Assembly (NCBI GenBank): GCA_040183005.1
Contig: JAMPIW010000004.1
Coordinates: 62,001-126,000, forward strand
Length of the DNA: 64,000 nt
Reading direction: 5' to 3'
Source: Gammaproteobacteria bacterium
GTDB lineage: Bacteria; Pseudomonadota; Gammaproteobacteria; Ga0077554; Ga007554
A program made the translations under genes and the position numbers. The number at the start of each line of letters is the position of its first letter. Position 1 is the stretch's first letter. Shown piece by piece: positions 1 to 64,000 of the stretch. Below the pieces are notes generated by a model, which was given only the letters and a program-made list of their open reading frames with translations, had not been told where the DNA came from and ran no database searches.

Positions 1-3000
1 CAGGCGGGTGGTAGCGGGGCCTTGAGGCCTTTTTGTATCGCTGCATATTCGGCGAGTGTAGCCTGGATGCAGGTGCAAATCTCATTGGCGAGAGTGGGCA
101 GGCGTGCCTTGCCTTGTTCCTTGCGTTGCTCGAAGGCTTGCTGGGTACGCGGCAGGCTAGTGTCGAGAAAGGCGCGTGTAACGGCGGCAGCGACCAGATC
201 TTGCTTGAGTTCTTCGCAACGCCCGAGCGGCACATAGTGCAGGCACATGGTCTGCAGTCCGGGCAGGTTCTTTTCCAGATATTTGATTTGTTGTGGTAGT
301 TGCGTCATGTACAGGCGCAGTAGGCCGCGCTGCATGGCGTGGTGTGCGGCCTCGCGGGTATCGAACAGGCGCAATGCCACGGCATCACCTTCCTCGGCCA
401 GGGCGGGGTAGCCGATGAGGGTCAGGCCATCGCGCTGGAATTCGATCTGCTCAGGCAACTCGCCGAAGTCCCAGGCGGTAATCCCACTGCGGCCGAAGGT
501 GTTGCGCGGCAATTCGGCAAACGCGGCCTGGGCCTGCGCGCGATGGCCCTGTTGCAGCTTGGCCAGGTCGCGGCCGATGGCAATCACCTGGCCGTTAGCG
601 TCCACCACCTTGAAATTCATGCGCAGGTGCGCGGGTAGCGCATCCGCGCGCCAGGCCTCGGCGGGAATTTCTATTCCTGTGATTTTGCCCAGAATGGCAG
701 TGATGGATTGAATCAGGGTTGGCGTGCCAGGTGTCAGGGTTTGCAGGCAGATGTCGGCATAGTTGGGCACGGGTACGAAGTGGCGGCGCAGTCCTTGCGG
801 CAGGGACTTCAGCAGCGCTGTGACCTTTTCGCGCAGCAGCCCAGGCACCAGCCAATCGAAGCGGGCGGGCTGGAGCTGGTTAAGCACCGAGACGGGGACG
901 ATAACGGTGACGCCGTCTTCTTCATGGCCTGGCTCGAAGCGGTATTCCAACTGCAAGCGCAGGCCTTGCAGCTCCAGATGCGCAGGAAACTGCTCCGAGC
1001 TCGCGGCCACCGCGCCCTCAGTCATAAGATCTTCGCGGGTCAGGAACAGCAGACGCGGATTGGTGCGCTCCTGTTCCTTGTGCCAGCGTTCGAACAGCGG
1101 GCCGTTATAGATCCCCGCAGGAATGCGCGCATCGTAAAATGCATAGAGCTGATGCTCGTCGATGACAAGATCACGCCGCCGTTGTTTGTGCTCCAGCTCC
1201 TCGACTTCCGTCAGTAAATCGCGGTTGTGCGTGAAGAACGGCGCATTGGTGCGGTACTCGCCCTCGACCAAGGCGGCACGGATGAAGATCTCGCGCGCCG
1301 TTACCGGATCAATGGGGCCAAAGACTATACGACGTTTTTCAACCACAGTGAGGCCGAACAGTACGACACGTTCGTAGGCCACCACCTGGGCGCTGCCCTT
1401 CTCCCAGTGCGGCTCAAAATGGCTGCGCCGCAACAGATGCGCGCCGACGCGCTCCAGCCACTCGGGTTCGATGCGCGCCACGGTGCGGGCATAGAGGCGC
1501 GCGGTCTCCACCAGTTCGGCGGCCATGATCCACTTGGGCGGTTTTTTGTGGAGTGCAGAGCCGGGAAAAATCGCAAGCTTGGTGTTGCGCGCCCCCAGGT
1601 ATTCGCGATCGTCGCCCTTGACGGCGATATTGCCAAGCAACCCCGCCAGCAGCGCGCGATGGATGGCGGCATAATCGGCGGGGATGTCGTTGAGGCGCAG
1701 CCCAATTTCCTTGGCCACGGTATAAAGCTGGGTATGGATGTCGCGCCACTCGCGCATGCGCACATAAGACAGGTAGCGCTCAGCGCACCAGCGGCGCAGC
1801 TTGGCTTGGGACAAGTGGCGCGCCTGTTCTTCGTAGGCGTCCCACAGCCTGAGATAACTCAGGAAGTCCGAGCGCTCGTCGCTGAAAGCACGGTGGCAGG
1901 TATCGGCCTGTTGTTGAGACTCCAAAGGACGCTCGCGCGGATCGGCGATGCTCAAGGCGGCCGCGATGATCAAGGCCTCGCTCAGACAGTGTTCGTCGCG
2001 CGCCGCGAGGATCATGCGTCCGATGCGCGGATCGGCGGGGAGCTTGGCGAGCTGGCGGCCCAGTTCGGTGAGGTGGCGCTGTTCATCCAGCGCGCCTAAC
2101 TCAATCAGCGTCTGATAACCGTCCTTGATATGACGTGAGTCGGGCGGATCCATGAACGGAAAGTGCTCGATCTCGTGTAATCGCAGCGCCTTCATCTGCA
2201 AAATCACCTGCGCCAGATTGGCGCGCCGGATTTCGGGATCGGTGTAGCGTGACCGCAGCTCATAATCCTGTTCAGAATAAAGACGGATGCACACACCGCT
2301 GCTCACGCGGCCGCAGCGGCCCGCGCGCTGATCCGCTGCCGCTTGCGAGATTGGCTCGATGGGCAGGCGCTGCACCTTGGTGCGCGGATTGTAGCGGCTG
2401 ACGCGCGCATGGCCAGGGTCGATGACATAACGGATGCCCGGTACGGTAAGCGAGGTCTCGGCCACGTTAGTGGCGAGCACGATACGGCGACCAGTGTGGG
2501 GGCGAAACACCTGCTCTTGTTCGGCGGCGTTGAGGCGCGCATAGAGCGGCAGGATTTCAGTGTGGGGCGGATGGTGCTTGCGCAGGTTTTCCGCCGTCTC
2601 GCGGATCTCGCGCTCGCCGCTCAGGAAGATCAGGATATCGCCCGGCCCCAGGCGCGATAGTTCGTCCACGGCATCGAGGATCGCCTGCTGTACGTCACGG
2701 TCTTGCTGGTCTTCGTTTTCGGCCAGCAGCGGACGGTAACGCATCTCCACCGGATAGCTGCGGCCACTCACCGTGATAATGGGAGCGTCGGTAAAGTGCT
2801 GGGCAAAGCGTTCCGGGTCGATGGTAGCTGAGGTAATGATCAATTTGAGATCGGGACGCTTGGGCAGCAGTTGCTTGAAATAGCCGAGCAGGAAGTCGAT
2901 GTTGAGGCTGCGTTCGTGGGCCTCGTCAATGATAATGGTATCGTACTGGGTGAGGTTTGGGTCACCCTGGGTCTCGGCGAGCAGGATGCCGTCGGTCATC

Positions 3001-3506
3001 AGCTTGATGCAAGCCGCATCGCTGGTCTTTTCGTGAAAGCGCACCTTGTAACCCACCAAGCCACCCAATTCGCTGTGCAGTTCCTGAGCGATGCGCATTG
3101 CCACGCTGCGTGCCGCAATGCGCCGCGGCTGGGTGTGGCCGATATAGCCCGCCGCTCCCCTGCCCAAGGACAGGCAGATTTTGGGCAATTGTGTGGTCTT
3201 GCCCGAACCGGTCTCGCCGCACACGATCACCACCTGATGCGCATGGATTGCTGCGGCGATCTTTTCACGCTGTTCGCTGACGGGTAGATCTTCGGGGAAT
3301 TCCGGTATCGGCAAGGCCGCCAGCCGTCGTGCGCGGCGATCTCTCGAAGCGTCTATTGAAGCGCTCAGGCCTGCATAGGCCCCTTGGTTCAACCGCCCTG
3401 CGGCATGGTCGCGGCACAGCCGGTCAAGACGGCGGCGCAACGGCTGTTGATCGGCAAGCATGCACGCGTCAAGCGCGGCAGAGAGGACATCGAATTGAAG
3501 TTGCAC
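1..3506 (-). CDS. hrpA: ATP-dependent RNA helicase HrpA (3' end outside window)
   Basis: DEAH-box RNA helicase that remodels RNA and stalled ribosomes at the cost of ATP. The minus strand is open from a GTG at 3506 to the left edge, about 1168 codons. Seen: N-terminal basic helix, then PVSEQREKIAAAIHAHQVV followed by Walker A GETGSGKTTQLPK, the GHTQPRR motif, DEAHERSLNIDFLLGY and TSAT. Most of the long C-terminal region of the family (E. coli HrpA is 1300 residues) is present; roughly the last 130-150 residues lie outside. The GTG start is chosen because it gives the family N-terminus and no in-frame ATG lies just upstream; no good Shine-Dalgarno is visible. Intact as far as can be read. Confidence 0.93.
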   Translation of the reverse strand, partial: MQLQFDVLSAALDACMLADQQPLRRRLDRLCRDHAAGRLNQGAYAGLSASIDASRDRRARRLAALPIPEFPEDLPVSEQREKIAAAIHAHQVVIVCGETGSGKTTQLPKICLSLGRGAAGYIGHTQPRRIAARSVAMRIAQELHSELGGLVGYKVRFHEKTSDAACIKLMTDGILLAETQGDPNLTQYDTIIIDEAHERSLNIDFLLGYFKQLLPKRPDLKLIITSATIDPERFAQHFTDAPIITVSGRSYPVEMRYRPLLAENEDQQDRDVQQAILDAVDELSRLGPGDILIFLSGEREIRETAENLRKHHPPHTEILPLYARLNAAEQEQVFRPHTGRRIVLATNVAETSLTVPGIRYVIDPGHARVSRYNPRTKVQRLPIEPISQAAADQRAGRCGRVSSGVCIRLYSEQDYELRSRYTDPEIRRANLAQVILQMKALRLHEIEHFPFMDPPDSRHIKDGYQTLIELGALDEQRHLTELGRQLAKLPADPRIGRMILAARDEHCLSEALIIAAALSIADPRERPLESQQQADTCHRAFSDERSDFLSYLRLWDAYEEQARHLSQAKLRRWCAERYLSYVRMREWRDIHTQLYTVAKEIGLRLNDIPADYAAIHRALLAGLLGNIAVKGDDREYLGARNTKLAIFPGSALHKKPPKWIMAAELVETARLYARTVARIEPEWLERVGAHLLRRSHFEPHWEKGSAQVVAYERVVLFGLTVVEKRRIVFGPIDPVTAREIFIRAALVEGEYRTNAPFFTHNRDLLTEVEELEHKQRRRDLVIDEHQLYAFYDARIPAGIYNGPLFERWHKEQERTNPRLLFLTREDLMTEGAVAASSEQFPAHLELQGLRLQLEYRFEPGHEEDGVTVIVPVSVLNQLQPARFDWLVPGLLREKVTALLKSLPQGLRRHFVPVPNYADICLQTLTPGTPTLIQSITAILGKITGIEIPAEAWRADALPAHLRMNFKVVDANGQVIAIGRDLAKLQQGHRAQAQAAFAELPRNTFGRSGITAWDFGELPEQIEFQRDGLTLIGYPALAEEGDAVALRLFDTREAAHHAMQRGLLRLYMTQLPQQIKYLEKNLPGLQTMCLHYVPLGRCEELKQDLVAAAVTRAFLDTSLPRTQQAFEQRKEQGKARLPTLANEICTCIQATLAEYAAIQKGLKAPLPPA

Positions 3507-3730
3507 GGAAGGACAGTCGCCGGGAAAAGGGGCACAGTTTAACCTAAAAACGGCAGTTGGAATCGTGGCGATGACGGCATACACACACTTCCTTGTGCGT
3601 CGGAGGTAAAGCAACCCAGGCAGGAGAACGTCGCACGCCGGATCGCTATTCGGCCCCACGAAATCTGTTCAGCTACGAACAGTTTCGCCGGCATTTGCAG
3701 CCTTCCTATATCGGAGCTGCATCACCCCAT
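3507..3730. other. intergenic region, no gene seen
   Basis: Between the hrpA start and the 3' end of the acetyltransferase pseudogene. No convincing open frame. Bases 3545-3563 (TAAAAACGGCAGTTGGAAT) match 24849-24867 upstream of rph at 17 of 19 positions. Confidence 0.5.
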
Positions 3731-4118
3731 TCAGATGGATAATGCGCACATCGCATGTCTGGTTGCCGAATACCCCTGTTTCCGGAAGAATTCTTGCTGG
3801 TCCTCAAAGGGCATGACGTACAAAGGGATGCCAACGAAATACGTCTCGGCGGCGTGCAGCGGTGCTTTGCCAATGCCCCTGCGCTGGACGGAAGGATGAA
3901 CAACGACCCCATCGACGAACGCAGTGAACACACCGTCGTTCAATGCGTTCAAGTAGCTCACGGATATGGGTCACGAATGCTGCGGCAGAAAAGGCGTTTT
4001 TAACCGCTGCCGTCTCATAGGAGGAATCCTCGCCCCACCCGACCGCGCCCATAAGGGATGCGAAGTCGGAGGGCGAGACGTTCCTGTCAGTGAAAAGCTG
4101 GAATTTGGTTGTATCCAT
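3731..4118 (-). pseudogene. GNAT-family N-acetyltransferase, frameshifted
   Basis: Two overlapping minus-strand frames together make one GNAT acetyltransferase of about 129 residues. The first frame, from ATG 4118, gives MDTTKFQLFTDRNVSPSD through SAAAFVTHIR near 3960. The second frame, from about 3961 to the stop at 3731, gives SYLNALNDGVFTAFVDGVVV and then HPSVQRRGIGKA, the acetyl-CoA binding Q/RxxGxG/A signature, and a C-terminus PFEDQQEFFRKQGYSATRHA. A single-base indel near 3950-3965 splits the gene. It lies just downstream of darP on the same strand. It may be a recent pseudogene or a sequencing error; substrate unknown. Confidence 0.75.
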
Positions 4119-4124
4119 GCCCTC

Positions 4125-4655
4125 CTACTGATTTTTCTCCTCTTCCTCCGTCCCGTCCACGGCCGAAACCTCCCGCAAATACCGAAACAACGCCCGCGCC
4201 GCTGCCGGGGGCTTGTTGGCCGTGACCTCGCGAGCCGCATTGCGCAGCAACTGGCGGATCTGCTGGCTGTCGGCGCCGGGGTATTCTGTGAGAAATTCGC
4301 TGAGCGCGGTGTCACCTTCGCTCAGTAAGCGGTCGCGCCAGCGTTCCAGCTGGTGAAATTGCGTGGTGGCTTGCTGGCTGCGGTTATTGAACGCATCCAG
4401 CGCCTTTTGGATCGGCGCGGGGTCAACATCGCGCATCAATTTACCGATATACTGTAACTGGCGTTTGTGTGCTCCGTGCTCCGTAATGGCGCGCGCGGCA
4501 ACGATGGCGGCACGCAGGTGTTCCGGCAGAGGCATAGCCTTGAATTGGCTGGCATTCAATTTCACCAGCGCCTCGCCCAGTTCTTGCAGAGCGCTGGCCT
4601 CCCGTTTGAGCTGGGATTTGCTTTTTGCTTCGGGGCTTGTATCGTCGTCTATCAT
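4125..4655 (-). CDS. darP: ribosome-associated protein DarP/YjgA (DUF615)
   Basis: 176-residue DUF615 protein; the E. coli homologue YjgA/DarP is a factor in late assembly of the 50S ribosomal subunit. Seen: acidic start, the conserved KSKSQLKREASALQELGEAL block (SQxKRExxALQxLGxxL), ALDAFNNRSQQATTQFHQLERWRDRLL, and a basic-acidic tail. Start ATG 4655. It is divergent from pmbA with a 45-bp gap, the arrangement known from E. coli, which supports both identifications. Confidence 0.93.
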   Translation of the reverse strand: MIDDDTSPEAKSKSQLKREASALQELGEALVKLNASQFKAMPLPEHLRAAIVAARAITEHGAHKRQLQYIGKLMRDVDPAPIQKALDAFNNRSQQATTQFHQLERWRDRLLSEGDTALSEFLTEYPGADSQQIRQLLRNAAREVTANKPPAAARALFRYLREVSAVDGTEEEEKNQ

Positions 4656-4700
4656 AAAGGCAATATGGTTTCTTAATTCAGCTTCGAGAGAGTATTCACA

Positions 4701-6053
4701 ATGTCACAGATCACGCCTTCCAGCAACACCAACCCGAGCAATGCCCAGCTTGAAGACCTGGTGCGCGACATCCTCGCCGAGGCGCGCGCGCAGGGCGCGA
4801 GTGCGGCGGAGGCGGGCGTCAGTCTTGAAACCGGCTTGTCGGTGACGGCGCGTCTGGGTGAGGTGGAAACCATCGAGTATAACCGCGACAAGGGGTTGGG
4901 TGTTACGGTCTATTTTGGCGGGCGCAAGGGTTCGTCGAGCACATCGGACTTCACGCCCGAGGCGGTGCGCGAGGCGGTGCGGGCGGCGTGCAGTATCGCC
5001 AAATATACCGCAGAAGATGAGTATGCGGGCCTGGCCGATGCAGCGCTCATGGCGCGCGAAGTTCCCGATCTTGATCTGTGCCACCCGTGGGGTATCAGCG
5101 CCGAGCAGGCCATCGAGCTGGCAATTGAATGCGAGAATGCAGCGCGCGGCATGGATGTGCGCATCACCAATTCCGAGGGCGGTAGTGTCTCCAGCCACCA
5201 AGGCTACCGGGTGTACGGCAATAGCCACGGCTTCATCGGCGCCTATCCCAGCACACGGCACAGCCTGAGCTGCGCGGTGATTGGCGGGGAGGGTGAGGGG
5301 ATGCAGCGCGACTACTGGTTCACTGTGGCGCGCGACAGCGCGGAGCTGGAGGCGGCGGCGGAGGTGGGGCGGCGTGCCGCGCAACGCACCCTGCGCCGTC
5401 TCGATGCGCGCCGCTTGCCCACCTGCCAGGTCCCGGTGATCTTCGCCGCTGAAATCGCCACCAGCCTGTTGTCGCATTTCACCAGCGCGATACGTGGTGG
5501 CGCGTTGTATCGCAAGGCGACCTTTTTGCTGGATCATTTGGGCAAGCAGATTTTCCCTGCCCATGTTCACATCCACGAACAACCGCATCTGAAACGGGCG
5601 CTGGGCAGCACACCGTTTGATAACGAAGGCGTGGCGACGCAGGCGCGTGACATTGTGCGCGACGGTGTATTGCAGGGCTATATCCTGGACAGCTACGCGG
5701 CGCGCAAACTCGGTATGCAGACCACCGGCAATGCGGGTGGCGTGCATAATTTGATCATTGATCCGGGCGCGCTTGATCTGGATGGATTGCTGCGGCGCAT
5801 GGACAAGGGCTTGCTGGTCACCGAGTTGATGGGGATGGGTGTCAACGCCGTAACCGGCGATTATTCACGCGGCGCGGCGGGCTTCTGGGTGGAAAACGGC
5901 GAGATTCAATATCCCGTTGAGGAGATCACCATCGCCGGGAATCTGCGCGACATGTTCATGCGCATTGTCGAGGTGGGCAACGATGTCGAGATGCGCGGCG
6001 GGACACGCACCGGCTCGATATTGATTGAAGAAATGATGATTGCAGGTGAATAG
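4701..6053 (+). CDS. pmbA: metalloprotease PmbA/TldE
   Basis: 450-residue TldD/TldE family protein. In E. coli, TldD and TldE (PmbA) form a heterodimeric protease that matures microcin B17 and degrades unfolded peptides such as the CcdA antitoxin; TldD carries the metal site. Seen: N-terminal domain with LETGLSVTARLGEVETIEYNR, the GYRVYGNSHGF block, central FAAEIATSLLSHFTSAIRGG, and a C-terminal NAVTGDYSRGAAGFWVENG and RGGTRTGSILIEEMMIAGE end, all typical of PmbA. Start ATG 4701. tldD is not in this window. The stop codon lies 3 bp before the MITE-like element at 6057. Confidence 0.95.
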   Translation: MSQITPSSNTNPSNAQLEDLVRDILAEARAQGASAAEAGVSLETGLSVTARLGEVETIEYNRDKGLGVTVYFGGRKGSSSTSDFTPEAVREAVRAACSIAKYTAEDEYAGLADAALMAREVPDLDLCHPWGISAEQAIELAIECENAARGMDVRITNSEGGSVSSHQGYRVYGNSHGFIGAYPSTRHSLSCAVIGGEGEGMQRDYWFTVARDSAELEAAAEVGRRAAQRTLRRLDARRLPTCQVPVIFAAEIATSLLSHFTSAIRGGALYRKATFLLDHLGKQIFPAHVHIHEQPHLKRALGSTPFDNEGVATQARDIVRDGVLQGYILDSYAARKLGMQTTGNAGGVHNLIIDPGALDLDGLLRRMDKGLLVTELMGMGVNAVTGDYSRGAAGFWVENGEIQYPVEEITIAGNLRDMFMRIVEVGNDVEMRGGTRTGSILIEEMMIAGE

Positions 6054-6056
6054 TTT

Positions 6057-6323
6057 AGAGCCTGTCTGTGAATAAATCATCCCTGCGTTGCCGCCCCAAA
6101 ACGCGCCAGGCATGGCGCGAGCCGCGAAGTTTGGTTGCGCCAAATGAGCGGCGAGCAACGCCGCATGGCGCGTTTTGGGGCGCAACCCGGAGGGACGGGG
6201 CCGGTTTTACGCAGTGCGGCGTCACGCTTCGCTCATGTGCAACAAGCACACTGCACTCAGGCTTCCTTGCCCTGCGTAAAACCGGCTCCCGTCGCAGGGA
6301 TGATTTATTCACAGACAGGCTCT
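6057..6323. mobile_element. MITE-like palindromic element with 31-bp terminal inverted repeats
   Basis: A 267-bp element bounded by perfect 31-bp inverted repeats, 6057-6087 and 6293-6323 (outer ends AGAGCCTGTCTGTGAATAAA and its complement). Taking the repeat from the first G, the trinucleotide TTA flanks both sides, a candidate 3-bp target duplication. Two further hairpins fill the inside: 6092-6108 with 6166-6182 (17 bp perfect) and 6200-6213 with 6273-6286 (14 bp perfect, extendable with a 1-nt bulge). Nearly all of it can fold into a three-way junction. It has no transposase frame, so it would need a transposase in trans. A TNA target is typical of some IS5-family groups, but this assignment is tentative. 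Confidence 0.8.
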
Positions 6324-6335
6324 TAGGCGCAGAAG

Positions 6336-6983
6336 ATGTTTGATGACCCCTGGTTAGAGCAAGGGCTTACCACGCTCTCCTTTGTCGCGCTGGTGGCGTA
6401 TCACCTTCACTTGATATATAGGATCCACCGCACACCGCTGGCGACGGCCATTGGTCTGAATACCCATACGCGCCGCGTATGGGTGGAGACCATCATGGAG
6501 AAGCAATTGGATATCCTGGCGATACAGACGCTACGCAACTGGAGTATGGCGGCAAGCTTTCTGGCCAGTGCCGCGATATTAATTAGCCTGGGCATACTCA
6601 ACGCAGCATTCATCACGGGTGGTATCGGTGGGACGCCTCAACTCATAATGAGGGTAAGCCATGAAAGTGGTGGAATATGGCTGGTAAAACTGCTGTTTCT
6701 GATCGTCACCTTCTTTTTTGCATTTTTTAACTTTACCCTGGCCATCCGCTCCTATAACCGCGTCGGCTTCATGATTAACATTCCCACCGAACGGGATCCG
6801 CTGATTACCCCGGCTTTCGTGGCAAACATGCTGGCCCACGGCATGAATCATTATTCGCTGGGTATGCGTGGTTATTATCTTGCCGTGCCCTTGGTGCTGT
6901 GGTTGTTTGGACCGTTATGGCTGGCCATCGGCACGGTGGTTTTGATACTGGTGATGTACCGGATTGATTACAATCTTGATTAG
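6336..6983 (+). CDS. DUF599 family integral membrane protein
   Basis: 215-residue protein of the DUF599 family, function unknown. Seen: an N-terminal membrane helix (about 10-30), the diagnostic segment RRVWVETIMEKQLDILAIQT followed by LRNWSMAASFLASAAILISL, a helix at about 110-135 (LVKLLFLIVTFFFAFFNFTL), and a C-terminal helix pair around 180-210. Start ATG 6336, 13 bp after the MITE-like element, so that element may influence its expression. Converges with corA with an 8-bp gap. Confidence 0.8.
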   Translation: MFDDPWLEQGLTTLSFVALVAYHLHLIYRIHRTPLATAIGLNTHTRRVWVETIMEKQLDILAIQTLRNWSMAASFLASAAILISLGILNAAFITGGIGGTPQLIMRVSHESGGIWLVKLLFLIVTFFFAFFNFTLAIRSYNRVGFMINIPTERDPLITPAFVANMLAHGMNHYSLGMRGYYLAVPLVLWLFGPLWLAIGTVVLILVMYRIDYNLD

Positions 6984-6991
6984 CTGTGGCG

Positions 6992-8065
6992 TCAAAACCA
7001 GTTCTTGCGCTTGAAGTACACCAGCATCCCTCCCATCATGCCGACGATGATCAGCCAGGCGAACAGGTAGCCATACTTCCATTCAAGCTCCGGCATGTTC
7101 CACGGACTGGCCGCATGGTCGAAATTCATGCCATATACGCCAACGACAAAGGTGGGTGGAATGAACAGCGTGGCGATAACCGTCAGCACGCGCATGACAT
7201 CATTGAGGCGCATGCTGACGCTGGAGAGATAAACGTCCAGCATGCTCGCCATGATGTCGCGGTAGGTTTCCAGCAAATCCATAATCTGTATAGTGTGGTC
7301 GTAGCAGTCGCGCAGATAGGTTTTGGTGCTCTCTTGGATCAGAGTGTGATCGCCACGCAGCAGCGAATTGAGCACCTCGCGCTGCGGCCACAACATGCGG
7401 CGCAGCAGCAGCAGTTCACGCTTGATATGATGGATGGTATGCAGGGTTTGTTTGCTGGGTTTGTCCAGCAACTCCTCTTCCAGTTCTTCTATCCATTCCC
7501 CGACATCCTCCAGCACCGGAAAGCCCTGGTCGATGATCACGTCCAGCAGCGCATACAGCAGATGATCCGGGCCGTCCGCGCGAATGTGGCCGCTGTGGTT
7601 GCGCAGCCGCTTGCGCACGAGTTCGAAAGGATCTTCCAGGCCGTCGTGAAAGCTCACCACAAAATTGCTGCCCACGAACATGCTGACCTGCTCGGTGACA
7701 ATCGAGCCGTTGCGCCGCACAGGGAGGCTCATGACGACGAACAGCTGGTTGTCATAAGCCTCAGACTTGGGACGTTGCCCGGTATTGAGCACGTCTTCCA
7801 GGGCTAGCGGATGCAGGCCGAACGCATCGCCGATCTTGCGTAGAAGCGCCGGTTCGGTATGGCCGTGCAGGTGGATCCAGGTCATGGCGGGGTGGACGAG
7901 ATGAGGCAGGCATTCCTCGAAGGTTACATTTTCTTTCTCGATATATTCCGTTGCATCGTAATCAATGAGGCGGATGTTGATCGGCCTGGATGCGGCGGAT
8001 TCGTCCGCAGTCAGCACGCCCGGTGGGGTGCCTGGCGGGTGGTAACGCTTAGTAAAGTAGCTCAT
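6992..8065 (-). CDS. corA: magnesium/cobalt transporter CorA
   Basis: 357-residue CorA/MIT-family channel for Mg2+ (also Co2+ and Ni2+) in the inner membrane. Seen: a large cytoplasmic N-terminal domain ending in a long helix, then two membrane helices at the C-terminus. The selectivity signature GMN occurs as FVVGVYGMNFDHAASPWN between them, and the protein ends with the basic tail VYFKRKNWF. Length and layout match family members of about 320-370 residues. Start ATG 8065 (MSYFTKRYHPPGTPPG). Monocistronic, convergent with the DUF599 gene. Confidence 0.95.
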   Translation of the reverse strand: MSYFTKRYHPPGTPPGVLTADESAASRPINIRLIDYDATEYIEKENVTFEECLPHLVHPAMTWIHLHGHTEPALLRKIGDAFGLHPLALEDVLNTGQRPKSEAYDNQLFVVMSLPVRRNGSIVTEQVSMFVGSNFVVSFHDGLEDPFELVRKRLRNHSGHIRADGPDHLLYALLDVIIDQGFPVLEDVGEWIEELEEELLDKPSKQTLHTIHHIKRELLLLRRMLWPQREVLNSLLRGDHTLIQESTKTYLRDCYDHTIQIMDLLETYRDIMASMLDVYLSSVSMRLNDVMRVLTVIATLFIPPTFVVGVYGMNFDHAASPWNMPELEWKYGYLFAWLIIVGMMGGMLVYFKRKNWF

Positions 8066-8292
8066 GTGCAGGTTGTAGCCGTATTGAGACAGGGATTCTT
8101 GATGAATCTTGCAAAGAATACTTTACAAGCATTTCATTTTGTTCTATTAAAGGCAAGTGGCGTGTTCAGCATTATGCCAAAAGCCTGCTGGACTCAGGCA
8201 TGGCTAAGGTTTGCCGGAAAGCTGTCGCTATAGTGCGCAACGCCATTCCTGTTGTTGGCGATGGTATTCACTTTATAATCAAGGAGACATAA

Positions 8293-9417
8293 ATGCTCAG
8301 CCAAACAGACGAACCCCCCGGTAGTAACGTATATGCCAGCCGTCTCAAATGGAGCGAGACCGACCGAACATCCGTAAGGAATATCGCGGTACTGTCCAAC
8401 GAACTTTTCCCTAAAAATTATCTCGCAATTGAGGGATACCGGCTCTGCCCCTTCACTATCGAAGTCAAACCTCTCTTCAATCGCTATCAGCAGCACCTCC
8501 AAGTCACTCTTTCCGATTATACCTTCGCCAATAACATTATCTGGCTGTCGCGGATGAGCGCCTTTTACCAGATCATTGAAGATTGCTTCTGTCTGTTCAG
8601 CCTCAATGGCAATTGCCTGACCATGCTGCTGCCGCCGCTGGGTGATCCGTCGCGCCAGGCGCGCGCGCTGGAAGTGTGCTTCGAGATCATGGACAGCTAC
8701 AACCCGTCCCCCTATCTGAGTACGGTGGAGTATGTTTACCGCGACTTCCTGACAGTGTTGAATATCAATGCCAATGCCGAAAGTGGCGAAGATGGTCTCC
8801 CCGCGCTAACCAACAGCCAATGGCTGGTGGAGCGCGCCCTGCCGGACTACATTTACTCCACGGAGGATCTGATCGAGCTCAAGGGTAACCCCTACAAGAC
8901 CAAGCGCGGTGAGATCAATCAATTCCGGCGCAGCTACCCCGATCACCGGCTGGAAGTGCTGGGACCACAGCATTGGGAAGGGATCCGCGCCCTGATGGAC
9001 ACCTGGCTGAAAAACCGCATCAAATACCTTAATGGGGACGCCATCGCCGATTTCTTTTATACCGTCGAGATGGAGCGCAAGGCCATTGAGCGGGCCATAG
9101 AGCACTATGGCCGGCTGGATTTGCAGGGCTTGTGCCTGTTTATCGGCGATACGCTCGAAGGATTCACCTTTGGCGAGCGCATTACTTCGACCGTGGCCAG
9201 CGTGCTGGTCGAAAAAACCAACTTCGCCATCCTCGGCTCAGCGCAGTTCCTGTTCCGCGAGTTTGCCAAAATGTATCGCGACTGCGTGCATATCAATGTT
9301 GGCGACGACCTTGGCCTTGAAAATTTACGCAGGGTAAAAATGAGCTACCGCCCCGTTCTGTTCGGAGAAAAGTTTACGCTACGTCACCTTGCGGAGGGCG
9401 GCGGTTTCCCTTCCTGA
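8293..9417 (+). CDS. DUF2156 (phosphatidylglycerol lysyltransferase C-terminal-like) protein
   Basis: 374-residue soluble protein resembling the DUF2156/LPG-synthase C-terminal fold, a double GNAT-like fold that in MprF uses aminoacyl-tRNA. Seen: SDYTFANNIIWLSRM near residue 75, a central LKGNPYKTKRGEINQFRRSY block, LQGLCLFIGDTLEGFTFGER and a C-terminal CVHINVGDDLGLENLRRVKM followed by SYRP, both typical of this family. No membrane domain, so it is not a full MprF. Start ATG 8293 has a strong Shine-Dalgarno AAGGAGA. A TATAAT at 8274-8279 lies very close to it. Followed at 8 bp by a GNAT gene, probably co-transcribed. Substrate unknown. Confidence 0.78.
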   Translation: MLSQTDEPPGSNVYASRLKWSETDRTSVRNIAVLSNELFPKNYLAIEGYRLCPFTIEVKPLFNRYQQHLQVTLSDYTFANNIIWLSRMSAFYQIIEDCFCLFSLNGNCLTMLLPPLGDPSRQARALEVCFEIMDSYNPSPYLSTVEYVYRDFLTVLNINANAESGEDGLPALTNSQWLVERALPDYIYSTEDLIELKGNPYKTKRGEINQFRRSYPDHRLEVLGPQHWEGIRALMDTWLKNRIKYLNGDAIADFFYTVEMERKAIERAIEHYGRLDLQGLCLFIGDTLEGFTFGERITSTVASVLVEKTNFAILGSAQFLFREFAKMYRDCVHINVGDDLGLENLRRVKMSYRPVLFGEKFTLRHLAEGGGFPS

Positions 9418-9424
9418 TTTTGCG

Positions 9425-9898
9425 ATGATGTCTGAAATAATACGTCCAGCCGTGCCGGAAGACCTGGATGCACTGGTGCGGCTGGAAACGGTATTTCCCG
9501 GCGACTGCATCAGCCGGAAAAGTTTCCGGCATCTCCTCGCGCACGGCCATGCCGCGATTTGGGTGTGCGATGGGGGTCAAGGTGTCGTCGGCAACGCCGT
9601 TGTTCTTTACCGTCGGCGCTCCGTCGGCGCGCGTGTCTACTCGCTGGTGGTCGATCCAGCCTGCCAAGGCCGCGGCATTGCCCGTGCCTTGCTCGAAACC
9701 GCCGAACAGGCCGCCGCCGCAAAGGGCTGCATCACCATGCATCTGGAGGTGCGCGCCGACAATGACGCGGCCATACGGCTGTACCGCAAGGCCGGATACC
9801 TGCCGGACGGGCGAGTCGACAGTTATTACGACGACGGGATGGCCGCGCAACGGCTGCGCAAATCCATTGCATTTGCGGGCAAGTCCTCCGCGAGATGA
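9425..9898 (+). CDS. GNAT-family N-acetyltransferase
   Basis: About 157 residues. Seen: MMSEIIRPAVPEDLDALVRL, then the GNAT core YSLVVDPACQGRGIARALLE (motif A with QGRGIA binding acetyl-CoA) and ADNDAAIRLYRKAGYLPDG (motif B, LYxxxGF-like), as in RimI-like enzymes. The open frame begins at a TTG at 9391, overlapping the previous gene; the tandem ATGs at 9425 and 9428 are preferred because family homology begins there. It sits 8 bp behind the DUF2156 gene, itself a GNAT-related fold. Substrate unknown. Confidence 0.82.
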   Translation: MMSEIIRPAVPEDLDALVRLETVFPGDCISRKSFRHLLAHGHAAIWVCDGGQGVVGNAVVLYRRRSVGARVYSLVVDPACQGRGIARALLETAEQAAAAKGCITMHLEVRADNDAAIRLYRKAGYLPDGRVDSYYDDGMAAQRLRKSIAFAGKSSAR

Positions 9899-9912
9899 TA
9901 TACATTATGGCT

Positions 9913-9930
9913 TTAGCCGATTGCGGCTAA
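9913..9930. terminator. hairpin between convergent GNAT and leuS genes
   Basis: Perfect 7-bp stem TTAGCCG / CGGCTAA with loop ATTG in the 39-bp gap between two convergent genes. T-rich sequence follows only weakly (TCTCAATTT on the plus strand), so it is a candidate bidirectional terminator. Confidence 0.5.
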
Positions 9931-9937
9931 TCTCAAT

Positions 9938-12580
<2,643 letters not shown>

Positions 12581-12702
12581 CTATGGTGGGTGGTTTTGCT
12601 GGCTATTATAAGGTTTTGATATGGCAAGGTGCATTTTTTGAGATCGGCGCATGAATACATTAACCATGCTATGGTAATGTAAGATTTCTTACTTTTGAGG
12701 CT

Positions 12703-13218
12703 ATGGCAATGACCCAGGAAAAACACACGCCCGACGAAAAACATGTCCACGCCTATGACCGCATGATGGGGCAGGTGAAGGCATTGATGGCGCATGCTGG
12801 TTACAAGGATATCAGGCATGCTATCGAGACAGTCAAAGAAAAGGCTGTTGAGATCGGCGAGCTGACGCGCGAGGAGGCGGAGCTGATCGGCGATTATCTG
12901 GTCCGTGATGTGGAAGATGCAGGAACGTATCTGGCTGACACCGGCGGTGAGCTAAAGGATTGGTTGCGTTTTGATTTGCAGCTTATCGAAGAACGGTTGC
13001 TGGAGGTGTTTGCAGCAGCGGCGGACCAGACCAAGCTGGAGCTGCTGCTGCTTGCAGAACGCGCCCGGCAGGCTTCGCTCTATCATACCGGCGAGATCAC
13101 CGGCATTGGCACGCTGCAATGCGTCAACTGCGCAAAACAACTGCATTTTCATGCCACCAGCCATATTCCGCCTTGCCCCAAGTGTCATGGGTCGGTTTTT
13201 GAGCGGGCAGCCAAATAG
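12703..13218 (+). CDS. zinc-ribbon protein, DUF1451 (YbeL-like)
   Basis: 171-residue DUF1451 protein, related to E. coli YbeL, function unknown. Seen: a helical, charged N-terminal three quarters (VHAYDRMMGQVKALMAHAG, then repeated amphipathic helices with EEAELIGDYLVRDVEDAG) and a C-terminal zinc ribbon with CVNC at about 138-141 and CPKC at about 157-160, separated by KQLHFHATSHIPP. Frame opens with ATG 12703; ATG 12709 is also possible. Neighbour of leuS as in E. coli. Ends 3 bp from the convergent ammonium transporter gene. Confidence 0.85.
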   Translation: MAMTQEKHTPDEKHVHAYDRMMGQVKALMAHAGYKDIRHAIETVKEKAVEIGELTREEAELIGDYLVRDVEDAGTYLADTGGELKDWLRFDLQLIEERLLEVFAAAADQTKLELLLLAERARQASLYHTGEITGIGTLQCVNCAKQLHFHATSHIPPCPKCHGSVFERAAK

Positions 13219-13221
13219 GGG

Positions 13222-14418
13222 CTAATCCCCGTAACGTGGTTCGGCGCTGATCTTGTGGATACTGAGATCGGCGCCATTGAACTCTTCCTCTTGGGACAGG
13301 CGCAGACCGACCAGCTTCTTTAGCGCGCCATACACAATAAAGCCGCCCGCGAGAGCAATGGTGATGCCGAGCAGTGTCCCCACGATCTGGGAGGCAAGGC
13401 TAACGCCGCCCACGCCACCCAGCGCCTGCATCCCGAAAATCCCTGCGGCGATGCCGCCCCATGTGCCGCACAGCCCATGCAGCGGCCATACGCCGAGCAC
13501 GTCGTCGATCTTCCATTTGTTTTGGGTAAGGGTGAAGGTCCATACGAACAGCGCACCGGCTATGGCGCCAGTGGTAAGTGCGCCCATCGGGTGCATGACA
13601 TCCGACCCGGCGCATATCGCCACCAGTCCCGCCAGTGCGCCATTGTGTACGAAGCCGGGGTCGTTACGGCCCGCGAACAATGCCGCGAGGATGCCGCCGA
13701 CCATGGCCATCAGCGAGTTGACGGCGACCAGTCCACTCACGGCCTCGACGGTTTGCGCGGACATGACGTTGAAGCCGAACCAGCCCACCGCCAGTATCCA
13801 GGCTCCCAGCGCGAGGAAGGGGATGCTGGAGGGCGGGTGCGCTGCTATCGCGCCATCACGCCCGTAGCGTCCGTGGCGCGCACCCAAGAGGAGAACGGCG
13901 CCGAGCGCAATCCAGCCGCCCACGGCATGTACCACCACCGAACCGGCAAAGTCGTGAAACTTGGCGCCGAACTGTTGCATCAGCCAATCCTGGATGCCAA
14001 AGCGCCCATTCCATGCAATGCCTTCAAACAGTGGATAGATCAGCGCCACCAGCAGGAAGGTCGCCGCCAATTGCGGGTAAAACCGGGCGCGTTCCGCGAT
14101 GCCACCGGAAACGATAGCCGGGATCGCTGCGGCAAAAGTGAGCAGGAAGAAAAACTTGACCAGCTCGTAACCGTTCTTTTCTGTTAGCGTCTGTGCGCCA
14201 TGCAGGAAGTCTATACCGTAGGCGATGCCGTAACCAACGAAGAAGTAGGCGATGGTGGACACGGAAAAATCGGTGACGATCTTGACCAGCGCGTTGACCT
14301 GGTTCTTTTTGCGCACCGTGCCGACTTCAAGGAACGCGAAGCCTGCGTGCATCGCCAACACCATGATCGCGCCGAGAAGGATGAACAGTACGTCACTGCC
14401 TGATTTTAAGGTCTCCAT
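13222..14418 (-). CDS. amt: ammonium transporter Amt
   Basis: About 398-residue Amt/Rh family channel that conducts ammonium/ammonia across the inner membrane. Seen: eleven or so hydrophobic helices, N-terminal LGAIMVLAMHAGFAFLEVG, the first pore histidine region DFAGSVVVHAVGGWIALGA, FNVMSAQTVEA, and the second histidine in LGVWPLHGLCGTWGGIAAG. The open frame extends to 14502, but ATG 14418 (METLKSGSD) has a good ribosome site (AGAGGGTGGCT) and gives the family start. No glnK/PII gene is adjacent. The C-terminal tail is cytoplasmic. No clear sigma-54 site upstream. Confidence 0.93.
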   Translation of the reverse strand: METLKSGSDVLFILLGAIMVLAMHAGFAFLEVGTVRKKNQVNALVKIVTDFSVSTIAYFFVGYGIAYGIDFLHGAQTLTEKNGYELVKFFFLLTFAAAIPAIVSGGIAERARFYPQLAATFLLVALIYPLFEGIAWNGRFGIQDWLMQQFGAKFHDFAGSVVVHAVGGWIALGAVLLLGARHGRYGRDGAIAAHPPSSIPFLALGAWILAVGWFGFNVMSAQTVEAVSGLVAVNSLMAMVGGILAALFAGRNDPGFVHNGALAGLVAICAGSDVMHPMGALTTGAIAGALFVWTFTLTQNKWKIDDVLGVWPLHGLCGTWGGIAAGIFGMQALGGVGGVSLASQIVGTLLGITIALAGGFIVYGALKKLVGLRLSQEEEFNGADLSIHKISAEPRYGD

Positions 14419-14473
14419 AGCCACCCTCTGCTGAAAATGGCTAATGATACCTTTTGTGCCACGAATCCGCAGC

Positions 14474-14515
14474 CTAAAAAACAACGGGCCAAGCGTGTAC
14501 AAAGCTTGGCCCGTT
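14474..14515 (-). terminator. Rho-independent terminator of bfr
   Basis: Perfect 12-bp stem at 14483-14494 and 14504-14515 (AACGGGCCAAGC and its complement) with a 9-nt loop, followed on the minus strand by GTTTTTT. It lies 51 bp after the bfr stop and before the amt gene on the same strand, so it separates the two transcripts. Confidence 0.85.
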
Positions 14516-14565
14516 CAGTGCGGCATTGTCAGGGAGCTCGCGCAACCCTGAACCACAGGGGTGGA

Positions 14566-15030
14566 TTACATTTGAGATTGCAGGTAGTTGTGTATGCCGA
14601 CTTTCTGAATCAAGTCCAGTTGGGTCTCCAGCCAGTCGATGTGTTTTTCAGTGTCTTCGAGCAACTCCTGGAAAAGTGCCTTGGAAACATCGTCTGGCTG
14701 CGTGCGGCAGTATTGAAGCGCCTCGATAAGCAGTGGCCTGGACTGGGTTTCCAGCGCCAAGTCCAGCTTGAGCTGTTCTTCGACGTTTTCACCCACGTTG
14801 AGCTTGTGCAGGTCTTGCAGGTTGGGCAGGCCTTCAAGAAACAGAATGCGGTCCATCAACTGCTCAGCGTGCTTCATTTCCTCTATGCTTTCGGCGCGGA
14901 TTTTCTCGGCAAGCTTCTTGAAGCCCCAGTTCTCCTGCATCTTGTAATGCATGAAATACTGGTTAATGGCGGTGAGCTCGCAGGTGAGCTGCTGATTGAG
15001 GTAAGCGATAACCTTTTTGTCGCCTTGCAT
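14566..15030 (-). CDS. bfr: bacterioferritin
   Basis: 154-residue haem-containing ferritin that oxidises Fe2+ and stores iron in a 24-mer shell. ATG 15030 is the start because GGAGG lies 8 nt upstream; the longer frame to 15045 uses a TTG inside that site. With this start, numbering matches E. coli Bfr: ferroxidase ligands Glu18, Glu51, His54, Glu94 and His130 and haem ligand Met52 are all present. Position 127, normally Glu, is Thr here (EDTEKHIDWLE), although Glu125 and Glu128 are close. Followed by a strong terminator. No Bfd gene nearby. Confidence 0.94.
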   Translation of the reverse strand: MQGDKKVIAYLNQQLTCELTAINQYFMHYKMQENWGFKKLAEKIRAESIEEMKHAEQLMDRILFLEGLPNLQDLHKLNVGENVEEQLKLDLALETQSRPLLIEALQYCRTQPDDVSKALFQELLEDTEKHIDWLETQLDLIQKVGIHNYLQSQM

Positions 15031-15178
15031 AGCTGGATCCTCCAAATTAAATGTGGCCTAGCATAACAGTAAGAAGGGAAGAGTGGCTAGGAGCCTGGGC
15101 GCAGCAGCGTGTTGCATGCCCTCCGAGCACGCCGTATATTGTGGTCAATAGATAAGGCGCAACGAGCGCGGGGGTTTA

Positions 15179-15622
15179 ATGAAGAGATTGAAATGGCTGG
15201 CGGCGGTTGTGCTCTTGAGCTTCGCCAGGATCGTGGCGGCGGACTCAATCGAATCGCTGAAAGAGTTGGCTGCGCAGGGTGATGCCGCAGCTCAGCTCGG
15301 TGTTGGGGCGATGTATGCCATCGGCCAAGATGTGCCGCAGGATTTTGCCGAGGCCGTGAAGTGGTACCGCAAGGCCGCAGAGCAAGGAAACTCAGGGGGC
15401 CAGTTTAGCCTCGGGTTGATGTATCAAAATGGCCGGGGCGTATCGAAGGACTTCGTTCAGGCGCACAAGTGGCTTAATCTGGCCGCCGCACAGAAATCCG
15501 GCGAATTACAGGAAAAAACCGCAGCCCTGCGCGATGAACTGGCAAATCGCATGCTTCCTGAACAGGTTGCGGAGGCGCAGCGACTGGCGCGGGAGTGGAA
15601 GCCAACGGAGAGTAAGAAGTAG
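15179..15622 (+). CDS. exported Sel1-repeat protein
   Basis: 147 residues. Seen: a signal peptide (MKRLKWLAAVVLLSFARIVAA, cleavage about residue 21), then Sel1-like tetratricopeptide repeats: LKELAAQGDAAAQLGVGAMY, GQDVPQDFAEAVKWYRKAAE and QGNSGGQFSLGLMYQNGRGV, and a half repeat VQAHKWLNLAAAQ, ending in a charged helix. Sel1 repeats are protein-binding scaffolds; a periplasmic adaptor role is inference. Monocistronic. Confidence 0.85.
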   Translation: MKRLKWLAAVVLLSFARIVAADSIESLKELAAQGDAAAQLGVGAMYAIGQDVPQDFAEAVKWYRKAAEQGNSGGQFSLGLMYQNGRGVSKDFVQAHKWLNLAAAQKSGELQEKTAALRDELANRMLPEQVAEAQRLAREWKPTESKK

Positions 15623-15872
15623 CTTGGCTCTATCAGCGCATGTTCCGCATCCATCAGGCATTGCTTCACGGGGAAACGGCTGGTTAAGGAATTGGCGCTG
15701 GCGGGTATCGCCCGATGGTGGCTGTTAATCACTACCTGAAGGATGTATACCAGCCTTTAATCAACGGTTCATGGTGTCGGCGGCAGACACGGGCAGTGCG
15801 TTTGCACTGCTGGTTGATGGTCGCCTGGGTACTCTCTTGCGCGAGCGTTTTGAACGGATGGCTGGATTTTCA
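15623..15872. other. intergenic region, no recognised gene
   Basis: Between the Sel1 gene and the defence-like locus. Short plus-strand frames are present (for example MVSAADTGSAFALLVDGRLG from 15771), interrupted by stops; this may be a decayed gene, but I cannot name it. No repeat or RNA recognised. Confidence 0.35.
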
Positions 15873-15957
15873 CTAAAGACGCCCCAAGCGAAAAAGTTCT
15901 CCAGAGAAACGAACAAGATCTTGCATCTCTCTCGCGTCTTTAATTGCGATAATCATC

Positions 15958-16614
15958 TCACCAGGGGGGGCGAAGGATGGCATGGCTCAGCGGCGGCGAG
16001 GCGTCGTGGCTCGACACAAGAAAGAACCACACGAAACCACCAAACACAAATCGATACGCTATGTGCCCGGCGAGATTTAGCCGCTTGGGCGGCATTATGA
16101 TCTGGGTAAAAGCTTCGTCTTCAACCTTGATGCCAAACATCAAGCATCCATAATGAAATGGGCGGCCTGGGTCTCCTCGCAGCAATAACTGGCGAAGGAT
16201 TTCGGCGTGCTTGCCAAGCCCCACGTTTTCAAAAAACGGAAGACTCGAAACTCCGGCGCGCCATAGCACCGAAAGCTGGAGCAAGCGAAATTTGGCATAG
16301 TCGAGGCCGCCAACATAAACCCGGCTCCCCTCCCGTCGATGGGAAAGCTCCACGCCACCTTTCAGGGCCAAGCTGGCATATCGCTCCCACCCTGAAAATA
16401 ACCCTTCGCACTCTCCACAAAGCAGTGGTTCGTGAACCCCTTTTTGGGCAAGTGAGTTGCTTTGCTCTGGAATACCCGACAGAGCATGAAAGCGATGTTT
16501 GTCATCGTATAACGATTTATACAAGAACTCGGGGATGATGTGCGAATTCATTAGTTTCCGCGGTCGATGGCAAAGCGCGCACGACATGGCAGGCTCTAAC
16601 GATCCGTTTCCCAT
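15958..16614 (-). CDS. zinc-finger/HNH-like 'SHIIPE' protein, probably frameshifted at its end
   Basis: 218 residues as read. Seen: CALCHRPRKLMNSHIIPEFL near residues 12-31, then LLCGECEGLFSGWERYA; the CxxC - SHxIPE - CxxCE pattern resembles a degenerate HNH nuclease or zinc site found in accessory, defence-associated genes. The frame ends in LRPPW directly after a run of seven C on the coding strand (15964-15970). One base fewer would continue as GEMIIAIKDAREMQDLVRFS to a stop at 15873, a plausible natural C-terminus of about 30 residues. So the gene is likely frameshifted, or switches at this tract. Starts 7 bp after the TIR gene. Function is inference. Confidence 0.7.
   Translation of the reverse strand: MGNGSLEPAMSCALCHRPRKLMNSHIIPEFLYKSLYDDKHRFHALSGIPEQSNSLAQKGVHEPLLCGECEGLFSGWERYASLALKGGVELSHRREGSRVYVGGLDYAKFRLLQLSVLWRAGVSSLPFFENVGLGKHAEILRQLLLRGDPGRPFHYGCLMFGIKVEDEAFTQIIMPPKRLNLAGHIAYRFVFGGFVWFFLVSSHDASPPLSHAILRPPW
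15964..15970. repeat. 7-bp G/C homopolymer at the frameshift of the SHIIPE gene
   Basis: Seven consecutive G on the plus strand. A change of one base switches the SHIIPE protein between a 218-residue form and one with a longer, sensible C-terminus. Could be a slippage (phase-variation) tract or a sequencing indel. Confidence 0.55.
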
Positions 16615-16621
16615 CGAGTTC

Positions 16622-17014
16622 TCAGTTCATCGCTTCAAGCAGTTCGCCTACCACCTGCTCCAAGCCTTTGCTCGAAGACGTTGCTAGCCGGTCGGCGAGC
16701 AGGGGCGAATACCGGAGCAGAGTGGCAGCATCGATGTTGTGCCATACCGGGAGAATTACTTTCCGACCATCCATCTCGCGTGCCATCAGCCCATCGAGCT
16801 CCTTCTGCGGCCATTCTTTGTTCAGGAAGGCGGGACTGATAACCACCACTCCGTACCGAGAGCGTGCGAGGCCTCCATCGATGGAACGTCGCAAGCTATC
16901 GCCCACACAAAGCGTGGACTCGTCAAACCACACCCGAAGTTTCCGGTGTTTCAGCTCTTGAGCAAGAGGGCGAGCGAAATCTTCCTTATCCTCTGACGCA
17001 TGGGAGACAAACAC
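16622..17014 (-). CDS. TIR-domain protein (3' open part of a disrupted gene)
   Basis: 130 residues from a GTG at 17014, almost exactly one TIR domain. Seen: FVSHASEDKEDFARPLAQEL (beta-A), VWFDESTLCVGDSLRRSID (box 2 region), GVVVISPAFLNKEWPQKELD with the glutamate that acts in NAD-cleaving TIR domains, and LPVWHNIDAATLLRYSPLLA. Bacterial TIR domains commonly deplete NAD+ to abort phage infection. The GTG follows directly after an in-frame TAG (17018-17020), with upstream coding sequence reading into it, so the native protein was longer. Whether this truncated frame is translated is unknown. Confidence 0.75.
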   Translation of the reverse strand: MFVSHASEDKEDFARPLAQELKHRKLRVWFDESTLCVGDSLRRSIDGGLARSRYGVVVISPAFLNKEWPQKELDGLMAREMDGRKVILPVWHNIDAATLLRYSPLLADRLATSSSKGLEQVVGELLEAMN

Positions 17015-17328
17015 GTCCTATTCAGGATTGGCCGCGTGGAAAGTGGCCGGTTTGGCGTCACTCCTTCTAGGAGATGTCGTGACTCCAAAGCTAGCGCCAG
17101 TTGCACCTGAGATCGCGCCCTGGTCAATCAACCAGTTGTTCACGAATTCCACGTCTTCCGCTGCGGCGCACTGCTCACCGGATACGACTCAATGTTGATG
17201 TCGTACCGAGAAAAAAAGTCGAGCATCTGCGTTCCAGAGAAGCCAGCGCCCCCAGCAAACATCTGGTCCAACTGCTCCTGGATGCGAAGCGGGAGCAGGG
17301 TGTTCCGCACTGGCGAGCTAAGGCTCAT
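17015..17328 (-). pseudogene. N-terminal part of the TIR gene, broken by frameshift and stop codon
   Basis: From ATG 17328 the frame reads RIQEQLDQMFAGGAGFSGTQ, MLDFFSRYDINIESYP and then runs into a stop. From about 17180 a second frame continues GEQCAAAEDVEFVNNWLIDQ, then GATGASFGVTTSPRRSDAKP, reaching a TAG at 17018 whose next codons are DVFVSHASED of the TIR domain. So one gene of about 235 codons carried an N-terminal alpha-helical domain fused to a C-terminal TIR, and now has one frameshift and one nonsense codon. The N-terminal part resembles short N-terminal modules of abortive-infection proteins (AbiJ-type); this is only a visual impression. Confidence 0.65.
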
Positions 17329-17391
17329 ATCGCTTCACCGGATTGGCCCAATTCTATTTCGGCATGATCCACTTTAGCCCTAAGTCAATTC

Positions 17392-17418
17392 AAAAAAAAC
17401 AGGGGCCTACGCCCCCGC
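17392..17418 (-). terminator. Rho-independent terminator of the pyruvate dehydrogenase operon
   Basis: On the minus strand, stem GGGGC - GTAG - GCCCC followed by TG and eight T (complement of A 17392-17399). The stem overlaps the TAG stop codon of the E2-E3 gene. Confidence 0.8.
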
Positions 17419-20400
17419 TTTCCCCGCCACCTTCTGACTCCGCCGCAGTCTCGACAACAACCGCCGCGCCATTTCGCCAAACATTTCAGTTTGGGTGGGG
17501 TGTGGGTGGATGGCGTGCGCGACTTGCTCCAGGGTCATGTTGCCGCTGACCATCATCACCGCTTCGCCGATCAGCGTGTCCGCGTGGTCGGCGAGGAAAT
17601 GCACGCCGATGATGCGGTGGCTGGCCTTGTCGGCGACGATCTTGATCATGCCTTGAGTCTCGGCGGTGATCATGGCTTTGGCGTCGATGCTCATCGGCAT
17701 CTTCACTTCGGCGGCGTCGATGCCCTTGGCCTTGGCTTGCTCCACCGACAGGCCGACGAAGGCGGCCTCGGGGCGGGTGAAGATCACGCCGCAGTCTTTG
17801 TCCTGATCGTATTTGGCGTCCTCGCCCAGGATGTTTGCCGCCGCAACGCGTCCCTGATGGCCGGCGGTGTGGGCGAGCATGTAGCCGCCGATCACATCGC
17901 CTACGGCGAAGATGTGTGGCACGGAGGTACGGCCACGCGCATCGGCCTTGATGACGCTGCCGTCCAGCGCCACGCCGGCGGCTTCCAGCTTGAGCGGGCC
18001 AACCACCGGGCGCTTGCCCGTGGCCATCAGGACGTATTCACAGCCGAGTGACTGGGCACCGCCCTGGTCGTCTTCATAGATGACAGTCATATCACCCGCC
18101 GCGCCCTTGATTTCCTTGATCTTGACCGAGGTGTGAACGGTCAGGCGCGGATCGTCATTGAGGATCGCTGTTAGGTTCTTGGCGATTTCCGGTTCGACTT
18201 CAAACAGGATACGGTCGCGGCCTTCCAGCAGCACCACTTCAGTGCCGAAATCCTGAAAGATTTGCGCCATTTCAAGGCCAATAGCGCCGCCGCCGATGAT
18301 GCCGAGGCGTTTGGGCGCTTTGGTCAGGCCCCACACGGTATCGGATGTCAGTACACCGCCGCTCTTCAGGCCGCTATCGGCCCCCGGAATAGGTGGCACG
18401 AAGGGTGGCGCGCCGGTGGCTATGACTGCACAGCCAAAAGTGATGTGCTCACCCTTGGAGCCGTCACCCAATGGGGCACGGGCATGCGGATCTTTGTTGT
18501 TGCCGGAGGTATCAACAAACAGGCGATGATCGGACTCGAACCAGGCAAAACCCTGGATGACTTTGATCTTCACGCCAGTGTCGGTTTTGAGTGCCATTTC
18601 GCCACGAGTTTCCAACACGTAACGGCGGGTCTTCTCCAGGGCTTCCCAGTTGAGGGTGGCCTTGGTGGTGCCTTCCACGCCCAAGTGTGCGTCATGGGCG
18701 CGGTCGCGGATACGGTCCGCCGCCGCACGCCACGCCTTGGAGGGAATACAGCCGCGCCATAGGCATTCACCACCGGGGAACGGCGAATCGTTAATCATCG
18801 CCACCTTGATGCCATGTTCGGCCAGGTCACGGGCGCAGTCTTCGCCGCCCGGCCCACCGCCGATCACCACCACGTCGTAATCCCAGTTGCCTTCGGGAAT
18901 AGCCGGGCCAACATAGCCGATCCACTCTTCCGGGTGTTCGATATGTTGCTTGAGGGTATTCAAGTACATGGCCGTTTCGGCACCATTGACCACGCGGTGG
19001 TCTGCGGTGATGGTGAGCGGCATACCCTGGTCACCCGCTGTGGCGATGGCCAGGATGGCCGCCGTGCCGGGGGTGGGGATGGCGTCGAAATAACTGACGC
19101 CCAGCATGCCCATATTGGACACCATGAAGGTGGGGTTGGCGTATTCTTCCGGTTTGAGACGGCGTACGCGGGCGCGCGCCACCAGATCCTTCCATGACGC
19201 ATCCAGCTCTTCCAGGCTGCGCGATTCGCAATGGCGCAGCACCGGCACCACCAGGCCGCCGCCATCGGCGGAAACCGCCATGCCGATATCGACAACATCG
19301 CGTTCCACCAGCTTGTCTACCGGCTGGTAGGCCCAATTCATGGTGGGATGCTTCTTCATCGCCAGCGCGCAGGCCTTGGCAATCGCCACGGTGACGGAGA
19401 CGCCCTTTTTCTTGGCGGCCTTGATCAGCGCATCGGGGCGGGCATTGATGGTGACATGGAAGGTCGGCATGGTCAGCGAGGCGGTCATCGACTGGCTTAC
19501 TGCACGCTCCATGGAGGACATGGCCCGGCCATGTCCGGGCACCTGTACTTCTGGCAGAATATGCGCTGCGGGCTGCGCCGCAACTTCTGTGGGACGTTCG
19601 ATGGGCTGGGCGCGCAGTACGTCATCAGCGACGATCACGCTGCCTGCGCCCGTGCCCCGGAGGGTGTTCAAATTCACGTGCAACGCCCCCGCCAGCTTAC
19701 GGGCATAGGGGGTGGCATGCTTGTTGTCGGGTCGGGGTGCGGGCAGGGCGCCAGCCGCCATCTCTGGGGCGCTGACGGGGCGGGAGACCGCCGCCGCAGA
19801 CACCGGAATGGCGGCAGATGCACTTGCAGCAGTAGTAGTTTGCGCAGCGACGCCTGTGACCACTTGTCCCGCCTGCTCCACCAGATAGGCTAACGCACCA
19901 CCCACCGGCACCATGGCGTCCACCGCTGCGAGTGGGCCGGAGAGATAACCTTCACGGAACACCTCAACGTCCATGATCGCCTTGTCGGTCTCAACCTGCG
20001 CGACGATATCGCCGCGCTCGATCTTGTCGCCGGGCGCTTTGCTCCAGCTCACCACCATGCCTTCAGTCATGGTGTCGGAGAGCTGGGGCATTTTGATCAC
20101 GTGCGTCACGCCCGCAGGCTCGTCTGACGCCGCAGGGGCGCTTGGCGTGGGGGTGGCAACGGCGGCTTGGGGGGCAGCAGTTGCAGGGACGTGTGCTTGC
20201 TCAGCAGGCGCCGCCGTGCTTGCGACTCCTTCAGCCGTTGCAACGATATAGGCAATCGCCCCACCTACCGCCACCACGGCGTCCACCGCGGCGAGCGGGC
20301 CGGAGAGATAGCCTTCGCGAAACACCTCGACATCCATGATCGCCTTGTCGGTCTCGACGGTGGCAACGATGTCGCCGCGCTCAATCTTGTCGCCAATCTG

Positions 20401-20478
20401 CTTCTCCCAGCTCACGATGACGCCTTCGGTCATGGTGTCGGAAAGCTGGGGCATTTTTACTGCATAGGGTTCTGCCAT
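17407..20478 (-). CDS. fused dihydrolipoamide acyltransferase (E2) - dihydrolipoamide dehydrogenase (E3)
   Basis: 1023-residue single protein covering two subunits of a 2-oxoacid (pyruvate) dehydrogenase complex. Domains in order: lipoyl domain 1 (about 1-80, lipoyl lysine 45 in VETDKA), Ala/Pro linker, lipoyl domain 2 (about 128-205), linker, E3/E1-binding domain (ATPYARKLAGALHVNLNTLR, about 265-300), acyltransferase domain (about 320-540, MSSMERAVSQSMTASLTMPT ... TADHRVVNGAETAMY), and from about 550 a full flavoprotein E3 (VVIGGGPGGEDCA, redox pair in GGECLWRGCIPSK, second GIIGGGAIGLEMA, C-terminal HPHPTQTE). The two lipoyl domains are nearly identical, suggesting duplication. The acyltransferase motif HxxxDG reads HRVVNG. 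Starts 3 bp after E1beta. Confidence 0.93.
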   Translation of the reverse strand: MAEPYAVKMPQLSDTMTEGVIVSWEKQIGDKIERGDIVATVETDKAIMDVEVFREGYLSGPLAAVDAVVAVGGAIAYIVATAEGVASTAAPAEQAHVPATAAPQAAVATPTPSAPAASDEPAGVTHVIKMPQLSDTMTEGMVVSWSKAPGDKIERGDIVAQVETDKAIMDVEVFREGYLSGPLAAVDAMVPVGGALAYLVEQAGQVVTGVAAQTTTAASASAAIPVSAAAVSRPVSAPEMAAGALPAPRPDNKHATPYARKLAGALHVNLNTLRGTGAGSVIVADDVLRAQPIERPTEVAAQPAAHILPEVQVPGHGRAMSSMERAVSQSMTASLTMPTFHVTINARPDALIKAAKKKGVSVTVAIAKACALAMKKHPTMNWAYQPVDKLVERDVVDIGMAVSADGGGLVVPVLRHCESRSLEELDASWKDLVARARVRRLKPEEYANPTFMVSNMGMLGVSYFDAIPTPGTAAILAIATAGDQGMPLTITADHRVVNGAETAMYLNTLKQHIEHPEEWIGYVGPAIPEGNWDYDVVVIGGGPGGEDCARDLAEHGIKVAMINDSPFPGGECLWRGCIPSKAWRAAADRIRDRAHDAHLGVEGTTKATLNWEALEKTRRYVLETRGEMALKTDTGVKIKVIQGFAWFESDHRLFVDTSGNNKDPHARAPLGDGSKGEHITFGCAVIATGAPPFVPPIPGADSGLKSGGVLTSDTVWGLTKAPKRLGIIGGGAIGLEMAQIFQDFGTEVVLLEGRDRILFEVEPEIAKNLTAILNDDPRLTVHTSVKIKEIKGAAGDMTVIYEDDQGGAQSLGCEYVLMATGKRPVVGPLKLEAAGVALDGSVIKADARGRTSVPHIFAVGDVIGGYMLAHTAGHQGRVAAANILGEDAKYDQDKDCGVIFTRPEAAFVGLSVEQAKAKGIDAAEVKMPMSIDAKAMITAETQGMIKIVADKASHRIIGVHFLADHADTLIGEAVMMVSGNMTLEQVAHAIHPHPTQTEMFGEMARRLLSRLRRSQKVAGKAGA

Positions 20479-20481
20479 TGT

Positions 20482-21462
20482 TTATTTCCCGAACATCTTC
20501 AGCACGGCGTGGACGATATCCTTGGCGCTGGGGATGGCGGCTTTTTCCAGTTTGTGGTTGTAGGGGATGGGAACATTTTTGGCCGACACGCGCAACGGCG
20601 CGGCATCCAGCTCAAAGAAACATTCTTCGTTGATGATCGCAATCACCTCCGAACCCACGCCAACCGGCGCCTCCGCCTCTTCGGCGATCACAGCGCGGTG
20701 GGTCTTGCTCACCGAAGCCTTGATCCCGGCGCGGTCGAGCGGGCTGAGGGTGAAGAGATCCACCACCTCGCAGTCGATGCCATGATGGGTGGCAAGGAAC
20801 TCCGCCGCCTCCAGGCACCAGTGAACCGAGATATTGTAGCCAAACAGCGTTACGTCGCGGCCTGGGCGGGCGACTTCGGAGCCTTCCAGCGGATGGAAGT
20901 AATCGCCGTCCGGCACCTCGCCCTTCATGTTATACATCAACTCGTGTTCGTTGATGAACACCGGGTCGTTGCAGCGTATCGCGGCCTTGAGCATGCCGTA
21001 GGCCTGCTTCGGGGTGGAGGGCGTCACCACGCGCAGACCGGCGATGCCCATGAAGACCTTCTCCATGCGCGCCGAATGCTGCGCACCCAGCTGGTGGGCC
21101 GTGCCGCCCGGCGAACGGATTACCACTGGCGCGGTGAGCTGACCGCCCGACATGTAACGCACTTTGGCGGCGGAATTGAAGATCTGATCCATCGCCAGCC
21201 AGGCGAAGTTGACCGACATGATCTCGATAACGGGCCGCACGCCAATGAACGAAGCGCCGATGGCAAGGCCGGTGAAGCCGTTTTCCGAGATCGGAGTGTC
21301 GATCACCCGTTCCGCGCCGTATTTGTCATACAGGCCTTTGGTGGCCTTGTAGGTGCCGCCCGCCACACCAACATCCTCACCCATCACGATCACCAGCGGA
21401 TCGCGCGTCATCTCTTCATCCTGGGCGCGCTGCAGCGCTTCCCAATACATCATAACGGCCAT
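20482..21462 (-). CDS. pdhB: pyruvate dehydrogenase E1 component, beta subunit
   Basis: 326 residues. With the alpha subunit it forms the thiamine-diphosphate E1 that decarboxylates pyruvate and acylates the lipoyl arm. Seen: VIVMGEDVGVAGGTYKATKG, the ERVIDTPISENGFTGLAIGA block with the TPP-activating Glu, MSGGQLTAPVVIRSPGG, and a C-terminal transketolase domain (VVDLFTLSPLDRAGI ... HRAVIAEE). Start ATG 21462 overlaps the alpha stop by one base (TAATG), indicating translational coupling. A branched-chain 2-oxoacid substrate is an alternative, but pyruvate is the simplest reading. Confidence 0.92.
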   Translation of the reverse strand: MAVMMYWEALQRAQDEEMTRDPLVIVMGEDVGVAGGTYKATKGLYDKYGAERVIDTPISENGFTGLAIGASFIGVRPVIEIMSVNFAWLAMDQIFNSAAKVRYMSGGQLTAPVVIRSPGGTAHQLGAQHSARMEKVFMGIAGLRVVTPSTPKQAYGMLKAAIRCNDPVFINEHELMYNMKGEVPDGDYFHPLEGSEVARPGRDVTLFGYNISVHWCLEAAEFLATHHGIDCEVVDLFTLSPLDRAGIKASVSKTHRAVIAEEAEAPVGVGSEVIAIINEECFFELDAAPLRVSAKNVPIPYNHKLEKAAIPSAKDIVHAVLKMFGK

Positions 21463-22454
21463 TAGCGTACCCCCCCGCGGACATAAGGATCGTTGTCCGC
21501 CAGCACATATTTTTCTAGTTCATTCACCGAAGGTTCCGGTGATTCTTCTGCAAACTTGATGATCTCGCTTTCGATTTGGTGAAGGATTTCGGTATCCATC
21601 GTCTTGTAATCATCGAGACTGATCTCACCTGCATCGACCAGCCGATCGCGCAGCATGATGATGGGATCGCGCTTGCCCCACATGCGCTCCTCGTCCTTGG
21701 CACGGTAGGCGTTGGAGTCGGACATCGAGTGACCACGGTAGCGGTAGGTCATTAACTCCAGGAAATACGGCCCTTTGCCGGAACGCACGTGTTCGACAGC
21801 GGTCTTGGCGGCCTGATACACCACCTCCACATCCTGCCCGTCCACCTGTACGGCGGGAATGTCATAACCGCACACCCGCTTGTACTGATCGACCACCGCC
21901 GTAGAACGGTCGATGCGCGTGCCGATACCGTAAAGGTTGTTTTCGCACACGTACAGCACCGGCAGATTCCACACCTTGGCCATGTTCAGCGACTCGTGGA
22001 AGGTGCCCTGATTGTTCGCGGCATCCCCCAGGAAGCAGATGGAAATCGCGTCCGAACCCTTCATCTTGAGGCCCTTGGCGATGCCTGCCGCAAGCGGGAA
22101 AGGCCCGCCCACCAGCGCGTAGCCGCCCATGAAATGGTGCTCCACGTCGAAGATGTGCATGGAGCCGCCGCGCCCCTTGCTGGAGCCGGTCTCCTTGCCA
22201 TAAAGCTCAGCCATCACGGCCTTGGGATCGGCGCCGCACTTGATGGCATGGATGTGGTCGCGATAGCCGGTGATCACGTAATCATGACCGGGCCGCGCGG
22301 CTTCCATCACACCCTGGGCGCACGCCTCCTGTCCGGGATAAAGGTGGAGAAAACCACCGATCTTACGTTCCACATAGGCTTCATAGCAGCGCTCCTCGAA
22401 GCGGCGCGCGAAAAGCATCTCGCGCAGCACCCGTTTTTTGTCAGCGGGGGTCAT
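21462..22454 (-). CDS. pdhA: pyruvate dehydrogenase E1 component, alpha subunit
   Basis: 330 residues. Seen: MLFARRFEERCYEAYVERKI, GFLHLYPGQEACAQG, YRDHIHAIKCGADPKAVMAE, the SSKGRGGSMHIFD segment, the TPP/Mg motif as FLGDAANNQGTFHESLN and CENNLYGIGTRIDRS, and YRYRGHSMSDSN. The TPP motif has GDA where GDG is usual, while the distal NN is kept. Start ATG 22454 has an excellent ribosome site (AAGGAGTCCC). First gene of the E1alpha-E1beta-E2/E3 operon; divergent from the aminopeptidase gene with only about 25 bp between starts, so the two promoters must overlap the coding ends. Confidence 0.93.
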   Translation of the reverse strand: MTPADKKRVLREMLFARRFEERCYEAYVERKIGGFLHLYPGQEACAQGVMEAARPGHDYVITGYRDHIHAIKCGADPKAVMAELYGKETGSSKGRGGSMHIFDVEHHFMGGYALVGGPFPLAAGIAKGLKMKGSDAISICFLGDAANNQGTFHESLNMAKVWNLPVLYVCENNLYGIGTRIDRSTAVVDQYKRVCGYDIPAVQVDGQDVEVVYQAAKTAVEHVRSGKGPYFLELMTYRYRGHSMSDSNAYRAKDEERMWGKRDPIIMLRDRLVDAGEISLDDYKTMDTEILHQIESEIIKFAEESPEPSVNELEKYVLADNDPYVRGGVR

Positions 22455-22479
22455 GGGACTCCTTTTACAGTACCTGAAA

Positions 22480-24069
22480 ATGAATAAGCACGATATGATC
22501 AGTGTTTTGGCGCATCAGGTCAAGGAAAGCCATGACTTTTTAAAGGGGTTATCAGTGACAAAAATCAACATAAAACAACATAAAGGCCTGCCGGATGAGG
22601 TTCGCCTCGACAATTCAGGCAATCTGATAATTGTATTGCCCGACATAAAAGGTGCGTGGCCGCTGTTTCCCCATGCCGACGTGCTTGAGCAGCGCTGGAC
22701 GCGCGGCAAGGAGAAAGATGACACCTCGCCGCTGACCACGGACCTGCCCAACGCGGCAGGCACGCGCGTGACACTGGCGCGCATCAAGCCGGAAATCTCC
22801 CCTTTCGATCTGTTGACGTTGGCGCGCAAGCTATGCGGCACTCATTTTGAGCAAAACCCGGCGGAAATATCCTTGCTTATGCCGGGATTGGAGGACGCGC
22901 TGGCCGCGCGCGTCGCCGAGGCGATGGTTGCAGCACTGCTTGCGGGCAACCACGCCATGCCCTCGCTAAAAAGCAAACCCGCCCCGGACAAGCGGCTCAC
23001 TGCCTTCCATATCCACGGCATCAGCGGCAAACTCGATTTCTCGCGTACCCTGGCCACCGCCGAGGGCAACAACCTGGCACGCTACCTCACCGCACTGCCG
23101 CCCAACCAACTAACCCCGGCACATTACCTTGAACGCGTCACCGCGCTGGCGGAGGAGAATGGTTGGAACATCCACCTCTTCGACACCAAGACCCTGCGCC
23201 GCCAAGGCGCCGGGGCGTTTCTCGCCGTTGCTCAGGGTAGCGCCGATGACGATGCCTGCATCGTGCAGTTGTGCTACTCGCCCAAAAACCGTGGCGTCAA
23301 CACAAAGCGGGGGTCTGAAAAAGCCACCAAAAAAAGACTCGCCCTGATCGGCAAAGGCATCTGCTACGACACCGGCGGCAACAACCTCAAGCCCGCCAAG
23401 AGCATGTTCGGCATGCACGAAGACATGGAAGGCAGCGCCGTGGCGCTCGGCACCCTGCTGGCGCTGACACGGCTCAAGGCGGATTTTTCCGTGCATTGCT
23501 GGTTGGCGCTGGCGCAAAACCACATCGGCCCCAAGGCCTACAAACAGAATGACGTGGTCAGCGCCAGCAACGGCACCACCATCGAAGTGGTACACACCGA
23601 CGCCGAAGGCCGCATGATACTCGCCGACACCCTGGCGATGGCTAGCGCCGAACACCCCAACCTTATCATCGACTACGCCACCCTCACCGGCGCCTGCGTC
23701 TACGCCCTGGGCACACGCTACAGCGGCGCATTCACCAACCGTCCCGCACTGATCCCGGACATCATCGAAGCCGGACGCCAAAGCGGCGAGCGCGTCTGGC
23801 CCTTTCCCACCGATGCCGATTATGACAAAGAGCTGGAGAGCGATATCGCCGACATCAAGCAATGCACCCTCACCGGCGAAGCCGACCACATCCTCGCCGC
23901 ACGCTTCCTGAGCCGTTTCGTCAGGGACGACACCCCCTGGCTGCACATCGACCTCGCGGCGGGGAATAGCAAAGGCGGCCTGGCGCATATCCCTACCGAT
24001 ATCACCGGGTTTGGGGTGAGGTTTACGCTGGATTTGTTGCTGGATAAGGGAGTGATGGGGAAGGGGTGA
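22480..24069 (+). CDS. M17 leucyl aminopeptidase family protein
   Basis: About 529-residue cytosolic metallo-aminopeptidase (M17, PepA/PepB type) releasing N-terminal amino acids. Seen: N-terminal alpha/beta domain, NNLARYLTALPPNQLTP, catalytic domain with IGKGICYDTGGNNLKPAKSM (metal ligands Lys and Asp), MHEDMEGSAVALGTLLAL, the M17 signature VHTDAEGRMILADTL, IDYATLTGACVYALG, and the C-terminal DIKQCTLTGEADHILAARFL. Signature residues differ slightly from canonical NTDAEGR. Start uncertain: the frame extends to 22438 inside the pdhA start region; ATG 22480 is chosen, ATG 22495 is possible. No strong ribosome site. Confidence 0.88.
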   Translation: MNKHDMISVLAHQVKESHDFLKGLSVTKINIKQHKGLPDEVRLDNSGNLIIVLPDIKGAWPLFPHADVLEQRWTRGKEKDDTSPLTTDLPNAAGTRVTLARIKPEISPFDLLTLARKLCGTHFEQNPAEISLLMPGLEDALAARVAEAMVAALLAGNHAMPSLKSKPAPDKRLTAFHIHGISGKLDFSRTLATAEGNNLARYLTALPPNQLTPAHYLERVTALAEENGWNIHLFDTKTLRRQGAGAFLAVAQGSADDDACIVQLCYSPKNRGVNTKRGSEKATKKRLALIGKGICYDTGGNNLKPAKSMFGMHEDMEGSAVALGTLLALTRLKADFSVHCWLALAQNHIGPKAYKQNDVVSASNGTTIEVVHTDAEGRMILADTLAMASAEHPNLIIDYATLTGACVYALGTRYSGAFTNRPALIPDIIEAGRQSGERVWPFPTDADYDKELESDIADIKQCTLTGEADHILAARFLSRFVRDDTPWLHIDLAAGNSKGGLAHIPTDITGFGVRFTLDLLLDKGVMGKG

Positions 24070-24331
24070 GGCTAGCAGCTAACTTGTCGGCATGATTGAC
24101 CTGAAAAGCAGGCCAGGGATTTTCAGGCGACTCATGTTCGTTTTCAGGTTGAATATGGTCGCTACACCGCGCGTATACGTATAATACACGTCTCAAAAAT
24201 GTACCAACAACCAGTAAACAACATTGCCCCACCCGTAAAGGGCGCAATGCTTCATTGTCACCCATTGTCCCCTTCACGGGGATTCACGGTGATCACGGGG
24301 AAACAGGCCTGATTTTTCAAGGAACTCGCAA
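24070..24331. promoter_or_regulatory. intergenic region upstream of ridA with small hairpin
   Basis: No gene seen. Contains TATAAT at 24180-24185 without a good -35, and a short hairpin TCCCC-TTCAC-GGGGA at 24268-24282. A related GTCCCC/GGGGAC hairpin lies after ridA, so the gene is bracketed by similar palindromes. Confidence 0.35.
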
Positions 24332-24742
24332 ATGAATTCACCACCCACAGACCCGCACGCAAAACAAATCATCCAGACCAGTAAAGCGCCCCTGGCCATC
24401 GGCACCTATTCCCAGGCCGTCAAAGTGGGGGGCACAGTCTACCTCTCCGGGCAGATCCCGCTGGTGCCGGAAACCATGGAGATGGTGCAGGGCGACATCG
24501 AAGCACAGATCCGCCGCGTGTTCGACAACCTCCAGGCCGTTGCCGAGGCCGCCGATGGCAGCCTGGCGGATGTGGTTAAATTGAACGTATTCCTTACCGA
24601 TCTTGCCCACTTCCCGGTGGTCAATCAGGTGATGGCGAGCTATTTCCAGGAACCGTACCCCGCCCGTGCCGCTATCGGCGTGGCGGCTTTGCCCAGGGGC
24701 GCTGCGGTGGAGATGGATGGGGTAATGGTGCTTGGCGCCTGA
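24332..24742 (+). CDS. ridA: RidA family enamine/imine deaminase
   Basis: 136-residue RidA/YjgF/Rid protein; the family hydrolyses reactive enamine/imine intermediates (such as 2-aminoacrylate) formed by PLP enzymes. Seen: [56 protein letters not shown] and the active-site arginine in [20 protein letters not shown]. The N-terminus is about 8 residues longer than E. coli RidA. Start ATG 24332, with AAGGAA upstream. In many gammaproteobacteria ridA follows spoT; here it is separate. Confidence 0.92.
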
Positions 24743-24785
24743 CGGCTGACGTATCCCGTAAAATAAGGACGCAGAGCAAAAACAA

Positions 24786-24813
24786 TGTCCCCGTGATGGG
24801 GTAATGGGGGACA
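24786..24813. terminator. hairpin after ridA
   Basis: Inverted repeat TGTCCCC (24786-24792) and GGGGACA (24807-24813), 44 bp after the ridA stop. No T-tract on the plus strand, so a weak terminator candidate. Confidence 0.35.
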
Positions 24814-24873
24814 CAGCAGAACTAGCAACTACCGCCGCACAACAATCTTAAAAACGGCGATTGGAATTCAGGG

Positions 24874-24879
24874 TATAAT
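24874..24879 (+). promoter_or_regulatory. candidate -10 box for rph
   Basis: TATAAT 45 bp upstream of the rph ATG, in a run that includes the 19-mer shared with the hrpA upstream region. No convincing -35 at 16-18 bp. Confidence 0.35.
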
Positions 24880-24918
24880 CCGCCGTTATTTTTCCATTCC
24901 ATTAAGAAGGTTGAACAC

Positions 24919-25635
24919 ATGCGCCCCAGCGGTCGAGCTCAAGACGAATTACGTCCTATTACACTGACCCGCCGCTATACCAAGCACGCCGAAGGCTCGG
25001 TACTGGTGGAGTTCGGCGACACGAAGGTCATATGCAACGCCACTGTGGAAGAGAAGACCCCGCGCTTCCTGAAAGGTACCGGCAAGGGCTGGGTAACGGC
25101 GGAATACGGCATGTTGCCGCGCTCCACCGGTCAGCGCATGGGCCGCGAGGCGGCGCAGGGCAAGCAGGGCGGCCGTACTATGGAAATTCAGCGCCTTATC
25201 GGGCGCTCGTTGCGCGCCGTGGTGAACATGGAGGCGCTGGGCGAGCGCACCATTACCGTAGATTGCGATGTTATCCAGGCGGATGGTGGTACACGTACCG
25301 CCTCGATCACCGGCGGCTACGTCGCCCTGGTTGACGCCATTACTCATTTGCGCAAACGTAACCTCATCAAAGGCAACCCTATCCACGGCTTTATCGCCTC
25401 CGTGTCGGTGGGCATTTACCAGGGACTCCCGGTGCTGGATCTCGATTACAAAGAGGATTCCGAAGCCGAGACCGACATGAATGTCATCATGAACGAAGCG
25501 GGCGCTTTTGTTGAAATCCAGGGCACTGCCGAAGGCCATGCCTTCCGCATGGACGAGCTGCTTGCCATGATCGAACTGGCCAAAACCGGCATCAGCGATC
25601 TGATCAAAAAACAACAGGCCGTCTTGCAGGCCTAA
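24919..25635 (+). CDS. rph: ribonuclease PH
   Basis: 238-residue phosphorolytic 3'-5' exoribonuclease that trims tRNA 3' ends. Seen: [80 protein letters not shown], the phosphate-binding DADGGTR equivalent [20 protein letters not shown], and the acidic pair in [16 protein letters not shown]. Full family length. Followed at 15 bp by rdgB, a conserved rph-rdgB pair, likely co-transcribed. Confidence 0.97.
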
Positions 25636-25650
25636 CCACGGAGCGTACAC

Positions 25651-26238
25651 ATGAAGCGCATTGTGCTGGCCAGCAACAACGCAGGCAAGGCCCGTGAAAT
25701 CAGTGAAATGCTGGAGGGGCTGCACATCGAAGTGTTGCCCCAGTCGGCGTTCGGTGTGCCGGAAATAGAAGAGACGGGTCTGACCTTCGTGGAGAACGCC
25801 ATCCTCAAAGCGCGCAACGCGGCACAGTACACCGGCCTACCTGCGATCGCCGATGATTCGGGGCTGGAGGTGGACGCTCTCGATGGCGCGCCCGGCATCT
25901 ACTCGGCGCGATATGCAGGGCCGGGCGCCGATGACCGCGCCAATCTGGAAAAGCTGCTGGCCGACCTTGCCGATGTCCCGGAGCCGCAGCGGTCAGCGCG
26001 TTTCCAATGCTTCATGGTTTACATGCGGCACGCCCTCGACCCCACTCCGATCATCTGCCAGGGCACTTGGGAAGGAAGCATTCTGTTCGCACCGCGCGGC
26101 ACCCATGGTTTTGGTTACGATCCGGTGTTCCTCGTGCCACGGCGGAATTGCTCCGGTGCGGAGCTTGCGCCAGAGGTGAAAAACCGCTTAAGCCACCGCG
26201 GTCAAGCCCTGCGTCAACTGCTCAGCGCACTAACCTGA
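25651..26238 (+). CDS. rdgB: non-canonical purine NTP pyrophosphatase (RdgB/HAM1)
   Basis: 195-residue enzyme that hydrolyses dITP, ITP and XTP to monophosphates, keeping deaminated purines out of DNA. Seen: MKRIVLASNNAGKAREISEM (SNN-K phosphate site), EETGLTFVENAILKARNAAQ, the AIADDSGLEVDALDGAPGIY motif with SARYAGPGADD, GTWEGSILFAPRGTHGFGYD and a C-terminal LSHRGQALRQLL. Follows rph; in many relatives hemW comes next, but here a minus-strand PBP7-type gene lies between. Confidence 0.96.
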   Translation: MKRIVLASNNAGKAREISEMLEGLHIEVLPQSAFGVPEIEETGLTFVENAILKARNAAQYTGLPAIADDSGLEVDALDGAPGIYSARYAGPGADDRANLEKLLADLADVPEPQRSARFQCFMVYMRHALDPTPIICQGTWEGSILFAPRGTHGFGYDPVFLVPRRNCSGAELAPEVKNRLSHRGQALRQLLSALT

Positions 26239-26264
26239 AAACAGTGTAAAGATCCAGCAGGCTG

Positions 26265-27311
26265 TCAGCCAAGCTTCGCTGTCCTGCTTGATGCGCGCAG
26301 CGCCTTGGTTTCTATCCATTTCTTCAGGCGATTGGCATCGCCAATACGTGCATAGGTACCCTGTGAATCGAGCAGCACGATAATCACCGGTTGCTGCGCT
26401 ATCCGTGCCTGCATCACCAGGCAGCGCCCCGCTTCGTTTATATACCCCGTTTTGCTCAGGCCAATATCCCAGTTGTCGTTCTTTATCAGGGCATTGGTGT
26501 TTCTGAAATGCACGGGCAGAGAGTGTTCGTTGAGCGCTACGTCGTAGGATTCGGAGGTGCTGAAGCGGCGGATCAGCGGATACTGGTAAGAGGCCTTGAC
26601 CATTTTGACCAGATCCTGAGCGGTGGCGCTGTTCTCGGCATGTAACCCGGTGGGGTCGATAAAGTGGCCTTGTGTCATCCCGATCTCACGCGCCTTGCGG
26701 TTCATGGCCTCGACAAATGCACGGCGACCGCCAGGATAGGCACGTGAAAGCGCGGAAGCGGCGCGGTTTTCCGAGGACATCAGCGCCAGATGCAACATGT
26801 CTTCACGGCTGAGTATGGAGCCAACGGGCAATCTGGAGCTCGATCCCCGCAGCATATCGACATCATCCTGGGTGATCATAAGCGGTTCACTCAAAGGCAG
26901 ATTCGCGTCAAGAACAACCATCGCCGTCATTAGCTTGGTCAGCGAGGCAATTGGGCTTCTTATATCAGAGTGCTTTGCGTAAATTGTTTGCTCGTTGTCC
27001 TGACTGACCACCAATACCATGGACGACATTACCACCAGCCTCCCGTCATCACTGCGCGCTACCGCATATCTGCGCGGTGTTACTTTCCGCGCATGCGTGG
27101 TGCGCGTGACATGTCTGACGCTAGACTTGGCGTGACGGACACGCTGACGTTTTACGGCTTTAACTGCCGCTTTTTTGACGACGGATTTATGCACCGTTGC
27201 AACAACGGCAGCCTTTTTTCCATGGGCATGTTTGTTTGCGGCGGCCTCACCCGCCACAGAGAACGCGGATGCGCAGATCAACGCGACGGCAACCAACCAT
27301 TTAGTAAACAT
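26265..27311 (-). CDS. pbpG: D-alanyl-D-alanine endopeptidase, PBP7/PbpG type
   Basis: 348-residue exported S11 peptidase that cleaves D-Ala cross-links in peptidoglycan. Seen: signal peptide (MFTKWLVAVALICASAFSVA), a Lys/Arg/His/Ala-rich segment from about 25 to 85 that is low-complexity and longer than usual, then the penicillin-binding fold: SxxK as SPIASLTKLMTAMVVLD, SxN as ALMSSENRAASALSRAYPGG, and KTG as IGLSKTGYINEAG. The basic linker may bind the cell wall. Start ATG 27311. Opposite strand to rdgB and hemW, a local insertion in an otherwise usual gene order. Confidence 0.9.
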   Translation of the reverse strand: MFTKWLVAVALICASAFSVAGEAAANKHAHGKKAAVVATVHKSVVKKAAVKAVKRQRVRHAKSSVRHVTRTTHARKVTPRRYAVARSDDGRLVVMSSMVLVVSQDNEQTIYAKHSDIRSPIASLTKLMTAMVVLDANLPLSEPLMITQDDVDMLRGSSSRLPVGSILSREDMLHLALMSSENRAASALSRAYPGGRRAFVEAMNRKAREIGMTQGHFIDPTGLHAENSATAQDLVKMVKASYQYPLIRRFSTSESYDVALNEHSLPVHFRNTNALIKNDNWDIGLSKTGYINEAGRCLVMQARIAQQPVIIVLLDSQGTYARIGDANRLKKWIETKALRASSRTAKLG

Positions 27312-27493
27312 AACCTGATACCCCTTGAATCCGCTGGCGCGTCAGTGCCGGAACCTGCGAAAATACCTCGCAAGTCGCGCCTAAACACATCAAAAATCGA
27401 ATATTAAACTAATCTTAGTCCTACCTGGCAAGTCGCGCAATATACGCGCCTAACGAAATCAAAACAACATTCCCGTCCATTTACCTGGCTTGC

Positions 27494-27499
27494 TACAAT
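27494..27499 (+). promoter_or_regulatory. candidate -10 box for hemW
   Basis: TACAAT in the 246-bp pbpG-hemW divergent region, 58 bp before the hemW ATG. The same region holds two pairs of direct repeats: 27364-27380 with 27422-27438, and CCTTGAATTCAG at 27501-27512 and 27514-27525. Confidence 0.35.
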
Positions 27500-27557
27500 C
27501 CCTTGAATTCAGACCTTGAATTCAGCCGCTCCATTCCTCATTCATACTTGGATTGCC

Positions 27558-28718
27558 ATGTTCAACTTCACCGCCCTGCCACCGCTCTCCCTGTACGTAC
27601 ACATGCCCTGGTGCGTCCGCAAATGCCCGTATTGCGATTTCAATTCGCACGAGACAAAGGACGCCCTGCCTGAGGCCGAATACATTGCGGCATTGATCGC
27701 CGACCTCGAACAGGAGCTGCCATCAGTGTGGGGACGCTCTATTGAAAGCATCTTCATTGGCGGAGGAACACCCAGCCTGTTTTCGCCCGCCGCCTTCGAC
27801 CGCCTGTTTTCTGAAATTCGCGCGCGACTGCCCTGCAAGCCTGGAATCGAGATCACCATGGAGGCCAATCCCGGCACTTGGGAATACGGTAAATTCCGCG
27901 AGTTCCGCGCCGTTGGCGTCAATCGTTTGTCACTCGGTATACAAAGTTTCGACACCGAAATGTTGCAAAAGTTAGGGCGCATCCATGGCGCGCGCGAGGC
28001 GTTTACTGCCGCGGAAACCGCACACGCCGTCGGCTTTGATAACTTCAATCTTGATCTGATGTTTGGCCTGCCTGGCCAGTCCATTGCCCAGGCGCTGGCC
28101 GACATCAGGAACGCCATCGCCCTGCAACCCGCGCATATTTCCCTGTACCAGCTCACCCTTGAGCCGAACACTGCCTTTTACGTCAACCCTCCCGCATTGC
28201 CGGAGGATGACGCACTGTGGGAGATGCAGGAACAGTGCCAAAGCCGACTCGCAACCCACGGTTACCGGCAATATGAGGTATCCGCCTACGCCCAGCCCGG
28301 CCATGAGTGCCGCCACAACCTGAATTACTGGCGTTTCGGCGACTACTTGGGCATCGGCGCCGGGGCGCACGGCAAGATCAGCGATGCGCAGCACCAACGC
28401 ATCACCCGTAGCTGGAAAGTCAAAAACCCGCGCGATTACCTGGCCAAGGCGGCTACCCCGGCGCGCATCGGCGGAACGCAAGCATTGAAGCGCAACGATG
28501 TCGGCCTGGAATTCATGATGAACGCCCTGCGCCTCACCGATGGCTTTCCGGTGGCTTTATTCGCCGAACATACCGGCCAACCGATCTCCATCGTGAAACA
28601 AGGCTTGCAGCAGGCGGAAGAAAAAGGACTGATCGAATGGGATATCCACACCATTCGCCCCACTGAACTGGGCAGGCGCTTTCTGAATGATTTACTGGGC
28701 CTGTTTTTGGGGGAGTAA
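27558..28718 (+). CDS. hemW: radical SAM haem chaperone HemW
   Basis: 386-residue radical SAM protein, formerly called oxygen-independent coproporphyrinogen oxidase-like; HemW inserts haem into client proteins. Seen: LSLYVHMPWCVRKCPYCDFN with the cluster motif Cys19-x3-Cys23-x2-Cys26 followed by Asp-Phe, IFIGGGTPSLFSP, EITMEANPGTWEYGKF, GVNRLSLGIQSFDTEMLQKL, DLMFGLPGQSIAQAL and the C-terminal HRHNLNYW-like region ECRHNLNYWRFGDYLGIGAG. The CPYCDF pattern separates it from HemN. ATG 27558 preferred to the upstream TTG 27516 because the family begins there. Confidence 0.94.
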   Translation: MFNFTALPPLSLYVHMPWCVRKCPYCDFNSHETKDALPEAEYIAALIADLEQELPSVWGRSIESIFIGGGTPSLFSPAAFDRLFSEIRARLPCKPGIEITMEANPGTWEYGKFREFRAVGVNRLSLGIQSFDTEMLQKLGRIHGAREAFTAAETAHAVGFDNFNLDLMFGLPGQSIAQALADIRNAIALQPAHISLYQLTLEPNTAFYVNPPALPEDDALWEMQEQCQSRLATHGYRQYEVSAYAQPGHECRHNLNYWRFGDYLGIGAGAHGKISDAQHQRITRSWKVKNPRDYLAKAATPARIGGTQALKRNDVGLEFMMNALRLTDGFPVALFAEHTGQPISIVKQGLQQAEEKGLIEWDIHTIRPTELGRRFLNDLLGLFLGE

Positions 28719-28768
28719 CAGCCTGTTGTACAATGACACCCCTACCAACCTCCAAAATTAAACAAACC

Positions 28769-29614
28769 ATGCCTACCGTTATACTTCAAGGTTCCAATCT
28801 CACCAAAGACACGGCCCGTGCCATTGCCGCTCAGCTACATTGCGACATTGAGCAGGGCAGCGGCTATTACAGGCTGCGTTCGGAAGCGCCCATTGCCGCC
28901 GAAGCTGTGGCGGCGCTGCGCGCCACTGCCAACTTCGACATCAATCTGCTGCCACAGGACTTCCATCCCGATCAGGTGCGCCTGCTGGTCACTGATATGG
29001 ACTCCACGCTGATCAACATCGAGTGCATCGACGAAATCGCCGACTTCATCGGCGTCAAACCCCAGGTCTCCGCCATAACGTCTGCGGCGATGCGTGGCGA
29101 GATCAATTTCGAGACCTCGCTCACACAGCGTGTCGCTCTGCTCGCAGGCCTGCACGCGGATGCGCTGGAGCACGTCTACAACGAGCGCCTGAGAGCCAAT
29201 CCCGGCGCCGAACAGATGATCGTCGGCCTGCGCGCCCAGGGCATCAAGATTGGCCTGGTGTCCGGCGGCTTCACCTTCTTCACCGAACGCCTCAAGGAAC
29301 GCTTCAATCTCGACTATGCCCGCGCCAATGTGCTGGAGATTATTGACGGCCGCCTCACCGGCCGCATCCTTGGCGACATCACCGGCGCGGCAGGCAAGGC
29401 CGAATTTCTGCTGGATTTGTGCAAGCAACTCGGCATCTCGCCCGCCCAGGCTGTTGCGATGGGCGACGGCGCCAACGATCTGGAGATGATGAAAATCGCC
29501 GGATTCAGCATCGCCTACCACGCCAAGCCCGCCGTGCAGGCACAGGCCGGGGCGGTGCTTAATCATTGCGGGTTGGAGGGGGTGTTGGGGTTGCTGGATA
29601 TTGCGGATAGTTAG
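28769..29614 (+). CDS. serB: phosphoserine phosphatase SerB
   Basis: About 281-residue HAD-superfamily phosphatase for the last step of serine synthesis. Seen: N-terminal ACT-like regulatory part, nucleophile motif LLVTDMDSTLINIECIDEIA (DxDxT), KPQVSAITSAAMRGEINFET, motif II IGLVSGGFTFFTERL, and motif III/IV AVAMGDGANDLEMMKIAGFS followed by GIAYHAKP-like IAYHAKPAVQAQA. The frame also opens at ATG 28733; ATG 28769 (MPTVILQG) fits family starts. A TACAAT at 28729-28734 may serve as -10. Downstream of hemW with a 50-bp gap. Confidence 0.95.
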   Translation: MPTVILQGSNLTKDTARAIAAQLHCDIEQGSGYYRLRSEAPIAAEAVAALRATANFDINLLPQDFHPDQVRLLVTDMDSTLINIECIDEIADFIGVKPQVSAITSAAMRGEINFETSLTQRVALLAGLHADALEHVYNERLRANPGAEQMIVGLRAQGIKIGLVSGGFTFFTERLKERFNLDYARANVLEIIDGRLTGRILGDITGAAGKAEFLLDLCKQLGISPAQAVAMGDGANDLEMMKIAGFSIAYHAKPAVQAQAGAVLNHCGLEGVLGLLDIADS

Positions 29615-29641
29615 GCGCCAGAGAAATGAGCATGTCGACAC

Positions 29642-30190
29642 ATGGCTGAGCTAATCGAGTTCGAGACCGAGCGTCTTCATATGCGTCAGTGGAAACCCTC
29701 CGACCGCGAACCATTTGCCGCGCTCAACTCAGACCCAAGGGTCATGGCATTCTTTCCGTCGCTACTCACGCGTATCGACAGCGACACGATGGCTGACCGT
29801 TGCCAATCACTCATTGAAGAACGTGGCTGGGGTTTCTGGGCAGCCGAATCCAAGGCCACTCAAGATATCATCGGATTTGTTGGGCTACACATCCCGATTC
29901 CCGAACTTCCGTTCTCCCCTTGTGTAGAAGTGGGTTGGCGACTCGCCTTTCAACACTGGGGAAAAGGCTTTGCTACAGAGGCTGCAGGGGGCGCTCTTCG
30001 TGTTGGCTTCGATCTTCTCGGCTTGCCGGAAATCGTATCCTTCTGCGCAGTTCACCACCTCAAGTCGCGCGCGGTTATGGAGCGTCTCGGTATGCGAGAG
30101 TCTGGCACCTTCGAGCATCCTAGTGTGCCCGTGGGCAGCATGCTTCGGCAGCACTGCTTGTACCGGTTGTCGCGTGAGGGTCCAGCATAA
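29642..30190 (+). CDS. GNAT acetyltransferase, RimJ/RimL type
   Basis: 182 residues. Seen: FETERLHMRQWKPSDREPFA, the canonical start of this subfamily, VMAFFPSLLTRIDSD, GFVGLHIPIPELPF, EVGWRLAFQHWGKGFATEAA with the acetyl-CoA loop HWGKGFAT, and SFCAVHHLKSRAVMERLGMR. Family members acetylate ribosomal proteins, small molecules or antibiotics; the substrate here is unknown. 27 bp after serB on the same strand. Confidence 0.88.
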   Translation: MAELIEFETERLHMRQWKPSDREPFAALNSDPRVMAFFPSLLTRIDSDTMADRCQSLIEERGWGFWAAESKATQDIIGFVGLHIPIPELPFSPCVEVGWRLAFQHWGKGFATEAAGGALRVGFDLLGLPEIVSFCAVHHLKSRAVMERLGMRESGTFEHPSVPVGSMLRQHCLYRLSREGPA

Positions 30191-30241
30191 AGTAAATGGC
30201 CATGCCCCTGGGTCTGCTTAAAGAAGGTATGCGGAAATCGT

Positions 30242-31141
30242 ATGAGATCAACTCGTGTTACATCTAGGCAGTCGCGTCAAAACGAGGCGGGGTTTTCAGC
30301 TAAGCCTGCAATGGGCGTCATTCGATTCATATTTCCGATTATTTCGCCTGCTTTTCCTCGCTTCGCTGCAAGATGTTGTCTGCATATTTTCCTCACCCCA
30401 CAGCGATATCGCATTCCCGCAAGGGAGGAAGAGTATGTGAGTACTTCTGAGCAAAGCAGGGTGCAAGTGGCCGGAAAATCTGTTGTGGTCTACGCATGGG
30501 GCAATGGGAATAAAAAAGTATTGCTCTGCCACTCATGGGGTGGGCGTGGGACCCAATTGGCGGCATTTATCAAGCCTTTTCTGGCAAAGGGATATGCGGT
30601 GATGGCTTTTGATGCCCCGGGACATGGCCGTTCTACTGGCCGCCAAACCGACATGATGGAGTATTCAGCCACCATTAATACATTAATAAAAATTCACGGC
30701 CCATTTCACGCAATTATTGGACATTCATTTGGCGCGGGCAACATTCTTTTCTCCAAGAAGCAGTATGCTTTTCAAGTAAAAAAGATTGCGCTCATTGGCT
30801 GCTTTTCACGTGGATCATGGGTTACCGACCGTTTTGGAGAGTTACTAAACATCCCACCCAATATTATCGGTAGAATGATGCGTATTTTGGAAGAAAAATA
30901 CAATGGTCGCCTGCGATGGGATCAATTGGACATGGCCGAAATGGCAAGAGCCGAGACGGCATCCATCCTGGTTGTGCATGATAGGGATGACATGGAAATT
31001 CCCTATTCACATGCCCTGGAATTTGAGGGCAAGTGTGGCAAAAAGATCGAGCTGTTCAGCACAGACGGCCTGGGGCATCGCCGCATTCTGCGCAATTCGG
31101 AGGTTATTTCCCGAGTATGTGAGTTCGTGGGTGAAGAGTAG
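30242..31141 (+). CDS. alpha/beta hydrolase
   Basis: 299 residues. Seen: an N-terminal hydrophobic, basic stretch (IRFIFPIISPAFPRFAARCC) that could be an anchor or untranslated if a later start is used, the oxyanion segment LLCHSWGGRGTQLAAFIKPF, AFDAPGHGRSTGRQ, the nucleophile elbow IIGHSFGAGNILFSK (Ser in GHSFG), ILVVHDRDDMEIPYSHALEF with the acid, and DGLGHRRILRNSEV with the catalytic His. Substrate unknown. Start ATG 30242 uncertain. Confidence 0.85.
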   Translation: MRSTRVTSRQSRQNEAGFSAKPAMGVIRFIFPIISPAFPRFAARCCLHIFLTPQRYRIPAREEEYVSTSEQSRVQVAGKSVVVYAWGNGNKKVLLCHSWGGRGTQLAAFIKPFLAKGYAVMAFDAPGHGRSTGRQTDMMEYSATINTLIKIHGPFHAIIGHSFGAGNILFSKKQYAFQVKKIALIGCFSRGSWVTDRFGELLNIPPNIIGRMMRILEEKYNGRLRWDQLDMAEMARAETASILVVHDRDDMEIPYSHALEFEGKCGKKIELFSTDGLGHRRILRNSEVISRVCEFVGEE

Positions 31142-31194
31142 GCGGGGTGCTTTTCCTCTCACGGCAAAGTTTTCCCCGGAACGAGCGCAAAAAA

Positions 31195-31611
31195 ATGCTA
31201 TCAAAGTTTCTCAGTAACGAGTTCGAGCAGAAACAGGTGGTTATGCGCAATGATGCGCTTGGCCGGGAGAGTTCAGGGTTATATTTTTACATCGTCCATA
31301 CATTGTTTGGACGAATGATGTTCGGATTGAAGCAGACTGCGCCACTCCTGTTGATCAGCATGATCTTGATGTTGATTCAGGGAGAAAATATTTTTTATGC
31401 ATTTTTTCTTATGCTGTTCGTCCCCTATCAAATATTTTCTTTATTGCGCCTGCGGTTCGTGAGCGTATCGGTCTGTGGACAGTGCCCGGCTTGTCGCAGT
31501 GACATTACCTTGGCGCTAGAGCCCGCTGAACGGTTAGTGCTATGGAAATACTGCCCCACTTGCAGTGCGCCACTTAAAATAACGGGGCCGTCGGCTACGG
31601 TAATTGGCTAG
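31195..31611 (+). CDS. hypothetical membrane protein with C-terminal zinc ribbon
   Basis: About 138 residues, not recognised. Seen: an N-terminal soluble part, two membrane helices (TAPLLLISMILMLIQ and FYAFFLMLFVPYQIFSLLRL), then a zinc ribbon with CGQCPACRSD and KYCPTCSAPL. The frame extends to a GTG at 31147; ATG 31195 is preferred, though neither has a good ribosome site. Base use is more AT-rich than neighbouring housekeeping genes. Its end overlaps the convergent gene at 31595 by 17 bp. Confidence 0.6.
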   Translation: MLSKFLSNEFEQKQVVMRNDALGRESSGLYFYIVHTLFGRMMFGLKQTAPLLLISMILMLIQGENIFYAFFLMLFVPYQIFSLLRLRFVSVSVCGQCPACRSDITLALEPAERLVLWKYCPTCSAPLKITGPSATVIG

Positions 31612-31885
31612 AAACGAGATCGCACAGTCTATAAAGCTTCCCAAAGTATACTTGGGAGTCCCCAACGCACTTTGGGTTTACGATTTGCATGTCTGACATG
31701 CACTTTCTCAACATTCCGGCATGCTCGGCATCAAGTGCGCCATTGGCGTCCAGATAAACACTAATACAACAGGAGGCGGTAGCCGAAATTTCTTCCGGAG
31801 CACGGCCTTCTATCATTTTTCCGGCAACTGCGGCGGGAAAAGGGAGCTGCTTCCATTCATGCCAAAGCTGTTTTATGTCATTCAT
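31595..31885 (-). CDS. hypothetical protein, small helical
   Basis: 96 residues, function unknown. Seen: MNDIKQLWHEWKQLPFPAAV, a Gly/Asp-rich middle (CCISVYLDANGALDAEHAGM) and a C-terminal helix (VYFGKLYRLCDLVSSQLP). The pattern recalls short conserved hypotheticals found next to unrelated genes in several phyla. ATG 31885 has AGGAA upstream and lies 19 bp behind the spoT stop on the same strand, so it may be the last gene of that transcript. Confidence 0.6.
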   Translation of the reverse strand: MNDIKQLWHEWKQLPFPAAVAGKMIEGRAPEEISATASCCISVYLDANGALDAEHAGMLRKCMSDMQIVNPKCVGDSQVYFGKLYRLCDLVSSQLP

Positions 31886-31903
31886 TTCCTGCCCCGCCGC
31901 TGT

Positions 31904-34171
31904 TCATCCCTTGGTCCTCAGAATCCGCGCAACCATTTCTATTGAGCGCACCCGCCGCATGATTTTGGCCAGATGTATACGGTCGCGCACTTCGATGATC
32001 AGGGTGAGTGTGCTGTATTTGCCGTCACGTTCTTCGATGCTGACATTGTCGATGTTGGCGCCCATTTCCGCAATGGCGGCGGCTACGGTGGCCAATGCAC
32101 CACGCTGGTTGAGTGCGTCGACGCGGATTTCAACGGGGAATTCGCTGGTGATGCCAGTCGCCCACTGCACGTCGATCCACTTTTCCGGGCGGTTGCGGAA
32201 TTCCGCAACGTTTTTGCAGGACTCGGTGTGAATCACAATGCCCCTTCCCGCCGTGACGAATCCCAGGATCTGGTCACCCGGGAGGGGATGGCAGCATTTG
32301 GCGAAGGTCACCACCATACCCTCCGTGCCCTTGATCACCAGTGGTCGGTGCGTGGCGCGCTCGCCTCCTTTGAGCCATCCCGGCACGTAGCGCGTCAGGA
32401 CATCCTTGATCCCCCGGCTGCGTTCGCTTGCTTCTTTTTCCAATGGCGCCAAGCGGCGCGCCACCAAGGCCGCCATACGGTTGCCCAGGCCGATATCCTC
32501 GTACAGGCTTTCGATCGACTTGAGTTTGAATTCTTCCAGCACCAGGTTGAAGCGTTCGCGCGGCAACTTGGCGAGTGCAGTGTTGAACTCGGCCAACGAC
32601 TTGTCCAGCAAACGTCTGCCCAGACTGATTGCCTCTTCGCTTTTGAGGTTCTTCAGATAATTGCGGATGTTGGCGCGTGCCTTGCCTGTCACCACGAAGT
32701 TGAGCCAGGCCGGGTTCGGTTGCGCGCCAGGGGCGGCAACGATCTCGACGGTCTGGCCGTTGTTCAACGGGGTGCTGAGCGGCGCCAGATGCCGATCAAT
32801 CTTCGCCGCAACGCAGCTATTGCCGACATCGGTATGCACTGCGTAGGCGAAATCCACGGCGGTGGCGCCGCGCATCAGGCGCATGATCCTGCCCTTGGGG
32901 GTGAATACGTAGACCTGATCCGGGAACAGGTCGATCTTGACGTTTTCAATGAATTCCAGCGAATTGCCGGCGCTCTTCTGAATTTCCAACAGTTCACGCA
33001 GCCACTCGCGGGCGCGCGCCTGTGCGCCACCGGCCTTGTCGCCCACCTTGTATGACCAGTGCGCGGCGATGCCCGATTCGGCCACCTTGTCCATGTCTTC
33101 GGTACGTATTTGAATTTCAATGGGCACGCCATAAGGTCCAAACAGAACGGTATGGACGCCCTGATAGCCATTCGATTTGGGGATGGCGATGTAATCCTTG
33201 AACTTGCCAGGTACAGGCTTGTAAAGGTTGTGGGCAATACCCAGCGCACGGTAACAGGCGTCCACCCTGTCGACGATGATGCGGAAGGCATAGACATCAA
33301 ACACCTCGGAGAAGGAAAGGTGCTTGTTGCGCATCTTTTGGTAAATGCTGTAGAGGTGTTTCTCGCGCCCCTGGACGCGCCCCGCCAGGCCTTCCTGGTT
33401 GAGCCGCTCTTCAATGGCGGTTGCGATTTTTTGCAAGATTTCCTTGCGATTGCCGCGCGCCTTGCGCACTGCCTCGGCAAGGATACGGTAACGCAGGGGG
33501 TAGAGGGAGGCAAACCCAAGCTCTTCCAATTCCTGGCGCATCGTGTTGAGTCCCAGGCGATTGGCGATGGGAACGTAAATCTCCAGGGTCTCATTTGCAA
33601 TGCGGCGGCGTTTATCGGGTGCCATAGCCCCCAGCGTGCGCATGTTGTGCAGCCGGTCGGCGAGCTTGACCAGGATGACGCGGATATCGCGCACCATGGC
33701 CAGTACCATCTTGCGAAAATTTTCGGCCTGGGCTTCGGCCTTGGAGCGGAATTTGATCTGAGTGAGCTTGCTGACGCCGTCTACCAGGTCGGCAACTTCC
33801 TCGCCAAACTGATTGGTCAGATACTCCTTGGCTGTGCCGGTGTCCTCAATGACATCGTGCAGGATGGCGGCCATGATGCTCTGGTGGTCCAGACGCATCT
33901 CGGCCAAGATGCGCGCCACGGCCAGTGGGTGGGAGATATAGGGTTCACCGGAGAGGCGCTGCTGCCCCTCATGCGCCGCTTCGCCAAATTGATAGGCGCG
34001 GCGGATCTGGGCTATTTGGTCATGCTCGAGATAGGTGCCGAGCATGACGCACAAGTCATCTATTGAAAACGCCGGGGCGGTCTGCACGCCATCGGTAGCA
34101 ACGCCAGCGTTGGTCTCGGCGTTGGCGGTAAGTGGAAAATCGTACGTTGATCTGGGCGTGTTTATTGACAC
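31904..34171 (-). CDS. spoT: bifunctional (p)ppGpp synthetase/hydrolase SpoT
   Basis: About 755-residue RelA/SpoT protein controlling the stringent response. Domains: HD hydrolase (ISHPLAVARILAEM, ILHDVIEDTGTAKEYL, both HD and EDT motifs intact, so hydrolase competent), synthetase (EKHLYSIYQKMRNKH, FRIIVDRVDACYRALG, FKDYIAIPKSNGYQGVHTVL), TGS domain (VYVFTPKGRIMRLMRGATAV), helical and zinc-finger-like CCHPLPGDQI region, and C-terminal ACT domain. The frame opens at 34249 inside rpoZ; GTG 34171, just after the rpoZ stop, is the likely start. The rpoZ-spoT order is the usual proteobacterial one. Confidence 0.94.
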   Translation of the reverse strand: MSINTPRSTYDFPLTANAETNAGVATDGVQTAPAFSIDDLCVMLGTYLEHDQIAQIRRAYQFGEAAHEGQQRLSGEPYISHPLAVARILAEMRLDHQSIMAAILHDVIEDTGTAKEYLTNQFGEEVADLVDGVSKLTQIKFRSKAEAQAENFRKMVLAMVRDIRVILVKLADRLHNMRTLGAMAPDKRRRIANETLEIYVPIANRLGLNTMRQELEELGFASLYPLRYRILAEAVRKARGNRKEILQKIATAIEERLNQEGLAGRVQGREKHLYSIYQKMRNKHLSFSEVFDVYAFRIIVDRVDACYRALGIAHNLYKPVPGKFKDYIAIPKSNGYQGVHTVLFGPYGVPIEIQIRTEDMDKVAESGIAAHWSYKVGDKAGGAQARAREWLRELLEIQKSAGNSLEFIENVKIDLFPDQVYVFTPKGRIMRLMRGATAVDFAYAVHTDVGNSCVAAKIDRHLAPLSTPLNNGQTVEIVAAPGAQPNPAWLNFVVTGKARANIRNYLKNLKSEEAISLGRRLLDKSLAEFNTALAKLPRERFNLVLEEFKLKSIESLYEDIGLGNRMAALVARRLAPLEKEASERSRGIKDVLTRYVPGWLKGGERATHRPLVIKGTEGMVVTFAKCCHPLPGDQILGFVTAGRGIVIHTESCKNVAEFRNRPEKWIDVQWATGITSEFPVEIRVDALNQRGALATVAAAIAEMGANIDNVSIEERDGKYSTLTLIIEVRDRIHLAKIMRRVRSIEMVARILRTKG

Positions 34172-34178
34172 ACTGAAC

Positions 34179-34439
34179 CTATACTTCTCCCTGCAGCTCC
34201 TCTTCCTGGACCTGGGATACACCAGCGTGCTCTGCGGCGACAACCTCATCCAGAATAGAGCGGTCTACCCGGCCTGCGGCGATTTCGCGCAGCGCCACCA
34301 CTGTCGCCTTGTCGTTTTCCCAGGCGACCATCGACTGCGCGCCCGAGGCGAGCTGTCGTGCGCGTCTGGCTGCCACCAGCACAAGCTGAAAACGGTTATC
34401 GACGTTGGCAAGGCAGTCTTCTATCGTTACACGTGCCAT
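34179..34439 (-). CDS. rpoZ: RNA polymerase omega subunit
   Basis: 86-residue omega subunit that stabilises beta-prime in RNA polymerase and contributes to a ppGpp site. Seen: [35 protein letters not shown], and [16 protein letters not shown], all invariant blocks; the C-terminal tail is acidic and slightly longer than average. Ribosome site TAGGAG before ATG 34439. First gene of the rpoZ-spoT unit; TATAAT upstream. Confidence 0.96.
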
Positions 34440-34471
34440 AAGCAGGACTCCTAAAGGGTTGTGGGTCTAAA

Positions 34472-34477
34472 ATTATA
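34472..34477 (-). promoter_or_regulatory. candidate -10 box for rpoZ-spoT
   Basis: ATTATA on the plus strand is TATAAT on the minus strand, 33 bp upstream of the rpoZ ATG, in the gmk-rpoZ gap. The -35 is weak. Confidence 0.45.
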
Positions 34478-34508
34478 CTATGTTGCGGTGTGTGGCGCGC
34501 ATGTATTT

Positions 34509-36052
<1,544 letters not shown>

Positions 36053-36400
36053 TTGATGGTTTCCTTTGGCTATGGTAATGCCCGGCTTTGCGCTGCAGCT
36101 ACGATGTTTATTCAAATTCGATACATGTTTGCCGAATGTAACGGCAGGCGTCAAGCCTATTTCTCTGTGGCGTAACAAATGAATCAGCGCTTAGTGCGCG
36201 GTTTCTGGATGCTGGCACGGCCACTCGTGGCGTGCCCGTCTATCCGTACATGCGCAGAACCCCAGCATCGCCCTTTTTACGGATAGCCCGCGCCGCTGGA
36301 TTTGCCGGGATTATGCTACGCTCCTCGCTGATGGACTTCATCTGAAAATTCGATGGTAGACTCTTTATTTATACTCGTGAAACCTTTCCCGGTTGAAAAT

Positions 36401-36997
36401 ATGAGCCTAAGCCACAGCTATACCCTATTCGCTCCCCTTTACGATCTTATGATCAGCGCCGCAACGCGTACGGCGCGTGCTGCCAGTTTACGCACTCTGG
36501 GCGATGTTACCGGGCAGAGCATCCTCATCGACGGCATCGGTACCGGCCTGGATATTCCTTTGCTGCCATCGGGCGCCAAATATATCGGGGTGGACTACAC
36601 ACTTGCCATGCTGCGCCGCGCTCGTGAGAAGTGTATTGGCAAAAGCGTCGCACTACATGCGGGTGATGCTATGGCGTTGCCTTATGCCGATGGCACCTTC
36701 GATGCCGTTATCATGCATCTCATCCTGGCCGTAGTGCCAAAACCGCAACAGGCATTGGCGGAGGCGGCGCGTGTGCTCAAGCCGGGCGGCAGAATATTCA
36801 TACTCGACAAGTTCCTGCGCCCCGGACAGGCCGCGCCGCTGCGGCGGTTGATCAGCCCCCTGCTGGGCCAGCTTGCCACGCGCACCGATGTGGTATTTGA
36901 AGACCTGCTGGCGGGGTGCCCTCAATTGGCGGTAGTCAGTGACACACCGGCGATGGCACAGGGCTGGTTCAGGTGCATTCTTTTGCAAAAAATCTAA
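36401..36997 (+). CDS. class I SAM-dependent methyltransferase
   Basis: About 198 residues. Seen: YTLFAPLYDLMISAATRTAR, the SAM-binding loop ILIDGIGTGLDIPLLPSGAK (motif I, GxGTGxD), YIGVDYTLAMLRRAREK, ALHAGDAMALPYADGTFDAV (motif II) and LKPGGRIFILDKFLRPGQAA. This is the layout of UbiE- or PmtA-like small-molecule or phospholipid methyltransferases; the substrate is unknown. ATG 36401 is preferred to 36353. Its last 49 bp (36949-36997) recur in diverged form at 47883-47931, marking the left boundary of the defence island. Confidence 0.85.
   Translation: MSLSHSYTLFAPLYDLMISAATRTARAASLRTLGDVTGQSILIDGIGTGLDIPLLPSGAKYIGVDYTLAMLRRAREKCIGKSVALHAGDAMALPYADGTFDAVIMHLILAVVPKPQQALAEAARVLKPGGRIFILDKFLRPGQAAPLRRLISPLLGQLATRTDVVFEDLLAGCPQLAVVSDTPAMAQGWFRCILLQKI
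36949..36997 (+). repeat. left copy of the island-flanking direct repeat (3' end of methyltransferase)
   Basis: Starts GGCGATGGCACAGGGCTGGT and ends with the TAA stop. The first 24 bases are identical to 47883-47906; the rest differs at a few, mostly synonymous, positions. Confidence 0.75.
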
Positions 36998-37036
36998 TGA
37001 AGCCCAATTAATCGAGTTCTCACGCCCATGGCGCCA

Positions 37037-39814
37037 CTACATGTGAACAAACTCAGACTGCAACGCCGCAATACTCCGCCCCAGCTCAATCGCATTATCG
37101 GGTACCAGCAGGTAGTGCCATTTTTTAGTGCCGGTTTTTTCTGCGCTCTCATTGGCAAAACGACACCAGCGCACCGCCGCTTTGGCTTTCTGTTGAACCT
37201 CTTCCAGCGGAATCTGATCAGCGCGCTTTGGCTCGATCAGGAGGCAACAGCTTTTGGTTTCCACCACAAAGTCGGGTTCATAATTTTTACCATTGATGTA
37301 TTCGATGCGAAACTGTCCTGGTGCGGGTTTCATCCAGCGCAGCACGTCGTCATCGCTTTCCAACAACTGCGCCAAGCGCCACTCACCGTCAACGGAATCA
37401 AACTTTTGGTAGGGATAACAGCAACGCTTAAAGCCCTTGAACACCATCTGCTTGATCTGTGATTTATTAGTAATGGGGGCGCGGAAATCCCGTGGCTGTT
37501 CCCCGGCGGCCAGCATGTAGGTGGTGGGGCGGAGGATATCAAAGCCCTGAGTCACCCGGCCGATGTAGTCCGTGGGGGTAGACCAGCTGTTGGCCTTCAT
37601 CTGCGCCCAGACAAAGTCGCTGATCTGCTTCTGCCAATAGATCAGCACGTTTTCGATCTTGGCGCGCTCACCGCCCAGATAACTGCCAAGCCGCGCAATC
37701 ACCTGACCGGCCAGTTTGTAGAGCAGTCCCGCATGTTCATCGTAGTCGATGGCATCTATCGCCATTAGATTACGCACGATGTAGTTCTCCAGAATCTCCT
37801 CTCTGGCTTCGTCCGCACCCCACTTGATGCGGGTGATGCGATTGTCCTCCAGGTGTTGCAACAAAATCTCCTGAGTGACCGGTTGGAAGTTGATCTTCTC
37901 AAGGCCACCCAGATTAAAATCCTTAAAGCCATAATTGACCTCACGGGTAGGCAGCACCGTGATCTGCGGGATATCGATAGTCAGCTCCGCCAGCCGCTCG
38001 GTGACGTTGTGAACAATCTCTGCCACTTTCTCATCGGTGAGAGCGTCTTCCAGTTCCATGCCGGGCAAAGCATTCTGAGTGGGGATGTTCTCACGGACCA
38101 CCCGCTGCACCCGTTCGACCACCTTCTGGCGCACCCCTTCATCTTGTAGTTGTCTGGATGAGGTGAGGCGGGCCGCCTCCTCCTGCACCACTTTTAGCGT
38201 GATCTCGGCGACCTTGGTCTGTTCGGCAGTGAATGGTTTGCGGTATTGGCCATGCTCTTCCGCAATCGCAACATCATTGTTGGTGGCGGATTGGCCGGTG
38301 GCCGCCATCACCGCATAAGAGGGCGTAGTAATGATCTGCGGCCGGGTGTCGGGAATGCCGGAATCATCCTCATCACTACCGATATAAACCGTCTTGCGGA
38401 TGATCGACCCCTCATCATTGGCGCGGTCGATGATCTCCTGGTAACGGTCATGGGCGATGATGGAGAGACGGTCCACCGCCTCTACGCCAGTACGCTTGCC
38501 ATAAGGCAGGCGCAGGCCACGACCGATGGTCTGTTCGGTCAGAATCTCCGAGGCGGAGGCGCGTAGCGGCACGATGGTATAGAGGTTGGTCACGTCCCAC
38601 CCCTCCTTGAGTTTATTCACATGGATGACGATCTCGGTGTTGTTATCGTGCTCTACCGCCAGTAGCCGCTGCATCGCCTCGTCCGACTCCTCGCCGCTCT
38701 GATTGGAGTGCACCTCGATCACCTTGCCCTTGTAGCGCCCCTCGAACAGCGTCTCCACCCGCTGTTTCAACTCGCTGGCGTGCTGGGTATCCTGCGCCAC
38801 CACCAGCATAAATGGTTTCACCGGCTTGGCTCCGCTGTTGCGGGCGTAGGTCTCCAGCTCCACCTTCACATATTCGTGATGGTGAATGCCGTCCTCCAGT
38901 TTGATCTTCTCCAGCTGCTCCTGGCTGTAATCACTGGCGCGAAAATCGCGACGTGTCGCCACGGCGGGGATCTTCACATAACCATCTTCCAGCGCCTTGG
39001 CCAGCGGGTAGTGAAAAATAATGTTGCTGAATTCACGTGGCTTGGCGCCCACCGTTTTGGGTGTAGCGGTCAGCTCGATGCCAAGCACCGGGTTCAGATC
39101 GTTAATCGCCTGCGCCCCGGCACTGGCGTAGTAGCGGTGCGCCTCATCCATCAGCACCACCAGATCAGGCAGCTCCGCCAGATAGTTGAAGTAAGAGTCG
39201 CCGATACACTCCTGCAAACGCCGCACCTTGGCCACCTTGGATTTGGCGGCCCCCTGTTTGTTGTCGGTAGCGTTGATCTTGGAGACGTTGAAGATGTTGA
39301 TATGGGGCGCAGTCTCATAGGCAAAGATATCGGCGGTGAGGGTTTGCGGCACCGCATAGTCGAGCCGCACGCCACGGCCATCGCCATAGTCCTCGCCGGT
39401 AATAATCACCGGCGGCGTCTGCGCCAACTCCGGGATACCGGCAAACACATACTTGGCATTGCCCAGGGTAAAGTCCTGCTTCAGCTTTTCGTAGATGGTG
39501 AGGTTGGGGGCCAATACAAAAAAGTGGCTGCTGCGGCCAGTGAGGTAGAGCCAGGCGATCATCGCCCCCATCAGCCGTGTCTTGCCCACGCCGGTCGCCA
39601 GCGCAAAACAGAGCGAGGGGAAGCTGCGTTCAAACGCCTTCACCGTCGGGTATTGCGGCTGGATAACAGATAACCAGCGCGCCAGGTCCGGGGCTTTGCT
39701 CAGATTCAGCTGCTCAAGAATATCCACCAGAATGTCCAGCGAATCCCGCTGCGGGTCGCGCAACGAAAGACGGGCAGTAAGCTGGTTGGCGATCTTCTGT
39801 CCACTATCAATCAT
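37037..39814 (-). CDS. res: type III restriction-modification system, Res helicase-nuclease
   Basis: 925 residues. Seen: SF2 helicase core with Walker A ALATGVGKTRLMGAMIAW near residue 75, VVLMDEAHRYYAS (DEAH) near 222, GIELTATPKTVGA (motif III), and EQTIGRGLRLPYGKRTG (motif VI QxxGRxxR). Near the C-terminus NYEPDFVVETKSCCLLIEPK fits a PD-(D/E)xK nuclease (Asp about 847, Glu-x-Lys about 861-863). Type III Res needs Mod for DNA recognition, translocates with ATP and cuts beside inversely oriented unmethylated sites. Last gene of the island; separated from mod by 150 bp holding two palindromic repeats. Confidence 0.9.
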   Translation of the reverse strand: MIDSGQKIANQLTARLSLRDPQRDSLDILVDILEQLNLSKAPDLARWLSVIQPQYPTVKAFERSFPSLCFALATGVGKTRLMGAMIAWLYLTGRSSHFFVLAPNLTIYEKLKQDFTLGNAKYVFAGIPELAQTPPVIITGEDYGDGRGVRLDYAVPQTLTADIFAYETAPHINIFNVSKINATDNKQGAAKSKVAKVRRLQECIGDSYFNYLAELPDLVVLMDEAHRYYASAGAQAINDLNPVLGIELTATPKTVGAKPREFSNIIFHYPLAKALEDGYVKIPAVATRRDFRASDYSQEQLEKIKLEDGIHHHEYVKVELETYARNSGAKPVKPFMLVVAQDTQHASELKQRVETLFEGRYKGKVIEVHSNQSGEESDEAMQRLLAVEHDNNTEIVIHVNKLKEGWDVTNLYTIVPLRASASEILTEQTIGRGLRLPYGKRTGVEAVDRLSIIAHDRYQEIIDRANDEGSIIRKTVYIGSDEDDSGIPDTRPQIITTPSYAVMAATGQSATNNDVAIAEEHGQYRKPFTAEQTKVAEITLKVVQEEAARLTSSRQLQDEGVRQKVVERVQRVVRENIPTQNALPGMELEDALTDEKVAEIVHNVTERLAELTIDIPQITVLPTREVNYGFKDFNLGGLEKINFQPVTQEILLQHLEDNRITRIKWGADEAREEILENYIVRNLMAIDAIDYDEHAGLLYKLAGQVIARLGSYLGGERAKIENVLIYWQKQISDFVWAQMKANSWSTPTDYIGRVTQGFDILRPTTYMLAAGEQPRDFRAPITNKSQIKQMVFKGFKRCCYPYQKFDSVDGEWRLAQLLESDDDVLRWMKPAPGQFRIEYINGKNYEPDFVVETKSCCLLIEPKRADQIPLEEVQQKAKAAVRWCRFANESAEKTGTKKWHYLLVPDNAIELGRSIAALQSEFVHM

Positions 39815-39830
39815 GACTCTTAAATCCTCG

Positions 39831-39851
39831 TTCCCATGCTCTGCGTGGGAA
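39831..39851. repeat. short palindromic repeat in the mod-res gap
   Basis: TTCCCATGC-TCT-GCGTGGGAA, one mismatch in the stem. Resembles the CGTTCCCACGC...GCGTGGGAACG repeat common between proteobacterial genes. Confidence 0.6.
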
Positions 39852-39874
39852 TGCCCACGTGATTATTTTTATTC

Positions 39875-39956
39875 GTAGCCTGGATGAAGCCAGAGGCGTA
39901 ATCCGGGGGTTGGCGCCAGCGGCCTCCCGGATTCCACTTCGTTCCATCCAGGCTAC
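39875..39956. repeat. longer palindromic repeat in the mod-res gap
   Basis: Ends GTAGCCTGGATG / CATCCAGGCTAC with inner AATCCGGG / CCCGGATT, an 82-bp interrupted hairpin. The GTAGCCTGGATG...ATCCGGG pattern is a known dispersed repeat type in proteobacteria. It may attenuate transcription between mod and res. Confidence 0.65.
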
Positions 39957-39964
39957 GGTTGTGT

Positions 39965-41623
39965 TTACTCTTCGTTGTCATCATCCAGCGACTCATGCTC
40001 CCAGCCCTCTTCCTCATCATCGCCCAGCACGTTGAGGGTAAAGCTGTAGTCGTCGTGGTCCCACTGGCACTTCTTCAGCACCGCCTGGGGGATCTTTTTC
40101 AGCGTCAGGTTGGGGAAGTCGCCTTCGGCCATAAAGGCCTTGCAGCAGATCATCAGGGTGCGCTCGGGGCCGACTTCATCACTGAGTTTACGCAGCTGGT
40201 CGTGGCTGAGGCTGCCGGTGGTCACATAGATAAAATCGCTCTCGGTGCTGTGGCCGTGCATCCAGAAGTGCTGGCGGCTGGGGGCGTAGCTGAAGCCCAT
40301 GTGTTTGCACATCGCCTCCGCCAGCATCTCCGGGTTGTACTCCTTGTTGATGATCCAGTTGCCCCAGCTGTCGCGCTTGAGCAGCGACGGCGCCAGGCGC
40401 AGATAGCGGAAACCGCCGCCGCCCTGCCAATTGACCGCCTTGCTGATACCGCCCTGATCCTCGCCGTCGATTACCTTTTTCAGACGCGGCACGATGTGGG
40501 TTTTACAGTGCTCGCCCAGCTCCACCATGATCCAGCGGCGGCCCATCTTGTGGGCGACCGCGCCAGTGGTGCCGGAACCGGCGAAGGAGTCGAGGACGAG
40601 GTCGTTGGGGTTGGTGGCAATGTGGAGTATTCGCTCGATTAAGCGCTCAGGTTTGGGGGTGCTAAAAACATCTCTTCCAAATAGTGCAACGATTTCTTTT
40701 TTTGATTCTTGATTGTGGCCCACCTCATTGTGAAGCCAGACGGACATTGGTGTAACCCCATCTTTAACTTCGTTAATAAACTTCTTTAATCGTGGCATCC
40801 TGTCCCCTTTTGGGCCAAACCAAAGGCGGTTATCTGCTGCCAGTTTTTCGATGTTCTCTTTGGGTCTACTCCAGCTTCTGCCCATTGCGGGAAAAATGAC
40901 TTTTCCTGAAGGAGTTTCCATTCCCCAATAGTCACGGTCGCGGTGCTCTGCCCGTGTTATGTCAGTTGATGCCCATGGTCCTCTTGGATCGTTATCCGGA
41001 TTTTTGTATCTTTGATCCATTTGCTCAGTTCTAGGAAGCTGGATAGGAGCCCAACGATCTTTTTGTTTCGCATAAACAAGAATGTGATCGTGGTTATCAC
41101 TTAACCATCTTGCGTCATTTTGAGGAGAAAATTTCTTCTGCCAAATTACGTTTGAAATAAAATTCTGCCGCCCAAACACCTCATCACAAAGCACCTTCAA
41201 ATAGTGCGCTTCATTGTCATCAATCGTAATCCACAACGAACCATCATCACTCATCAGCCGACGAATCACCTCCAGCCGGTCCCGCATCAGCGATAGCCAC
41301 ATGGAGTGCTCCACGCCGTCGTCGTAGTGGGTAAAGGCGCTGCCGGTGTTGTAGGGCGGGTCGATGAAGACACACTTCACCTTGCCCGCATACTGCTGCT
41401 CCAGCGCCTTGAGCGCCAGCAGGTTGTCGCCGTGGATCAGCAGGTTGTCGTCATGAGGCTGGGGCAGGTCGCCGGGTTCGGCGAATAGGTCATCCACCAT
41501 CGCCCTGGGCGCTTCGGCATGGTAGGAGAGGCTTTTATCCTCCAGCAGGATGCGCGGCTCCAGGCGTGGGCGTTTGTGTTTGCCGATCCAGGTGAGTTCG
41601 AGTTTCTGTTTATTGGTGCTCAT
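39965..41623 (-). CDS. mod: type III restriction-modification system, Mod adenine methyltransferase
   Basis: 552-residue beta-class DNA methyltransferase (catalytic motif before SAM motif). Seen: LLIHGDNLLALKALEQQ, VKCVFIDPPYNTGSAFTHYD (motif IV DPPY, N6-adenine), SLWITIDDNEAHYLKVLCDE, a central variable region (about 150-290) expected to recognise the target, then DLVLDSFAGSGTTGAVAHKM (motif I FAGSGTT) and a C-terminal extension ending in an acidic tail. It would methylate one strand of an asymmetric site and specify targets for Res. ATG 41623 chosen; GTG 41647 is an alternative. Preceded by 324 bp without a clear gene. Confidence 0.9.
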   Translation of the reverse strand: MSTNKQKLELTWIGKHKRPRLEPRILLEDKSLSYHAEAPRAMVDDLFAEPGDLPQPHDDNLLIHGDNLLALKALEQQYAGKVKCVFIDPPYNTGSAFTHYDDGVEHSMWLSLMRDRLEVIRRLMSDDGSLWITIDDNEAHYLKVLCDEVFGRQNFISNVIWQKKFSPQNDARWLSDNHDHILVYAKQKDRWAPIQLPRTEQMDQRYKNPDNDPRGPWASTDITRAEHRDRDYWGMETPSGKVIFPAMGRSWSRPKENIEKLAADNRLWFGPKGDRMPRLKKFINEVKDGVTPMSVWLHNEVGHNQESKKEIVALFGRDVFSTPKPERLIERILHIATNPNDLVLDSFAGSGTTGAVAHKMGRRWIMVELGEHCKTHIVPRLKKVIDGEDQGGISKAVNWQGGGGFRYLRLAPSLLKRDSWGNWIINKEYNPEMLAEAMCKHMGFSYAPSRQHFWMHGHSTESDFIYVTTGSLSHDQLRKLSDEVGPERTLMICCKAFMAEGDFPNLTLKKIPQAVLKKCQWDHDDYSFTLNVLGDDEEEGWEHESLDDDNEE

Positions 41624-41947
41624 GCTTTTAGTCGTTCTCTTGGCCACTGGCTATAGCCGTGGCGTAATAGGCGTTCTATCAAATAACCATCAACCAAAAT
41701 AATACACGTTAACATTTTGATTTTTAGTGTGAATATCTATTTTAGGAAAGGCCGTTCCCTGCGCTGGTCAAGCACCCATCAAGCAAATTCCTACTGATTC
41801 GATGTGGGTTCTTGGCATTATGAATTAAATGGACATCAAGCAAGTTGTCTGTCATTAACTTATTGAAATAGAAGAAAAAGCGGCTCTGCAAGGGGCGGCC
41901 AGCCCCTCGCTCTGTCAAGCACCCGTCAAGCAAATGCTTTTTCATGG
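41624..41947. other. non-coding gap with direct repeats and a hairpin upstream of mod
   Basis: Holds a 22-bp direct repeat, 41767-41788 and 41914-41935 (GTCAAGCACCCATCAAGCAA and a copy with one change), a third TCAAGCAA at 41855-41862 approximately, and a GC hairpin 41891-41907 (AGGGGC-GGCCA-GCCCCT) that may end the upstream helicase/AlbA transcript. A 72-codon minus-strand frame (41742-41960) crosses it, but its repeated LLDGCLT merely mirrors the DNA repeats. The mod promoter should lie here; AT-rich sequence around 41660-41740 is a candidate. Confidence 0.5.
41767..41935. repeat. 22-bp direct repeats 147 bp apart
   Basis: Copies at 41767-41788 and 41914-41935 match at 21 of 22 positions; weaker similarity extends about 17 bp upstream of each. 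Could be binding sites for an island regulator or a trace of a local duplication. Confidence 0.6.
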
Positions 41948-43414
41948 CTAGGCCCACCATGGCAGGTATTTTTTTGCTTTGGTGCCAACGGTCTCGTCAT
42001 AGCAGCGGATCAATCCGGCATCTGATGTCTCTTTGATGATTCGGGAGGCTGTGGCGCGGTTTTTGTCCTCTATGCCAAACCGCTCCCGCAGGGTGGTATT
42101 GGTCATATAGTCCCGTTGCACATACTTCAGGCAGGCATGGAGGTAACAGGCGCGGATGCGGTCCTCTTTGTCCATATTTTTCAGGTCGCGGTGGGCGAAG
42201 AGGATGGCGCGGGTGTGCTCGTCTGTGGTTTCAAACAGCGGCGCGGGCAGTTGATAGAATTCGGTCTGGAAGACCACCTTGTCTACACCGCTGCCGCGCT
42301 CTTCGCAGACCCCGATTCGGCGCATGAACGAAGCCAGTGCTTCGTTGCGGGATTTGGGTGGGCTGTCCAGAAAGCGGTCGGTTTTGACCAAGGGCAGGCC
42401 GGGGTTGGTGATCTCCATGCGATTGGAGAATATCTCGACCATCGGCGCGGTGCCGGTGGCGTGAAAGTCCTGATGGATGATGGCGTTGGCCACCAGCTCG
42501 CGGATGGCTAGCTCCGGGAACATGGGTATCTCTTTGCGCAGTGCCTGGCCGATGACTTCGTTGCTGGGTAGCAGGTTGGTAACAAAGTCGATCAATCCCT
42601 CAAATCCGGCAGCGTAGCCTTTTGTCCCCTCCTGTTCGCGGATGGTTTCGACCTTGTTTTCACCTTTGTACAGCACTACCCGCACCGCCTTGCGTTTGAG
42701 ATGGCGAAAATCCCCGAGCCGTTTGGCAAAGAGCACGGCACCCAGGTTAGTGATATTCCATTTGCCGCTTTGGCCCGTGGTAATCATCTCATCTGCTTTT
42801 AATGCGGCGAGGATGCCGTCCCGTCCTTCAGGGAGTGGCAGTGAGAGTAGGTCGAAATAGGCTGGATAGTCGAGCAGACGTAGCACGTCATCGCTACTGA
42901 TGTTCTCAGCTGCGATTTCCAACTCAAACGGTGTTCGATCAAAGATGCGCCATAGCTCACGTGCCTTTTCAGGAAACTCCTTGAGTTTTTTCTTGTAGGA
43001 GCCTATGCGGATGAACTCGTTGTTTTTGAATTGTACGGGGTGACGTGAGGCTGCACTGATTTCCAGCATCACCACAGGTTGCTCACCCACTTGCAGGGTG
43101 TGAAAGCGGAAATTGATTTTGGGGTTGAGCAGGCGCAGCAGCCAGCTTTCCAGTTCTTCATTGCCAATCTTTGTCGATGCAGGTTTGAAGATTGTGCCAA
43201 TGATGTCGTGGGTGTCGTTATCTACACCCCATACCAGCCAGGCACTGATTTTCCCCAGCAAGGCGGCTGAGTTTGATAGGGCGGAGATGTATTCGCCGAT
43301 CTCATCCGGTTCGTCGTTATTATGTTTGAACTCCACCCATTCAGTTTCATTCGGAAGTTTACGCAGCTCCTGGAGGATGCTGAGGAGGTATTCTGTCGGA
43401 CGATCAATGGTCAT
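41948..43414 (-). CDS. AlbA_2/Schlafen-domain protein with HATPase-like domain (copy 2)
   Basis: 488 residues. Seen: N-terminal AlbA_2 (Schlafen-like) domain starting LPNETEWVEFKHNN, with AWLVWGVDNDTHDIIGTIF and a C-terminal strand FIRIGSYKKKLKEFPEKA; a central winged-helix-like part; an HATPase_c_4 region with IRELVANAIIHQDFHATGTA, NRMEITNPGLPL and EERGSGVDKVV; and a C-terminal winged helix (TTLRERFGIEDKNRATASRI). Such proteins are often labelled RNA-binding or ATP-dependent transcriptional regulators and occur in defence islands. Overlaps the upstream paralogue by 4 bp (ATGA), so translationally coupled. Role in the island is inference. Confidence 0.85.
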   Translation of the reverse strand: MTIDRPTEYLLSILQELRKLPNETEWVEFKHNNDEPDEIGEYISALSNSAALLGKISAWLVWGVDNDTHDIIGTIFKPASTKIGNEELESWLLRLLNPKINFRFHTLQVGEQPVVMLEISAASRHPVQFKNNEFIRIGSYKKKLKEFPEKARELWRIFDRTPFELEIAAENISSDDVLRLLDYPAYFDLLSLPLPEGRDGILAALKADEMITTGQSGKWNITNLGAVLFAKRLGDFRHLKRKAVRVVLYKGENKVETIREQEGTKGYAAGFEGLIDFVTNLLPSNEVIGQALRKEIPMFPELAIRELVANAIIHQDFHATGTAPMVEIFSNRMEITNPGLPLVKTDRFLDSPPKSRNEALASFMRRIGVCEERGSGVDKVVFQTEFYQLPAPLFETTDEHTRAILFAHRDLKNMDKEDRIRACYLHACLKYVQRDYMTNTTLRERFGIEDKNRATASRIIKETSDAGLIRCYDETVGTKAKKYLPWWA

Positions 43415-44661
43415 GCGCCGACTCCAGGGGTGGTAGCAGCATAGATAGTCAGTTGCAGCTCTTCCCCCACGAGTTGGTATTCCGGCTTTTTACCAGAGAG
43501 TTGTTCTGATTCCCGTACGATAAGAGGCACGCCTTCCCCTCGTTTGTCCATCATCATGGCGCGTTCTACATTGGGGTTGTCGATGGTGCAGCGGGCCAGC
43601 AGGGTGGCGATGAGTTGGTTGCGGGTGGCTTGGCGTAGCTCCAAATCATCCACTTCCAGGGTGTTGACCAGTGCACCGGGAGAGGCGATCACCAGCCGGT
43701 CACTAAACATGTGAAGACGGATTTTGCTGCCAGGTATGGCGTAGTCGCGATGGGCGACGGCGTTGACCAGAGCCTCGAACAATGCCTTGAGGCTGTACTG
43801 TGGGATGTCTTTGCGGCCAATAATTTTGGTGGCGGCGGTTTTCATGTTGCGTTCAACAAAGGCGAGTGCCTGAATTACCTGCTGATCCAGTGGGCCGCAG
43901 AGATCCTGTGCATCCAGTTGGTCATTGGCGTCACGGTGTTGGCCGCGATAACAGACCGCTTGAATATAGGCGCCTGGCAACCATTGCTCGGGAGTGGTGG
44001 TGGCCATGAGCACGCCGGCGACACTGAGGCGGGTGTTTTTGTCGTCATCCTCGGTTAGCAGCTTGAGTTTGCGTAGTTGCAGGGCAGCGGGTTGGTCACC
44101 ACGTAAAAAACGATGGGCCAGCGGCTGGTCCAGATCGGTCTCTGTGGTGCGGGGCACGGGTTGTTCATCAAACCAGATCATGCGGGCTTGGCTGCGTTGC
44201 ATCAGTAAGCGTGCCAGGTAGTCGGGGGTCATTTCACGCTTTGATTCGTTGATGCGGTGGTAATAGCGGCCACGGCTGGTATGGACAAATAGACTTTTGT
44301 CGATCTGCACATAAATTACTGGGTGCTGGTTGCCTTGGTGATCGGGCAGTTCGATGATGCGGGTATAGACGTTAAGTTGTGGGGTGATATTGTCCTGACA
44401 GGCGCCTGTTATCCGTTTTTGCACAGCATCAATTTTATCTTCAGGGATACCCAGAACTTCACGAGTTTTATCATCCACTCCGAGAATGACATAGCCGCCT
44501 TTGGCGTTGGCAAAGGCGGCAAATTCGCTGGCCAGGTCACTTTGTTCGGGGCCATCGACTTTATTGCCTTTAAATGTGACCCGTTTGAATTCGTAACGGG
44601 AATCTTCACCCAGGCGAATCTGGTAGAGCAGTTCTCTGACCAAGCGTTCTCTTTCCATCAT
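43411..44661 (-). CDS. AlbA_2/Schlafen-domain protein with HATPase-like domain (copy 1)
   Basis: 416 residues. Seen: GEDSRYEFKRVTFKGNKVDG, the AlbA_2 opening with the conserved E-x-K, FAAFANAKGGYVILGVDDKT, YYHRINESKREMTPDYLARL, then ALFEALVNAVAHRDYAIPGS, DRLVIASPGALVNTLEVDDL and DKRGEGVPLIVRESEQLSG of the HATPase_c_4 type. Same domain order as its downstream partner but clearly diverged, and without the C-terminal winged helix, so this is not a recent duplication; a heteromeric pair is plausible. Starts 6 bp after the SNF2 helicase stop. Confidence 0.85.
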   Translation of the reverse strand: MMERERLVRELLYQIRLGEDSRYEFKRVTFKGNKVDGPEQSDLASEFAAFANAKGGYVILGVDDKTREVLGIPEDKIDAVQKRITGACQDNITPQLNVYTRIIELPDHQGNQHPVIYVQIDKSLFVHTSRGRYYHRINESKREMTPDYLARLLMQRSQARMIWFDEQPVPRTTETDLDQPLAHRFLRGDQPAALQLRKLKLLTEDDDKNTRLSVAGVLMATTTPEQWLPGAYIQAVCYRGQHRDANDQLDAQDLCGPLDQQVIQALAFVERNMKTAATKIIGRKDIPQYSLKALFEALVNAVAHRDYAIPGSKIRLHMFSDRLVIASPGALVNTLEVDDLELRQATRNQLIATLLARCTIDNPNVERAMMMDKRGEGVPLIVRESEQLSGKKPEYQLVGEELQLTIYAATTPGVGA

Positions 44662-44667
44662 CGTTGT

Positions 44668-47493
44668 TTACCCGTTTAGTTTCCAACGCAGCGTAAAGAG
44701 GCGTTCGCGCTGTTGGGTCATGGCCAGCTTGTCATCAATTTCATCCAGCAGGCGATCCTCTTCAGCTTCGATCTGTTTTTTCTCTTCATGATAGTTGAGC
44801 ATGGCATTGTCGCGTTCGCGCTCTAATTGTTTGAGTGCCCGTTGTGCGTCACGTTTTTCCGCGAGTGTGGGCAGTTGACGGATGGCCTTGCGCTGCTCTT
44901 TTATCTCCTGGTCGAGCTGTTTGATGCGGATGTCCAGCGCCAGGCGGCGGTCCTCGGCCCAGCGCTCCAGTTTTTCGGTTTCATCGGTGTAGTAGCGGTT
45001 CAGATCCTGGTCGACGCGGGTTTTTACTTGATGCTCCTGTTCGTTGAGCAAGTTGATCAGCGCTGTTTCGTGATGCAACGTAGTGGCTGTGCCGGCCTGC
45101 TGCGCGGGTTGCAGTAACAGTCGATCAACCGTATCGCTGGGCAGGCTCTCTCCGCTGTCGGTAATTGCCACCAGCAGCAGATGTTCCAGCTGTTGGGTTT
45201 GCATGGTGTAGGTGAGTTTTTCCACTGCCAGTTCACCAGAGCTACCCACCAGGCTGAGCAGATCGGAGAATTGGCCATCTTCATGGGGTTGGTAGGTAAA
45301 CAGCAGCTCAGGGTTGCTGCTGAGCGATTTGAGTTGTGCTGCGCACTGATCAATGAGTGTCTTGCCAAAGCCATCGTAGGGGCGAAAAAACTGGGCGTCG
45401 GTGTCGGCAGCGTTACGCCAATCCACGTCATAGCTTTGGCCTTGGTGAGTAACCCGGCTGTGGTTGAACTGGGCCTGCGGCAACGCCATACGGGCGAGGT
45501 GCAGCAATCTGTCTTGGTACTCACTCAGCTTCTGTTTGGTTTTTTCGCGGGTGATGTTGAGCTGCTTGATGACAGTGGCGTCAAGCTTTTCGAAGAGTGA
45601 TTTTCGGGTCTCCTTGGTGCGGGCTTCAATCTCCTCTTTTAGCTCTTCCTGCAGACGATTGAACTCAAACTCTATCTGCTGATCATTCCGGCACTGTTGG
45701 TAGATCTCCAGAATGCGCCGCTCGATATCAACACCCGATTCGATGGAGCCGAGGATTTCGTCGGAGGCACCAAACACCCCTTCGAACAGGCTGAATTTTT
45801 CGCTTAACAGCTCAAATACCCGCTCGTCAGCACGGTTACCTTTGTTGATGAAGTTCACTACGACCACATCGTGCTTCTGCCCGTAACGGTGTACACGGCC
45901 AATGCGTTGTTCTACCCGTTGCGGGTTCCAGGGGAGGTCATAATTGATCAATAGTGAGCAGAATTGCAGGTTGATACCCTCTGCCCCCGCTTCAGTACAG
46001 ATCATGATGGCGGCATCGTCACGGAATTTGTCTACCAGCGCCGCCTTCATATCAGCCGTTTTTGAGCCGGAGGTGCGCGAGGAGCCGCGATGGCGCTCTT
46101 CCCACTCTTTGTAGATCTGTTTGGAGGTAGAGTCACTGTTGCTGCCGTTGAGCATGACGATCTTGTCTTGATAGCCATTGTTAGCGAGCAGGTTGAATAG
46201 CCAGGATTGGGTCCTGACAGATTCGGTGAAAATAACCGCTTTGCGTTGACCGCCCAGGCGTTCGGTCATATCAAAGGCGCGGCCCAATACGCGCAACAGT
46301 GCGTCGGCCTTGGCATTGCGGGAGATGTTGCTGGCCAGGGATTTGAAGTCTTTGAGTTGGTTGATCTCGTCCTGCAGCATCTCGGGGTCGATGAGTTCCT
46401 GCTCCTCCATGTCACTTTCATCCAGCAGGTCATCCAGCGTATCAAAATCTTCCAGCGCTTCAGCCACGGAGAGTTTGTTTTCCAGCCGGGTAATCATGGT
46501 TTCCAGGGTGCCCTGAATGGCGTAGCTGGATGAAGCCAGAATCTTGCGAATGACGAGCGATACCAGATGGCGAGCACCGCTCTTGATTGCCAGAGTATCG
46601 CCTTGCAGATACTCGGAAAACTGCCGGTAGAGTTCCAGTTCATCGCTGGATGGGCGAAAATCTTCGGTCATGGAGAAGCGGCGGGTAAAGTTGATACCAC
46701 CCTCTTCCTGGACCTGTCGGCGAAGAGTGCGGTGGCAAACCTTGGTAAGCCGCGAGCGCAGCAGTGCAAATTCGGTTTCGTCCAGCTTGGGTTTGCAGTA
46801 GCGCGAACGGAAGGAGTTGAGATCACCAAAAAAGTGAGGGTCAACGACAGACACTAGGCCATATAGCTCTTGCAGATTATTCTGCAATGGCGTGGCTGAG
46901 AGCAGCACCTTTTGGCGGGTGGTAAGCGCGTCATTGAGTCTTTTAGCTGTTTTGGCCCCCTCTTTTTTGTAGATGTTGCGAAGTTTGTGGGCTTCATCAA
47001 ACACCACAAGATCCCAGAGGATCATGGCAAGCTCTTTGTCCTTGCGTGATGCAAACTCATAGGAGCAGATAACAATTGCTTGCTGATCAAAGGCGATTTC
47101 CACGTCGAACGGGTTGCCTGCACCATCTTTTCGGGCTTGGTTGAAGTTTTTGGCTTCGAGGATGTGAGTGGGTAGCGAGAACTTCTCTTCCAGCTCCTGG
47201 CTCCACTGTTTGCGCAGGGTGGCGGGAACAATCAATAGCAGTTTGCGGCGATGTTCTGCCCACTTTTGGCTAATGACCAGGCTGGCTTCGATGGTTTTCC
47301 CCAAGCCTACTTCGTCGGCAAGAATGACACCTTGAGAGAGCGGGGACTCCAGTGCAAAGAGCGCCGCCTCAATCTGGTGAGGGTTCATATCCACCTTGGC
47401 GCTGGCAATGGTCTGCGTGAGCGACTCTTCTGCTTTGCCCTCCAGCGATAGCCAATGTGCGAGGTAGGCTGATTGGTAGGGGGTAAAGTTCAA
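44668..47493 (-). CDS. SNF2/RapA-like helicase with C-terminal coiled coil
   Basis: 941 residues. Seen: VILADEVGLGKTIEASLVIS (Walker A, about 55-75), WDLVVFDEAHKLRN (DEAH), KVLLSATPLQNNLQELYGLV, second lobe with KAVIFTESVRTQSWLFNLL, MICTEAGAEGINLQFCSLLI and QRVEQRIGRVHRYGQKHDVV (SNF2 motif VI). A helical acidic insert (ALEDFDTLDDLLDESDMEEQ) and long coiled-coil runs from about 620 and 830 follow. SNF2 translocases move on duplex DNA; similar ones accompany methylases in several defence systems. It overlaps the small RHH gene by 4 bp. No nuclease motif recognised. Confidence 0.88.
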   Translation of the reverse strand: MNFTPYQSAYLAHWLSLEGKAEESLTQTIASAKVDMNPHQIEAALFALESPLSQGVILADEVGLGKTIEASLVISQKWAEHRRKLLLIVPATLRKQWSQELEEKFSLPTHILEAKNFNQARKDGAGNPFDVEIAFDQQAIVICSYEFASRKDKELAMILWDLVVFDEAHKLRNIYKKEGAKTAKRLNDALTTRQKVLLSATPLQNNLQELYGLVSVVDPHFFGDLNSFRSRYCKPKLDETEFALLRSRLTKVCHRTLRRQVQEEGGINFTRRFSMTEDFRPSSDELELYRQFSEYLQGDTLAIKSGARHLVSLVIRKILASSSYAIQGTLETMITRLENKLSVAEALEDFDTLDDLLDESDMEEQELIDPEMLQDEINQLKDFKSLASNISRNAKADALLRVLGRAFDMTERLGGQRKAVIFTESVRTQSWLFNLLANNGYQDKIVMLNGSNSDSTSKQIYKEWEERHRGSSRTSGSKTADMKAALVDKFRDDAAIMICTEAGAEGINLQFCSLLINYDLPWNPQRVEQRIGRVHRYGQKHDVVVVNFINKGNRADERVFELLSEKFSLFEGVFGASDEILGSIESGVDIERRILEIYQQCRNDQQIEFEFNRLQEELKEEIEARTKETRKSLFEKLDATVIKQLNITREKTKQKLSEYQDRLLHLARMALPQAQFNHSRVTHQGQSYDVDWRNAADTDAQFFRPYDGFGKTLIDQCAAQLKSLSSNPELLFTYQPHEDGQFSDLLSLVGSSGELAVEKLTYTMQTQQLEHLLLVAITDSGESLPSDTVDRLLLQPAQQAGTATTLHHETALINLLNEQEHQVKTRVDQDLNRYYTDETEKLERWAEDRRLALDIRIKQLDQEIKEQRKAIRQLPTLAEKRDAQRALKQLERERDNAMLNYHEEKKQIEAEEDRLLDEIDDKLAMTQQRERLFTLRWKLNG

Positions 47494-47678
47494 GGGTGGT
47501 TCTCCTTGGGCGTGACATTTAGCGGGCTAAATTTCTGCTCTTTACCCACTTTGTCCAGGAATTCCCCTACCGCTTGACGAACCATCCAGGCAACAGAGAG
47601 TCCATTGGCCTCAGCCAAGGCCAGAAGCTGCTTATGTTGGTCTTGCGAAAGAGAGACAGTGGTTCGAACGGATTTCAT
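47490..47678 (-). CDS. ribbon-helix-helix (CopG-like) small protein
   Basis: About 62 residues. Seen: MKSVRTTVSLSQDQHKQLLA (beta strand then helix) and LAEANGLSVAWMVRQAVGEF (second helix with SVAWMVR), the standard RHH DNA-binding fold. Alternative starts ATG 47696 and GTG 47699 add 6-7 residues. It is the first gene of the island transcript, its end overlapping the helicase start, and could autoregulate the operon. No partner toxin gene is next to it. Confidence 0.75.
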   Translation of the reverse strand: MKSVRTTVSLSQDQHKQLLALAEANGLSVAWMVRQAVGEFLDKVGKEQKFSPLNVTPKENHP

Positions 47679-47995
47679 GGTTTCACCGGATTGCATCACC
47701 TTGCATCATTGTACTTCTTTGGAGCTGAACTTCCACCAATTCGTGTCACTCAGCGTATGACACCGTTGGTTATCGTTCGGTATCAACGCTAAAGAAAAAA
47801 CCCTACGAAACAGCAATACATTATTTTTTGGTTTTGAAAATTATTGCTGCCGATCAGCGAAAACAATCGGGGGGCGATAGTCGGCGATGGCACAGGGCTG
47901 GTTCAGATACATCCTGTTGCGCAAAATCTAGCAGCAGGCATTTCTCTCAAAAATGGTAAAATGCTTAAATTAATCACTACGCTGGAACATCAGCC
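47679..47995. promoter_or_regulatory. divergent control region between the island and mnmG
   Basis: Contains the island promoter (minus) and the mnmG promoter (plus). Imperfect inverted repeat CGTTGGT...ATCAACG at 47764-47788 could be an operator for the RHH protein. AT-rich stretch 47820-47845. TAAAAT near 47956 is a possible -10 for mnmG. The methyltransferase remnant 47883-47931 lies inside. Confidence 0.4.
47883..47931 (+). pseudogene. remnant of a second methyltransferase 3' end (right island boundary)
   Basis: Reads AMAQGWFRYILLRKI and a TAG stop, against AMAQGWFRCILLQKI and TAA in the intact gene at 36949-36997. The first 24 bases are identical, and several of the later changes are synonymous, so this is a related allele, not a fresh duplication. 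Similarity continues weakly to about 47870 with a gap of about 11 bp. Confidence 0.75.
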
Positions 47996-49879
47996 ATGAA
48001 TCACCAAGACACCTTTGATGTCATCGTCGTCGGCGGCGGCCATGCGGGAACCGAGGCGGCCCTGGCCGCCGCGCGCATGGGCATGCGCACCCTGCTGTTG
48101 ACACACAACATCGAAACCGTGGGCCAAATGAGCTGCAACCCTGCCATTGGCGGCATTGGCAAGGGCCACTTGGTCAAGGAGATCGATGCGCTGGGCGGAC
48201 TGATGGCACATGCCGCGGATCTCGCCGGTATCCAGTTCCGCATCCTTAACGCCAGCAAGGGCCCAGCGGTGCGCGCCACGCGCGCCCAGGCCGACCGGGT
48301 GCTATACAGGCAGGCAGTGCGCATGGCGGTCGAGCAGCAGGCCAACTTGCGCGTGTTCCAGCAGGCAGTGGATGACCTGATCGTGGAGCATGGACGGGTG
48401 ACAGGTGTGGTGACGCAGATGGGTCTGCGCTTCGCGGCGCGCGCGGTGGTGCTAACGGTGGGTACCTTCCTCGGCGGGCGCATCCACATTGGTTTGTCCA
48501 ATTATGAAGGCGGGCGCGCCGGCGACCCGCCCGCCAACGCGCTGTCACGGCGGCTGCGTGAGTTGCCGTTCCGCGTCGAGCGCCTCAAGACCGGCACGCC
48601 GCCGCGCATTGACGGGCGCAGCATCGACTACAGCAAACTTGTCGCCCAGCCCGGCGACGATCCCGTACCGGTGTTTTCCTATCTTGGCTCGCCTTCCGAA
48701 CATCCGCGCCAGGTGCCGTGCCATATCACCGCCACCAACGAACGCACCCACGAGATCATCCACGGCGGGCTGTCCCGTTCGCCGATGTATACCGGCGTGA
48801 TCGAAGGCATAGGCCCGCGTTATTGCCCATCGGTGGAAGACAAGGTGGTGCGCTTTGCCGATAAGACCTCGCACCAGATTTTTGTCGAGCCAGAAGGGCT
48901 GACCACGCACGAGGTCTACCCCAACGGCATCTCCACCAGTCTGCCGTTCGACGTGCAGCATGATCTGGTGCGCTCCATCCGTGGTTTCGAGAACGCGCAT
49001 ATCACACGCCCCGGCTACGCCATCGAATACGACTTCTTCGACCCGCGCGATCTCAAACCCTCGCTTGAGACAAAACACCTCTCCGGGCTGTTCTTCGCCG
49101 GGCAGATCAACGGCACCACCGGCTATGAAGAGGCTGCGGCACAGGGCCTGATCGCGGGCCTGAATGCCGCGCGGCAGGTACAGGATCAAGAGCCGTGGTG
49201 CCCACGCCGCAATGAGGCCTATGTCGGCGTGCTGATCGACGACCTGATCACGCGCGGCACCAGCGAGCCGTACCGCATGTTCACCAGCCGCGCTGAATAC
49301 CGCCTGCTGCTGCGCGAAGACAATGCCGACCTGCGTCTCACCACCGCAGGGCGTGAGTTGGGCCTGGTGGACGACGTGCGGTGGCGCGCCTTCGAGGAAA
49401 AACGCGAAGCCATCGAACGCGAAACGCTGCGCCTGCAATCCACCTGGCTGCGCCCGGAAACGCTGCCGCAAGCCGATGCAGCACGGGTGATAGGTGGACA
49501 GCTCGCGCGCGAATACAGCCTGCTGGACCTACTGCGCCGCCCGGAAGTGACCTATGATACCCTGATGACCCTGCCTGGGGCCGGACCTTCAGTGACAAAC
49601 GCCAAAGTAGCAGAACAGGTAGAAATCCAGACCAAATATTCCGGCTACATAGACCGCCAGTACGACGAGATCGAACGCAGCCGCCGCAATGAAGAGACAA
49701 CCCTGCCCGAAGACATTGATTACAGCAAGGTGCGCGGCCTGTCCAACGAAGTGCGCCAGAAGTTCACCACACAGCGCCCGGCCACCCTCGGCCAGGCCGC
49801 GCGCATCCCCGGTGTCACACCAGCGGCGGTGTCATTGCTGCTGGTACACCTGAAAAAGCGTTCGGCGAATAGTGGATAA
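47996..49879 (+). CDS. mnmG: tRNA uridine 5-carboxymethylaminomethyl modification enzyme MnmG
   Basis: 627-residue FAD enzyme (GidA) that with MnmE modifies the wobble uridine of several tRNAs. Seen: [20 protein letters not shown] (FAD site), [40 protein letters not shown], the [19 protein letters not shown] block, [40 protein letters not shown] and a C-terminal helical domain ending [20 protein letters not shown]. Full length. Normally followed by rsmG and parA/parB; here an ISL3 remnant follows instead. Confidence 0.97.
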
Positions 49880-49901
49880 CGATGGAATAATATTGGGCTC
49901 C

Positions 49902-50245
49902 TCAGCAAAATATGTGGGTAAATTCAGGTTCGGGTAAAGCGCCAAGCGTATGATACAAAGCGATTTCTGCACCATGGAACGTTCGAAAGCTGAAGCCTTT
50001 CTGGAGGTCAGTTTTACCTTGGCATTGAATCCCTCCACGACACGCTGGAGAGTTGCTCTTTGGCTCGGAACCAGTTGAGCAACAGCGCCCGATGATTGCG
50101 CAGCATCCGCGCAACTTTTTTCATCGGCTCAATCTTCGATCGCGTTGTCTTCGTACACCAGTTGCCTAGAAATTTGCCTACCCAACAGGACGAGATGTAA
50201 CTCCAGAAGAGCTGGAACTCCAGAAGAGCTGGAACTCCTCACATC
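49902..50245 (-). pseudogene. ISL3-family transposase C-terminal remnant
   Basis: Read across frames on the minus strand it gives FWSYISSCWVGKFLGNW, RSKIEPMKKVARMLRNHRAL, LLNWFRAKEQLSS, VEGFNAKVKLTSRKA and FRTFHGAEIALYHTLGALPE, PEFTHIFC, the usual C-terminus of ISL3 transposases. At least two frameshifts break it, and a 17-bp tandem duplication (50199-50215 and 50216-50232) adds another. No terminal repeats or N-terminal domain found, so it is an old fragment. Confidence 0.8.
50199..50238. repeat. 17-bp tandem duplication inside the transposase remnant
   Basis: AACTCCAGAAGAGCTGG twice in a row, followed by AACTCC. Seventeen is not a multiple of three, so it shifts the frame. Confidence 0.85.
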
Positions 50246-50355
50246 AACCGCTTGAAAGCCAGAGAATGGAAAAAGCCAGCCCAGGCAAAGGGAGATAGAA
50301 AACACTGAAGGTTGAGTGACATAATACCTCACCGTCACCCTGATAAAACGCATTC

Positions 50356-51045
50356 ATGAGTCCAATTTCGCGCCCCGCCTTTAGCCGTATTTTTCCCTTT
50401 GCGATTTATATTGCCTTTTTGACCATTGCCTCCGGCATGTCCACTTTGCAGGATATGGGCTATATCAAAGACTGGGATTTGCGCTGGCTATATCCTGTCA
50501 AGGTGGGGTTGGTGTTGCTGGCACTGCTCTGGCTATGGCGCCATTATTCTGAGCTTTCCAGGCCAGTCAGCGCAAAGGTGAGTGACTGGGCCGCTGCGGG
50601 GATCACGGGTATTGTGGTTTTTGTGATCTGGATTAACCTGGATCAAACGTGGGCGACGATGGGCAGCGAGTCGCGCGGGTTCAATCCGGTCTCCGAAGGG
50701 GGTGAGATTGACTGGATGCTGGTGGCTTTTCGTCTGATGGGCGCAGCCCTGATAGTGCCCATCATGGAAGAGTTGTTCTGGCGTTCGTTTGTGATGCGCT
50801 GGATAGATAATCCGGATTTTCTTCGCCTCAATCCAGATCAGATAAGCATTAAGTCATTTGTGATTACCTCGGTACTTTTTGGTATCGAGCACAATCTGTG
50901 GCTGGCTGGCATCATTGCCGGCATTGCCTATGGTTGGCTATACAAGCGCAGCGCCAATCTTTGGGTTCCTGTATTTTCACATGCCATCACCAACGGCCTG
51001 CTTGGCATCTGGGTGATCTATTCCGGAAATTGGCAGTTCTGGTGA
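50356..51045 (+). CDS. CPBP-family intramembrane protease (CAAX protease-related, exosortase-associated type)
   Basis: 229-residue membrane protein. Seen: six or more hydrophobic helices, and the three CPBP motifs: EELFWRSFVMRWI (EExxxR), VLFGIEHNLWLAG (FxxxH) and PVFSHAITNGLLGIWV (HxxxN). The arrangement, with DNPDFLRLNPDQISIKSFVI between the first two, matches the CAAX prenyl protease-related proteins often found with exosortase/PEP-CTERM systems; no exosortase is in this window. Start ATG 50356. Substrate unknown. It stands alone between the transposase remnant and topA. Confidence 0.85.
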   Translation: MSPISRPAFSRIFPFAIYIAFLTIASGMSTLQDMGYIKDWDLRWLYPVKVGLVLLALLWLWRHYSELSRPVSAKVSDWAAAGITGIVVFVIWINLDQTWATMGSESRGFNPVSEGGEIDWMLVAFRLMGAALIVPIMEELFWRSFVMRWIDNPDFLRLNPDQISIKSFVITSVLFGIEHNLWLAGIIAGIAYGWLYKRSANLWVPVFSHAITNGLLGIWVIYSGNWQFW

Positions 51046-51165
51046 GGCAATTCTAGCTGGGCTAGGAAAGTTGCGCCATTTTATTTCCCTTCTCTGTGGT
51101 TGCGATTGTTGCCGTAGGCAGGATAATGCCGGCTGTGCGACGGTAGCGTCTCATCTGCCAGTAGC

Positions 51166-51190
51166 GGACTCACCAAGCAGGTGAGTCCGT
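51166..51190. terminator. hairpin between convergent CPBP and topA genes
   Basis: Perfect 10-bp stem CGGACTCACC-AAGCA-GGTGAGTCCG in the gap between two convergent genes. No T-tract on either side, so a probable but not proven bidirectional terminator. Confidence 0.55.
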
Positions 51191-51224
51191 GCATTGCCAC
51201 GAAGAGTGAGCTGCTGTTGCAGGT

Positions 51225-53534
51225 TCAAGATTCCGCCGTTTCCCCTACCTCATACGGCTCAGCATAGCCACATTCCTTCTGCGGGCAGACCTTTTCCGTG
51301 CCGCGGCGCTTGGTAGTTTTGATGGTCATCACCGGCCATTGGCATTTTGGGCAGGGTTCGCTGAGGGGTTCGTTCCACACCGCATAGTTGCAATCCGGGT
51401 AGGTGGAGCAAGAGTAGAAGATCTTGCCGTAGCGTGACTTGCGCTTGAGCAGGCTGCCTTTGTGGCATTGTGGGCATTCCACACCCGTGTCGGCGGGTTT
51501 CTCCAGGGGTTCGATGTGTTTGCAGGCAGGGTAATTGCTGCAACCGATGAACTTGCCATAGCGGCCCTGGCGGAAGATAAGCGGAGATTCGCACTTGGGG
51601 CAGGTGCGGCCTTCCACGACTTCGGGTTCTGTCGCAGCGCCCGCTTCTTCATTGAGATTGCGGGTGTAATCGCACTCCGGGTACGTGGTGCAGCCGATGA
51701 ACCGTCCGCGTTTTCCGAGGCGGATTGAAAGCGGTTTGCCGCATTTGGGGCAGGCTTCGTCCAGCGCCTCCTGAGTGACATCCTGGCGCTTAACGTTCTC
51801 TTCAGTAGTGTCGACCTGGGCCTTGAAGGGTGTCCAGAAGTCGCGCAGGAGCGGCACCCAGTCTTTTTCACCGCGCGACACTGCGTCGAGCTCGTCTTCG
51901 AGATGGGCGGTGAAATCGTAATCCACGTAACGCGTGAAATACTCGGTGAGGAACTTGTTGACAATGCGCCCCACGTCGGTGGGCTTGAAGCGCCGCTTGT
52001 CCAGCTCCACATACTCGCGCTGCTGGAGCGTGGAGATGATGCTCGCATAGGTGGAGGGGCGGCCGATGCCGTGTTCTTCGAGCGCCTTGATCAGGCTGGC
52101 TTCGCCATAACGCGGGGGTGGCTCGGTGAAATGCTGTTCGGGCTGGATGGCAAGCAGGTCAATCTTTTCCCCGGCCAACAGCACGGGGAGGCGACGTTCA
52201 TCCTCACCTTCTTTGCCTTCTTCCTTGCTGTCGTCCACGCTCTCTTGATACACCGCCATGAAGCCGGGGTGGACTATGGTGGAGCCGTTGGCGCGGAACA
52301 GATTGCCTTCGCCTGCGCTCATGTCGACGCTCACGGTGTCGAGGGTGGCGTGGATCATCTGGCAGGCGATGGTGCGCTTCCAGATCAGGTCATACAGCTT
52401 GTACTGATCGGCGGTCAGGCTGTCCTTGATCGACTCCGGTGCGCGTTCCGCAGCAGTGGGGCGTATCGCCTCGTGGGCCTCTTGGGCATTTTTGGATTTT
52501 GTTTTGTAAACGTGCGGTTGCTCAGGCACGTTGTCGCTGCCGAAACGGGTGGCAATGAGGCTGCGGATATCGTCCAGCGCCTCGGCCGCCAGGCTCACCG
52601 AGTCGGTACGCATATAGCTGATCAAGCCCACCGCGCCACCGCCGATGTCGATACCCTCATAGAGCTGCTGGGCGAGGCGCATGGTGCGCTGGGCGGTAAA
52701 ACCCAGTTTGCGCGATGCTTCCTGTTGCAACGTCGAGGTGGTAAACGGGGGTGAAGGATTGCGCTTGCGCTGTTTCTTCTCCACCTTGGCGACCACCAGG
52801 GCACCCGCTGCGGCGCGCAGCAATTCCTCTTCGATTTTGCCCGCCTGCTCACTATCGGTGACGCTGAACTGGCTGATTTTTTCGCCTTGATACTGGATGA
52901 GCTTGGCGCTGAAGCGGTCGCCTTTTTTGGCGAGATTGGCCAGGATCGTCCAGTATTCACGCGTTACGAATTTTTCAATCTCTTCCTCGCGCTCGACAAT
53001 CATGCGTAGCGCCGGGCTTTGCACACGCCCGGCGGAGAGGCCGCGGCGGATTTTCTTCCACAGCAGCGGGGAGAGGTTGAAGCCCACCAGGTAATCCAGC
53101 GCGCGGCGCGCCTGCTGGGCGTTGACCAGCTCCATGGATATATCGCGTGGATTCGCCACGGCCTCGTTCACGGCGCGTTTGGTGATCTCATAGAACACCA
53201 CGCGATGCACGGGTTTGTCCTTGATGAGTTTCTTTTCCTTGAGGATCTCCAGGAGGTGCCAGGAGATGGCTTCACCTTCACGGTCCGGATCGGTCGCCAG
53301 ATAGAGCACGTCGGCCTTTTTCATGGCGCTGGCGATGGCATCGACGTGTTTTTCATTTCGTTCGATGGTCTGGTACTTCATGTCGAAGCTGTGTTCCGTG
53401 TCGACTGCGCCCTCCTTGGGCAGCAGGTCGCGCACATGACCGTAGGAGGCGAGGATATCGAAGTCCTTGCCCAGGTATTTTTTCAAGGTCTTGGCCTTGG
53501 CGGGCGATTCAACGATAAGGAGATTTTTGGGCAT
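51225..53534 (-). CDS. topA: DNA topoisomerase I
   Basis: 769-residue type IA topoisomerase that relaxes negative supercoils. Seen: TOPRIM start NLLIVESPAKAKTLKKYLG and YLATDPDREGEAISWHLLE (DxDxE), GRVQSPALRMIVEREEEIE, the active-site tyrosine in GLISYMRTDSVSLAAEAL, GIGRPSTYASIISTLQQREY, then C-terminal four-cysteine zinc modules, each CPKC/CPQC...C...C: about 585-612, 635-660, 678-706 and a final degenerate one (CPKCQWPVM...CPQKEC). Start ATG 53534. Same strand as smg and dprA, as in relatives. Confidence 0.97.
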   Translation of the reverse strand: MPKNLLIVESPAKAKTLKKYLGKDFDILASYGHVRDLLPKEGAVDTEHSFDMKYQTIERNEKHVDAIASAMKKADVLYLATDPDREGEAISWHLLEILKEKKLIKDKPVHRVVFYEITKRAVNEAVANPRDISMELVNAQQARRALDYLVGFNLSPLLWKKIRRGLSAGRVQSPALRMIVEREEEIEKFVTREYWTILANLAKKGDRFSAKLIQYQGEKISQFSVTDSEQAGKIEEELLRAAAGALVVAKVEKKQRKRNPSPPFTTSTLQQEASRKLGFTAQRTMRLAQQLYEGIDIGGGAVGLISYMRTDSVSLAAEALDDIRSLIATRFGSDNVPEQPHVYKTKSKNAQEAHEAIRPTAAERAPESIKDSLTADQYKLYDLIWKRTIACQMIHATLDTVSVDMSAGEGNLFRANGSTIVHPGFMAVYQESVDDSKEEGKEGEDERRLPVLLAGEKIDLLAIQPEQHFTEPPPRYGEASLIKALEEHGIGRPSTYASIISTLQQREYVELDKRRFKPTDVGRIVNKFLTEYFTRYVDYDFTAHLEDELDAVSRGEKDWVPLLRDFWTPFKAQVDTTEENVKRQDVTQEALDEACPKCGKPLSIRLGKRGRFIGCTTYPECDYTRNLNEEAGAATEPEVVEGRTCPKCESPLIFRQGRYGKFIGCSNYPACKHIEPLEKPADTGVECPQCHKGSLLKRKSRYGKIFYSCSTYPDCNYAVWNEPLSEPCPKCQWPVMTIKTTKRRGTEKVCPQKECGYAEPYEVGETAES

Positions 53535-53634
53535 AAGTTATGTGGCCATAGGTGGCAGCCGCAAAAAGCCACAGGCAGCAAGCGATGGCCGAAACCCGCG
53601 CTTGTTGCCTGTAACGTGTGGCGTGCTAGTGCAA

Positions 53635-54114
53635 TTAGTGTAAATTGTTGGGCATCTCGTCGAACACGAGGTCTTCCATCCAGGCGAAAGCGGCCTCCTG
53701 GCCGGGTTGGTTGAACAATACCATGAGGATCACCCACTTGAGCTGGGCGAGATCAATTTCTTCGCTCTCCAGTGCCATGACGCGGTCGATCACGAGTTCG
53801 CGGTTGGCTGGATCGAGCACGCCGAGCTGTTCCAGGAACAGCAGAAAGCCGCGGCACTCCAGGTCGAGCCGGTTCGTCTCCTGATGGGTGAAGACCCGAA
53901 TCGAGTGGCTGGTGGTGAGCATGATCGGCGCGGCGTTTTCCCGCATCTGCGCCATGCCCTCCAGCCAGGTGAAGGCCTTGTCGATCTCGCCGTAGTGGAA
54001 GCCGGCCTCGATGAGCTCCTTCCTCAGCGCCTCCTGGTCAGGGGCAGTCTCCAGCTCGCCGTCGAGGTAGTTCTCGAACAGGTACATCAGGACATCCAAC
54101 ACATTTTCTTTCAT
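53635..54114 (-). CDS. smg: Smg/DUF494 family protein
   Basis: 159-residue DUF494 protein, function poorly known; in E. coli smg lies beside dprA. Seen: MKENVLDVLMYLFENYLDGE, LRKELIEAGFHYGEIDKAFT, WLEGMAQ, IRVFTHQETNRLDLECRGFL, FLEQLGVLDPANRELVIDRV and LDLAQLKWVILMVLFNQPG-like end, all family blocks. Follows dprA by 17 bp in the same transcript. Confidence 0.93.
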   Translation of the reverse strand: MKENVLDVLMYLFENYLDGELETAPDQEALRKELIEAGFHYGEIDKAFTWLEGMAQMRENAAPIMLTTSHSIRVFTHQETNRLDLECRGFLLFLEQLGVLDPANRELVIDRVMALESEEIDLAQLKWVILMVLFNQPGQEAAFAWMEDLVFDEMPNNLH

Positions 54115-54131
54115 TTCAGGACCTCCTGCGC

Positions 54132-55298
54132 TTAGCCTTTAACCCGGCGGGTGTAGCATCCGCCCGATGCCGATTCAACTATATTGTGCAATTCCAATAC
54201 CAAAAGCATGGAGGAAACCTGCTCCGGCGTCAATCCACTGCGTTCCACGAGCGTATCTATGGAGGTGGGGGCGAAGTCGACGCAATCAAGCAGTTTCAAT
54301 GAGTTATCGTCAAGATTAAGTCCAATGTCAGAGTTTTCACCGGAACATAATACAGTGTTATAAGCCGCATCCGATACCATTGGGCCGAGTTCTTCAAGGA
54401 TATCCTGGACATTTTCGACCAGCTTTGCCCCTAGTCGAATCAGGGAATGACAGCCGCGCGCCAGGGGGTTATGGATGGAGCCGGGAATGGCGAACACCTC
54501 GCGCCCCTGCTCCGCCGCTAGGCGTGCAGTGATGAGTGAGCCGCTGGCGAGTGCGGCCTCCACCACCAGTGTGCCCAGGCTCAGGCCGCTGATAATGCGA
54601 TTGCGGCGCGGGAAGTGTTCGGCCAGCGGTGGGGTGCCGGGCGCAAATTCAGAGACCAGCGCGCCGCGTTGGGCAATGCGGTGCGCCAGATCGCGGTGCC
54701 TGGCTGGATAGACGCGGTCCAGACCAGTGCCCGTGACGGCGATGGTGAGGCCCTCTCCATCAAGCGCGCCCTGGTGGCTGGCAGCGTCGATACCCAGCGC
54801 CAGACCACTTGTGACGGCTAATCCCACGCCGCACAAATGCCTTGCAAAGTCATGAGCGATTTCCCGTCCGGCGGCGGAGGGGTTGCGGCTGCCCACCAGC
54901 GCCAATTGCGAGGTTGCCAACACCGCCGGGTCACCATGCACGAACAGGAGCGGCGGCGGGTCGGCGATTTCGCGTAGTTGCGCAGGGTAAGCAGGGTCAT
55001 GGAGCGTGAGTATGTGGTTGCCCAGCAGCTCCCCCCACGCAAGATCCTTTTCCACGGAGAGCCAATCGGGCTTGCGCAGATAGCCGGCGAGCGCCGCCGC
55101 GCCGCGTATGCCGCACGACGCCACCTGCTCTGGATCGGCCTCGAAAATGGCGCGCGGCGTCGAATAATGGCCGAGCAGCGCCAGGAATGTGACGGGGCCT
55201 ACGCCTGGCGCCTTCAATAGGGCCAGCCAATAGCCTAGATCGTTTTTGTCACTTGCGCCCTTAAGGGTATAAGTCATTAGCTGGTAGCCGCTTGTCAT
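54132..55298 (-). CDS. dprA: DNA-processing protein DprA
   Basis: 388-residue protein that binds incoming single-stranded DNA and loads RecA during natural transformation. Seen: N-terminal helical SAM-like part (LGYWLALLKAPGVGPVTFLA), the Rossmann-like core LALVGSRNPSAAGREIAHDF, TSGLALGIDAASHQGALDGE, GTGLDRVYPARHRDLAHRIA, SEFAPGTPPLAEHFPRRNRI, GLSLGTLVVEAALASGSLIT, VFAIPGSIHNPLARGCHSLI, and a C-terminal winged-helix domain. ATG 55298 opens the frame; ATG 55277 is a good alternative. Confidence 0.96.
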   Translation of the reverse strand: MTSGYQLMTYTLKGASDKNDLGYWLALLKAPGVGPVTFLALLGHYSTPRAIFEADPEQVASCGIRGAAALAGYLRKPDWLSVEKDLAWGELLGNHILTLHDPAYPAQLREIADPPPLLFVHGDPAVLATSQLALVGSRNPSAAGREIAHDFARHLCGVGLAVTSGLALGIDAASHQGALDGEGLTIAVTGTGLDRVYPARHRDLAHRIAQRGALVSEFAPGTPPLAEHFPRRNRIISGLSLGTLVVEAALASGSLITARLAAEQGREVFAIPGSIHNPLARGCHSLIRLGAKLVENVQDILEELGPMVSDAAYNTVLCSGENSDIGLNLDDNSLKLLDCVDFAPTSIDTLVERSGLTPEQVSSMLLVLELHNIVESASGGCYTRRVKG

Positions 55299-55341
55299 TT
55301 GTTGCCAGGGTCAGAGCACCCTACCATCGCCGGCCCCTGGC

Positions 55342-56421
55342 TTACGGATTTTTCACCATATCATACAGCCGGATATCCCGCTCTGCCTGCATGACCAGGG
55401 CATAGCTCACACGTTCGAAGGTGCTAAACACCATGAGCAGCCCGGCACGCTCGTCAGGTAGTTTCACCATATTGCCCGTGCCGGGTTTGATCGTGTCGCG
55501 CACGGTGGTGCCGGATTGAAGCACAGCCAGCACATGGCCTGGCTCCATACCATCCCGCGCGCCCACGTTGAGCACTACCACCTGGTACCGGCCGATTTTG
55601 GATACACCGTCCGTTACTGCAATGATATTCCCGCTGGTTGGCTTTTCCGGTGCGTGCGGGAAGAAATCCCGTGCGGCGTCCTTTTCCTCTTGCGGGAACA
55701 AGTTATCGCCAATCAATGTCTCACGATAAGAGTTGGTGATGCGCAATGTCGTAGGGTCACCCGCGCGTTCCACGCTGGCATCGGCAACCTGGATGGCCTC
55801 ATAGCCCAGGATATCTTCTTTTTTGGCACCGGGATTGCGGTATGCCTTGCCACGGTGGAATATGCCAAAGCGCGCGGTGGTCGCATCCGCCATCTTGCGC
55901 GCGTATATCTTGCTCCCCGCGCCGGTCGCCAGACGTCCTTCTTCAAATGCGACGACATAAGGTGCGTTTTCGGTCTCGCTCGCGCTCATTACACGTGCGC
56001 GCAACAGGAAGGGTTCGATGACATCCATGGCAATGGCGGGGATGGCGCTATTCATCCCGGAAACCCGGATCTGGGGAGATAGCTTTACCGTCGGCAGATG
56101 TGATGGCGCGGTTGCGGACTGTGCGGGGCGCTCGATTTGCAGCACCGGCTTGCCGTCTTTCATGCCCAGCACAATCACATCGCCCGGATAGATCAGGTGC
56201 GGGTTTTTGATCTCCGGGTTGATATGCCATACATCCGGCCAGCGCCAGGGGTCACGCAGGAAGCGTGCGGAGATGTCCCACAGCGTGTCGCCCTTGACCA
56301 CCTTGTGGCGATCGGGATGACTGGGGTTGAGCGCTACAGTATCTGCCAGCGCGGCTGGCACGGTGGCGGTCCAGGCCAGGAGCGCGAAACACAGGCCCAC
56401 CAAGGTCTTTTTGGTCAACAT
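55342..56421 (-). CDS. exported LysM-domain protein
   Basis: 359 residues. Seen: signal peptide (MLTKKTLVGLCFALLAWTAT, cleavage near ALA-D at about 26), then one LysM domain (HKVVKGDTLWDISARFLRDP, WRWPDVWHINPEIKNPHLIY, PGDVIVL) that binds peptidoglycan, and a long C-terminal beta-rich part of unknown function. The WP-x-W-x-x-N pattern is typical of the LysM protein encoded beside dprA in many Proteobacteria. Upstream of dprA on the same strand, 43-bp gap; divergent from def. Confidence 0.9.
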   Translation of the reverse strand: MLTKKTLVGLCFALLAWTATVPAALADTVALNPSHPDRHKVVKGDTLWDISARFLRDPWRWPDVWHINPEIKNPHLIYPGDVIVLGMKDGKPVLQIERPAQSATAPSHLPTVKLSPQIRVSGMNSAIPAIAMDVIEPFLLRARVMSASETENAPYVVAFEEGRLATGAGSKIYARKMADATTARFGIFHRGKAYRNPGAKKEDILGYEAIQVADASVERAGDPTTLRITNSYRETLIGDNLFPQEEKDAARDFFPHAPEKPTSGNIIAVTDGVSKIGRYQVVVLNVGARDGMEPGHVLAVLQSGTTVRDTIKPGTGNMVKLPDERAGLLMVFSTFERVSYALVMQAERDIRLYDMVKNP

Positions 56422-56516
56422 AATCGTCCTTATTGAATGTGGCGCGCAGAGCGCCTATCTATTATGATCACTTTCCTTATATCGGACTCATGTCGCATTA
56501 AGTTAACGGTTATCTG

Positions 56517-57020
56517 ATGGCTATTCTTCCAATTCTGCATTATCCCGACCCGCGACTACGCAACAAGGCCGCTCCGGTCGCCAAGGTTGATGGTAAACTT
56601 CGCACCTTGATCGACGATATGTTCGAGACCATGTATCAGGCGCCGGGCATCGGTCTGGCGGCGCCCCAGGTTGATGTCGCCCTGCGTGTGCTCGTCATTG
56701 ATATTTCGGAGCAGCGTAATGCGCCGTTATGTCTGATCAACCCAGAAATCCTGAGCAGGGAAGGTGTCGAGCAGACGGAGGAGGGTTGCCTCTCGGTGCC
56801 GGGGATTTACGAGCCGGTGCAGCGTGCCAAGTACATCAAGGTGCGCGCGCTGGACCGCAACGGCGCATCGTTTGAGATGGAAGCCGACGATCTGCTGGCC
56901 GTGTGTATTCAGCACGAGATAGATCACCTGGACGGCAAGCTGTTTGTCGATTATCTGTCTGTACTAAAACGGCAGCGCCTCCGCAAAAAGCTGGAAAAAG
57001 TGCGCCGCCAGACCATATAA
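56517..57020 (+). CDS. def: peptide deformylase
   Basis: 167-residue metalloenzyme that removes the formyl group from new proteins. Seen: [20 protein letters not shown], motif 1 [10 protein letters not shown], motif 2 [14 protein letters not shown] with the metal Cys, and motif 3 [19 protein letters not shown] with HExxH. Full length. Divergent from the LysM gene; first gene of the def-fmt-rsmB run. Confidence 0.97.
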
Positions 57021-57041
57021 GTAAAAAGTAAATAGAAAATC

Positions 57042-57989
57042 TTGAAATCCAAACTCAACATCATTTTTGCCGGTACGCCCGAATTCGCCGTCGCACCGCT
57101 GCGGGCATTGCTCGCAACGGAACATACGGTGTGCGCGGTATATACCCAGCCGGATCGCCCGGCAGGCCGGGGCCGCAAGCTCACTGCCAGCCCGGTCAAG
57201 TGTGTGGCGCTTGAGCGCGGCATTCCGGTGTATCAGCCCTCCAGCCTCAAGTCCGCAGATGAGCAAACACGGTTGCAGTCCTTGCAGGCTGATCTGATGG
57301 TGGTGGTTGCCTACGGCCTGATACTACCGCCCCCGGTACTGGAGGCGCCGCGTCTGGGCTGCGTGAATATTCACGCATCGCTTCTGCCGCGCTGGCGCGG
57401 TGCCGCGCCGCTCCAGCGCGCTATCCTCGCTGGCGATACTGAGACCGGCATTACCATCATGCAAATGGATGCGGGCCTGGACACCGGTGCCATGCTGGCG
57501 CGCGCATCCTGCCCCATTCTGGCGGATGACACCACGCAAACCCTGCACGACCGACTGGCGGCGCTGGGCGCGCAGATCCTGCTGCCGGTGTTGGAGCAGC
57601 TCGATAGCAGCACGGCACACGCAACGAAGCAGGATGACAGCCTGGCCTGTTATGCCGCCAAAATTGACAAGGCAGAGGCGGTGATTGATTGGTCGCGGCC
57701 CGCCGTGGAGCTGGAACGCAAGGTGCGCGCATTCAATCCCTGGCCAGTGGCGCGCACCCTCATGGGTGAGACACCGCTGCATGTCTGGGCGGCACAGGTG
57801 GTGGCCGGCGATGCCGGCCAGCCTCCGGGGACTATTCTGTCTGCCGGAAAAGAAGGCATTGATGTCGCCACGGGCGGCGGCATTCTGCGCCTGCTGCAAC
57901 TCCAGGTGCCGGGCGGCCGCCCCATGCCGGTTGCCGATTTTATGAACGCCCATCGTGATTTGGTGGCTACAGGCATCATGCTCAAATGA
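57042..57989 (+). CDS. fmt: methionyl-tRNA formyltransferase
   Basis: 315-residue enzyme that formylates initiator Met-tRNA. Seen: [60 protein letters not shown], the catalytic [20 protein letters not shown] and the [16 protein letters not shown] block, then the C-terminal tRNA-binding domain ([20 protein letters not shown]). The start is TTG 57042, since no ATG precedes the conserved N-terminus. 21 bp after def; overlaps rsmB by 4 bp. Confidence 0.96.
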
Positions 57990-59281
57990 AATCAAGAACC
58001 GTCGCCGCGAAGGTATTGTCTCAGGTGTTGGGCAAAGGGCGTTCGCTGGGGGGGATTCTTGCGCCTGCTCTTGCTCAGTTGCGCAAGGACGGAGAACGCG
58101 CATTGGCTCAGGAGATGTGTTACGGCGTGGTGCGCTGGTATCCGCGACTGGTTGCGATATTGGAGCGGCTCCTGAGCAAGCCGCTGAAAGAGCGCGACGC
58201 GGATGTGCGCAGCCTGCTGCTGCTGGGCTTGTATCAGATTATCTACATGCGCGTACCGGATCATGCCGCCGTGACCGAGACGGTGGCAGCTGCCAGGGAC
58301 TTGGGTAAGCCGTGGGCGGGCGGGCTGGTGAACGCCGTTTTGCGCAATTATTTGCGCGATAGCGCCCACCTGCTGGAAGAGGTGGATCAAGACGAAGTGG
58401 CGGCGTTGGCCCATCCCGCATGGTTGCTGGAATTGTTCAAGAACGCCTGGCCGCACGACTGGCAGGCTATTGTCGCAGCCAATAACCAGCGTCCGCCGAT
58501 GGCACTGCGCGTCAACGCCCGACATATGGAGCGCGATGCCTATCTGCGCATGCTGGCGGATGCCGGCATAGCCGCGTGTCCTGCGCCGCATGCCTCGCAT
58601 GGGGTTATTCTGGAGCAGCCCACCGATGTTGAGCGCCTGCCCGGATTCAGCGAGGGGTGGGTATCGGTGCAGGACAGCGCGGCCCAGCTCGCAGCCGAGC
58701 TGCTCGATGTCCGGCCCGGCCAGCGCGTGCTCGACGCCTGCGCGGCGCCCGGTGGCAAGGCCGCGCATATCCTGGAGTTACAGCCTGGTATTGATCTGAC
58801 GGCGCTGGATAGCGATGCTGTACGCTTGAAGCGTGTGGACGGAAATTTGAGGCGTTTGCAATTGCAGGCTCGTCTGATCGAGGGCGATGCCGCCCAGCCT
58901 GCTGCGTGGTGGGATGGCACCATGTACGACCGCATTCTGCTCGACGCACCGTGCTCGGCGACCGGTGTGATACGCCGTCATCCCGACATCAAAATCCTGC
59001 GCAGGCCTGACGATATCGCGGCACTGGCGGAGCTGCAAGGGCGGCTGCTGCAGGCGCTATGGCCCTTGCTGAAGCCGGGGGGGATGTTTTTGTATGCCAC
59101 TTGCTCCATACTGCCACAGGAAAATGAGCAACAGGTAACACACTTTCTGACGGTGCAAACGGATTCTTGCGAAAAGGCTATCGATGCTTCGTGGGGCAAT
59201 CCTAGGGAGGCCGGGCGGCAGATCCTGCCTGGCGAGAACGGCATGGACGGGTTTTATTATGCGTGTCTGCAAAAACCATAG
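57986..59281 (+). CDS. rsmB: 16S rRNA m5C967 methyltransferase RsmB
   Basis: 431 residues. Seen: N-terminal NusB-like RNA-binding domain ([40 protein letters not shown]), then the methyltransferase with [38 protein letters not shown] (SAM motif I), [20 protein letters not shown] (motif IV with PC) and the motif VI cysteine in [18 protein letters not shown]-like [19 protein letters not shown] 57986 overlaps the fmt stop (ATGA). Coupled def-fmt-rsmB order as in E. coli. Confidence 0.96.
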
Positions 59282-59302
59282 GACTTCGTTGCTAAAAGCC
59301 TT

Positions 59303-59887
59303 ATGAAAAACCGGCACGGCAACCCGTACTTATTAACGCTGCTCATGTTCATGATCGGCCTGATGTGTTTCGGCGTCGCTCGGGGTGAAAACTCAAATGG
59401 CGAATTCACTGTACGCAGCGCTGAAACAGAGTTAGTCGACAAGGTATACAGGCTCGACGCCCGCATCGACTATCAGCCCAGCGACCGGATGCTGGATGCG
59501 CTGCATAAAGGAATACCGCTGACCATCGCGATGGACATTGAGGTGTGGCGTAAACGGCAATATCTCTGGAACGAGCAAATCGCAGACGTAACACAACGCT
59601 ACCAGCTTTCCTATCACGCACTGACGCGTCAATACCAGATAAAAAATCTCAATACCGGCATACAAAACAGTTTTCCAACGCTGCGCGCGGCCCTGGACGT
59701 GCTGGGCGCCGTTGATGATTTTCCGATGTTGGATCAGCAATTGCTGAGAGCCGGCGATACGTATGAGGCACGACTGCGCGCCCGTCTGGATATCGAGGCG
59801 TTGCCGGTGCCAATCCGTTTATTGGCCTATATCTATGCCGGATGGCGCGTAAGTAGCGAGTGGTACACATGGCCATTGCGGCTCTGA
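59303..59887 (+). CDS. DUF4390 exported protein
   Basis: 194 residues. Seen: an N-terminal hydrophobic signal or anchor (YLLTLLMFMIGLMCFGVARG, about 8-27), then a beta-rich domain with VDKVYRLDARIDYQPSDRML, DIEVWRKRQYLWNEQI, RYQLSYHALTRQYQIKNLNT and a C-terminal LRLLAYIYAGWRVSSEWYTW-like end. DUF4390 proteins are encoded between rsmB and ntrY in many Beta- and Gammaproteobacteria and probably work with the NtrY sensor; this is inference from context. Overlaps ntrY by 19 bp. Confidence 0.9.
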   Translation: MKNRHGNPYLLTLLMFMIGLMCFGVARGENSNGEFTVRSAETELVDKVYRLDARIDYQPSDRMLDALHKGIPLTIAMDIEVWRKRQYLWNEQIADVTQRYQLSYHALTRQYQIKNLNTGIQNSFPTLRAALDVLGAVDDFPMLDQQLLRAGDTYEARLRARLDIEALPVPIRLLAYIYAGWRVSSEWYTWPLRL

Positions 59888-62070
59888 AACGCACCGGTTC
59901 GGGCGTTGTCCCGGTGATTCTGCTGTTTGTGCTGCTGCTGGTGTCACTCTACATGATGAGCAGTGCAACACAGAACTCGGCGGAGTTTGGCCGCCTCTAT
60001 TCCGCCTTGCTGGTGATCAACATTCTGGAGCTGGTTATCCTGGTGGGGCTGATCGCCGCCAATCTTTATCGCCTGGTGCGCCAGTACCGGGCCGGCGTGG
60101 TGGGGTCGCGGCTCACCGCTCGGCTGGTGGTCATATTCGTGATCCTCTCCGTGGTGCCGGTGTCGCTAGTGTATTATTTCTCACTGGATTTTTTACGGCG
60201 CGGAATCGATAGCTGGTTTGACGTGCGCATCGAAAGGGCGCTGGGTGACGCACTGGAATTGAGCCGCACTACACTTGATGCGCGCATGAGTGACCAGTTG
60301 CGGCAAACCGAATTGATGGCCCGCGAGATGGAAGGCATCTCTAATGGTCAAGCCATTTTCGACTTGGATAAATTGCGCCAGCGCAGTGGAGCCTCTGATC
60401 TTACCTTGCTGACCCAGCATGGCCACATTCTCGCCATTAGCAGCGATGATCCAACCATGGCCGCCCCAACCCAGCCCAGTGAGGCGATATTGCAGCGAGT
60501 ACGGCAGGGAATCACCTATGTCGGGCTCGATCCTATCCGCGACACCGGCCTTTATGTGCGTGCGGTGGTACCGGTCTCCAGTCTCGATCCAGGCACTCCT
60601 CCGCGCCTGCTTCAGGGGCTGTTCCCAGTCGCTGGGCGCATGAGTGAACTGGCCGAGGGCGTGCAATCTGTTTATGCCCGGTATCAGGAGCTGGGCTATA
60701 TGCGCGAGCCACTCAAATTCAGTTTTACCCTGACTTTGTCGCTGGTGTTGTGGCTCAGCGTGCTCATGGCAGTATGGGCCGCATTCTTTTCGGCGCGGCG
60801 CTTGACGGAGCCGGTGCGAGTATTGGCGCTGGGTACGCGCGCAGTGGCAGCGGGCGATTATGACCAACGATTGCCCTCTTTGCCCAGTCATGACGAGTTG
60901 GGCTTTCTGGTGCAGTCATTTAATGACATGACACGCAAGATTTCGCTCGCCCGCGATGAGGCCCAGCGTAGTCATCTACAGGCCGAAACACAGCGCGCCT
61001 ATCTGGAAGCGGTGCTCGATCGGCTATCCTCCGGTGTGCTGACAATGGATGGGCAACACATTCTGCGCACTGCAAACATTGCCGCGAGCCAGATTCTTGG
61101 AGCGGATCTAGACGATAATATTATTGGTGAGCCTCTAGATCAGCTTGGTAGCGTCTATCCGCATCTTGGCGGTTTTGCCAAGGCCCTTGCGCTGCACTTG
61201 ACGGGAGAGCTGCGGGAATGGCGCGAGGAAGTGGTTTTATTTGGCGCAAGCGGACGACAGGTGTTGATGTGCCGCGGTGCACCGCTGTCCGACACGGAAG
61301 GCGACACGGGCGGACATGTGATCGTGTTCGATGACATCACAAACTTGATCCAGGCGCAGCGTGATGCAGCGTGGGGCGAAGTGGCCCGGCGTCTGGCGCA
61401 CGAGATTAAAAACCCGCTCACGCCCATCCAGCTTTCCGCCGAGCGTTTGCGGCATAAATACCTCAAAACCATGAACGCAGAGGACGCGGATGTGCTGGAC
61501 CGCTCCACCCATACCATCATCCAGCAGGTGCAGACCATGCAGGAAATGGTCAAGGCCTTTTCCGATTATGCGCGTGCGCCGAAACTGATGCTGCATCCGC
61601 TGGATCTGAATCGCCTGATCAGCGAGGTGCTTGATCTCTATCGCGGTGATGCAAGGGTGCGGACAAAGGCCCACCTCGATCCGCAACTGCCGCGCATTGA
61701 GGCCGATGCCGGACGCTTCCGGCAATTGCTGCACAACCTCATCAAAAACGCCCTCGATGCCATTGGTGAAAACGCGGGTTGCTGCGTTACCATCACAACG
61801 CAATGGCTGCACGAGCCGGATTTTCAGAGTGTCGAACTGCGCGTGCAGGACAATGGCCCAGGCATCACGCCGGAGATTCTCGCCCGACTTTTTGAGCCCG
61901 GGGTCAGCAGCAAAGCCAAGGGCGGTGGGCTGGGGCTGGCGATTGTAAAGAAAATCGTTGAAGAGCATGGCGGCGTGGTGTGGGCGGAAAATATCCCCGG
62001 CGACGGTGCCTGTATCGTGGTGCGCCTCCCGCTGCAAAGCACTGGAGCAACCGCGTGGACGCAGCCATGA
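59869..62070 (+). CDS. ntrY: NtrY-type sensor histidine kinase
   Basis: About 733 residues. Seen: three N-terminal membrane helices (VILLFVLLLVSLYMMS; LVINILELVILVGLIAANLY; LVVIFVILSVVPVSLVYYF), a periplasmic-side or PAS-like sensor region, another helix near residue 285 (FTLTLSLVLWLSVLMAVWAA), HAMP linker (RLTEPVRVLALGTRAVAAGD), PAS domain, HisKA box RLAHEIKNPLTPIQLSAERL with the phosphorylated His, and HATPase_c (LIKNALDAIGENAG, DNGPGI, GGGLGLAIVKK). ATG 59869 preferred to GTG 59860. Pairs with ntrX, 52 bp downstream. Confidence 0.93.
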   Translation: MAIAALKRTGSGVVPVILLFVLLLVSLYMMSSATQNSAEFGRLYSALLVINILELVILVGLIAANLYRLVRQYRAGVVGSRLTARLVVIFVILSVVPVSLVYYFSLDFLRRGIDSWFDVRIERALGDALELSRTTLDARMSDQLRQTELMAREMEGISNGQAIFDLDKLRQRSGASDLTLLTQHGHILAISSDDPTMAAPTQPSEAILQRVRQGITYVGLDPIRDTGLYVRAVVPVSSLDPGTPPRLLQGLFPVAGRMSELAEGVQSVYARYQELGYMREPLKFSFTLTLSLVLWLSVLMAVWAAFFSARRLTEPVRVLALGTRAVAAGDYDQRLPSLPSHDELGFLVQSFNDMTRKISLARDEAQRSHLQAETQRAYLEAVLDRLSSGVLTMDGQHILRTANIAASQILGADLDDNIIGEPLDQLGSVYPHLGGFAKALALHLTGELREWREEVVLFGASGRQVLMCRGAPLSDTEGDTGGHVIVFDDITNLIQAQRDAAWGEVARRLAHEIKNPLTPIQLSAERLRHKYLKTMNAEDADVLDRSTHTIIQQVQTMQEMVKAFSDYARAPKLMLHPLDLNRLISEVLDLYRGDARVRTKAHLDPQLPRIEADAGRFRQLLHNLIKNALDAIGENAGCCVTITTQWLHEPDFQSVELRVQDNGPGITPEILARLFEPGVSSKAKGGGLGLAIVKKIVEEHGGVVWAENIPGDGACIVVRLPLQSTGATAWTQP

Positions 62071-62122
62071 CATTTACCCTGAAGGGCATGAATACCCTAA
62101 AGGGCACGAGGGAGAACGGCGC

Positions 62123-63493
62123 ATGAGTATGGCTTATGTCCTGGTAGTGGACGACGAGCGCGACATTCGCGAACTGGTCAAGGAGATCCTGGTTGACGAG
62201 GGGTACGAGGTCGCCATTGCGGAAAACGGCGAGGCGGCACGGCGTGCGCGGCGCGAGCGCCGTCCCGATCTGGTGCTGCTGGATATCTGGATGCCGGACA
62301 TCGATGGTATCTCGCTGCTCAAGGAGTGGGGGGCCGAAGAAGGCGATGCGTTGCCACCGGTTATTATGATGTCCGGACACGGCACGGTGGAAACAGCGGT
62401 GGAGGCCACTCGTTTGGGCGCCTACGACTTTTTGGAAAAGCCTTTGTCCATGGCCAAGCTGCTTCTGACCATCAAGCGCGCGCTGGAGGCCGACAGGCTG
62501 CGGCGGGAAAACCTCGGGTTACGCCGCCACGATCAGACGGTAACAGAGCCGGTGGGCCACGGCACGGTAATGCACCATCTGCGCGAACAGGCCAAACGCA
62601 TAGCCCAGCATGACGCCTGGGTACTGATCACTGGCGAGCCGGGCAGCGGCAAGGAACTGTTCGCCCGTTATCTGCACGCCAACAGCATGCGTCGCAATGG
62701 ACCGTTTATTGATGCTGGTGTTCCACAGGGCAATCCGGCTATCGAATTGTTTGGTAGTGAAGAAGGCGGAAAGATTCATTACGGGCGCTTTGAACAAGCC
62801 AACGGTGGCACCCTGTTCCTGGATGAGATCGGCGATATGGATGCCGCGCTGCAGGCGCGCCTGCTGCGCACCCTGCAAAGCCGCTCCTTCATGAGGGTGG
62901 GCGGCAGCGAGCCGGTGAAGCTCGACGCGCGCGTCCTGGCAGCCACGCACCACGATCTGGCGCAGGATGTCCAGACCAAGCGTTTTCGTGAAGACCTTTA
63001 TTACCAGTTGAACGTGGTGCCGCTGCGCGTGCCTCCGTTACGCGAACATTGTGAAGACGTTCCCGAATTACTTAACTATTACATGAACGTTTTCGTCAAC
63101 CAGGACAACTTGCCCTACCGCCGCTTCAGCATGGCGGCGCAAAACCGCCTGCGCAATTATCCATGGCCAGGTAACGTCCGCGAATTAAAAAACCTGGTGC
63201 AGCGCCTGCTGATTCTCGGCACAGGTGCCGAAATCGGCGCCGATGAAGTGGACGCCGCGCTGGGCGAAGCGCCTGCCAGTATGACTGCGACATCAACGCT
63301 GGGCTTTGATTTACCCTTGCGCGAGGCGCGTGACCGTTTTGAAAAGGCCTATCTGGAATATCAGCTGCGTGAGACGGGCGGCAATATTACCAAGGTGGCC
63401 AAACTGGCGGGCATGGAGCGCACCCATCTGTATCGCAAGATGCGGGCGCTGGGCATAAGCATCGGCGATGTACAAGAAACAGCGGATCAGTGA
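62123..63493 (+). CDS. ntrX: NtrX-type response regulator
   Basis: 456 residues. Receiver domain (VLVVDDERDIRELVKEILVD; phosphoacceptor Asp in LVLLDIWMPDIDG; Lys in FLEKPLSM), AAA+ domain with Walker A GEPGSGKELFARYLH and Walker B GGTLFLDEIGDM, RNYPWPGNVRELKNLVQ, and a Fis-type C-terminal helix-turn-helix (GNITKVAKLAGMERTHLYRK). The GAFTGA loop that contacts sigma-54 is absent: the segment reads ELFGSEEGGKIHYGRFEQA. So it likely regulates without sigma-54, as described for other NtrX proteins. ATG 62123 with GGAG upstream; the longer frame to 61958 is spurious. Confidence 0.93.
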   Translation: MSMAYVLVVDDERDIRELVKEILVDEGYEVAIAENGEAARRARRERRPDLVLLDIWMPDIDGISLLKEWGAEEGDALPPVIMMSGHGTVETAVEATRLGAYDFLEKPLSMAKLLLTIKRALEADRLRRENLGLRRHDQTVTEPVGHGTVMHHLREQAKRIAQHDAWVLITGEPGSGKELFARYLHANSMRRNGPFIDAGVPQGNPAIELFGSEEGGKIHYGRFEQANGGTLFLDEIGDMDAALQARLLRTLQSRSFMRVGGSEPVKLDARVLAATHHDLAQDVQTKRFREDLYYQLNVVPLRVPPLREHCEDVPELLNYYMNVFVNQDNLPYRRFSMAAQNRLRNYPWPGNVRELKNLVQRLLILGTGAEIGADEVDAALGEAPASMTATSTLGFDLPLREARDRFEKAYLEYQLRETGGNITKVAKLAGMERTHLYRKMRALGISIGDVQETADQ

Positions 63494-63530
63494 TAAGATT
63501 GCCGCCCTTGTTTTCGGATTGTGAGCTGAC

Positions 63531-64000
63531 ATGAAAATCATCATCCTCGGCGCAGGCCAGGTAGGTTCGTCGGTAGCAGCCAATCTGGTCAGTGAGGCCA
63601 ACGATATTACGGTGGTGGATACCAACCAGGACCTTCTGCAAAACCTCCAGGACCGTTTCGACCTGCGCACCGTGTGCGGCGAGGCCTCCCACCCCGAGAT
63701 GCTGCGGCGCGCTGGGGCGGAGGATGCGGACATGATCCTCGCCGTCACCAACAGCGATGAAACCAACATGGTGGCGTGCCAAGTGGCGTACACACTGTTT
63801 CGCACCCCCACCAAGATAGCACGCGTGCGCTCCAACGAATATCTTAGCCATCCCCAGTTATTCGCCAGCGATGCGCTCCCTATCGACTTCCTGATCAGCC
63901 CCGACCAGGCGGTGACGGATTATATCCAGCGTTTGATTGAATACCCCGGCGCACTCCAGGTGCTCGATTTTGCTCACGGCAAGGTACGGCTGGTGGCAGT
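63531..64000 (+). CDS. trkA: Trk potassium system NAD-binding protein TrkA (5' part, runs off window)
   Basis: First about 156 residues of a peripheral membrane protein that gates TrkH/TrkG potassium uptake. Seen: [20 protein letters not shown] (RCK/Rossmann GxGxxG), [80 protein letters not shown] 63531, 38 bp after ntrX. E. coli has trkA directly after rsmB; here DUF4390-ntrYX sits between, the usual variant in non-enteric relatives. Confidence 0.95.

Follow-up and report, generated by a model that had tools for sequence, protein, structure and literature searches.

A damaged gene pair at a genome-specific junction

We describe here two damaged genes encoded on the minus strand at 15873–17328 of the window, the 64,000-nucleotide stretch of gammaproteobacterial DNA that was analysed and to which the coordinates refer. 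When that strand is read directly, a TIR-domain gene carrying two lesions is followed by a gene carrying one, whose product contains the motifs CxxC, SHIIPE and CxxCE in that order (the SHIIPE gene; Table 1), and this arrangement is as an earlier sequence-only reading had described it. All three lesions are read from genome assembly sequence. The TIR gene has no intact open reading frame, being interrupted by a frame switch and a TAG. Its first frame opens with the ATG at 17328 and, after 62 codons, stops at 17140; the second is open from 17182, so that the switch lies somewhere in 17140–17182, where the earlier reading had a frameshift near 17180. The TAG (17020–17018) is also present as reported, but not immediately before the TIR domain. 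Relatives have W, H or Y in the aligned column, the residue preceding DVF/DLF, and the TAG therefore falls inside the first strand of the domain. Between the last base of the TIR stop codon (16622) and the SHIIPE start at 16614, as first read, the gap is 7 bp as reported; homologues support a later start, M10 (16587), and with it the gap would be 34 bp. The SHIIPE frame is lost, as claimed, at a C7 tract (15970–15964).

Table 1. Features of the TIR and SHIIPE locus and of the segment that contains it.
Feature	Coordinates	Strand	Evidence
TIR gene, N-terminal piece (62 aa; premature stop after the frame switch)	17140–17328	-	ORF; ATG at 17328
TIR gene, middle piece (shifted frame; runs to the in-frame TAG at 17020–17018)	17021–17182	-	Open segment, single TAG
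TIR domain, 130-aa ORF from an internal GTG	16622–17014	-	Pfam TIR_2, 1.5e-21; PADLOC PDC-S66, 4e-57; ThsB, 2e-37
SHIIPE gene as first read (218 aa; start at 16587 in homologues)	15958–16614	-	Identity over ~200 aa: 43.6% with L015, 42.4% with L122
Displaced SHIIPE C-terminus beyond the C7 tract (15964–15970)	15873–15961	-	L015 and L122 C-termini align in frame 1
Genus-variable segment, absent from congeners	15102–17402	.	Congener matches end at 15094–15101 and 17403–17413
Sel1-repeat gene inside the genus-variable segment	15179–15622	+	Sel1, 3.9e-21

Three congeners (91–93% identity) match the flanks of the locus up to the limits given in Table 1, with the two flanks on different contigs, and all three are missing the intervening segment, the Sel1-repeat gene included; other genes come after the lpd-type gene in these genomes. 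The separation of the flanks and the missing segment together place the locus at a junction that is special to the present genome. At the same lpd-side junction the congener G401 has a 138-aa ORF with a C-terminal hydrophobic stretch (L076:5112–5528), which suggests a variable spot. G401 also joins position 24072 directly to 51166 (L076:12636/12690), and the approximately 27 kb between these positions is thus a genus-variable insert in the present genome. Beside the locus, 17407–20478 encodes a 1023-aa fusion of lipoyl domains, an acyltransferase part (E2) and dihydrolipoamide dehydrogenase (E3), with the domains named by reading, and this gene is kept in the congeners.

The TIR gene and the SHIIPE family

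At the level of sequence the identity of the TIR domain is certain. It matches Pfam TIR_2 with 77.6 bits (E 1.5e-21; cutoff 28), the PADLOC family PDC-S66 with 191.8 bits (4e-57; profile positions 151–279 of 282) and one PADLOC ThsB profile at 2e-37. The gene belongs to the PDC-S66 family, a known candidate for single-gene phage defence with the same TIR domain, but it departs from that family in being broken and in its N-terminus of about 100 aa, which does not match the first ~140 positions of the profile (1–141); when the TIR frames are joined, only residues 97–233 align, to profile positions 142–279. Searches of Pfam, PADLOC, viral contigs, 369 genomes from the class and 72,556 plasmid records likewise give no match to the N-terminal ~100 aa, so that the helical module proposed earlier for this region is only a guess. 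Partner regions that differ are usual among TIR effectors. The relatives here (~50% identity) carry other partner regions, either N- or C-terminal, and those compared share the TIR domain alone, with the same N-terminus in none. Similarity to some ThsB profiles recalls Thoeris, but neither ThsA nor another Thoeris partner is adjacent, the neighbours being the SHIIPE and Sel1-repeat genes and housekeeping genes of lpd and bfr type, and the SHIIPE protein, considered as such a partner, matches no PADLOC family. Because the 130-aa ORF begins at an internal GTG beyond the TAG, the start of the first strand is missing, and this ORF probably does not encode a functional TIR protein.

The SHIIPE gene is a member of a family of its own, solo and patchy in distribution, whose proteins are ~245 aa long and share a CxxC...HIIP...CxxC core. 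The protein here matches no family in Pfam, NCBIfam or PADLOC, and its homologues have no convincing match in Pfam or NCBIfam. Homologues are present in about 2–3% of the sampled genomes (10/398 in the phylum and 10/369 in the class, both counts including the present genome), and further ones come from a close-relative scan of an 85,000-species collection (two), a viral contig (one) and a plasmid (one). The phage and E. coli collections yielded none, and no TIR gene is annotated next to the single plasmid relative. In an alignment of 11 sequences the invariant residues are those of two CxxC pairs, a single W, and H and P within HIIP.

The order of CxxC, HIIP and CxxC recalls the layout of HNH and treble-clef proteins (Pfam HNH_5 and kin), and the core resembles a zinc site of the treble-clef or HNH-like type. 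However, no HNH model matches the protein encoded here, and the best match for a homologue is one to HNH_5 at E 0.49. An AlphaFold model of the family, built from 3 sequences, has a mean pLDDT of 53.9 and no PDB match at E < 1, and with a weak fold model and no solved structure matched, membership in the HNH group is not established. A sequence-profile search of the PDB returned only weak hits, to a reticulocyte-binding protein (E 0.002), and these were judged spurious.

Among the homologous loci, L012 carries the SHIIPE gene (5439–6167) as cargo between tape-measure-like and tail genes on the phage contig IMGVR_UViG_3300037786_000006. Going by names assigned from reading the sequences, some family members have neighbours of a defence- or toxin-antitoxin-like kind: in L009 a methyltransferase-like gene together with a regulator of the ImmA/IrrE type, in L126 a possible FRG-domain gene, and in L005 and L008 RelE-like toxins.

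Gene decay and assembly error

Two intact SHIIPE homologues (L015 and L122) show what the C7 tract has displaced. Beyond the tract, frame 1 (GEMIIAIKDAREMQDLVRFSGELFRLGRL) continues the C-terminus of the family, with an equal score in one of 2000 shuffles against L015 and in none of 2000 against L122, and the other frames do not align to the C-termini of these two homologues. The frameshift is thus real relative to the family, as two intact proteins that are 42–44% identical match the shifted frame. Only the last ~27 residues are lost, so that the product may or may not still be functional.

The lesions could instead be assembly errors, with both genes intact in the organism. In favour of this, one lesion is at a C7 homopolymer, a common site of error, and the TIR frame switch has a T7 run upstream of it (17217–17211). 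Against it, we compared gene continuity between 800 kb of congener sequence and 442 kb of the present genome: 97 of the 99 congener genes with enough coverage are continuous, and the two that are split, one of them mutually, are both local (the reverse comparison gives 76 continuous genes and 3 split). Three errors within 1.46 kb would be exceptional by comparison, and a nonsense substitution is atypical of such errors. Errors of assembly are consequently an unlikely source of all this damage, and the decay that had been proposed for the locus is well supported by the density and kind of its lesions.

Adjacency of the TIR and SHIIPE genes

The sequence-only reading had also proposed that intact homologues of the two genes could form a new two-gene defence unit, and a check for recurrence of the gene pair among homologues was set beforehand. 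A TIR profile search finds no TIR neighbour at any of 21 SHIIPE loci outside the present genome, and a SHIIPE profile search finds no SHIIPE neighbour at any of 27 TIR loci, where many of the compared loci have flanks of only 1.5 kb, a few end at contig ends, and no TIR relative has the N-terminus seen here. The two genes are thus rarely adjacent among these relatives, the outcome named beforehand as speaking against the pair, and a recurrent unit is not supported. SHIIPE relatives are usually solo and in varied, unrelated contexts; the three closest, all lacking a TIR neighbour, are beside a repeat protein (L015), an efflux operon (L016) and dnaQ/grxD-like genes (L122), as named by reading. 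At the level of titles and abstracts, the literature on TIR plus HNH two-gene anti-phage systems offers no obvious match. Since the relatives of each gene are not neighbours elsewhere, the pair here looks to be an ordinary, one-off decayed remnant.

A real but rare two-gene unit, in which a TIR NADase and an HNH-like partner have decayed at this locus, would account for genes on the same strand spaced 7–34 bp apart, for a TIR gene within a candidate defence family, and for damage to both genes, which might also follow if a true pair had lost its function. The absence of the partner from every SHIIPE and TIR locus compared, L015, L016 and L122 included, nonetheless makes such a unit improbable, and we hold it very unlikely that a rare defence pair has intact members beyond the sampled genomes, in which the SHIIPE protein would cleave or sense nucleic acid in partnership with the TIR NADase. 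Least credible is a phase-variable locus, as had also been suggested, with the C7 tract or some other repeat in control. The tract is located at the SHIIPE frameshift, but it is ordinary in a genome where 442 kb contain 21 tracts of C7 or G7, and longer tracts as well, and it alters only the end of the SHIIPE protein. In the TIR gene, the frame switch has no homopolymer at its site, and the nonsense codon could not be reversed by a tract of any length.

We therefore favor, as the likely explanation, a decaying remnant, specific to this strain, where two independent genes adjoin by chance. The remnant would have been placed at a genome rearrangement junction, with acquisition of a TIR-effector gene that joined an unrelated N-terminal region to a C-terminal TIR domain. 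While intact, this gene would most likely have acted alone, its PDC-S66-like product depleting NAD+ in abortive infection, and it would later have been inactivated by the frameshift and the nonsense codon that are both visible in the assembly. The adjoining SHIIPE gene belongs to its independent solo family and has lost its C-terminal residues through the C7 frameshift, and its adjacency to the TIR gene is probably incidental.

The pair is accordingly struck off as a candidate for a new two-gene defence unit, and the two genes are most likely chance neighbours in a segment that is strain-specific and decaying. The SHIIPE family itself keeps a modest interest, being conserved, without a match in Pfam, NCBIfam or PADLOC, and wide but patchy in its spread.
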